Source: Sedimentisphaerales bacterium (lineage in GTDB: Bacteria; Planctomycetota; Phycisphaerae; Sedimentisphaerales; Anaerobacaceae). From it: 34,469 bases of DNA. Where the stretch lies: assembly GCA_016930645.1 (NCBI GenBank), contig JAFGGH010000025.1, positions 1 to 34,469 of the forward strand, in the 5' to 3' direction. The number at the start of each line of letters is the position of its first letter. Position 1 is the first letter of the stretch. The notes beneath the pieces were generated by a model, which was not told where the DNA came from, searched no databases, and was given only the letters and a program-made list of their open reading frames with translations. Shown here in pieces: positions 1-34,469 of the stretch. Made by a program: the position numbers and the translations under genes.

Positions 1-97
1 GATATTTCAATATCGCTGTGCAATCTTCTTTGCCAGCCTCGTCCTCACAACGGCCTAAACCTGAACATAAAATCTTAAAGTGCTCTAGAAAAATAAT

Positions 98-140
98 GCC
101 CGACTCTTGCCGGGCCGAGCCTTCCGCCGAGGAATCTCGG
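98..140. repeat. Paired small hairpins, REP-like
   Basis: GCCCG (98-102) pairs with CGGGC (111-115) around an 8-nt loop, and CCGAG (127-131) pairs with CTCGG (136-140) around a GAAT loop. A second CCGAG at 115-119 could compete for the same CTCGG partner. There is no U-tract, so this is not an obvious terminator. It resembles a repetitive extragenic palindrome, but no second copy is in the window. Confidence 0.4.
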
Positions 141-334
141 TACCAACACCACCCACATCATTGCTGTTAATTACCGCAAATCCATTTGCCGCACAAAGTT
201 CTATGCCGCTCCATCTCGGCTACATATATATAGGTGGAATTTTGAAAAAGTCAAATTTCCAATAAAAAGCGGTGTTTTGAGGCTGATTTTGGGGATTTTG
301 TAAAATATGACATCTGGCATGATGCCACTTTTTT

Positions 335-362
335 CGTACTGTGTACAGCGTACAGCGTTTTT
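335..362. repeat. Heptanucleotide tandem repeat (CGTACAG type)
   Basis: Four consecutive 7-nt units read CGTACTG, TGTACAG, CGTACAG and CGTTTTT. The same unit family occurs just upstream of ffh at 3587-3607. Period-7 noncoding arrays resemble the short tandemly repeated repetitive (STRR) heptamers known from cyanobacteria. Confidence 0.55.
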
Positions 363-435
363 TCGAATCTCTGATTATGCTAAATTTCTCAGATTTGTTT
401 TTAAGCAGGATAGCTTGTGCTACGTTTCTTCCTTC

Positions 436-458
436 GTCCCGATATAAAAAATCAGGAC
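436..458. repeat. Near-perfect palindrome in intergenic DNA
   Basis: GTCCCGAT (436-443) and ATCAGGAC (451-458) are inverted repeats with one mismatch around the A-rich loop ATAAAAA. It is not next to a gene end, and no U-tract follows. Probably a dispersed repeat or a cruciform-forming element. Confidence 0.4.
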
Positions 459-636
459 TACGTAGAATGGAAGCGAGTATTTCGCAGAGCAGTACAGGAT
501 TGCCAGGAACAATTTTGATTAAATATCGAAAATTTAATATCGGGTAATTTACTTCAGTCAGAGTTATCAGCGATTAAATAACCTTTAATTTCGTGTCTGT
601 GGTCTTTTTGCTAATGAATCACAACCTCTGCCTGTT

Positions 637-677
637 TTGTTACTTTGTACCTCAGTACCTTTATTCCTCTAACACCT
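637..677. repeat. Octanucleotide-period degenerate repeat
   Basis: Successive units TTGTTACT, TTGTACCT, CAGTACCT, TTATTCCT and CTAACACCT repeat with a period of about eight and a conserved CCT ending. This is a second short-period array in the same gene-free stretch, distinct from the heptads at 335-362. Confidence 0.4.
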
Positions 678-768
678 CTTTTATATTAAAATTGTGTTAA
701 TCCAGCCTTAAAAACGCCCGATATATAATGTGAAATTGCACGTAAATACGATAAATAAAAAATTTTCT

Positions 769-798
769 TTGACAAAGGCTTTTATCATAATCGATAAT
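769..798 (+). promoter_or_regulatory. Sigma-70-like promoter for the kinase gene
   Basis: A perfect -35 TTGACA (769-774) is followed after 18 nt by GATAAT (793-798), five of six matches to the -10 consensus. This would start a leader of roughly 60 nt before the kinase ATG at 868. Confidence 0.5.
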
Positions 799-867
799 TA
801 CAAGTTTAAGGTATTTGAAGCCGCACCTGGCGGCAGGTAAGCCAATTGGACCCTGATAAGGGAGTTT

Positions 868-2109
868 ATGGCTAACGAAACAAACTATGATTCCATGTTC
901 GGCAGAATGGCTTTGGAGCAGGGTTTTTGTACGGACGATGAGTTGAAGCGGGCTTTTGAGCAGCTCAAATCAGAGGGTCAAATCAATCCCACAACACTTC
1001 ATGAGCTGATGATAGAGCTGGGTTTCCTTACGCACACACAGGCCGAACGTTTGCACAAAAGCATCAAGGAAAGCAAGGCTGCGGTGCACCAGATTCCCGG
1101 TTACAAAATCGAGGGCAAGCTCGGCGCAGGCGCTATGGCGGTTGTTTACAAAGCCAAACAGATCAGCCTGAACCGCATGGTTGCTATCAAAGTTCTCCCT
1201 AAGCGGTTCACTCAGAATCCCGAATATGTTGAGCGTTTCTACAAGGAAGGTCAGGCCGCCGGCAAGCTGAATCATCCTAATATCGTCCAGGCTGTGGATG
1301 TCGGCGAAGCAGGGGGTTATCATTATTTTGTAATGGAATATGTGGAAGGCGAGACTATTTACGAGGAGCTTGCCGCAGGGAAAATCTACAGAGAGCCTGA
1401 AGCCCTCGACATTGTGATACAGGTGGCTAAAGCCCTCAAACACGCTCATTCTGTCGGCCTGATACACCGCGATGTCAAGCCGAAGAACATAATGCTGACC
1501 AAAGACGGCACGGTAAAGCTCGCTGATATGGGTCTGGCACGAGAGACAACAGACGTCGAGCTGGCCGAAGCCGAAAAGGGAAAGGCATACGGAACGCCTT
1601 ATTATATCGCGCCGGAGCAGATTCGCGGCGAGATGGATATCGACGGGCGGGCGGATATTTACGGTCTTGGGGCGACGCTTTACCATATGATAACCGGCAG
1701 AGTTCCGTTTATGGCGGACGACCCTTCGGTGGTGATGAAAAAACATCTCAGAGAAGAATTGATACCGCCGGACCATATCAATACCAGCCTGACGGCGGGG
1801 ATATCAGAAGTGGTCGAGGTGATGATGGCCAAGAAAAAGGAAAACCGGTACGGCAACTGTAAAGAGCTGCTGGAAGATTTAGAGGCGGTGCGCGAAGGAG
1901 AGCCTCCGTTTCGGGCAAGGACCAAGTTCGATGTCTCGGCACTTAAACAGCTTAGCGAGGGTGAGGATATCGAACAAATGGAGCAGGAAAAGGATTACTA
2001 CCGGGATGAAGATATTGTTCGGTATAAGATTATCGCAGTCATACTCGGGGCGGCACTTGCGATAAGCGTTTTGATAATCGTTTTTCTCTTGTGGCGGCAC
2101 TTTAAATAA
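868..2109 (+). CDS. Membrane-anchored Ser/Thr protein kinase with MshEN-like N-terminus
   Basis: A Hanks-type Ser/Thr kinase of 413 residues. The glycine-rich loop is at residues 86-96 (GAGAMAVVYKA), the ATP-binding Lys at about 108 (VAIKVL), the catalytic HRDVKPKN loop at 200-207, the metal-binding Asp at 220 in DMG (instead of DFG), and APEQ at 249. A single transmembrane helix spans about 387-409 with a 4-residue tail, so the catalytic domain faces the cytoplasm. No extracellular sensor is present. Residues 10-66 instead form two MFG/TLH-type helical motifs resembling the MshEN repeats of pilus ATPases. The start is supported by AAGGGAG seven nt upstream and by the promoter at 769-798. It likely phosphorylates cytoplasmic targets; the substrate is unknown. 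Confidence 0.93.
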   Translation: MANETNYDSMFGRMALEQGFCTDDELKRAFEQLKSEGQINPTTLHELMIELGFLTHTQAERLHKSIKESKAAVHQIPGYKIEGKLGAGAMAVVYKAKQISLNRMVAIKVLPKRFTQNPEYVERFYKEGQAAGKLNHPNIVQAVDVGEAGGYHYFVMEYVEGETIYEELAAGKIYREPEALDIVIQVAKALKHAHSVGLIHRDVKPKNIMLTKDGTVKLADMGLARETTDVELAEAEKGKAYGTPYYIAPEQIRGEMDIDGRADIYGLGATLYHMITGRVPFMADDPSVVMKKHLREELIPPDHINTSLTAGISEVVEVMMAKKKENRYGNCKELLEDLEAVREGEPPFRARTKFDVSALKQLSEGEDIEQMEQEKDYYRDEDIVRYKIIAVILGAALAISVLIIVFLLWRHFK

Positions 2110-2128
2110 GCGTTTTGATAATACTTTT

Positions 2129-2157
2129 ACTTCTGAATCGTTAGTGACAGAAGTTTT
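2129..2157 (+). terminator. Weak hairpin between convergent genes
   Basis: ACTTCTG (2129-2135) pairs with CAGAAGT (2148-2154) around a 12-nt loop and is followed by only four T. It lies between the kinase stop (2109) and the converging ffh stop (2159). It is a plausible but weak terminator for the kinase message. Confidence 0.35.
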
Positions 2158-2158
2158 G

Positions 2159-3583
2159 CTACCTTCTTTTAATCTTACCTCGGCGTTTGATTTTTTGTTT
2201 TCGCTTTGAGCGTTGCTTTATTTTTCGCCCCTGACTCATCGCCCCTGCGAGGGACTCCATATTCATACCGCCTGAAAAGAGATTTTTCAGGCCCGACAGT
2301 CTGCCGCCCGAAAGGGACTTTAACATGTCCCTGCTTCGCTTGAATGTCTTGACGAGGCTGGAGACATCATTCGGCTGGACACCGGAGCCTGCGGCAATCC
2401 TTCTTCTGCGTGAAGAATCAATTAAATCCGGTTCGCCGCGTTCGGCTTTTGTCATCGAGTGGACAATGCCTTCCATTCTGTGAATCTCTTTGTCATCGAC
2501 ATCGAGGTCGCCGAGCTGGCCTGCGCCGGGCATCAGCTTTAGCATGCTTTTCATGCCGCCCATTTTTTTCATAGCCTGCATCTGCTTTAAAAAGTCGTCG
2601 AAATCGAATTTGCCTTTTGCCATTTTGGCCTGCATTTTTTCGGCCTGCTCAACGTCGAACTGCTCCTGTGCTTTTTCGACGAGAGTAACGACGTCGCCCA
2701 TGCCGAGAATTCTGCCTGCCATTCGGTCTGGGTGGAATTCCTCGATATTGTCGAGCTTTTCACCGACTCCGATGAACTTTATAGGTTTGCCGGTAACGGC
2801 TTTTACGCTGAGTGCGGCTCCGCCTCTTGCGTCTCCGTCGAGCTTTGTGAGGATTACTCCGTCAAGCTCTAATCGCTCGTTGAATTCCTTAGCGGAGTTG
2901 ACGGCGTCCTGGCCTGTCATCGCGTCGCAGACGAGGTATATCTGGTGCGGATTGACGGTCTTTGCGACGTTGGCGACTTCGAGCATCATTTCCTCGTCGA
3001 TGTGGAGGCGGCCTGCGGTATCGAGAACGATTACGTCGTGGTTGTTGTCTTTTGCGAATTTGATTGAGTTTTTGGCGACCTTTACGGAGTCTTTGGAGTC
3101 TTCGCTATAGACGGCGATGCCGGTTTGCTCGCCGAGAATTTTCAATTGGTCAATGGCGGCGGGGCGCTGGAGGTCATCGGCGACCATTAAAGGGTTCTTA
3201 CCTTTGGCCACGAGGTACTTTCCGATTTTCGCGGCGGTTGTAGTTTTGCCGCCGCCCTGAAGACCTGCGAGCATAATTATAGTCGGGCCCGGCGAGACGA
3301 AATAAATCTGGGTATCGACAGGTCCCATCAGTTTTGTCAGTTCGTCATTTACGATTTTAACAAAGACCTGTCCGGGGTGGAGTGATTTTATGACCTCGGC
3401 ACCCATAGCGGCTTCTTTGATGTCTTTGCAAAATTGCTTTACGACCTGATAGTTTACGTCGGCTTCAAGCAGGGCCTTGCGTACCTGGAACAGTGCGTCG
3501 GAGACGTTCGCTTCGGTGATTCTTCCCCTGCCCGAAAGCGAGCGGAAGACATCGTTGAATTTTTGTGTTAAGGCGTCAAACAT
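2159..3583 (-). CDS. ffh: Signal recognition particle GTPase Ffh (SRP54)
   Basis: The protein component of SRP, which binds signal sequences on ribosomes and delivers nascent chains to FtsY and SecYEG. Residues 1-90 are the helical N domain. The G domain carries GLQGGGKTTT (107-116, P-loop), the DDLQRPAA insertion region (136-143), DTAGR (188-192) and TKLDGD (246-251). The methionine-rich M domain (about 300-440) includes the RNA-binding stretch SRRRRIAAGSG (391-401). Length is 474 residues, slightly long because of a very basic Lys/Arg-rich tail (about 453-474). The ATG at 3583 gives a typical Ffh N-terminus, though its upstream sequence is a heptad repeat with no clear Shine-Dalgarno. No SRP RNA gene was recognised nearby. 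Confidence 0.97.
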   Translation of the reverse strand: MFDALTQKFNDVFRSLSGRGRITEANVSDALFQVRKALLEADVNYQVVKQFCKDIKEAAMGAEVIKSLHPGQVFVKIVNDELTKLMGPVDTQIYFVSPGPTIIMLAGLQGGGKTTTAAKIGKYLVAKGKNPLMVADDLQRPAAIDQLKILGEQTGIAVYSEDSKDSVKVAKNSIKFAKDNNHDVIVLDTAGRLHIDEEMMLEVANVAKTVNPHQIYLVCDAMTGQDAVNSAKEFNERLELDGVILTKLDGDARGGAALSVKAVTGKPIKFIGVGEKLDNIEEFHPDRMAGRILGMGDVVTLVEKAQEQFDVEQAEKMQAKMAKGKFDFDDFLKQMQAMKKMGGMKSMLKLMPGAGQLGDLDVDDKEIHRMEGIVHSMTKAERGEPDLIDSSRRRRIAAGSGVQPNDVSSLVKTFKRSRDMLKSLSGGRLSGLKNLFSGGMNMESLAGAMSQGRKIKQRSKRKQKIKRRGKIKRR

Positions 3584-3586
3584 AAT

Positions 3587-3607
3587 CGTACAGCGTACAA
3601 CGTTATC
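3587..3607. repeat. Heptad repeat abutting the ffh start
   Basis: The units CGTACAG, CGTACAA and CGTTATC lie three bases from the ffh start codon and occupy its expected leader and ribosome-binding site. The core GTACAGCGTACA is identical to the tract at 335-362. The GTACxxxGTAC core is itself near-palindromic. Confidence 0.55.
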
Positions 3608-3664
3608 TATTTGTATTTTTAAGAATAACCAAAAACTGGATTCTAAGGGAATTGAGACGATTTT

Positions 3665-3692
3665 GCAAGGTGCAAAGTATAAAGTATCAAAT
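3665..3692. repeat. Heptad repeat of a second type (GCAAAGT)
   Basis: Four consecutive 7-nt units read GCAAGGT, GCAAAGT, ATAAAGT and ATCAAAT. They lie in the same short intergenic region as the tract at 3587-3607 but use a different unit, so two heptad families share one spacer. Confidence 0.5.
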
Positions 3693-3719
3693 CCTGAGAT
3701 AATTTATCGCGAGTTTATT

Positions 3720-4415
3720 TTATAGACGCCATTCGGCAGAGCGTTTTATGAATTTGTGCTGTAGTATAAAGCCAAAGGCTGTTGGAACAATAAGTGCGAC
3801 GGGCAAAAACCAGTTCTCTTCAAAGACAAGTCTCTGGACATTTAGCTGGGTATCGGGCCAAAGATAAAACAGTGCAAGAAAACCTGTTATCAATATCGCT
3901 GAGCCTCCCAGGCAGGAAAAGAGCATAACCGCCCATTTCAGCGCGATGAAGGCAATCATTCCCCCTGCGACTATGCCGATTAGTGAACCGGCCCAGATAT
4001 ATTTTTCGGGCAGCTCAACGGCGTACCACAAGCCTGATGTAACCACACCGCCTGCGAGGGCGCCGAGAATACTGACGGCCCATTTCATAAGCGGCAGCGC
4101 CAATGCGCCGATTAGCACCAGCCCGATTATTCCACCGAGTATCTGGTGATTCGAGCCGGAGATTTTCTGTGCGGCCAGGGCACCGCCTGCCATACCTAAC
4201 AAGGCAAAGCTGATAACGACCAGCGTTTTGAAAAGCCTCCAGCCGTACATCAGGCATACGGCCCCAAACGCGATGAATGTCAATGCCTCCGGCAGCGACA
4301 GAGAGGTAATCTGCTCCCAGAATAAATCTATCGGGACTATGCCTTCCGTTTGTGCGGCCGTTTGTGCAGTTTCGGTTGTTTGAGCCGTTTCAGCGAGTAT
4401 GTATAAAGGGTTCAT
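3720..4415 (-). CDS. Polytopic membrane protein, function unknown
   Basis: A 231-residue protein with a polar, Thr/Gln/Ala-rich N-terminus (about 8-26) followed by about seven hydrophobic helices with small-residue faces (for example GMAGGALAA and GIVAGGMIAF). Such Gly/Ala-zipper helices resemble the TMEM198/DUF4203 type of membrane protein, but I cannot assign it with certainty. There are no catalytic motifs. It is probably co-transcribed with the related membrane gene upstream (4477-5049, gap 61 bp). Both share size, topology and glycine pattern, suggesting an old duplication or a hetero-oligomer. Confidence 0.75.
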   Translation of the reverse strand: MNPLYILAETAQTTETAQTAAQTEGIVPIDLFWEQITSLSLPEALTFIAFGAVCLMYGWRLFKTLVVISFALLGMAGGALAAQKISGSNHQILGGIIGLVLIGALALPLMKWAVSILGALAGGVVTSGLWYAVELPEKYIWAGSLIGIVAGGMIAFIALKWAVMLFSCLGGSAILITGFLALFYLWPDTQLNVQRLVFEENWFLPVALIVPTAFGFILQHKFIKRSAEWRL

Positions 4416-4476
4416 ACAGGAAATCTCCAGGTATTAATATTTTAAACCAAAGCGATTGAAATTCAGTTTAAGTTAT

Positions 4477-5049
4477 CTATCTGTTTCTCCAGTCTCCTTT
4501 TTTGTCCGGTTCAACTTCATCCAATTTCTTGTGTTTTATTTTTTCTATTACAGATTGGTAAGGTTTTTTGCAGAGTATCATTTGTACAAGCATTCCGAAG
4601 ACGACCATCGCACAGGCCACCACAAGATAGAATTGTTTCTTTTGTGTGATGTAGCTTAGCGGATAAGAACCCTTGAACATCAAAAGCAGTATCAAGCCGA
4701 GAAAGACGGCCAATGTACCGGAGAGAGAGCTGGTAATTGAAATAATTAAATTGTACGCTGAAGTTGCAAGGCCGAAAACTCTGGAAACAATTATCTCAAA
4801 AACAAGGCCGACCAATGCGCCGAGGACGGCTCCGAGCAGTAACATCGAAGCCGGATGCGACTTAATTAAATAAGCGGCGATGCAGCCAAAAAAAGCGCCT
4901 ATGGATGCCAAGGTAATTCTGCCCATACCCAGGCCAGCCAGCCAGATGACCAGACCTCCGAAGGTGAATGCTATTGCGGCGCCGAGAGTTACCGACCAGT
5001 GGTAAACCTCAAAAGCGGCCTGGATTTCATGCGCTGTTCTGTCTATCAT
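4477..5049 (-). CDS. Polytopic membrane protein, relative of the next gene
   Basis: A 190-residue protein with about five hydrophobic helices: roughly residues 18-42, 45-62, 67-90, 96-125 and 138-160. A charged, Lys-rich cytoplasmic tail (KIKHKKLDEVEPDKKGDWRNR region) follows. The Gly/Ala-rich segments (LLLGAVLGALVGLVFE) resemble those of the downstream protein. It reads towards 3720-4415 as the first gene of a likely two-gene operon. No enzyme motif or signal peptide is visible, and the function is unknown. Confidence 0.72.
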   Translation of the reverse strand: MIDRTAHEIQAAFEVYHWSVTLGAAIAFTFGGLVIWLAGLGMGRITLASIGAFFGCIAAYLIKSHPASMLLLGAVLGALVGLVFEIIVSRVFGLATSAYNLIISITSSLSGTLAVFLGLILLLMFKGSYPLSYITQKKQFYLVVACAMVVFGMLVQMILCKKPYQSVIEKIKHKKLDEVEPDKKGDWRNR

Positions 5050-5187
5050 ATTTGGCCCTTTTAAGTTTTAAGGATATAAGCCCACGCTATTATATTATCG
5101 GGCTTTTGAATTATCAGCCTTAATTATTGAATGATGTTTTTCTCTTTGTACTTATAATCGGCAATCTGGTGTGTTTATTTTGAATAA

Positions 5188-5271
5188 TGCGGATGAGAGG
5201 AGTCGAACCTCCACGGGCCAAAGCCCACAGGCACCTGAAGCCTGCGCGTCTGCCAGTTCCGCCACATCCGC
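5188..5271 (-). tRNA. tRNA-Leu (anticodon CAG)
   Basis: The minus strand folds into a class II tRNA of 84 nt. A perfect 7-bp acceptor stem (GCGGATG with CATCCGC) is followed by a D-arm, the anticodon stem CAGGC/GCCTG around loop TTCAGGT giving anticodon CAG, a long variable arm (GGGCTTTGGCCC), the T-arm GGAGG-TTCGACT-CCTCT and discriminator A. Long variable arm, anticodon and A73 all fit leucine. The 3' CCA is not encoded. Confidence 0.96.
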
Positions 5272-5282
5272 AGCGGACAGCT

Positions 5283-5311
5283 ATAATAGGGCATTTTTTG
5301 GCCGTAGTCAA
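5283..5311 (-). promoter_or_regulatory. Promoter of the tRNA-Leu gene
   Basis: On the minus strand, TTGACT (5311-5306) is followed after exactly 17 nt by TATTAT (5288-5283). This places the start point a few bases upstream of the tRNA 5' end at 5271. It is one of the best sigma-70-type matches in the window. Confidence 0.72.
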
Positions 5312-5710
5312 GCATTACGGTGCGGCTTTTGGCTTTGTTTTTACGGTGATAAACCGTCTTGTTTGAAATTCGGGTTATAAAAGAGTCCGATTTTGAAAAA
5401 TTAACATCATTTCTTTTCTTTTTTGAATTTGTGTAAATCTTTGAAACCGGAAGCTCATTTCCGATAAAAAGTTCTTTTTCCACAGTTGAAATTTTGACTT
5501 TAGGAGATTTTACCGACTTAAGTTTTATATTTTTTACTTATCCGCCACTGTGACAGAACCGATTATTTTTACTGCTGAATACCGTGCCAGCTCTTCAGAT
5601 TAACAACAGTTTCGGTTTATGAACAAATGAGAAGATTAAATTTTGTTTTTAGTAGTTGATATTCAGGGTGTTGAAGACCAGAGCTAATCTTTGTGGAACT
5701 ATAGAAAATT
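5312..5710. other. Intergenic region upstream of the pilus locus
   Basis: About 400 bp between the divergently transcribed tRNA-Leu promoter and the pilus ATPase gene. It is AT-rich and stop-rich. I found no gene and no convincing -35/-10 pair facing right (a TTGACT at 5494 lacks a well-spaced -10). The pilus operon promoter presumably lies here. Confidence 0.5.
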
Positions 5711-7489
5711 ATGCCAATGCGTACGGCACAAGAAAGCAGAAATAGTATAAGCCAGGACAACAACCACATGCTGTTCGGAGATTTCCTGGTAAGCAAAGGA
5801 TTGCTGACCCGAAGGGAGCTGATAGAAGCTCTCAACGATCAACGCGACAAACCCAGCAGACTTGGTGAGGTGTTGGTTCGTCTCGACATGCTCAGCGATG
5901 AAAAGGTAACAGAAGCACTGGCCGAGCATCTGTCCCTGGAATACGTCAAGCTTGATGATTTAGGTGCGATAGACAAGGAAGTTGCCAGAGTAATTCCCGA
6001 AAGTATCGCCAAACGTTTCAGCCTTATTTGTATTGGAGAAATCGACGATAAAATTATTGTTGCGATGGCCGACCCGCTTAATGTTGTTGCAATCGACACA
6101 ATATCCCTGAAGACAAAACGAAAACTTAAGATTGTCTTAAGTTCCGCAAAGAGGATACAACAGGCAATCGAGGCCCTATATCACGGCTCTGATGTTGAAG
6201 AGCAGCAGTTGAGAGACCTTGTAGAGACGGAAGTCAATATAGAAACTGATACGGAGACTGATTTACGAATAGAAGATATAACCGGAGAAGAAACAAGCAC
6301 CGCCGCCGAAGCGAAAAAAGCCCCGGTTATTCGGTTTGTTGATTTACTCCTGAGCCAGGCAACAAAAAGGAAGGCAAGTGACATTCATATCGAGCCTCAG
6401 GAGCATTCGATGTCAATACGCATGCGAGTTGACGGGCGTCTTTGTGAGATGGTTCCTCCCGCCAGAAGAATGCAGGCAGCGGTGATAACCCGTCTTAAGA
6501 TACTCTGCAAGATGGATATCGCAGAACGGCGTTTACCTCAGGACGGGCGTTTTAAGATTAGGGCAACGGGCAGAGCTATTGATGTTCGAGTTTCTTCGAT
6601 ACCTACAATATACGGCGAAAAAATCGTGATGCGAATTCTTGATGCAACCGCTGTTAATCATGATATCGAACAGATAGGTTTTGAGCCTGATTTGCTTAAA
6701 AAGTTCAAAGCGATACTGAAACAGCCTTACGGTATTGTTATTGTTACAGGTCCGACCGGAAGCGGTAAGAGCACAACGCTTTATTCGGCGCTGAATTATC
6801 TAAAAGACCCCACAAAAAATATTACCACAGTCGAAGACCCTGTTGAGTATCGTCTTAGTGGAATTAACCAGGTACAGGTTAAATCGGAAATCGATTTGAC
6901 TTTTGCATCGTGTCTGCGGTCGATACTGAGACAGGACCCTGACATAGTGCTTATCGGGGAAATTCGTGATAAGGAAACTGTAGAAATAGCTATCCAGGCG
7001 TCTCTTACCGGTCATCTGGTTTTGAGTACATTCCATACCAATGACGCGCCAAGTGCGATAAGCCGTTTTACTTTTATGGGGCTGGAACGTTATCTTTTGG
7101 CTTCGACTCTTAATCTTATAATTGCCCAGCGTTTAGTAAGACGGATATGTGAAAAGTGTAAGGAGCCGACCGAGCTTGACGAACAGATATTAAAACGTTT
7201 CCAGATGGAACCCGACGAAGCGGCAAATGCAACATTCTATAAAGGTAAAGGTTGCTCTGCCTGCGGCGGGACGGGTTATTCGGGCAGGCTGCCGGTTTTT
7301 GAATTTCTTGTTCTGGATAATGATTTAAGACAGGCGATAGTGACCGAAGCCACCGAGTCCCAGATAAGAGAAATGGCAAGGAGTAAGGGGTATGGAGGAT
7401 TAATTAAAAGCGGTCTTTCCAAGATGAAACAGGGACTAACCACTGCCGAGGAGATTCTGAGCGTTACTTTCGCCGAAAGTATAGATTAG
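5711..7489 (+). CDS. Type IV pilus / type II secretion assembly ATPase (PilB/GspE)
   Basis: The hexameric traffic ATPase that powers pilin polymerisation at the inner membrane; 592 residues. Two 24-residue MshEN motifs (21-44, LFGDFLV...; 50-73, RLGEVLV...) are separated by exactly five residues, the spacing of c-di-GMP-binding MshEN domains. Then come the N2 domain with SDIHIEP (223-229), the Walker A GPTGSGKS (347-354), the Asp box, Walker B around IVLIGEIRD (412-420), the His box near STFHTND, and a C-terminal zinc knuckle with Cys 480, 483, 515 and 518. The start is uncertain. ATG 5711 and ATG 5768 (residue 20, directly before motif I) both lack a strong ribosome-binding site. It is the first gene of the plus-strand pilus locus. 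Confidence 0.95.
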   Translation: MPMRTAQESRNSISQDNNHMLFGDFLVSKGLLTRRELIEALNDQRDKPSRLGEVLVRLDMLSDEKVTEALAEHLSLEYVKLDDLGAIDKEVARVIPESIAKRFSLICIGEIDDKIIVAMADPLNVVAIDTISLKTKRKLKIVLSSAKRIQQAIEALYHGSDVEEQQLRDLVETEVNIETDTETDLRIEDITGEETSTAAEAKKAPVIRFVDLLLSQATKRKASDIHIEPQEHSMSIRMRVDGRLCEMVPPARRMQAAVITRLKILCKMDIAERRLPQDGRFKIRATGRAIDVRVSSIPTIYGEKIVMRILDATAVNHDIEQIGFEPDLLKKFKAILKQPYGIVIVTGPTGSGKSTTLYSALNYLKDPTKNITTVEDPVEYRLSGINQVQVKSEIDLTFASCLRSILRQDPDIVLIGEIRDKETVEIAIQASLTGHLVLSTFHTNDAPSAISRFTFMGLERYLLASTLNLIIAQRLVRRICEKCKEPTELDEQILKRFQMEPDEAANATFYKGKGCSACGGTGYSGRLPVFEFLVLDNDLRQAIVTEATESQIREMARSKGYGGLIKSGLSKMKQGLTTAEEILSVTFAESID

Positions 7490-7758
7490 CTCCGATAATG
7501 AGTAAGTAAGTTAATTTTTCTGATTTTACGGTGGAGAGACTGACAGGTTTGTATGGCGTTACTGTATTAAGGATGAATTTGAGATTTAGTTGTGGGCTTT
7601 TAGCTAAAGCGCCGAGCAGAGCGAACCGATTTATTACCCGCATTGTTTATGTGCGAAATAAAGAGTGAAATTAAGGTCTTATAAAATTATTGGTTGAGAA
7701 GTTAATTAACAGTCGGAAGCTTAAGAAACACATTTTTCTTTTGCAATAGGATATTCGA

Positions 7759-8961
7759 ATGGATGCTTTTCATTATATAGCGAGAGACACTGCCGGCCAG
7801 CGAAGAGACGGTGTTAAGCAGGCGGTGAGCGCAAGTGATGTCCTAAGCTGGCTTCGAGAGCAGGGATTTACTCCGGTTTCGGTTGATGCGATACAGCAGA
7901 CAGTTGAACGTGTAAAAACGGTTCACGGCAGGAGGAAGAGTATTAAGTCGTCTGACCTGGCGGCACTTTGCTGGCAGCTTACAACGATGGTCGAGGGCGG
8001 AATACCAATCACATCCGCACTGGAGACAATAGCGGATGATATTGATAATTTACGGTTTCAGGAGATACTGAAGGAAGTTTTGTCGAGTATGCACAAAGGA
8101 CAGACTTTTTCAGAAAGTCTTGCAGGTTTTCCAAGGGTATTTAATAGTTTAACAATTGCGATGGTGATGGCCGGTGAGAGCGGCGGCGCTCTTCCGGACA
8201 CTCTCCGCAGACTGGCTCAATACTTTGATGATAAAGACAAGCTGAAAAAGAAAATTACCACGGCGATGGCGTATCCCGTATTTGTATTTATATTTATTAT
8301 CGGAATAGTAGCCTTTATGATGGCTTTTATCATACCCAAGTTTCAAAAAATATTTGAAAAGTTCGGCGGAGATTTACCTGCTTTTACACAGGCATTTATG
8401 GACTTTTACAGTGTTACGAAGGTTAATATCCATTATATAGCCGGTGCGGTGGTTCTTTCGATAGTTTCGGCGACACTTATTAGTAAAACAGGAAAAGGAC
8501 ACTATATTTTCAGCAAGATATTTCTAAAACTCCCTCTAATCGGCAAGCTTATAAGTCAGGGTTTTGTAGCGATGTTCTGCAGAACTATGGCTACTCTAAT
8601 CGGGGCGGGAGTTTCTGTTTTGGAGGTGTTCGATATTCTTGCCGGAATGACTAACAACGACATTATAAAAAGAGCGATAATCAACACTCGTGAGCGTTTG
8701 GTAGAGGGAGCGAATTTATCTCTGAGTATTTCCAGCAGCGGTTTTTTCCCGAATCTTGTAATCAAGATGATGCAGGTTGGAGAAGAAAGCGGTTCACTTT
8801 CGCGAGTTCTCGACCGCACAGCCGATTATTATGAGAGAAAAGTGGACGCGACAATCAAAACGCTTGTAAGCCTTTTAGAGCCGATAATGATTGTAACGGT
8901 CGGTTCGATTGTACTGGTTGTAGTTATTGCGCTGTATCTGCCAATATTTACACTTAAATAA
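7759..8961 (+). CDS. Inner-membrane platform protein PilC/GspF
   Basis: The polytopic platform that couples the assembly ATPase to pseudopilin extraction; 400 residues. Two homologous cytoplasmic GspF domains (about 65-190 and 268-390) each precede membrane segments at about 173-194, 226-242 and 368-398. The family signature MxxAGExSGxLPxxL is visible as MVMAGESGGALPDTL (135-149) and again as MMQVGEESGSLSRVL. Length is normal. AGGA seven nt before the ATG supports the start. A 269-bp spacer without recognised features separates it from the ATPase gene. Confidence 0.95.
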   Translation: MDAFHYIARDTAGQRRDGVKQAVSASDVLSWLREQGFTPVSVDAIQQTVERVKTVHGRRKSIKSSDLAALCWQLTTMVEGGIPITSALETIADDIDNLRFQEILKEVLSSMHKGQTFSESLAGFPRVFNSLTIAMVMAGESGGALPDTLRRLAQYFDDKDKLKKKITTAMAYPVFVFIFIIGIVAFMMAFIIPKFQKIFEKFGGDLPAFTQAFMDFYSVTKVNIHYIAGAVVLSIVSATLISKTGKGHYIFSKIFLKLPLIGKLISQGFVAMFCRTMATLIGAGVSVLEVFDILAGMTNNDIIKRAIINTRERLVEGANLSLSISSSGFFPNLVIKMMQVGEESGSLSRVLDRTADYYERKVDATIKTLVSLLEPIMIVTVGSIVLVVVIALYLPIFTLK

Positions 8962-9083
8962 AATCGGAAAAAAGTGAAAATCGACATAATTCGATTTGGC
9001 ATTTGGCCGATTATGAAGACATATATTAGTAAGGCAACGTATAAACAGAATATTAGAAAAAACATTTTTTGGAGACTAAAACA

Positions 9084-9500
9084 ATGAAAAGGAGAAAAGG
9101 ATTTACATTAATTGAGCTGATGGTCGTGATATTAATCGTCAGCATTCTTGCCGGTGTGGCAATTCCGCTGATGCAGGGCAGAATCGACTCTGCGAAGTGG
9201 TCCGAGGCCAACGCCGCAGCAGGTACAATCCGTACCGCTGTTCGTGCCTATCACGCCGAAAAGGGGGCAACGGCCTCAGCGGCCCTGGCCACTGCGACCC
9301 TGGATGATTCGGACACACAGGCGGCTTTAGGTTTTAATGATTCTGACCTTGCAGGCACTTACTTTGACGCAAGTAACTATACCATTACCAGCGTGGACAG
9401 TGATGGTATCGCCGTGATAACAGTCAGTGCCGGTACCGGTCTTGAAGGTACCTATGTGCTTGGAACCGACGGCGCCTGGACAAAACAAGCTGAAGAATAA
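9084..9500 (+). CDS. Major type IV pilin / GspG-like pseudopilin
   Basis: A 138-residue prepilin. MKRRKG is a short basic leader cut before FTLIELMVVILIVSILAG, with Glu at mature position 5, followed by a soluble Ala/Asp/Thr-rich domain that has no cysteines. GGAG nine nt upstream fixes the ATG at 9084. An in-frame TTG at 9069 would overlap that site and adds a non-pilin extension. Its place after gspF, with further prepilins behind it, marks it as the major subunit. A large hairpin follows the stop codon and may protect or process the message. Confidence 0.93.
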   Translation: MKRRKGFTLIELMVVILIVSILAGVAIPLMQGRIDSAKWSEANAAAGTIRTAVRAYHAEKGATASAALATATLDDSDTQAALGFNDSDLAGTYFDASNYTITSVDSDGIAVITVSAGTGLEGTYVLGTDGAWTKQAEE

Positions 9501-9512
9501 TTTTTTGATGGA

Positions 9513-9561
9513 TGCCTGAAGCTGTGTAAAGGTTCTTTAAAACCATCACAGCTTAAAGGCA
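9513..9561 (+). promoter_or_regulatory. Large mRNA hairpin after the major pilin gene
   Basis: TGCCT (9513-9517) pairs with AGGCA (9557-9561), AAGCTGTG (9519-9526) pairs perfectly with CACAGCTT (9547-9554), and an inner GGTT/AACC pair (9531-9534 with 9541-9544) closes the loop. No T-run follows. It is therefore more likely an RNA stabiliser, processing site or partial attenuator than a full terminator, allowing the pilin to be made in excess over the downstream proteins. Confidence 0.6.
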
Positions 9562-9579
9562 GGTATATAAAGGCAAGCT

Positions 9580-10047
9580 ATGGTCTTGAAGAGAATCAAG
9601 AACAGTAGTGGTTTAACATTAATAGAAGCAATGGCGGCTATGGCAGTTCTTGCCGTAGCCGCTCTTGGTACATTAGGATACCAGTATCATTCTGCCAAAC
9701 ACGGCCGCACGGCAAAGCTTGAAATGACAGCAACCCGGACGGCTCAGCTTATTTTAGAGGACTGGAAGAGTAAAGGGGGGGACGCCAACTATGACCCAAG
9801 TTCTCTTGGTCTGGGCTTTGTTAAAGACGAAGAGATGGATTTCTACAAAATTGAGATAGATGAATTACCGATTTTTGTAAAGCTTCTTTACAATGATGTC
9901 GCCCATGACGCAGTGGCTGGAGTAACTCTTCGGGAGATTTCCGTAATTGTCCGCTGGCGCAGGGATTTTACTGCTATAGAACCGGAGCTTAACGACCCGC
10001 ATCTCGTGTTGACTACTTATGTGAGACTGGATGCTTCCGGCGGTTAA
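9580..10047 (+). CDS. Minor prepilin (GspI/PilV-like)
   Basis: A 155-residue prepilin-like protein. The leader MVLKRIKNSSG is followed by LTLIEAMAAMAVLAVAALGTLGYQ. Glu is at mature position 5 and Leu (not Phe) at position 1, which is tolerated in minor pseudopilins. The soluble part is short, with an acidic YKIEIDELP segment and a beta-rich end (VIVRWRRDF). Size and place between the major pilin and a GspJ-like gene suggest the GspI/PilV slot of a priming complex. The exact subfamily is inferred. Confidence 0.82.
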   Translation: MVLKRIKNSSGLTLIEAMAAMAVLAVAALGTLGYQYHSAKHGRTAKLEMTATRTAQLILEDWKSKGGDANYDPSSLGLGFVKDEEMDFYKIEIDELPIFVKLLYNDVAHDAVAGVTLREISVIVRWRRDFTAIEPELNDPHLVLTTYVRLDASGG

Positions 10048-10072
10048 AAAGACAGAAGTATAGCATTATATT

Positions 10073-10744
10073 ATGGGTTTAATAAATAAGAAAATCTCGG
10101 CTGGTTTTACCTTAGTGGAGCTGTTGGTTACAATGTTAATCAGCAGCATATTGCTTTTAGTGGTAGGGGTATTGCTGATAGGCGGTCAACGAAGCTGGGA
10201 AAAGATATATGGTGATGCCAACAGTGAAATGAGACAGGGTTCTCATGCGATAATGGCGGCCTTTGGCAGTATAGGCAGACGTTCAAACCGCTTAAATTAC
10301 ACGCTTTATAAACAGGCAGACTACAGTTATATTCCTTCAGAGCCTGAAACCAGCAATAGTGAGGAAATAGTCTATGGCGACGCGGTTGAGTTCAGGTACT
10401 GGTCCGCTTCGGCTCCTGATGCTTCGCTGCTTGATGTTACAAATACTGGAACAGACTACGCTTTCTTTTATATAGAAGATGGCGAGATGAAAGTGGACTA
10501 TGGTTCATATCCGCCCGGTGCTGTTCCAGGAGGTTCGGGTTCGAAGAATACAGCGGACATTACTACAACAGTGCTTGCAGAGAATGTGGTTCCCTATGAA
10601 GATGGGGCGTTTAATCATACCACAATAAGCGGAGTTGGCCAGGGGAGTGTCCGGATTAATGTTACTTTAGAGGATGAAGACGACCCCGAAAAATCAGTTA
10701 AGGTTATAACCGCCACGTTAATGCGGAATATTTGGCCTCGTTAA
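10073..10744 (+). CDS. Minor prepilin (GspJ/PilW-like)
   Basis: A 223-residue prepilin. After the leader MGLINKKISAG comes FTLVELLVTMLISSILLLVVGVLLIGG, with Glu5 of the mature protein intact. The soluble domain (about 40-223) is Gly/Ser/Asp-rich and ends in LEDEDDPEKSVKVITATLMRNIWPR. GspJ/PilW proteins are the larger minor pilins with a similar SWEKIYGDANSEMRQ helix after the membrane segment. The gene lies 25 bp after the previous minor pilin and 9 bp before a PilX-like gene, so co-translation is likely. Confidence 0.82.
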   Translation: MGLINKKISAGFTLVELLVTMLISSILLLVVGVLLIGGQRSWEKIYGDANSEMRQGSHAIMAAFGSIGRRSNRLNYTLYKQADYSYIPSEPETSNSEEIVYGDAVEFRYWSASAPDASLLDVTNTGTDYAFFYIEDGEMKVDYGSYPPGAVPGGSGSKNTADITTTVLAENVVPYEDGAFNHTTISGVGQGSVRINVTLEDEDDPEKSVKVITATLMRNIWPR

Positions 10745-10753
10745 GGTTCATTT

Positions 10754-12457
10754 ATGATATATCCAGTAAAACTACAAAAAGCTTCTGTGCTTGTTCTTGT
10801 AGTGGTATCACTTGTTATTCTAACAGCTATCGGGCTTGGTCTTTTAACTGTTTCGTATGGTGTCAGGCATCGGGCAATTGCAGTTAAAAGCGAATCTATA
10901 GCCATGCTTGCGGCGGAAGCCGGTTACGAAGAAGCGATTTTTCGGATGAGCCAGCAGCCTGATATGCTTGGTGCTTTGAATAGTCCAGCGTTCGATTCTA
11001 CCGGCAATTTAACTTTTGCCGACAGCTATTGTGATTATACGATTTCATTTTATAATTTTGTAGCTTCGAAGCCGGTTTATAGGGTGTTATCCGAAGGATA
11101 CTGCGGTAACTTCAATAGAGTTGTAGAAGTGTATGTCGTGCAAGCGGTGAGCGGCTGGGATATGGGTATGTGCCGCGTACCGAGCTCCTCTACAGAGACA
11201 GACCCTGTGTATTATGCGAACGGTGAAATAATCGATATACTTATCCATATTAATAAACTTAATGATAATCCGGATGAAAAGGATATTTACATATCGGGTG
11301 CACCTCAGTTTCTGGATGCCGTTGAAATGGGTGAGTCCCGTTATACAGACGGCGATTCGGATAAATATTCCAGTGTTATGGGTTTGTTTGACAATGGAAT
11401 ATATTTTGACCAGCCTGACAGCAGGATAACAGATGAGGATAGCGTTGCACAGAAAGTTGTTCGCTTTAAGGACAGCACTCTCGAATCGTTAAAATTAAAG
11501 CCTCAAATAACCGCTCCTTTGTCTAATCCTCAAAAAGCGGTACAGCTTGAATTTTTTGTAGAGGGTGGAGCTGGTAAAGTACGCATAACCGAAGATTGCA
11601 CGGTCAGAGGATTCCGTCAGTCGCAGGATAGCAGTACCTGGGATTATATTATAAAACCCGGCAGCGGAGGTAATCAGTACGAGCGATACGATATTTATGG
11701 TTATCACGTAATGCCTCAAGACGCGGAGGCAACCGGTAAGCGGCGTACTATAAAAGTTGAAGATACTTATGTCAGTCAATCTTTCGGAGGGGTTCAATCC
11801 GAACCCGGAGGGCAAATATTTGTTGACGGCAATGTCATTATAGGCGGTGACAGCAGCCTGCACAGTGGAGACCAGTTATTAAAAGGAAAAATGACAGTCG
11901 TGGCGACCGGTAATATCTGGATTGCCGATTCGATAAAAATGGATGGGGAACGTGATGGAGATGGTATGCCGAATCGAAACAATCCGAATGTACTTGGATT
12001 GGTTTCTCAAAAAGTGATTCGGGTGGTTGACCCCGGTATGAGCGAATGCGATGATTTTAGTGAAGACAAGCCTGTAGAGCCGTCAGGTTATAAATATGTT
12101 CCAATCGGCATAGCTGATTCAGGTGAACCTCTGGACAGTTATGAAAGGCGGCTTCCTTCGACAACAGTAATTGAAGGAGCTTTGACTGTAGGCGGCGGCG
12201 GCTTCGGAGCTGAAAATGTCCGTCGCGGTTATTATGGAGACAGAAAAGAAGCGGGTTTCAGCGCACAGGATAACCTGCTCCTTCGGGGTACACTATCAGA
12301 GGCATTGAGAGGTGTTGTCGGGCTGATAGGTAAAGACGGTTACCTGAAACATTATTATATGGATAAGCGTTTGCTTGAGGGAATTTTACCAAGCGACTTC
12401 TGGCTGAAGGGTAAATATATCCCGGCACCTGCAGGCTGGCATGATTACAGAATATAA
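10754..12457 (+). CDS. PilX/GspK-like pilus-associated protein, copy 1
   Basis: A 567-residue protein with a PilX-type N-terminus: a basic leader, the hydrophobic helix ASVLVLVVVSLVILTAIGLG (about 10-29), then the AAEAGYEEAIFRM segment that follows the membrane helix in PilX N-domains. The canonical FTLIE is absent. The large C-terminal part is beta-rich and has the block GGQIFVDGNVIIGG, followed by VVATGNIWIADSI, similar to DUF4900/DUF7305-like domains of surface proteins. It is closely related to the next gene (12669-14420) over nearly its whole length. It is probably displayed at or near the pilus tip; the role is inferred. Confidence 0.75.
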   Translation: MIYPVKLQKASVLVLVVVSLVILTAIGLGLLTVSYGVRHRAIAVKSESIAMLAAEAGYEEAIFRMSQQPDMLGALNSPAFDSTGNLTFADSYCDYTISFYNFVASKPVYRVLSEGYCGNFNRVVEVYVVQAVSGWDMGMCRVPSSSTETDPVYYANGEIIDILIHINKLNDNPDEKDIYISGAPQFLDAVEMGESRYTDGDSDKYSSVMGLFDNGIYFDQPDSRITDEDSVAQKVVRFKDSTLESLKLKPQITAPLSNPQKAVQLEFFVEGGAGKVRITEDCTVRGFRQSQDSSTWDYIIKPGSGGNQYERYDIYGYHVMPQDAEATGKRRTIKVEDTYVSQSFGGVQSEPGGQIFVDGNVIIGGDSSLHSGDQLLKGKMTVVATGNIWIADSIKMDGERDGDGMPNRNNPNVLGLVSQKVIRVVDPGMSECDDFSEDKPVEPSGYKYVPIGIADSGEPLDSYERRLPSTTVIEGALTVGGGGFGAENVRRGYYGDRKEAGFSAQDNLLLRGTLSEALRGVVGLIGKDGYLKHYYMDKRLLEGILPSDFWLKGKYIPAPAGWHDYRI

Positions 12458-12668
12458 TCCTTAAGAGTATTTTCTGTTTGTGCTGAATGATTCAAAAAAT
12501 AAGCGGATAGAGGCATCTTATAAGACGTTTATTTTGTTATTTGCCTATAAGAGGAAGGTTTTCCACAGGTACGTTCATCACTGCTGTTGAAAAGTCGATA
12601 TCTTTTCATTAGTTGCATCCTGAGTCGGTTTTGAAGTGACCAGTATTAGAAAAAAGGGAGCATTTATT

Positions 12669-14420
12669 ATGAAAAGAACCGGTAAAAAAACAACGGACCG
12701 ACAAAACGGTTCCGTTCTGGTTCTTGTTTTGATATCAATTATAATATTGACAGCTTCGGGAGTTGGGCTTCTTACAGTTTCCTATGGTGTTCGACATCAG
12801 GCGATTAAAACCAGGAATGAAGTAGTAGCAATGCTGTCAGCCGAAGCAGGATACGAACGAGCGGTATTCAGGATGAGCCAGCAGGCCGACCTTTTGTCGG
12901 CGATAAGCACCGGCCAGTTTACAACTAGTGAAGATTTGACTTTTATAAAACCCGACGAGCCGGGTTATGAAGGGGATGAAGATGAGGAAACCGGCACTGC
13001 CGGTTATGTAATCAGCCTTGATTCGTTTATCGGCTCAAGGCCAGTTTACAAGATAGAGTCAACAGGTCAATGCGGCGTTTTTGAAAGGACAGTTAAGACC
13101 TATGTTATCCAGGCAATAAGCGGCTGGGATATGGGAATGTGCCGAATTCCAACGGGAACTACCTCGACGGCACCGGTGTATTATGTCAGCGGCGAAATCA
13201 TTGATATGCCTATACATATTAACAGCTATAGCGACCCTTATGACAGTGACCGTGACATACATATTTCAGGTTCACCCGATTTTCAAAGAGAAGTTACAAT
13301 GAGTGAATCGCGTTATTCATCCGAAGAGGCGGATAAGTACTCAAGCGTAATGTATCTTTTCGATGAAGGTATATATTTCCTTCAGCCGAGCAGTAAAATA
13401 ACGGACCCTGATGTGATGCAGAATAAGGTTGATGCTTTTAAGACAACACTTCAGGACCAAAAACCACAATATATTTTTACGCCGACCAAGAACGGCAGTG
13501 TTACCAACGGAATGGCTGCGGTTCAGCTTGAGTTCTGGGTGGAGAGCGGTGTAGGCAAAGTTCGTATAACTAACGACTGCACTGTCAGGGGTTACAGGAA
13601 TAACAATAATACACTCGATTATCGTATTGATAGAAGTTATGAATCTCTCCGGTTTGAAAAGTACTATGTGTATGGTTATCATTATATACCACAGAACGCT
13701 GAAAGCATCGGTAAAAGGATAACAACAGATGTAACGGAAACCTATGTAGTACCGCAATACGGCGGCGTACAGGGCGAACCGGGCGGACAGATTTTTGTCG
13801 ATGGTAATGTAGTAATAGGCGGCAAGAAAACAAATCACAGCGGAAGCCAGGTTGTTAAAGGAAGGATTACTGTAGCAGCGACCGGCAATATCTGGATAGC
13901 CGACGATATAACCCTTGACGGCTCTCACGATGCCGACGGCAAACCTTCGGAAGATAATCCCAATGTTCTGGGGCTTGTTGCCCAGGGAGTAATAAAAGTC
14001 GTTGACCCGGGTATTATTAACGATGAGCTGAGCGGTCCAAGCCCTGTTAGTGGTGCCGAATATGAGCCGATAGGATTGACAGATGGCGGTGGAGATGATT
14101 CATATCCGAGAAAACTTGCCCGTTATACAACAATTGAAGCTTCAATAACAGTGAGCGGTGGCGGCTGGGGCGCTGAAAATGTGGACGCAGGTTATTCGCA
14201 TAACGGACGCAAGGACCAGTCAGGTCAGGATTATCTTGTGGTTCGCGGAACTATAGCCGAGGCTGTCCGTGGTGTTGTCGGCTCAGGCAGCGATGGTTAT
14301 GTAAAAAGATATTATCTTGACGAACGGCTTCTGGAGGGGATTTTACCTGGTGATATCTGGCTCAAAGGCAAGTTTATTCCGGCACCGGCGGGGTGGCATG
14401 ATTATCGGTCTGACATCTAA
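12669..14420 (+). CDS. PilX/GspK-like pilus-associated protein, copy 2
   Basis: A 583-residue paralogue of the preceding gene. Matching blocks run from the membrane helix (SVLVLVLISIIILTASG) through SGWDMGMCR, GKVRIT-DCTVRG, GEPGGQIFVDGNVVIGG and VAATGNIWIAD to the shared last block PAPAGWHDYR. Copy 2 has an acidic insertion (EPGYEGDEDEETG) near residue 105. GGGAG eight nt before ATG 12669 supports this start over an upstream in-frame GTG at 12636. It is a tandem duplication with divergence concentrated in loops, possibly giving two tip proteins or a heteromer. Confidence 0.75.
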   Translation: MKRTGKKTTDRQNGSVLVLVLISIIILTASGVGLLTVSYGVRHQAIKTRNEVVAMLSAEAGYERAVFRMSQQADLLSAISTGQFTTSEDLTFIKPDEPGYEGDEDEETGTAGYVISLDSFIGSRPVYKIESTGQCGVFERTVKTYVIQAISGWDMGMCRIPTGTTSTAPVYYVSGEIIDMPIHINSYSDPYDSDRDIHISGSPDFQREVTMSESRYSSEEADKYSSVMYLFDEGIYFLQPSSKITDPDVMQNKVDAFKTTLQDQKPQYIFTPTKNGSVTNGMAAVQLEFWVESGVGKVRITNDCTVRGYRNNNNTLDYRIDRSYESLRFEKYYVYGYHYIPQNAESIGKRITTDVTETYVVPQYGGVQGEPGGQIFVDGNVVIGGKKTNHSGSQVVKGRITVAATGNIWIADDITLDGSHDADGKPSEDNPNVLGLVAQGVIKVVDPGIINDELSGPSPVSGAEYEPIGLTDGGGDDSYPRKLARYTTIEASITVSGGGWGAENVDAGYSHNGRKDQSGQDYLVVRGTIAEAVRGVVGSGSDGYVKRYYLDERLLEGILPGDIWLKGKFIPAPAGWHDYRSDI

Positions 14421-14662
14421 AAAGTTTCTCATTAGAATTAGCCATAATAATTAGAAATCTGCGATTTACTCGAATAAATACAGCATATATAGGACTTAAC
14501 CTTCTTCCCGCAGGTAACTGATTCTTACTTTTACTACCATCCTTTTTCTGCCTAAGCGGCCTTGTTTTTTGACCGATGAAAGTATGTGAATGTGAATAAA
14601 GTCTGTTGTCAGACGGCTTTTTAATCTGCAGGAAGAGATTATAAACAAGAGGTTTAAAGACA

Positions 14663-15718
14663 ATGGGATTAGAGTGGAAGAAATTATTAGGTCTTGAAGC
14701 GGGTAGTATTTTCGGCCTGGACTTAGGGTCATCCTCTGTCAAGCTGGTTCAACTGGAGCGTAATGAAAACGGTTATACAGCAGTTGCAGGCGGCAGGATA
14801 GATATTATGGCAGAAGAAAATGAAGAGGAAATAGTACGAGACATCAAGGCTGTCCGCAGTATCACAGATTGCTGCAGGATAGCCGAAGTTCAAAGCAAAT
14901 ATGCGGTATGCGGGGTGTGCGGGCCAGAAGTAGCTGTCCGTTATTTCAAGTTTCCGTTGATTCCCGCTGAAGAGATTTCATCGGCGGTGTCACTCGAAGC
15001 CGAGCAGGTATGCCCCTTTGGCATTAATGACAGTATTCTGGATTACCAGTTAGTACCTGATAGCAGTGATAGTGTAAGAGGTATGCTTGTAGCGGCAACA
15101 AACAAGTCGATAAAGCGCAAGGAAAAAATGGCAAGGGATGCTTCAGTCCAACCTGTATTGATGGATGTTGACGGCTTGGCATTATTGAACTGTCTATATG
15201 AATGTATAGGTTGTCCGGATAGAAGGGCACTTGCAGTTCTTAATGTCGGTCATACATACTCAACGCTGGTAATAGCCGGCCGGCAGACTGTGCCCTTTGT
15301 CCGTGATATCAGTCACGCCGGAGAAAAAATCGTAAGCATTTTGTCTCAACAGACAAATCTCAGCAGTAAGAAAATATCAGAGATTTTGTTCAGTGATGAA
15401 GAAGAACAGGATGCCTCTCTTTTAGAGGCTGGCCTTGAGGATGCCTGCAAGGTACTGATTGATGATGTTACGGGAACGCTGAGATATTATGGAGCACAGA
15501 AAAAATCAATGCAAATTGACACGCTTTATGTTTGCGGCGGTTTCGTAAAAGCCAAAGGTTTTGTCCAGATTCTTAATAGCAGTTTACCGGTGGATGTTGT
15601 TCTCTGGAACCCCTTTGACAAGATTGCCTTAAAAAAGGATTGTCCCGGTGAAAATCTTTTAAGAACCGAAGGGCCTTCGCTTGCGGTGGCGGCGGGTCTT
15701 GCAATGAGGTCGATATAA
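14663..15718 (+). CDS. pilM: Type IV pilus inner-membrane complex protein PilM
   Basis: An actin/FtsA-fold cytoplasmic protein that binds the N-terminus of PilN and links the pilus alignment complex to the ATPase; 351 residues. The phosphate-1 loop is FGLDLGSSSVKLVQL (17-31), and the phosphate-2 region is LAVLNVGHTYSTLVIAG. The adenosine motif is VCGGFVKAKG. Length is typical of PilM. The following gene starts one base after its stop codon, as in pilMNO operons. AGAGG about ten nt before the ATG supports the start. Confidence 0.9.
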   Translation: MGLEWKKLLGLEAGSIFGLDLGSSSVKLVQLERNENGYTAVAGGRIDIMAEENEEEIVRDIKAVRSITDCCRIAEVQSKYAVCGVCGPEVAVRYFKFPLIPAEEISSAVSLEAEQVCPFGINDSILDYQLVPDSSDSVRGMLVAATNKSIKRKEKMARDASVQPVLMDVDGLALLNCLYECIGCPDRRALAVLNVGHTYSTLVIAGRQTVPFVRDISHAGEKIVSILSQQTNLSSKKISEILFSDEEEQDASLLEAGLEDACKVLIDDVTGTLRYYGAQKKSMQIDTLYVCGGFVKAKGFVQILNSSLPVDVVLWNPFDKIALKKDCPGENLLRTEGPSLAVAAGLAMRSI

Positions 15719-15719
15719 A

Positions 15720-16364
15720 ATGTATTACACTATTGATTTATTAAAGGGACAGGGCATTCCGGCCAAAAGCAGGCCGGAGGGAATTGTAGCTATGGTAATA
15801 ACTGCGGCGGTTCCATTTGTCATAGCCTTGTCTATGATCGGAATATATTTAAGCGCGAAAGTTATCATTGGGATCCACAAAAGCGAGATAGCGAATTATG
15901 AGCGAAAGATAGAAGAATTTTCCGACCGGATGATTACATATAAGAACAAATGTCAACAGAAGGCTGAGTTGCAGCGGTATTTATCAGAAACATCAGAGGT
16001 GATAGACAAGCATAATCAGTGGTCTGTTATTTTGGTGACAATAGTGGAAAATATGCCTGATTCGCTGGTTTTGAACAGGCTTTCGGTCAATGAGAATAAA
16101 GTAAGGGTGACGGTGCCGGATAAGAAAAATCCGGATAAGAAAAAACAGTTAATGGTGCCGTCAAGAACTTTAAGTATGATACTTCAGGGTTCTTCAAGTG
16201 CTGAAACCGACAGAGCGGTCAAAGAATTCAGAAAGAGATTGCAACTTTCGAGTGTTTTAGGTCCCAAGGTGGAAGATATTCCTGTATCACAGAAAGTTGA
16301 CGAAGAGAATAATCAGAAAATTATTAGTTATGAGATGAAATGTATTTTTAAGCCTCAGATATAG
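15720..16364 (+). CDS. PilN-like alignment-complex protein
   Basis: A 214-residue bitopic protein. It has a short cytoplasmic N-terminus (YYTIDLLKGQGIP, a PilN-like INLL motif variant), one transmembrane helix at about 27-50, a coiled coil (about 55-90, IANYERKIEEFSDRM) and a ferredoxin-like periplasmic end. Its position directly after pilM and before a PilO-like gene is the best evidence for PilN. Sequence similarity is weak, as is usual for this family. It is likely to pair with the PilO-like protein. Confidence 0.8.
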   Translation: MYYTIDLLKGQGIPAKSRPEGIVAMVITAAVPFVIALSMIGIYLSAKVIIGIHKSEIANYERKIEEFSDRMITYKNKCQQKAELQRYLSETSEVIDKHNQWSVILVTIVENMPDSLVLNRLSVNENKVRVTVPDKKNPDKKKQLMVPSRTLSMILQGSSSAETDRAVKEFRKRLQLSSVLGPKVEDIPVSQKVDEENNQKIISYEMKCIFKPQI

Positions 16365-16375
16365 GTATTTAAATT

Positions 16376-16945
16376 ATGAAAAGGTTCTTTCAAGAATACG
16401 GAACGACACTTGGTTTAATATGGATTGGTTCAGCATTGATATTTGTATTTGCCTTTATGCTTTTTCTTAAGCCTCAGCTTCAGACTAAGAAAAAGCTGGC
16501 AAAACAAGCGGCCAAGCTGAAACAGGAATATCAACAGGCTAGTGGGACTTTGAACGAGATGGCAAGGGGAAATTTTGAAAAAGAGCTGGCGATGCTCAAA
16601 GATAGGGTGGATGAGTTTGTTACTGATTCAGACGGGACAGCTAATCTTACTTTTGATATCAGCAGGATTGCCGGTAAAAATAAGGTATCGGCGTTCAGCA
16701 TCAAAGGCAGAAACAACCTGGAGGTGTCAAAAATAGAAGGATGTCAGACAATAGGGGAAAGTAAGATAGACGTTGATTTCGAGAGCGGCTTTGAACAGTT
16801 TGCAAGGTTTGTCAATGCTCTTGAAAGGCATATGCCGGTAATTTTTATTGATGATTTCTCTATAGAAAGGGGGAGGAAAAAGGGTGAAAACAGCAGAGTA
16901 GCGATGACACTGGCGGTTTTTGTGCAGAAACGGCAAGATGGGTAA
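16376..16945 (+). CDS. PilO-like alignment-complex protein
   Basis: A 189-residue protein with a transmembrane helix at about 13-32 (LGLIWIGSALIFVFAFML), a coiled coil at about 35-75 (KKLAKQAAKLKQEYQQA) and an alpha/beta periplasmic domain. It contains SGFEQFARFVNALERHMPVIFIDDFSIE, which matches the FExFxxFLxxLE...V.I..F pattern of PilO/GspM domains. It lies 11 bp after the PilN-like gene. It is expected to dimerise with PilN and reach the secretin complex through the GspB/PilP-like protein. Confidence 0.8.
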   Translation: MKRFFQEYGTTLGLIWIGSALIFVFAFMLFLKPQLQTKKKLAKQAAKLKQEYQQASGTLNEMARGNFEKELAMLKDRVDEFVTDSDGTANLTFDISRIAGKNKVSAFSIKGRNNLEVSKIEGCQTIGESKIDVDFESGFEQFARFVNALERHMPVIFIDDFSIERGRKKGENSRVAMTLAVFVQKRQDG

Positions 16946-16969
16946 ATAAGGATTCAGGTACAATTTTTT

Positions 16970-17773
16970 ATGAGAACAATAGCTATAGCAAATCAGAAAG
17001 GCGGATGCGGCAAGACAACAACTGCATTGAATCTCGCAGCGGCTTTCGCTATGGACGGAAAGAAGGTTTTGATTGTGGACCTTGACCCTCAGGCTCATTC
17101 GACTCTGGGGCTCGGACATAATCCCGAATTGTTGGGGAAAACCATATATGATGTGATGACCAACAACCAGATTCCATTGTCTCGAGTTATAGTCAGCACA
17201 TCGGTTATGGGCCTTAATCTTGCACCTAATAACATTCTATTAAGCGGCGTTGAATATGAGTTGGTTTCATCCTATGCCAGGGAATATGTACTTCAGGGGT
17301 GCTTATCAACCGTCTCAGAATCCTATGATTTATGCGTTATTGACTGTTCCCCGTCTTTGAGTTTGCTGACCTTAAATGCCCTTGTTGCCAGTAACAATGT
17401 AATCATACCGGTTCAGGCCCATTATTATGCAATCGAGGGTTTGAAACAGCTTCTTGAAACAATAAAAATTGTCCAGGAACGTTTTAATTCCGGTTTGACC
17501 ATAGCTGGCTTGCTGCTGACTTTTGTGGAAAAAAGAACCACATTAAGCAGACAGGTACAGCAGCAAATGCGTGATTATTTTGGTGATTTGGTATTCGATA
17601 CAGTTATTCACAGAACAATAAAGTTGGCGGAGGCCCCGGGTGCAGGTGAGTCGATACTGACTTATGCGCCTCAGAGCACCGCCGCAGAGGAATATAAGGC
17701 TTTAGCACAGGAGATTCTCCATGGCAAAGATGCGAAAGTCGGGATTGCACAAGGAAATATCAACGATATTTGA
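16970..17773 (+). CDS. ParA/MinD-family ATPase within the pilus operon
   Basis: A 267-residue deviant-Walker ATPase. The KGGCGKTT loop is at 10-17 with the signature Lys, VDLDPQAHSTLGL (36-48) is the A' motif, and CVIDCSPSLSLLTL is Walker B. AVASNNVIIPVQ-like and LLTFVEKRTTLSRQV segments follow, as in Soj/ParA. There is no parB partner or parS-like site here. The gene overlaps the next gene by 53 bp and sits between pilO and the secretin. This suggests a role in placing or timing the pilus/secretion machine rather than chromosome partition. That role is inferred from context. Confidence 0.88.
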   Translation: MRTIAIANQKGGCGKTTTALNLAAAFAMDGKKVLIVDLDPQAHSTLGLGHNPELLGKTIYDVMTNNQIPLSRVIVSTSVMGLNLAPNNILLSGVEYELVSSYAREYVLQGCLSTVSESYDLCVIDCSPSLSLLTLNALVASNNVIIPVQAHYYAIEGLKQLLETIKIVQERFNSGLTIAGLLLTFVEKRTTLSRQVQQQMRDYFGDLVFDTVIHRTIKLAEAPGAGESILTYAPQSTAAEEYKALAQEILHGKDAKVGIAQGNINDI

Positions 17774-18488
17774 TGGTGTGCAGGTACCGAACGGAAACGG
17801 TCAGGCTGGCTCTTCTTCGTCAACAATAGACCGTTCAGCCGGTCACATACCGCCTACGCCGAATGTGACACCCAGTCGAATAACGCAAAGTGTTGTTGCA
17901 CAGGATAAGCTTGTAGAGTCGACTGTAAAACCCGCCGCAGCGGGCAAGCCTCAAAAGCCAAAGATACAGATGCCAAGTGCATTCAAAAAGGTTTCTTTTA
18001 GTGGATTAAACAAGTTTTTTGAACAAATACAAAAGAAACTATTTGCGCCGAAACCCGGAGTCAGTCCGACCAAGCAAAAGGTAATGGTCGCTCTTATGCC
18101 GGTATTAATCGTGATAGTTATATTTGTATTCGGCAGAAATTTTATGGGCTCAGGCGGCAAAAAAAGCAAGCCACAGAGCGGCCTGATGTCTCCATCTGCG
18201 GCAGCGGCTAAAAAAGAGATTAACTGGCAAAGGCCGGCACCTTACCCGGAAAATATGCGTGACCCGATGAAGGAATATGCCGTGCATATAGATGCTTCGC
18301 CGGTAAAGGGTGATATTGTTGTCAGAGGTATAGTCTGGAGCCAGGACAATCCATCGGCGGTTATTGGTACGGAAATTCTTTACCAGAGCGAGACTGTGCA
18401 GGGCGCCAAAATAATCAAGATAAACCAGGACAGCGTCGAATTCGAGCGAGACGGCGAAAAATGGACTCAGAAAGTGGCAGGATATTAA
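17721..18488 (+). CDS. GspB/PilP/GspC-like periplasmic connector protein
   Basis: A 255-residue bitopic protein. It has a long disordered cytoplasmic N-terminus rich in Ser/Pro/Lys (1-115), one transmembrane helix at about 120-138 (VMVALMPVLIVIVIFVF) and a compact periplasmic domain (about 185-253). The pattern VVRGIVWSQDNPSAVIG, then YQSETVQGAKIIKINQDSV, matches the homology-region fold of PilP/GspC and the GspB C-terminus. These domains contact the secretin, whose gene follows. AGGAG seven nt before ATG 17721, inside the ParA gene, fixes the start. The exact family is uncertain. Confidence 0.75.
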   Translation: MAKMRKSGLHKEISTIFDGVQVPNGNGQAGSSSSTIDRSAGHIPPTPNVTPSRITQSVVAQDKLVESTVKPAAAGKPQKPKIQMPSAFKKVSFSGLNKFFEQIQKKLFAPKPGVSPTKQKVMVALMPVLIVIVIFVFGRNFMGSGGKKSKPQSGLMSPSAAAAKKEINWQRPAPYPENMRDPMKEYAVHIDASPVKGDIVVRGIVWSQDNPSAVIGTEILYQSETVQGAKIIKINQDSVEFERDGEKWTQKVAGY

Positions 18489-18549
18489 AAAAGAAGTACG
18501 GGTTTTATTTTTTAAGGTTATGAATATTAATAGTCGGAAAGGAACGAAT

Positions 18550-19992
18550 ATGAAAACAAGGAAAATCAATAAAATCGTGTTTGTAGCTGCGGCCTTTATA
18601 GCCTTGTGTTGTGTGGCTTATGCAGCGGACGAGCGGGTAGAAAAAGAGGTTTTGACCACCCTCGAGATGCGTATGCAAAAAAGAATCAGCGTGGACTTTC
18701 GTAACACTCCGATTGACGATGTCATACGTGTTATGGCCGAACAAGCCGACGTTGACATTGTCAAAAGCCCCAAAGTGGTGGGTGATGTTACGACCACTCT
18801 TACGGATGTTCCTCTTGTGGAAGCACTTAACAACATTCTGGCCGCGCATGGCTATGGTTTTGTAACAAGCAAGAATATGATTCGCATCGGGCCTATGAAC
18901 GACTTTACGGAGCAGCAGGAAATTTTAACACATAAAATCTGGCGCATAACCTATGCCGATGTGGGCGAGGTGGAAAAAGCGCTAAAGAAGTTTATCAGCA
19001 AACGTGGTTCGATAAGCTCAAGTGCCGGTACAAGCAATATTATGGTTACAGACACCGAGAGCAAAATCAAGGCCATAGATAAATTCATTGCCGAAATCGA
19101 CAGGGTTACACCGCAGGTGCTGGTCGAAGCCAGAATTTATGATATTACCTGTACCGACCGGTTTGATTTAGGAGTCGAATGGTATGCAGGCCGTAATACA
19201 ACCTATAATTCTTCCGATGGAGTGACCGGAACAGGAACCAATCCGACTATCACTACTCGAACCGACCCGTTCATGACAGGTGTTTTTGACGGAGCACCGG
19301 GTAAAACCAATACTATGAATGGATTAGTTCGATTCGGCTGGCTTAATGCAGCAATCGATATCGACTTAATGATTAAAGCCCAGAAGCAGGTGCTCAACGC
19401 CAAGCTTCTTGCCAATCCGCGTGTGCTTGTACTGGACAATGAAAATGCTGAAATAAAGATTATCAGGGAAATTCCTTACCAGGAGATAACCGAGTCAACC
19501 GCCGGAGGCAGCGTTGGAACAACTAACTTCAGAGAAGTTGGTGTTACTCTCAAGGTTACGCCTCACGTTACAAGGGATGGTATGATAAGGCTTCACGTTT
19601 TACCGGAATTCAGTGTCGATGCCGGTGATGTTCAGGTGGGGCTTGTTAACAGCAGCTTTACTCAGCCGCAGGTTGACAGGCGAAGCGCCGAATCAACTTT
19701 GCTGCTTAAAAGCGGACAAACTATGGTCTTAGGCGGTTTGCGTAAGAAAGAAGTCAGTGACCAGAAAAACAAGATACCGCTGTTGGGTGACCTTCCTCTA
19801 ATCGGCTTTGTTTTTTCCTCTAAGGCAGAAGAAGCAATCTTCAGTGAGGTTGTGGTATTTGTAACACCTCAGATTGTAGAACAGCCGGAATTGACCGAAG
19901 ACGAGCAAAAAGCTTATGATGAAACAATATTTGACGGTCCTTGTCCCGGTGCGACAGATGTCGAAAAAGACGGTGACTGTCTGTGGAAATAA
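18550..19992 (+). CDS. Short secretin (PilQ/GspD family)
   Basis: An outer-membrane secretin of 480 residues. The signal peptide (1-25) ends in VAYA. An N0/STN-like domain follows (about 37-100, ISVDFRNTPIDDVIRVMAE), then one N1-type domain (about 115-180), then the secretin core from about 275. The core includes LANPRVLVLDNENAEI, VGVTLKVTPHVTRDGMI and the closing LLKSGQTMVLGGLRKKE...IPLLGDLPLIGFVFSS. It is shorter than classical PilQ and GspD, lacking AMIN domains and extra N-domains. AAAGGA six nt before ATG 18550 favours this start over ATG 18520. The gene ends the operon before a strong terminator. Confidence 0.93.
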   Translation: MKTRKINKIVFVAAAFIALCCVAYAADERVEKEVLTTLEMRMQKRISVDFRNTPIDDVIRVMAEQADVDIVKSPKVVGDVTTTLTDVPLVEALNNILAAHGYGFVTSKNMIRIGPMNDFTEQQEILTHKIWRITYADVGEVEKALKKFISKRGSISSSAGTSNIMVTDTESKIKAIDKFIAEIDRVTPQVLVEARIYDITCTDRFDLGVEWYAGRNTTYNSSDGVTGTGTNPTITTRTDPFMTGVFDGAPGKTNTMNGLVRFGWLNAAIDIDLMIKAQKQVLNAKLLANPRVLVLDNENAEIKIIREIPYQEITESTAGGSVGTTNFREVGVTLKVTPHVTRDGMIRLHVLPEFSVDAGDVQVGLVNSSFTQPQVDRRSAESTLLLKSGQTMVLGGLRKKEVSDQKNKIPLLGDLPLIGFVFSSKAEEAIFSEVVVFVTPQIVEQPELTEDEQKAYDETIFDGPCPGATDVEKDGDCLWK

Positions 19993-20015
19993 TTAAGGGT
20001 CTTATTTGACCTGCA

Positions 20016-20050
20016 AGGCCCCGGTCTCGGAGGATACCGGGGCTTTTTTT
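20016..20050 (+). terminator. Intrinsic terminator of the pilus/secretion operon
   Basis: GCCCCGG (20018-20024) pairs with CCGGGGC (20037-20043), extended by G-T and A-T pairs, and is followed by seven T (20044-20050). It lies 24 bp after the secretin stop codon and before a convergent gene. Confidence 0.9.
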
Positions 20051-20066
20051 CATATTACGTATCGCG

Positions 20067-21050
20067 TCACTTCTTTTTTTTACGGGTTCTTTTTTTCGCC
20101 TTGCGTTTGCGCAGCTTCAGTTTGGCTGCCTGATTTGCGACTGTGGTCGGATTTGAGTCTAATCTTCCGGCTAATTTTCTGAGGGATTCCACCGGGTAGA
20201 ATTTCTTCAGGATAGCCAGTTGTTTTTCTGTCCAGGGTCTGTGTTTTCGCAGACCCAGGCGTTTCTTTTTGGCTATTACCGCTTCTATGCCTCGCCTTAA
20301 TTTTCCGGCGATTTCCTCGAAAGAGAATTTCGGCAGGAGCTCTTCGAGTTTTTTCTCCTCCGCAGGTGTCCAGCGGTGCTGCTTTAGGAGCTTGAGTTTC
20401 CATGCCCTGGCTTTTACGCCGGAAACCGACCTTTTTAGCTTCTTTGCTATCCTTTCTATCGTCCAGGTAAAAAAATGTTTCCTGAGGAACTCGTCCTCCT
20501 TTGGTTTCCAGCCTATCTGCGGCTTGAGCGGTCTCAACTCGGGTTCCCGGACCCTGAGCTTGCTGAGTTTGCCGTGAACGCTGCTTTTGGTTTTGCCTAA
20601 CTTTTCCGCCATTTGAGCCAGGGTCATTTTCCTGCAGTTTTTTCGTATAAACTCTACTTCTTTTTCCTTCCAGGACCTGAGTTTAGGATTAAGCGTCAGG
20701 CCGATATCGCCTATTTTGGTTTGCACCGCGGCCGGAGTCCGGCCAAGCTTTTTGGAAATTTCGTTGGTTGTATTGTCGTGGTACATTTGCCTGAGGGTTT
20801 CAATCTCCCTGCGTGTCCATGGATTTTCCGGTTTCGGCATAGGCTGGCTGTATCCGCCTGCCCAGTCTTTTTTCAGCCCCAGTCTGATTGCTTTTTTCCT
20901 TATTGAAAGCACCGAGCGGTTAAAGTGTTTGGAAAGGTAACTGTTCTGGACATAGGGGTAAATTTTTTTGAATACTATAGTGTCCTGGTCGCTCCAGCGT
21001 TTTGGTTTAGCTTGTTTGCTTTTGCGTTTGGTTTTAGTGCGTTTTGCCAT
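20067..21050 (-). CDS. Six-repeat SANT/Myb-like DNA-binding protein
   Basis: A 327-residue, strongly basic protein made almost wholly of six tandem helix-turn-helix repeats of 46-59 residues. Each starts at a Trp (W19, W78, W127, W181, W227, W273) in a (R/P)W(S/T/K) context and runs through an I/L-A-x-K-L-x-R-S/T core to a V-x-x-K-A-x-x-L-x-L recognition-helix end. The Lys/Arg-rich tails (1-17 and 313-327) would add non-specific DNA contact. No other domain is present. It starts 4 bp after the mscS stop codon with AAGGAG seven nt before ATG, so it is probably translated from the same message. The function is unknown; it may be an architectural or regulatory DNA-binding protein. Confidence 0.85.
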   Translation of the reverse strand: MAKRTKTKRKSKQAKPKRWSDQDTIVFKKIYPYVQNSYLSKHFNRSVLSIRKKAIRLGLKKDWAGGYSQPMPKPENPWTRREIETLRQMYHDNTTNEISKKLGRTPAAVQTKIGDIGLTLNPKLRSWKEKEVEFIRKNCRKMTLAQMAEKLGKTKSSVHGKLSKLRVREPELRPLKPQIGWKPKEDEFLRKHFFTWTIERIAKKLKRSVSGVKARAWKLKLLKQHRWTPAEEKKLEELLPKFSFEEIAGKLRRGIEAVIAKKKRLGLRKHRPWTEKQLAILKKFYPVESLRKLAGRLDSNPTTVANQAAKLKLRKRKAKKRTRKKKK

Positions 21051-21054
21051 AGGT

Positions 21055-22206
21055 TCACTCCTTCTTAAGGTAAAGAGTTTGTGTTGGGAAGGCGAACTCG
21101 ATACCTTCGGCTTCGAAACGTTTCTGTATCTCGAAATTCACCCTTTCGTTGACCTCCTGAAACAGCCACCACTCAGGCGGTTTAACCCAGTAGCTCATAT
21201 AAATATTTAACGAGCAGTCATTATAGTCGCTGAAATAGACCCGCGGCGGATTGTCCGGGTCGGTTGTAACTTCCGGGGTGTGTGCGAGAACATCTTTTAT
21301 TATTTCGACAGCGCGAGCGGTCTTTTTGGGACCGGAATCATAGGTAATAGTAATATTGGAAGTCCTCCTGATAAAAGGGCGTTTGCCGATGTTCTCTATG
21401 GTTGAGCTTGTTATCAAGCTGTTCGGAATAGTAACGAGATTCCCATTCAGAGTGCGAATTCTTGTGCTTCTGAACCCAACCTCCTCGACTATCCCGTCGT
21501 ATTCGGCGATTTTAATTCTTTCATCAATCTGGAAAGGCCGGTCGGCGAAAATAGTAACCGAGCCGAAGAAATTTGCGATGGTGTCTTTCGCGGCAAGGGC
21601 GATTGCGATACCGCCTACACCGGCGCCTAAGAGTATGGATTTAACATCCTGACCGAGAATGTTCTCGAGAATAAAAATTGCCGCTACGATAGCGATTGTA
21701 ATACGCAGCGATTTGCGAACCACAGGTACGAGCATATCGTCGAGCTTGGTGTGTGTCCGGCTTGTCAGTTTAATCAGGTAGTGTTCGACCACATCGACAA
21801 GCTTATAGATTCCATAAGCGACGGCTATTGCGGCGACGGCCCTGGCTGTTCTAATCCAGCCTGTTTCAATGCTGTTTCTGAGGCCTTCGACCAGTTCGGT
21901 ATTGGGATTGTCGAATACGAGACACAGCCTTGCCAGATGCAGCCCAAAAGCGTAAACGGCCACTGATATGGGTTTCGTAAGGCATTTAAGAACAAGGCTC
22001 AGGGTATTTTCGCCTTTTTTCTTATCGAGCCGGCTGACATAGCTTTCAATAAAAAATTGGGCGATTCGGCCAAGGGCAAGCGTAACGAGCAGTACGATAA
22101 GAATTAAGCCGAACCGCCAGAGGGCGTTGCCGGTAACAATCTCGTAGTTTATCGTTTTGTCCCAGATGCCGGTTTCGGCCATGATAAAAGTAATACTTGC
22201 CTGCAT
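21055..22206 (-). CDS. MscS-family small-conductance mechanosensitive channel
   Basis: An inner-membrane tension-gated channel of 383 residues. Hydrophobic helices lie at about 33-55, 74-97, 120-140 and 168-185. The pore-lining TM3 is LLGAGVGGIAIALAAKDTIANFFG (192-215), and the beta domain follows with ADRPFQIDERIKI, VEEVGFRSTRIRTLNGNLVTIPN and the C-terminal alpha/beta region (about 285-380). A PEWW segment sits in the last domain. It has one more N-terminal helix than E. coli MscS, as is common. It is the first gene of a two-gene operon with the six-repeat protein. Confidence 0.92.
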   Translation of the reverse strand: MQASITFIMAETGIWDKTINYEIVTGNALWRFGLILIVLLVTLALGRIAQFFIESYVSRLDKKKGENTLSLVLKCLTKPISVAVYAFGLHLARLCLVFDNPNTELVEGLRNSIETGWIRTARAVAAIAVAYGIYKLVDVVEHYLIKLTSRTHTKLDDMLVPVVRKSLRITIAIVAAIFILENILGQDVKSILLGAGVGGIAIALAAKDTIANFFGSVTIFADRPFQIDERIKIAEYDGIVEEVGFRSTRIRTLNGNLVTIPNSLITSSTIENIGKRPFIRRTSNITITYDSGPKKTARAVEIIKDVLAHTPEVTTDPDNPPRVYFSDYNDCSLNIYMSYWVKPPEWWLFQEVNERVNFEIQKRFEAEGIEFAFPTQTLYLKKE

Positions 22207-22295
22207 AAAGCGTAATCCTTATTATTAACCTTGGGTAATTTTGGTTTTGACGTGTATTATAGTGGGTAACGGCAATTTTTTAAGGAGAAAATCCA

Positions 22296-23690
22296 ATGAA
22301 GGCTTCCAAATGTTTAATTTTAATGGTTTCTGTTTTGGTATTCTCATTCGGTTGCAGCGCCGAGCAAAAACAGGCAGAAGGTGTCGGCCTTACGATTTAC
22401 AATGATAATTTCGGGGTGGTGCGCCAGGCCCGGCAAATGAATTTCGACAAGGGTGTCAATACGATGAAATTTACCGATGTAGCTTCTGCGATTGACCCAA
22501 CCAGTGTGAATTTCAAGTGCCTGTCAAGTCCCGGTGCGATATCGATATTAGAGCAGAATTATGAGTATGACCTGGTGAACTCGGCATCTTTGCTCAAAAG
22601 ATATATCGACAAAAAGGTAACAGTTGTAATAGGCGGCGGCGGTGCCGATGCCGCAAGGGAAATTCAGGGCAAGCTGCTTGCCGCGGTTGGTAGTGACTAC
22701 ATAGTGGAAATTAACGGCGGTGTGGAAATTGTCAATCGCGATAGTGTCGAGGAAATTGCCCTTGCCGAGTTGCCGGAAGGCTTGGTTACAAGGCCGACGT
22801 TAATGTGGCTGGCAAGCGCCGAAAAAGCGGGCCAGCAACTTTGCCAGGTAACATATACCACCGAGCAGATTAACTGGAAGGCTGATTACACCGCTATTCT
22901 AAGTGATGATGAAAAGACGCTGGATTTCAGCGGCTGGGTAACAATCGATAATAAAAGCGGCGCTGCATATAAAGATGCGGCACTGAAACTCATCGCAGGT
23001 GATGTCAGACGAATCAGACCGCCTCAGCCGCAGGTTATGTATCGGGCATTGGGTGCCGAGATGGAAGCAAAAGGCGGTTTCGAGGAAAAGGCCTTTATGG
23101 AATATCATATGTACACGCTTGGTAGAAAAAGCACGATTAATAATAACCAGGTCAAGCAGATTGAATTTATCGAGCCGGCACTGGGCGTAGCGGCCAAGAA
23201 AATCTTTGTCTATGACAGGCAGGAGAACGCCGAGAAAGTACAGGTCGAGATTGAATTTGAGAATACCGAGGAAAATAAGCTTGGCATAGCATTACCCAAA
23301 GGCAAGGTGCGTGTGTTCAAGAAAGACCCTGCGGATGAGAACCTCGAGTTTGTCGGCGAGGATATGATTGACCATACGCCGAGAAAGGAAAAGTTATCAC
23401 TTTATATCGGCAACGCATTTGACATCGTGCCTGAATATAAGCTCGTAAAAAGCGAATGGGGTAGAAGCCGCAGGTCCCGCACGGAAACACATCAAATCGA
23501 GCTGCGCAACAGGAAAGACGAGCCTGTCGAGGTGTTTGTCGATGAGAAGTTCAGTAAGTGGGTGAACTGGGAAGTGCAGGAAAAGAGCCACGAATACGAA
23601 AACTATGACGCCTATACCGCACGGTTCAAAGTGAAAATACCAGCCGACTCCACCGAGATGATTACTTACACTGTGAAGCAATGGTGGTAA
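22296..23690 (+). CDS. DUF4139-type exported protein, possible lipoprotein
   Basis: A 464-residue protein with an N-terminal signal sequence (about 1-20, ILMVSVLVFSFGCS). The Cys after FSFG could be lipidated, though the lipobox is poor because Leu is missing at -3. The C-terminal two thirds fit DUF4139 (COG5316): TYTTEQINWKADYTAILSD, then LDFSGWVTIDNKSGAAYKDA, and a closing KIPADSTEMITYTVKQWW strand. Such proteins are beta-rich and envelope-associated, with no known activity. AAGGAG nine nt upstream supports the start. It is divergent from the mscS operon and is monocistronic. Confidence 0.85.
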   Translation: MKASKCLILMVSVLVFSFGCSAEQKQAEGVGLTIYNDNFGVVRQARQMNFDKGVNTMKFTDVASAIDPTSVNFKCLSSPGAISILEQNYEYDLVNSASLLKRYIDKKVTVVIGGGGADAAREIQGKLLAAVGSDYIVEINGGVEIVNRDSVEEIALAELPEGLVTRPTLMWLASAEKAGQQLCQVTYTTEQINWKADYTAILSDDEKTLDFSGWVTIDNKSGAAYKDAALKLIAGDVRRIRPPQPQVMYRALGAEMEAKGGFEEKAFMEYHMYTLGRKSTINNNQVKQIEFIEPALGVAAKKIFVYDRQENAEKVQVEIEFENTEENKLGIALPKGKVRVFKKDPADENLEFVGEDMIDHTPRKEKLSLYIGNAFDIVPEYKLVKSEWGRSRRSRTETHQIELRNRKDEPVEVFVDEKFSKWVNWEVQEKSHEYENYDAYTARFKVKIPADSTEMITYTVKQWW

Positions 23691-23703
23691 TGTTATTTAC
23701 AAG

Positions 23704-23723
23704 CCCCGAGCGCCAGCGAGGGG
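23704..23723. repeat. REP-like GC-rich hairpin
   Basis: CCCC (23704-23707) pairs with GGGG (23720-23723), then two opposed GA steps that could form sheared G-A pairs, then GC/GC around a 4-nt loop. It lies 13 bp after the DUF4139 stop codon, has no T-run and faces a convergent gene. It looks like a repetitive palindrome rather than a terminator. No second copy is in the window. Confidence 0.45.
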
Positions 23724-23764
23724 ATTGAAAGCCGCGTGTATGAACATCTTCGTGAAATTCGTCG

Positions 23765-24217
23765 TTAAAGGTTTTTTATAAGTGCTATTTCGTCGCAGTG
23801 GTCCTGCTTGGGGCATCGGGCACAATCGCTCCAGACCTTCATCGGCAAGGCGTCTTTATCGACACGCTCGAAGCCGTTTTTTTCAAAAAAGACCGGCTCT
23901 AAAGTCAGGGCGAACAGTTTCGGCAGGTGTAATTGCCGGGCTTGTTCTGTGGCATATTCGACAAGTGCTTTGCCGATTCCAAGGCCTTTTTTCGATGTAT
24001 CGACAGCGAGTGATTTTATCTCCGCAATATCGGCCCAGATGACCTGGAGGGCGCAGCAGCCGATTATTTGGCTGTTTTCTTCGGCGACGGTGAATGTTTG
24101 CAGATTTTCATAAATATCAGCCAGTGAGCGGAACAGCATCCTGTCCTGCTCGGCGTATTCGTTTATCAGGGCATTTATAGCCTTGACATCATCAGTTTTA
24201 GCGGGTCGAACTTTCAT
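23765..24217 (-). CDS. GNAT acetyltransferase, short N-acetylglutamate-synthase type
   Basis: A single-domain GNAT of 150 residues. MKVRPAKTDDVKAINALINEYA and MLFRSLADIYEN begin the fold. The acetyl-CoA loop is KGLGIGKALVEYA (96-108), preceded by IAEIKSLAVD. The tail FFEKNGFERVDKDALPMKVW and the Cys-rich DCARCPKQDHCDEIAL (131-146) are the hallmarks of the short ArgA-like N-acetylglutamate synthases, which make the first intermediate of arginine synthesis. No other arg genes are nearby. Its ATG overlaps the hicA stop by 4 bp, an odd partner. It may have been captured into the toxin-antitoxin transcript. Confidence 0.85.
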   Translation of the reverse strand: MKVRPAKTDDVKAINALINEYAEQDRMLFRSLADIYENLQTFTVAEENSQIIGCCALQVIWADIAEIKSLAVDTSKKGLGIGKALVEYATEQARQLHLPKLFALTLEPVFFEKNGFERVDKDALPMKVWSDCARCPKQDHCDEIALIKNL

Positions 24218-24447
24218 AATTTTTCCAGAGAATTATTATACTCCTCAACGGAGACTTTCACTTCGCGAAGAATTTCTCTGATTAAAGGACGTGCTAACGT
24301 TCTGGCTTTGTGATGCGGAACAGTAGTAGTTCTACCGTCGGGGTGTCTGTAAAAGGCGTGGCTTCCTTTCTGCCGAACCTTCTCAAAACCGAGCCGAATC
24401 AGCAGCTTTTCCATAGTTTTGGCATCAACAAGTTTGAGCCTGCTCAA
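24214..24447 (-). CDS. hicA: HicA-type mRNA interferase toxin
   Basis: A 77-residue double-stranded-RNA-binding-fold toxin. The HicA core GFEKVRQKGSHAFYRH (20-35) contains the catalytic His in GSH, followed by HPDGRTTTVPHHKARTLARPLIREILR. It cleaves mRNA when not bound by HicB. It overlaps the upstream hicB by 4 bp and the downstream GNAT gene by 4 bp, showing translational coupling of three genes. The order is antitoxin first. Confidence 0.92.
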   Translation of the reverse strand: MSRLKLVDAKTMEKLLIRLGFEKVRQKGSHAFYRHPDGRTTTVPHHKARTLARPLIREILREVKVSVEEYNNSLEKL

Positions 24448-24665
24448 CCTGCCACCTCAAGCTGCTGAATTCCCACAAACTCGGGTATTTGTTTTTTTGC
24501 TTCGGGGTCCATTTCTTCAAGGCACAGCTCGACCACCTCTTTGAGGTTGTCTTTAAGCTCGTCCAGTGTCTCTGCCTGAGTATGAGCACCCGGAATACCC
24601 GGAACGATAGCTACATATAGACCGGTCTCCGTGTCTTTTTCAATATAGCCCGTTATTTTGAACAT
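24444..24665 (-). CDS. hicB: HicB-type antitoxin
   Basis: A 73-residue HicB-like (UPF0150) antitoxin. The degenerate RNase H fold shows as FKITGYIEKDTETGLYVAIVPGIPGAHTQAETLDELKDNLKE. There is no C-terminal helix-turn-helix or ribbon-helix-helix domain, so it probably neutralises HicA without being a strong DNA binder on its own. GGGAG lies nine nt before the ATG. It is the first gene of the hicB-hicA-GNAT unit on the minus strand. Confidence 0.92.
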   Translation of the reverse strand: MFKITGYIEKDTETGLYVAIVPGIPGAHTQAETLDELKDNLKEVVELCLEEMDPEAKKQIPEFVGIQQLEVAG

Positions 24666-24725
24666 TTAGTCGTCTCCCGTTCTTTGGGTGTGTCAATTAT
24701 TAACCTTTACACTAAATGAATTCTA

Positions 24726-24800
24726 TCATATTAGGCCTGGGATTCCAACGGAAAAAGCGGCCTGGTACATATCAATAAGCAGAGACTCATCACGCTGCAT
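24726..24800 (-). pseudogene. Truncated HEPN (DUF86) toxin stub
   Basis: Overlapping the end of the MntA-type gene by 11 nt, the minus strand reads MQRDESLLIDMYQAAFSVGI and then four more codons before a stop. The first 15 residues match the start of DUF86 HEPN ribonuclease toxins (M-x-R-D-E-x-x-L-x-D-M-x-x-A-A). The normal product is about 110-140 residues. None of the downstream HEPN motifs (RX4-6H) is found in any frame before hicB. I read it as a deletion remnant that left the antitoxin without its toxin. Confidence 0.6.
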
Positions 24801-25104
24801 AAATCTGCCTCGCTGATTCGAGTATTTCACGACAACATACAGGGTTGGCGTTTTCTTCTGCAGCTTTGATATTAACGAGGTCAATTTCTCTGCCGAACAG
24901 GTACGTCAATTCCTCTTCCATTTTATAATGGTCGAACATACTCCATTCGGAATCCGGCGAAAAAGTTACAAGCAGGTCTATATCGCTTTCCGGACGCATC
25001 TTACCCTCTGCGGCAGAGCCGAATATAGCAAGCTCTTTCACTTTCCACCGTTGGCAGAAACTGGTTATCTGTTCGTCCGTTACTCCCAGATTTATCGCTA
25101 CCAT
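24790..25104 (-). CDS. MntA-type minimal nucleotidyltransferase (antitoxin)
   Basis: A 104-residue DNA-polymerase-beta-fold nucleotidyltransferase. The GSAAEG loop and SDIDLLVTF carry the metal-binding Asp pair (about 29-48), and a third acidic residue lies in REIDLVN (72-78). It has the C-terminal REILESARQIYAA typical of MntA antitoxins, which add AMP to HEPN toxins. AAGGA seven nt before ATG supports the start. Its HEPN partner would begin at 24800 but is reduced to a stub, so this copy looks orphaned. Confidence 0.9.
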   Translation of the reverse strand: MVAINLGVTDEQITSFCQRWKVKELAIFGSAAEGKMRPESDIDLLVTFSPDSEWSMFDHYKMEEELTYLFGREIDLVNIKAAEENANPVCCREILESARQIYAA

Positions 25105-25170
25105 TTATGTTTCCTTAAATCGAGTTATTTATCCATATATTAACTGTTCTGTTAATTTTTTACAAGCAAC

Positions 25171-25206
25171 AAAAAAGGCTGCGGGCATAATGCTCGCAGC
25201 CTTTTC
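25171..25206 (-). terminator. Terminator of the PEP-CTERM gene
   Basis: A 14-bp stem (25173-25186 with 25192-25205, one G-T wobble) around a 5-nt loop is followed, on the minus strand, by a run of T. It lies 18 bp beyond the PEP-CTERM stop codon. The plus strand also has a T-rich flank, so it could act in both directions. Confidence 0.85.
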
Positions 25207-25222
25207 GTTTTTCATTAATCCA

Positions 25223-25864
25223 TCAATTTTTTCTTCTTCGCAGCAAAATTCCACCCAAGCCAAATAGCAAAATAGTAACAGGTTCGGGGATAACCTCTAA
25301 GTTAAAGTTATCCAATCGTATATGGCTTTGTCCAACATCGGATATATCCGATTCAAAGCGGATAACTAAATGACTAGCTCCGGATGTGAGAAAAGGCATT
25401 AAATCAATAAGCCCGGTACTATCCTGAATCTCACCATTATTTGAACGCTTGATAAAAGCAAAGGATACTTGATTTAGATTTGTGTATTCATCGACAGATG
25501 ATACATAAATTCTAAAAGTGGCATTACTTTGCACAAGGTAATCAAATTCTAAGTTAACTTCTGTGATTGGAACAGGTGTATCTACAGTAAAGGCTAACCA
25601 GTGAATCTGTTGGCCTACCGCGCCGAATGAATTTGCAAAATTTCCAAAAGTTGGCGCATAAGCTGGATCATCAACAATATGCCAGGCTCTCTGGTTAGTT
25701 TCATAAGACTCATCGCTGGACCAATAGGAAGCGTAGAGACCACTAGCGGGAGGATTCATGCTACCTGGATTGTCATAGCTACCAAAATCATCGAAATAAA
25801 CTATTCCGTTTGAAGGACTAATAAATAAAAGAGCGAAAAAACAAACAAATATAAGCCTTCTCAT
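25223..25864 (-). CDS. PEP-CTERM exosortase-sorted exported protein
   Basis: A 213-residue secreted protein. The signal peptide MRRLIFVCFFALLFISPSNG is followed by a beta-rich domain with many Tyr, Ser and Asn (FRIYVSSVDEYTNLNQVSFAF; HLVIRFESDISD). The C-terminal sorting signal is VIPEPVTILLFGLGGILLRRRKN: the PEP motif, a hydrophobic helix and an Arg cluster. Exosortase would cleave there and attach or release the protein, often linked to exopolysaccharide. No exosortase gene is in the window. AGGAG five nt before ATG 25864 supports this start over an in-frame ATG at 25879. A structured RNA and terminator lie upstream on the same strand. Confidence 0.88.
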   Translation of the reverse strand: MRRLIFVCFFALLFISPSNGIVYFDDFGSYDNPGSMNPPASGLYASYWSSDESYETNQRAWHIVDDPAYAPTFGNFANSFGAVGQQIHWLAFTVDTPVPITEVNLEFDYLVQSNATFRIYVSSVDEYTNLNQVSFAFIKRSNNGEIQDSTGLIDLMPFLTSGASHLVIRFESDISDVGQSHIRLDNFNLEVIPEPVTILLFGLGGILLRRRKN

Positions 25865-26030
25865 TTTTTCTCCTCTCAAAATTTGCTTTCATTTTCAAAA
25901 TGAAATGGATTCCTGCCCTTGCTTAAAACATGCAGGGGTGACAATCTTGCGCAGGAATGACGTACTTAACTCAAAACTCGACATTAGAATTTGAAGCTAT
26001 TCTCATCCGTCCTCCTTTCCGCGGCTCAAT
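25865..26030 (-). other. Leader of the PEP-CTERM gene with inverted repeat
   Basis: A noncoding stretch between the PEP-CTERM start and the RNA terminator upstream. It contains the inverted repeat ATTCCTGC (25909-25916) / GCAGGAAT (25951-25958), with a second, similar unit (TGCAGGGGTGAC) inside. It looks like a degenerate repetitive palindrome. An open plus-strand frame (25957-26169) crosses it but is not credible. Confidence 0.45.
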
Positions 26031-26136
26031 AAAAAAGGGCACCGCTAAATATGCCCATCTCTGGTTAGCCAGAACCATCGGAAAGCACGCAAGCAGCGCC
26101 CCATATCGGGGCACTGTCTTTTATGCGCCTTTCCGA
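26031..26136 (-). ncRNA. Candidate structured RNA ending in an intrinsic terminator
   Basis: On the minus strand the transcript begins with CGGAAAG (26135-26129), which pairs with CTTTCCG (26085-26079). Inside is a 9-bp hairpin with one mismatch (26094-26102 with 26108-26116, loop ATATC on the plus strand). A 5-bp hairpin (26060-26064 with 26069-26073) follows, and an overlapping GGTT/AACC pairing (26063-26066 with 26073-26076) could compete with it. The 3' end is GGGCA/TGCCC (26052-26056 with 26037-26041) followed by six T (26036-26031). This is a complete terminator 167 nt before the PEP-CTERM start. I recognise no known riboswitch class. It could be a cis attenuator or a small RNA. Confidence 0.55.
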
Positions 26137-26169
26137 AAAACAAACTGGCGATTTGAGACGGAACGCTAA

Positions 26170-26362
26170 AATTCAGTACTTTATATTATTCAATTGTCAA
26201 AAACATAAATTAAGATTGCCTCATGGCTATAAATCGAGATTAGTGTCTCATAATAATACAAAACAAAAGACAAAAAAAGGGAAAAATTAGAAAATTATCC
26301 ATTCAAAATTTATTGCTCTTGTGTTTGTTAAAGTGTATAATATACAAAAAAGGATATAATAT
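26170..26362 (+). promoter_or_regulatory. Promoter region of the second hicBA pair
   Basis: AT-rich DNA. A perfect -10 TATAAT (26336-26341) lies 17 nt after a weak -35 TTGCTC (26313-26318), giving a leader of about 15 nt with AAGGA eight nt before the hicB ATG at 26363. The rest of the stretch shows no gene. Confidence 0.45.
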
Positions 26363-26566
26363 ATGAAACTGAAAACCATCATTCATAAAGCAGAAGAAGG
26401 GGGTTACTGGGCGGAGATTCCAGCTATACCCGGCTGTGCTACACAGGGTGAGACATTCGAAGAGCTTCTAAAAAACATATACGAGGCAGTCGAGGGATGT
26501 CTATCCGTTGATGTCAAAGAATTTCAAATCCGAAAAGATGACCAGCTAATGGAGATTATGGTTTGA
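26363..26566 (+). CDS. HicB-type antitoxin, second pair
   Basis: A 67-residue HicB-like antitoxin. The N-terminal fold reads [43 protein letters not shown]. The short C-terminal helix/strand ends in MEIMV, and there is no DNA-binding domain. The hicA TTG start overlaps its stop codon. It differs clearly from the minus-strand HicB at 24444, so the two are not a recent duplication. Confidence 0.9.
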
Positions 26567-26769
26567 AGCAGGTCAGTGGAAAGTCATTTGCCAAACTGCT
26601 CACCAAAAAGGGCTGGGAGCTAAAAAGAATACACGGCAGCCACCATATCTATACTAAAACAGGCAGAACAGAAAGGATTTCACTGCCGATTCACGCTAAT
26701 AATCCTTTGAAAACAGGCTTGCTCAAACACCTGATGAAAATCGCTGATATAAAAGAAACCGAACTATAA
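26563..26769 (+). CDS. HicA-type mRNA interferase toxin, second pair
   Basis: A 68-residue HicA toxin. [29 protein letters not shown] (6-34) carries the catalytic His in GSHH, followed by [25 protein letters not shown]. It starts at TTG (26563), overlapping the hicB stop as TTGA. GGAG eight nt upstream fits this start, and the rare start codon would lower toxin output. It is complete and probably functional. Confidence 0.9.
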
Positions 26770-26927
26770 AAAAAACGGTTCTCACACCGGCAACCTTTTC
26801 GTATTGTGTTGTACGTAAGACATATTGCGGATTATGCCATTTACCGTTACAAACTCGAAAATCGTAAAAAACTATAAACCGAAAAAAAGCTGGAAAAGGG
26901 CAGCTCATTCGTTACAATTACGCAACT

Positions 26928-27401
26928 ATGCGATTTATACTAATAGACAAGGTAATAGAATTAGAGCCGGGCAGGTATATCAGGGCGATTAAGAATGTTT
27001 CTCTGGCGGAAGAATATTTAGCCGACCATTTTCCGACATTTCCGGTCCTGCCGGGTGTATTGCTGCTTGAAGGACTGATTGAATCGGCGTCGTGGTTAGT
27101 CAGAATAAGCGAAAATTTCGCTCACAGTATGGTTTTGCTCGAAGAGGCAAGAAACGTAAAATATAAAAGTTTCCTTGCGCCGGGTGGCCAAATCGAGTAT
27201 AATGTCCAGGCCAAAACCATAGAAGAAAACGTAAGCAGCTTTACCGGCCAGGGTAAATGCGGCGATGAGATGATTATCGAGGCGAAATTCGCGTTAAGGC
27301 ATTTTAATTTGACGGATAAAGACAATAAAATGGCTGCCGTTGATTCGGCGGTTATTGAGAATTTGAAGAAACGCTGGGATTTGTTAAAACCGAGAAGCTA
27401 A
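26928..27401 (+). CDS. FabZ-like 3-hydroxyacyl-ACP dehydratase 1
   Basis: A 157-residue hot-dog-fold dehydratase. HFPTFPVLPGVLLLEGLIESA (34-54) keeps the catalytic His34 and Glu48 of the FabZ motif HFPGxPxMPGVLxxE. Asp/Glu-rich ends and a C-terminal extension (about 130-157) exceed typical FabZ length slightly. It would remove water from 3-hydroxyacyl-ACP. It opens the lipid/polyketide cluster and lies 40 bp before the acyl carrier protein gene. No Shine-Dalgarno is evident before this ATG. Confidence 0.88.
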   Translation: MRFILIDKVIELEPGRYIRAIKNVSLAEEYLADHFPTFPVLPGVLLLEGLIESASWLVRISENFAHSMVLLEEARNVKYKSFLAPGGQIEYNVQAKTIEENVSSFTGQGKCGDEMIIEAKFALRHFNLTDKDNKMAAVDSAVIENLKKRWDLLKPRS

Positions 27402-27440
27402 GAAATGGAATTTGCAGGATTTTACCGGAGGTAAAAACTA

Positions 27441-27836
27441 ATGGCAATGAGTCGGGACGAGATTTTTAGTCAGGTGCAGGAGGTTATGGTTGACGCTCTT
27501 GGTGTTGATGATGATGAGGTTACCGAAAATGCGACACTGATGGGTGATCTTGGCGCAGAAAGTATCGACTTTCTGGATATAGTGTTCAGGCTGGAAAAGG
27601 CGTTCGCGATTAAGATACCGCGCGAGGAGCTTTTCCCCGCTGAGAATCTGATGAGCAATAGTGAATATGTCAAGGACGGCAAGCTGACCGATGCAGGCCT
27701 TGCCGCGCTGACCGAAGCGATGCCGCATACGGATATGTCCGGCTTTAAAGCCGACCCCGATATAAATAAGCTTGGCGATTTGTTTACGGTCAGCTCGGTT
27801 GTAAACTACATCGAAATGAAGCTTAATGCCGCTTAA
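27441..27836 (+). CDS. Enlarged acyl carrier protein
   Basis: A 131-residue acyl carrier protein, versus about 80 for AcpP. The 4'-phosphopantetheine attachment Ser is S41 in LGAESIDFLDIVFRLE (ESID rather than the usual DSLD). The first helix, loop and helix II are normal. About 45 residues (roughly 66-112, LFPAENLMSNSEYVKDGKLT onward) replace the short helix III loop before the final helix (SSVVNYIEMKL). GGAGG nine nt upstream supports ATG 27441. Such insertions occur in specialised carrier proteins of unusual lipid or polyketide pathways. It likely serves the flanking dehydratases and ketosynthases. Confidence 0.88.
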   Translation: MAMSRDEIFSQVQEVMVDALGVDDDEVTENATLMGDLGAESIDFLDIVFRLEKAFAIKIPREELFPAENLMSNSEYVKDGKLTDAGLAALTEAMPHTDMSGFKADPDINKLGDLFTVSSVVNYIEMKLNAA

Positions 27837-27863
27837 AAAGTAACTATGTTTGGATATATCAAA

Positions 27864-27900
27864 CGGCAGGAGTGAGCTAATTTCTCCTGCCGCTTTAGTT
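27864..27900 (+). promoter_or_regulatory. Hairpin between acyl carrier and dehydratase genes
   Basis: A 9-bp perfect stem, CGGCAGGAG (27864-27872) with CTCCTGCCG (27884-27892), has an 11-nt loop and is followed by the poor T-tract CTTTAGTTT. It probably acts as a partial terminator or 3' stabiliser that favours carrier-protein mRNA over the distal genes, as the hairpin after the major pilin gene may do. Confidence 0.5.
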
Positions 27901-27916
27901 TAACTCAGGACTGATT

Positions 27917-28396
27917 ATGAGATGGATTTGGATTGATAAATTTGTGGAATTCGAAAGCGGCAAAAGGGCGGTGTCGGTTAAAAATGTTACCCTTGCCGAG
28001 GAGCATATTCACGACCACTTTCCGGGCTTTCCGATGATGCCCGAATGTTTGATGATAGAAGCAATGGCGCAAACGGCGGGGATACTGGTTGGAGAGGCGA
28101 GAAACTTCCAGGAAAAAGTGATACTCGCTAAAATTAAAAAAGCGGTTTTTCATCATTATGTAAGGCCCGGTGACACAATCAGGCTCGAAGCGGAATTGGA
28201 ATCTATCGCTGATGAGGCGGCAAGTACGCACGGTAAGATAACCCGTGATGGAGATTTGATTGCAGAGATTAGCTTGATGTTCAGTCATATCGACCGGAAT
28301 CTGGCAGGTAAGGAATTTCCAGAAGAGAATTTTGTTTTTACCGATATGTTCGAATCTCTTATACAGGGCGTGACAATAAAAGGTAAAGAATCCTGA
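27917..28396 (+). CDS. FabZ-like 3-hydroxyacyl-ACP dehydratase 2
   Basis: A 159-residue second hot-dog dehydratase with HFPGFPMMPECLMIEAMAQTAG (34-55). His34 and Glu48 are conserved, and the tunnel Gly-Val is replaced by Glu-Cys, which could alter substrate choice. It shares the opening pattern M-R-x-I-x-I-D-K with dehydratase 1, so the two are related paralogues. AGGA six nt before the ATG supports the start. It lies 2 bp before the ketosynthase-like gene. Confidence 0.9.
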   Translation: MRWIWIDKFVEFESGKRAVSVKNVTLAEEHIHDHFPGFPMMPECLMIEAMAQTAGILVGEARNFQEKVILAKIKKAVFHHYVRPGDTIRLEAELESIADEAASTHGKITRDGDLIAEISLMFSHIDRNLAGKEFPEENFVFTDMFESLIQGVTIKGKES

Positions 28397-28398
28397 TA

Positions 28399-29709
28399 AT
28401 GAACAGGGTAGTGATAACCGGTATCGGGGCGATAAGTCCCCTTGGCAAAACCGCCGCAGATTTGTGGGACGGGCTTTGCGCAGGCAGATGCGGAATTGAC
28501 AGGATACAGGCTTTCGACCCATCTAATTTTCCCTGCCGGATAGCCGGCGAGATTAAGGATTTTAATATCCGCGATTACATCCCGAAATCACTTAGAAAAA
28601 ACACCAAGCTAATGAGCCGTGACATCGAGATTTCAATCGCCGCGGCAAAAGAAGCATTTGAAAACGCCGGTATTGTAACAAAGGCTTCGGACAACGGTGA
28701 AATTAATTTAAATCCTGAACGGACGGCGATTGTATTCGGTGCAGGCCTGATTAGCTGTGATTTGGTCGAACTTGCTCCTGCCGTTGCGGCAGCGATTACC
28801 GATGGTAGATTCGATATGAAAAAATATGGCAAAGACGGGCTGGAGCTGGTAACTCCTTTATGGCTGTTAAAATATCTGCCTAATATGCTGCCCTGTCATG
28901 TAGGGATTATTCACGACATTCAGGGACCGAGCAACACAATTACCTGCGCCGAGGCGGCGGGGCATCTGGCAATAAGCGAAGCGCGTGATATTATCGCGCG
29001 CGGTGATAGTGACATGGCTTTGACAGGCGGCGCAGAGGCAAAGGTCAATCCGATTGTTATGATTCGACAGATGCTGCTGAAACGAACCACAAGCGAATAT
29101 AACGATAAGCCTGCCGAAGCCTGCCGGCCTTTCGATGCAAAAGCGAGCGGCTCGGTCTTCGGCGAAGCGGCAGGGCTGGTTGTTTTAGAGAACATGGAAA
29201 AGGCAAAAGGCCGTTCCGCGACCATTTACGCCGAGATTATCGGAACCGGAGAGAGTAATAATATAAATCCTCAATATGAACACCTTGAAAAAGACGGCAA
29301 AGCTATTCAGATTGCCATAGAAAAAGCTCTTAGTGAAGCCGGTATTAATCCCAGTGACATCGACCTGATAATCCCGCATGGTACAGGCATAGCTGCCGAT
29401 GACTTGGCTGAAAGCAAAGCTATAGAAGCCGCTTTGGGTGATGCCGTAAAAGATATACCGGTATTTCCCACTAAGAGTATGACAAGCAATACCGGCGCAG
29501 CCGCCGGCGCTATTGATGTAATCGCCGCAGTCTGCGCGATGCGTGATGGCAAAATCCCCGCTGCTAAAAATTGTGATAGTATTGCCCAAGGTTGTAATTT
29601 AAATATTGCAACTGAACCGATTGAAAAAGAAATTAAACATGTGCTTTGCTGTAGCTATACTTATGGCGGACAAACAGCAGCTATAATACTAAAAAAGAAT
29701 GACGAATGA
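28399..29709 (+). CDS. Ketosynthase homologue lacking catalytic Cys and His (CLF-like)
   Basis: A FabF-fold protein of 436 residues. In an ungapped alignment with the intact paralogue at 30239, the nucleophilic Cys of the TAC motif corresponds to Glu185 (GPSNTITCAEAAG, 176-188). The first His is kept (PHGTG, H327), Lys359 is kept, and the second His of KSMxGH is Asn364 (KSMTSN). A nearby Cys183 is two residues off. Chain-length factors of type II polyketide systems likewise lose the Cys (to Gln) and form a heterodimer with an active ketosynthase. The last codons lie in a heptad array that flanks the next gene. It is probably a non-condensing partner; the exact role is inferred. Confidence 0.85.
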   Translation: MNRVVITGIGAISPLGKTAADLWDGLCAGRCGIDRIQAFDPSNFPCRIAGEIKDFNIRDYIPKSLRKNTKLMSRDIEISIAAAKEAFENAGIVTKASDNGEINLNPERTAIVFGAGLISCDLVELAPAVAAAITDGRFDMKKYGKDGLELVTPLWLLKYLPNMLPCHVGIIHDIQGPSNTITCAEAAGHLAISEARDIIARGDSDMALTGGAEAKVNPIVMIRQMLLKRTTSEYNDKPAEACRPFDAKASGSVFGEAAGLVVLENMEKAKGRSATIYAEIIGTGESNNINPQYEHLEKDGKAIQIAIEKALSEAGINPSDIDLIIPHGTGIAADDLAESKAIEAALGDAVKDIPVFPTKSMTSNTGAAAGAIDVIAAVCAMRDGKIPAAKNCDSIAQGCNLNIATEPIEKEIKHVLCCSYTYGGQTAAIILKKNDE

Positions 29710-29735
29710 CGAGTAGCGAATTACGAACTACGAAT
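29694..29735. repeat. Left heptad array, overlapping the ketosynthase stop
   Basis: Successive 7-nt units read AAAGAAT, GACGAAT, GACGAGT, AGCGAAT, TACGAAC and TACGAAT. The array covers the last four codons and the stop of the CLF-like gene. The reverse complement of its unit (TCGTNAT) is the unit of the right array at 30152-30221, so the two arrays are inverted repeats around the four-helix-bundle gene. Confidence 0.8.
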
Positions 29736-29769
29736 AGTATTTGTACTGTAATTTAGAAGGGATGATAAG

Positions 29770-30150
29770 GTGGATAAGAAGAAAGATTATGACCTTGAAG
29801 AAAGGCTTATTGATTTTGCTGTTCGAATTATAAGATTGGCCGATTCTCTGCCGAGAACGAGAGCTGGTAATCACGTAGCCGGGCAGATTGTACGTTCGGG
29901 AACAAGCCCTGCACCGAATTATGCTGAGGCAAAAGATGCTGAGTCCAGAAATGATTTTGTGCATAAAATTAAAATTGTTCTTAAAGAGCTGCGCGAAACT
30001 TACGTTTGGCTGCGTATAATTCAGCGAGCAAAGCTCTTGACCAAAGTTGAACGTATCAAAGAACTGACAGATGAATGTAATGAGCTGATTTCTATATTTG
30101 TAAAAAGCGCCAAAACAGCTAAGAATAACAGCGTAAAAAGTAAAAAATAA
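29770..30150 (+). CDS. Four-helix-bundle protein (23S intervening-sequence family)
   Basis: A 126-residue all-helical protein with the TIGR02436/PF05635 pattern: LIDFAVRIIRLADSLPRTRAGNHVAGQIVRSGTSPAPNYAEAKDAES. The FVHKIKIVLKELRETYVWLRI helix follows, then a final helix ending in a Lys-rich tail. Members are found inside 23S rRNA intervening sequences, and relatives (Avd) accompany diversity-generating reverse transcriptases. The start is GTG 29770, with AAGGGA seven nt upstream. It interrupts the two ketosynthase genes and is bracketed by inverted heptad arrays, so it looks like the cargo of a small insertion. No reverse transcriptase or transposase is present. Confidence 0.9.
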   Translation: MDKKKDYDLEERLIDFAVRIIRLADSLPRTRAGNHVAGQIVRSGTSPAPNYAEAKDAESRNDFVHKIKIVLKELRETYVWLRIIQRAKLLTKVERIKELTDECNELISIFVKSAKTAKNNSVKSKK

Positions 30151-30151
30151 G

Positions 30152-30221
30152 TGAATGTTCGTAACTCGTAATTCGGCGTTCGTTATTCGTAATTTATGAT
30201 TGGATATTCGTTATTCATTTT
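30152..30221. repeat. Right heptad array, inverted relative to the left one
   Basis: About ten 7-nt units: TGAATGT, TCGTAAC, TCGTAAT, TCGGCGT, TCGTTAT, TCGTAAT, TTATGAT, TGGATAT, TCGTTAT and TCATTTT. It starts one base after the four-helix-bundle stop codon. A 38-nt stretch aligned by eye with the reverse complement of the left array has about three quarters matching positions, with a 10-nt exact block TCGTAATTCG. Confidence 0.8.
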
Positions 30222-30238
30222 TGATGTAAGGTTTATTA

Positions 30239-31546
30239 ATGCGTAACAGGGTTGTCATAACAGGTCTTGGCTTAGTTTGTCCGATGGGGCATGATGCCGA
30301 GACCGTCTGGAGCGGGATGCTGACCGGTAAAAACGGTTTTAATTACACGACTATCTTCGATGCATCGACTTTTCCATCGCAGTTTTGCGCAGAAGTCAAA
30401 GATTATGATTTAGCAAAGCATGTCAAAAATCCCGGCCTGCATAAAGACAGTAATCGCGGAAGCGGATTTGTTCTTGGCGCCGCTGTCGAGGCGTGCAGGC
30501 AGGCAGGCATCGATATCGAGACGGATAATCCTTCTGACGGTATCGACAGGACAAGGATGGGGATATATCTCGGTGCAGGTGAAGGCTCGGTCGATAATGA
30601 TGTCTTCTTCGATGCCATAGTTAAAGGCTGGGATAATGAAAAGAACCGGATGGACTGGAACAAATGGGCAGATATTGCCTTCGGCAAAATGAGCTCAATG
30701 CGTGAGATGGAGCAGGAGCCGAATATGCCTGCTGCTCATATTGCGATGCTGACCGGTGCCCGTGGGCCGACGCGAAGCTGCCTTACCGCTTGTGCGGCAA
30801 GTACTCAGGCGGCAGGCGAGGCAACGGAAATTATTCGAAAAGGCACCGCCGATGTTATGCTCGCAGGCGGAGCGCATTCGATGATACATCCACTTGGCGT
30901 AACCGGCTTTTGCCGTCTGACTGCGCTATCGACACGCAACGACAGCATCGAAACAGCGTCAAGACCGTTCTCTGCAAGCAGGGACGGTTTTGTCATCGGT
31001 GAAGGCGGAGCGGTTGTAGTACTGGAATCGCTCGAACACGCCAAAAAAAGAGGAGCGAAAATCCTTTGTGAGGTAATCGGCTACGGCAGCAGCTCCGACG
31101 CGTTCAGGGTAACCGATATGCACGAAGAAGCCCGCGGTGCTATCCAGGCCCTCGAAGCTGCACTGAAAGACGCTGGCATTACATACGCCGATGTCGATTA
31201 TATCAGCACACACGGCACCAGCACTGCTGAGAACGATTCTGTCGAGACCAAGGCTATCAAAAGCGTATTCAAAGACAAAGCTAAGAGTACCCCAGCCAGC
31301 TCAATAAAGAGTATGCTGGGTCATCTAATCGGTGCCGCTGGTGCAGCAGAATTGATTACCTGTGTGCTGGCGATTCGTGATAATATAGCCCCGCCGACGA
31401 TGAACCTCAACGATCCCGACCCGGCTCTGGATTTGGACTATGTACCAAACGATCCGAGAAAGACCAGTGTGAATATCGCGGTCAACGAGTCGTTCGGCTT
31501 CGGCGGACAAAATAATGTGGTAATTGTGAAAAGATACGAGCCATGA
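30239..31546 (+). CDS. Beta-ketoacyl-ACP synthase II (FabF-like), active-site complete
   Basis: A 435-residue condensing enzyme that elongates acyl-ACP with malonyl-ACP. The catalytic residues are all present: Cys185 in SCLTACAAST, His325 in STHGTST, Lys357 and His362 in KSMLGH. GFGGQNNVVIVKR forms the closing motif. TAAGG seven nt upstream supports the start. Its stop overlaps the serS start by 4 bp (ATGA), so seryl-tRNA synthetase is coupled to this operon. It is the likely catalytic partner of the defective paralogue at 28399. Confidence 0.94.
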   Translation: MRNRVVITGLGLVCPMGHDAETVWSGMLTGKNGFNYTTIFDASTFPSQFCAEVKDYDLAKHVKNPGLHKDSNRGSGFVLGAAVEACRQAGIDIETDNPSDGIDRTRMGIYLGAGEGSVDNDVFFDAIVKGWDNEKNRMDWNKWADIAFGKMSSMREMEQEPNMPAAHIAMLTGARGPTRSCLTACAASTQAAGEATEIIRKGTADVMLAGGAHSMIHPLGVTGFCRLTALSTRNDSIETASRPFSASRDGFVIGEGGAVVVLESLEHAKKRGAKILCEVIGYGSSSDAFRVTDMHEEARGAIQALEAALKDAGITYADVDYISTHGTSTAENDSVETKAIKSVFKDKAKSTPASSIKSMLGHLIGAAGAAELITCVLAIRDNIAPPTMNLNDPDPALDLDYVPNDPRKTSVNIAVNESFGFGGQNNVVIVKRYEP

Positions 31547-32820
31547 TTGATATTAAACTAATACAAGAAAATCCAGAGATATTTAAGAAGGCAGTAAGAG
31601 ACAAAAATATCGGGATGGTGGATATCGACGACCTTTTGGAAACCTATGAAGAGTTAATCGCTGCCAAGAGATTATTGCAAGAAATAGCGACTTCTAAAAA
31701 CAGAATAGGCAAGGAAATCCCAAACTTAACTGGTGCCAAAAAAGATTTTGCCCTTGAGCAATTGAGGTTTGCCAAACAACAAGAAGCGGATTCAGAAGAA
31801 AGGATAAAAAATAATCAGCCCTTTTACGATGATGCTATGCTTCGAGTACCCCAGCCTGCCGACGATGATGTGCCGGTTGGAAAAGACGATACCGAAAATG
31901 TCGAGCTACGCAAAGAAGGGCAGGTGCGGCAGTTTGATTTCGAGCCTAAGGACCATATTCAGTTAGGCCAGTCGCTGGGTTTAATCGATGTCGAGCGCGG
32001 GGTCAAACTGGCGGGGTCGCGAAATTATTTCCTGAAGGGCGATGGAGCGCTATTACACTGGGCGGTGCTTCGCTTTGCGATGGATTTTATGGTCGAGCGC
32101 GGCTATCAGCCGATGTCGGTGCCGCTGCTGATGAAAGATGAAGCGATGCGCGGTACCGGTTACTACCCAGGCTCCGAAGAGCAGACCTACCAGATGGAAA
32201 GAGACGAGCTTAGCCTTGCTGGAACAGCGGAAGTGCCTTTGACTGCCTATCACATGGGCGAAATTCTAAAGCAGGAGGAACTGCCTAAAAAGTATGTCGC
32301 GATGTCGAGCTGTTTTCGGCGAGAGGCCGGAGCGGCGGGAAAAGATACATACGGCCTGTACCGAATCCATCAGTTCGATAAGGTCGAGCAGGTAATAGTC
32401 TGTGAAAATAGCATCGAGCAGAGTAATAAATTCCACGAAGAGATTTTGGCCAATGCCGAAGGCGTGATGCAGGCACTTGGATTACCTTATAGAGTAGTGA
32501 TTGTCTGCACCGGCGATTTGGGCAGGGGACAAGCTAAAAAATACGACATCGAGGCCTGGATGCCGTCCAGAGAGAATTACTGCGAGACACACAGCGCGAG
32601 CAAATTTTATGAGTTCCAGGCCCGGCGCATGAACCTGCGTTATAAAGACACTACAGCGAAAAAGAATATCTTTTGCCACACGTTGAATAATACCGTTATC
32701 GCCAGCCCGCGGATTTTGATACCGCTTTTAGAGCTTTATCAAAACGGCGACGGCTCGGTAACTATACCCGAAGTGCTGCGGCCGTATATGAGCGGAAAAG
32801 AAAAAATTACAGCAGAATAG
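31543..32820 (+). CDS. serS: Seryl-tRNA synthetase
   Basis: A class II aminoacyl-tRNA synthetase that charges tRNA-Ser; 425 residues. The N-terminal long antiparallel coiled coil (about 28-105, LLETYEELIAAKRLLQEIATS) contacts tRNA. The catalytic core carries motif 2 SSCFRREAGAAGKDTYGLYRIHQFDKVEQ (about 257-285) and motif 3 HTLNNTVIASPRILIPLLELYQ (about 380-402). In motif 3 the usual NGSGLAVGR is altered to NNTVIASPR, with the Arg kept. Length is normal. The start overlaps the fabF-like stop by 4 bp. The end, PEVLRPYMSGKEKI, is standard. Confidence 0.97.
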   Translation: MIDIKLIQENPEIFKKAVRDKNIGMVDIDDLLETYEELIAAKRLLQEIATSKNRIGKEIPNLTGAKKDFALEQLRFAKQQEADSEERIKNNQPFYDDAMLRVPQPADDDVPVGKDDTENVELRKEGQVRQFDFEPKDHIQLGQSLGLIDVERGVKLAGSRNYFLKGDGALLHWAVLRFAMDFMVERGYQPMSVPLLMKDEAMRGTGYYPGSEEQTYQMERDELSLAGTAEVPLTAYHMGEILKQEELPKKYVAMSSCFRREAGAAGKDTYGLYRIHQFDKVEQVIVCENSIEQSNKFHEEILANAEGVMQALGLPYRVVIVCTGDLGRGQAKKYDIEAWMPSRENYCETHSASKFYEFQARRMNLRYKDTTAKKNIFCHTLNNTVIASPRILIPLLELYQNGDGSVTIPEVLRPYMSGKEKITAE

Positions 32821-32846
32821 ATTTTGAATTTTGGAAGGGGCGGCAA

Positions 32847-33263
32847 ATGACAAAGGAGCAGATTTACGAGTTTATAAGGGCCAATCCGACTTTTGCCCTG
32901 GCTACAGCGCATAATAATCAGCCTTTTGTAAGATTAATAATGCTCTATCGCGCCGATGAGAACGGTATCATTTTCAGCACCGGAGAAAATAAACAGGTTC
33001 ATAACCAGCTTCAGAAGAATCCCCAGGTCGAAATGTGCTTCTACCGCGAGCAAGATGCTAAGCAAATCAGGATTAGCGGCACGGTCGAAGTGCTCGAAGA
33101 TTTGGAGCTGAAAAAGCAAATAGTAGAAGATTTTCCGTTCCTAAAGGCCTGGGTCGATAAGGAAGGCTACGAAGTCCTGGTGGTCTATTGCCTGCGAAGC
33201 GGCAAAGCACTCGAATGGACGATGGAAACGAACTTCAAACCAAAAGAGTTCATCCAGCTTTGA
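32847..33263 (+). CDS. Pyridoxamine 5'-phosphate oxidase-family (PPOX) protein
   Basis: A 138-residue split-barrel flavin-fold protein. TFALATAHNNQPFVRLIMLYRADENGIIFSTGENK (15-49) is the typical first half, then VHNQLQKNPQVEMCFYRE and IRISGTVEVLEDLELKKQI. Members bind FMN, F420 or heme. The residues here do not let me choose, and the length fits the small stand-alone PPOX class. GGAAGGGG before the ATG is a strong ribosome-binding site. It lies 26 bp after serS, in the same direction. The substrate is unknown. Confidence 0.88.
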   Translation: MTKEQIYEFIRANPTFALATAHNNQPFVRLIMLYRADENGIIFSTGENKQVHNQLQKNPQVEMCFYREQDAKQIRISGTVEVLEDLELKKQIVEDFPFLKAWVDKEGYEVLVVYCLRSGKALEWTMETNFKPKEFIQL

Positions 33264-33271
33264 ACATTATA

Positions 33272-33976
33272 ATGCAAAATGATATTCAGATTATTCCGGC
33301 GATGGGGGACAATTTTATTTATCTTTGCAGGTACGAAGATAATAATGTGTTTGTTGTTGACCCGGGACAGGCTGATTGTGTCGAAAGCCAATTGGAAAAC
33401 CAGGAACTTGAGCTTACCCATATCCTTGTAACGCATCATCATTTTGACCATATAGGCGGAGTCGCTCCTTTGAAGAAAAAATACGGCTGTCAGGTAATCG
33501 GTGCATATAGCGGTGTTGACAAAATCGCTAAAGACGGCGATTTAATCAATTTAGGAGACTGGCAGGTAAAGGTCATTTCAACGCCCGGCCACACTAAAAC
33601 GAGTGTTTGTTATTATATAAAAGATAAAGACAATAACGGTGCTGTCTTTACCGGTGATACCTTGTTCGTAGGCGGATGCGGCAGGCCGTTCGAATGTTCG
33701 GCTGAAACGATGTGGAAGTCTCTGCAAAAGCTGACAGCTTTACCCGATGATACGCTGGTTTATGTCGGTCATGATTATACGCTTGATAATTACAATTTCG
33801 CGTTGAGCATCGAACCGGATAACAAATTTGTAAGAAGACGTGTCGAAGAATTAAAATCAGGTAAATGCCCCGTTCCATCAACTATCAACCAGGAAAAACA
33901 AACCAATCTGCTTTTGCGTGCTGATACGGCTGAAGTCTTTGACGAGTTGCGGAGACGCAAAGACATCTGGGGATAG
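33272..33976 (+). CDS. Glyoxalase II-like metallo-beta-lactamase-fold hydrolase
   Basis: A 234-residue MBL-fold hydrolase resembling hydroxyacylglutathione hydrolase (GloB). Zinc ligands are in THHHFDH (His55, His57, Asp59, His60), STPGH and FTGDTLFVGGCGRPFEC. The C-terminal substrate-binding helix is VYVGHDYTLDNYNFALSIEPDN, close to the GloB GHEYT...FA...EP.N pattern. GloB hydrolyses S-lactoylglutathione to lactate; other thioesters are possible. I place the start at ATG 33272, 8 bp after the PPOX stop. An upstream in-frame ATG (33188) lies inside the PPOX gene and gives a non-conserved extension. The ribosome-binding site is weak. Confidence 0.9.
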   Translation: MQNDIQIIPAMGDNFIYLCRYEDNNVFVVDPGQADCVESQLENQELELTHILVTHHHFDHIGGVAPLKKKYGCQVIGAYSGVDKIAKDGDLINLGDWQVKVISTPGHTKTSVCYYIKDKDNNGAVFTGDTLFVGGCGRPFECSAETMWKSLQKLTALPDDTLVYVGHDYTLDNYNFALSIEPDNKFVRRRVEELKSGKCPVPSTINQEKQTNLLLRADTAEVFDELRRRKDIWG

Positions 33977-34031
33977 CTTTACATTTTTTGAGTGGTCAAT
34001 AGAAGTTACTGCCGTTAATATATTGCCAATT

Positions 34032-34469
34032 ATGGACGACATTCAGCGGCAACTTGAGTTAATCGATAAGCAGCTTCGCGGCAGGTGGGATTTTCACAGG
34101 GAATTAACCGGCACAGCCCCTCTTGTATTCATCGCTGTCGGACTGATTTCCGGAATTTGCGTTCAGCATTACATTCCAATTGGCGTCTGGCTCTGGCTTT
34201 TAATTTGTGCTTGTTTTTTTGCTGCTGGTGCTATCTTGTTTCTTATCCAGCGAAAAAATAATCATATCCTTTTGATATCAATGCCGTATGTCGCTTTGTT
34301 ATGTGCTGTTTGTCTCGGCGGGATAAGACTAATAAATTATAAGCGTGCTGCCCCCAATGATATATCACACTTTGTAAAGGATGAACGTACTCTTGCGACA
34401 ATTCGCGGTGTTGTTATTAGCTATCCTTATACCAACTACAACAAAGGCTGGACGTTTGAAAAATTTTCC
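34032..34469 (+). CDS. ComEC/Rec2-like DNA uptake channel, N-terminal part
   Basis: An open frame of 146 codons that runs off the window end. It reads an amphipathic start (MDDIQRQLELIDKQLRGRWDFH), two or three transmembrane helices (LVFIAVGLISGIC; WLWLLICACFFAAGAILFL; MPYVALLCAVCLGGI) and then DISHFVKDERTLATIRGVVIS, which matches the DUF4131 OB-like domain at the ComEC N-terminus. ComEC forms the inner-membrane channel for single-stranded DNA in natural transformation. The pilus locus earlier in the window would supply the uptake pilus. No clear Shine-Dalgarno precedes the ATG. The family assignment rests on the N-terminal third only. Confidence 0.75.
   Translation, partial: MDDIQRQLELIDKQLRGRWDFHRELTGTAPLVFIAVGLISGICVQHYIPIGVWLWLLICACFFAAGAILFLIQRKNNHILLISMPYVALLCAVCLGGIRLINYKRAAPNDISHFVKDERTLATIRGVVISYPYTNYNKGWTFEKFS

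Follow-up and report, generated by a model that had tools for sequence, protein, structure and literature searches.

The window gene and its arrays

In the 34,469-base window, by which we mean the whole stretch of Sedimentisphaerales DNA that was analysed, two ketosynthase genes enclose a gene of the PF05635 family (23S rRNA IVP/four helix bundle protein), which is bracketed by two arrays of a 7-nt unit (Table 1). Genes of this family, for which no function is known, are common in environmental bacteria.

Table 1. Coordinates of the PF05635 gene, its arrays and the neighboring genes in the window.
Feature	Positions	Strand	Basis and remarks
KS1, upstream ketosynthase gene	28399..29709	+	PF00109/PF02801; stop codon within the left array; paired with KS2 in relatives
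Left heptad array, about 6 units of type GAATNAC	29697..29738	+	Sequence, Tandem Repeats Finder, lag-7 tract
PF05635 gene	29770..30150	+	126 aa, GTG start
Right heptad array, inverted unit (TCGTNAT on the + strand), about 10 units, degenerate ends	30152..30221	-	Sequence, Tandem Repeats Finder, lag-7 tract
Whole proposed mobile unit, array-gene-array	29697..30221	+	RNA fold; limits from copies at unrelated sites
KS2, downstream ketosynthase gene	30239..31546	+	PF00109/PF02801; orthologs in 58 of 60 relatives searched

The window gene scored 57.9 bits against the Pfam model, for which the curated cut-off is 33.8, and its host operon is of the FabA-like/ACP/ketosynthase type. Read in order, the left array consists of the units GAATGAC, GAATGAC, GAGTAGC, GAATTAC, GAACTAC and GAATAGT. 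The right array, read in a single register, consists of TGAATGT, TCGTAAC, TCGTAAT, TCGGCGT, TCGTTAT, TCGTAAT, TTATGAT, TGGATAT, TCGTTAT and TCATTTT, of which the first and last are degenerate. An earlier reading of this DNA, made without database searches (the sequence-only reading), had described the left array as overlapping the stop codon of the upstream gene and the right array as starting one base after that of the PF05635 gene. Both descriptions are correct: the TGA of KS1 (29707-29709) falls in the second unit of the left array, so that the last KS1 codons (K-N-D-E-stop) are array sequence, and the right array begins one base past the TAA of the PF05635 gene.

Both arrays were detected by Tandem Repeats Finder. 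At lag 7, a score of 24 of 35 matches is attained in the 34,469-base window by these two tracts alone; the best lag-7 tract in 30 shuffles of the window had 22 of 35, and no tract in the window reaches 24 of 35 at any other lag from 5 to 11. The arrays are inverted copies of each other, and serve as terminal inverted repeats whose sequence differs between lineages. The ends of the element had been proposed to form a stem, and in the predicted RNA fold the two arrays do pair into a stem that closes the gene (z -2.80, with 0 of 100 shuffles as stable). PF05635 is the sole gene of the unit, in which no transposase was found. No reverse transcriptase with template and variable repeats is present beside the window gene, and the site, between two ketosynthase genes, is not in an rRNA gene.

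Occupancy of the ketosynthase slot in relatives

The KS1-KS2 pair is conserved among relatives, and the content of the slot between the two genes varies. Five relatives (G003, G004, G007, G012 and G031) have PF05635 orthologs in the slot, with 62-67% identity, and all five orthologs carry inverted heptads of the GAATATC type. The sequence-only reading stood to lose from relatives with the gene but without heptads; it was not refuted on this point, since 5 of the 5 relatives with the gene in the slot have inverted heptads. Many other relatives have short empty spacers between the two ketosynthase genes, which are the empty sites that it had suggested looking for.

Other states were also found. 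The slot of G009 holds the left array and only the first codons of the PF05635 gene, while that of G025 (L017) holds array-like inverted sequence from which the gene is absent. In G019 (L011), a gene pair that we take, from reading the sequence, to be of the VapB/VapC type lies between the same arrays, and about 17 C-terminal PF05635 codons are left beside the pair. From these varied states across relatives we conclude that the copy in the window was inserted long ago, and that decay has followed in some lineages. The slot element is old, inherited and still intact rather than the product of a fresh jump, with orthologs in five other genera and relics in two more.

Limits of the element and empty sites

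An all-against-all DNA comparison of PF05635 loci revealed many pairs that are 75-89% identical, with homology confined to array-gene-array and stopping at the outer array edges. Two G004 copies located on separate contigs, for example, share a 446-bp stretch with 89% identity that runs from 49 bp ahead of the start of the gene's profile match to 51 bp past the stop. The mobile unit array-gene-array is about 450-575 bp long. Between such copies dN/dS is 0.02-0.30, corresponding to purifying selection on PF05635.

Filled and empty sites were compared in a related genus, in which five PF05635 genes are present in G053 and none in its congeners G045 and G049. The near flanks of two G053 sites are 81-93% identical; at these sites G045 and G049 both lack the gene and contain a short stretch of unrelated intergenic DNA. 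At one of these two sites the array provides the upstream gene (presumably leuC) with its stop codon, as it does in the window. No target duplication was seen at the two empty/filled sites, nor had any been visible in the window to the sequence-only reading; because the intergenic DNA of the relatives is not alignable, the exact insertion junction or a target duplication cannot be given. The edge-limited homology, together with the empty sites in congeners, indicates that array-gene-array behaves as a mobile unit without a transposase, which had been one of the earlier proposals for this locus. The best explanation, reached partly by inference, is that the window feature is probably one copy of a widespread transposase-less mobile unit, in which PF05635 lies between inverted arrays of a unit that is nearly always 7 nt long.

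Insertion is biased in orientation. PF05635 is sense to both neighbors in 84 cases and antisense to both in 5 in the family set described below, and in 41 and 4 cases, respectively, in the all-phyla set. This bias would be expected either of a unit without its own promoter or of strand-specific insertion, e.g. at the transcript level.

Occurrence of array-flanked PF05635 genes

PF05635 genes were found in 35 of 40 genomes of the window's bacterial family, with up to 14 copies per genome. The family set comprised 123 unique PF05635 genes, and a tract with 24 of 35 matches or better was counted as period 7. Such tracts occur in 37% of upstream and 22% of downstream flanks, compared with 3% of control 3' flanks (n = 229, other genes of the same loci). 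None of the other lags from 4 to 13 exceeds 4% in the family set, lag 14 being a multiple of 7. When each gene's upstream flank was compared with the reverse complement of its own downstream flank, the median score was 18, as against 10 across loci, while comparison of the family-set flanks in direct orientation showed no excess. A direct-repeat or integron-like arrangement was ruled out, because the arrays match inverted and not direct.

A second set of 80 loci was taken from all phyla in the GTDB collection, including Bacteroidota, Acidobacteriota, Omnitrophota, Patescibacteria, Clostridia, Nitrospirota, Geobacter, an archaeal MAG and others. In this set period 7 was present in 28%/27% of flanks, compared with 7%/4% for other genes of the same loci. 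An inverted match between the two flanks was present in 62%, compared with 2.6% across loci and 7% for the 85 other genes scored at these loci. The phenomenon spans many phyla, each protein lineage having its own heptad. Plasmids of Nostoc, Calothrix and other cyanobacteria contain PF05635 genes bracketed by inverted arrays of GGGAGTA, GGGAACA and similar units.

On three cyanobacterial plasmids (L352, L353 and L354), PF05635 units lie within CRISPR-cas operons, in the interval from cas6 to cas4 or from cas10 to cmr3. Units in cas operons may explain an earlier report of IVP genes in cas loci.

Arrays are not present at every copy. Both arrays were found at only 95 of 233 scored PF05635 genes at a moderate threshold, and some copies (e.g. 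L349) have no recognizable array. Lengths vary and units are degenerate; arrays have a median of about 5 units, a biased figure given that those with fewer than about 4 units escape detection. No conserved rRNA motif was found in any fetched PF05635 locus, and a location in rRNA was ruled out for these units, with no rRNA motif near any copy.

The heptad follows the protein lineage

Clades of the PF05635 protein tree share a unit, even at unrelated sites. The unit of the window gene's clade is GAATATC, and those of other clades include AAAATGC, AGTTTTG, GATGCTC, GAGGACA, GTTCATT, CGTATTG, TAGTATT and TCGTGGT. The relation between unit and protein was analyzed with omission of all pairs of loci that have any homologous neighbor gene, and a unit was scored as shared at a similarity over 0.55. 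Among these non-syntenic pairs, the unit is shared by 73% at a protein distance below 0.3, by 56% at 0.3-0.6, and by about 3% at large distance. The Mantel value for unit similarity against protein distance was -0.162, the most extreme of 500 permutations being -0.096. Determination of the unit by the host genome was ruled out, as several units are present in one genome, each following the protein lineage. Taken together, comparison of the copies shows gene and arrays travelling as one to unrelated sites, with each protein lineage having its own heptad.

The two arrays of one locus have a similarity of 0.590, versus 0.403 for arrays of other loci and 0.380 in the wrong orientation. In 77 of 95 loci (p 1e-12), left and right arrays correspond unit by unit in order, beyond their common consensus. 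Selection for a paired stem could produce such a match, but so could inverted copying, with no stem being selected.

The degenerate units and variable array lengths are features that might also be expected of chance or ordinary microsatellites, i.e. of simple-sequence noise beside a resident gene. The controls, however, show specificity to lag 7, to the inverted orientation, to the flanks of PF05635 and to the protein lineage, leaving this explanation with hardly any likelihood.

Solo arrays in the host genome

The window genome (2.18 Mb, 103 contigs, 78% complete) contains eight PF05635 genes. By eye, short-unit arrays are present beside most of the eight, with a different unit each time, for example GGTTAAT on the left and ATTAACN on the right, or AAGGATN on the left and NATCCTT on the right. 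The window's own unit also forms arrays at about 40 other places in this genome, mostly without a PF05635 gene. A pattern search of the genome with this unit gave 100 matches, compared with 5 in the reversed control, and the window genome has more matches to its own unit than any of 39 relatives. The 16 of these arrays that were read are mostly intergenic and without PF05635. Heptads at positions unrelated to PF05635 genes had been named as evidence against the sequence-only reading, and in part they exist: with about 40 arrays mostly lacking the gene, arrays evidently occur alone as well as around PF05635. These solo arrays may be relics, non-autonomous copies or regulatory sites.

Most of the solo ACGAATN arrays that were read (e.g. 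among L314-L341) look sense to an adjoining gene, and one (L318) lies between genes that we take to be groEL and groES. G049, which is without PF05635, keeps several single AGTTATC arrays (L278-L285), most of them close behind gene ends; AGTTATC is the unit of an element in its congener G053.

The solo arrays bear on two alternative explanations. The first is a host regulatory system, in which PF05635 would be an RNA- or DNA-binding regulator, the heptads its operator or mRNA sites, the solo arrays its regulon and its own arrays autoregulatory, with ordinary transfer and duplication accounting for the distribution. Cognate units, the many same-unit solo arrays in the genome, more numerous than in any of the 39 relatives, and purifying selection on PF05635 are consistent with this explanation. 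Heptad repeats in Geobacter and Beggiatoaceae have also been read as regulatory sites by earlier authors (PMC2700814, PMC4679880). We nevertheless consider it unlikely that regulation alone accounts for the locus, because there are up to 14 copies per genome with different units, the distribution is patchy within a genus (0 versus 5 copies), homology is limited exactly to array-gene-array, and arms with inverted symmetry are seen more typically in mobile units. The regulatory and mobile-unit readings are not exclusive.

The second is that dispersed repeats are moved by a resident transposase (e.g. a REP-associated Y1) or by recombination between arrays, with PF05635, like other small genes, as passive cargo. 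The existence of solo arrays is consistent with this, as is the G019 slot, where the presumed VapB/VapC-type pair lies between the same arrays and only a C-terminal relic of PF05635 remains; Y1_Tnp and PF05635 counts also correlate, although weakly (rho 0.39). Passive cargo, however, leaves unexplained why the unit tracks the PF05635 lineage and not the host genome. The Y1_Tnp genes of the same genome have GC-rich REP-type palindromes in their flanks and not heptads, and PF05635 is under purifying selection, which together make passive carriage rather improbable.

Predicted structure of the window protein

The AlphaFold model of the window protein is a helical bundle (pLDDT 93), with predicted helices at residues 3-26, 31-55, 60-86 and 93-124. 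The nearest PDB entries are 2RLD (TM 0.8-0.9) and 2GSC, followed by Avd (4DWL, 8UB7), and the predicted model has the four-helix-bundle fold of the 2RLD/2GSC type. The 2RLD and 2GSC entries contain five chains each, and the 2GSC paper, according to its title as cited in PMC3936711, describes five four-helix bundles. From these chain numbers and this title we infer that PF05635 may assemble as a pentamer. An array of about 5 units would suit one heptad per subunit, which we keep as a hint.

Avd works with RNA. As a component of diversity-generating retroelements, it has the same fold as PF05635 by structure comparison (4DWL, 8UB7), but it belongs to a system of reverse transcriptase and template/variable repeats, and reverse transcriptase is absent from many PF05635 carriers. 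In a retroelement reading, a resident reverse transcriptase would copy the unit via RNA, and PF05635 would play the part of Avd. The fold similarity, which includes the Avd of a DGR ribonucleoprotein (8UB7), is consistent with this, as are the sense orientation of the copies and the RNA stem. Against it, no RVT_1 was found in the window genome (78% complete) or in nearly complete genomes with 5-13 copies (G015, G031, G003, G029, G030 and G061), and RVT_1 and PF05635 counts are uncorrelated (rho -0.06), so that we regard a retroelement as very unlikely. G015, for example, is 98% complete and has 13 PF05635 copies but no RVT_1. As G015, G031, G030 and G061 are without RVT_1, a resident reverse transcriptase is not needed. 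A reverse transcriptase acting in trans was rejected on the basis of the RVT_1-free, PF05635-rich genomes and the absent correlation.

Comparison with known systems

The 23S rRNA intervening sequence (IVS) of Coxiella burnetii contains an S23p ORF, 28-bp terminal inverted repeats and tandem heptamers (GACAGAT) just upstream of the ORF, and is excised by RNase III (PMC4990558). It shares with the window unit the PF05635 gene, the complementary stem-forming ends and the heptamers. The resemblance to 23S rRNA intervening sequences suggested by the sequence-only reading extends to the same parts, heptads included. Whereas the IVS is located in 23S rRNA, from which RNase III removes it, the present units are found between protein genes, reach high copy numbers in single genomes and have, at both ends, heptads that are specific to the lineage. 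The window unit is not an IVS by the defining location, yet it has IVS anatomy. Insertions that code for IVPs are reported at several sites in the rRNA genes of CPR bacteria (PMC11270868); they carry the same domain as the window gene but are confined to rRNA genes, and no heptads are described in the part of that report available.

Dispersed heptanucleotide repeats are reported from Xanthomonas (GGGAATC) and Nostoc (GGGGA(C/T)T) (PMC4692102), Geobacter (PMC2700814) and Beggiatoaceae (TAACTGA; PMC4679880). Like the units here, these repeats and the cyanobacterial STRR are tandem 7-nt arrays scattered between genes. The Nostoc repeat resembles the GGGAGTA and GGGAACA units around the Nostoc plasmid PF05635 genes. 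In the parts available, these papers describe the repeats without a link to PF05635 (PMC4692102, PMC2700814, PMC4679880), and it is a lead that they might be solo relics of such units.

REP/RAYT systems resemble the units in that a single gene is flanked by short inverted repeats and further repeats occur alone. They differ in that RAYT encodes an enzyme and REPs are GC-rich palindromes, whereas the flanks of PF05635 are heptad arrays. The window element is not a REP/RAYT, as it does not combine a Y1 transposase gene with REP palindromes. RAYT transposases as the mover were rejected on account of their own flanks, which are REP palindromes. In the window genome, RAYT-like Y1_Tnp genes with GC-rich REP-type palindromes (L356-L362) form an ordinary REP system.

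Proposed mechanism

We propose that PF05635 would form a ring of five subunits, in which every subunit would recognize a single heptad from the gene's own array, either as RNA or as one strand of DNA. This would be somewhat like TRAP, a ring protein that binds repeated RNA triplets. The shared principle is that of equal subunits each reading one tandem unit; TRAP differs from PF05635 in fold, stoichiometry and unit, and is used here only as an analogy. In the folded host transcript, the arrays would pair and close off the gene with a stem. With the protein bound, this stem would be what is processed or moved, by enzymes supplied in trans. The IVS would be the special case in which the unit has landed in rRNA and is excised by RNase III.

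More tentatively, and with a little less than an even chance of being right, these units may represent a new class of mobile element without its own enzyme, consisting of a non-catalytic ring protein and inverted arrays of a cognate 7-nt word. Protein and word would co-evolve, giving each lineage a private word, the 23S rRNA IVS would be a special case, and the heptanucleotide repeats of cyanobacteria, Xanthomonas and others would be solo relics. No description of the array-gene-array architecture was found in the open-access literature searched, with subscription papers and preprints mostly outside the search, which does not prove that none exists; a search for phage records gave only Avd. 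If the heptads are cognate sites, three puzzles would be joined, namely the role of the IVS protein, the spread of IVS-like units and the origin of dispersed heptanucleotide repeats, and the many lineages would offer a natural set of protein-word pairs.

A second array-flanked family

GxxExxY genes (PF13366; L068-L075, L286-L313) likewise lie between inverted arrays of a short unit, here with a period of about 9-10, e.g. CACAGATTA-type units. This is a second family with its own array period. There are eight GxxExxY genes in the window genome, and the copy numbers of GxxExxY and PF05635 correlate with a rho of 0.63.
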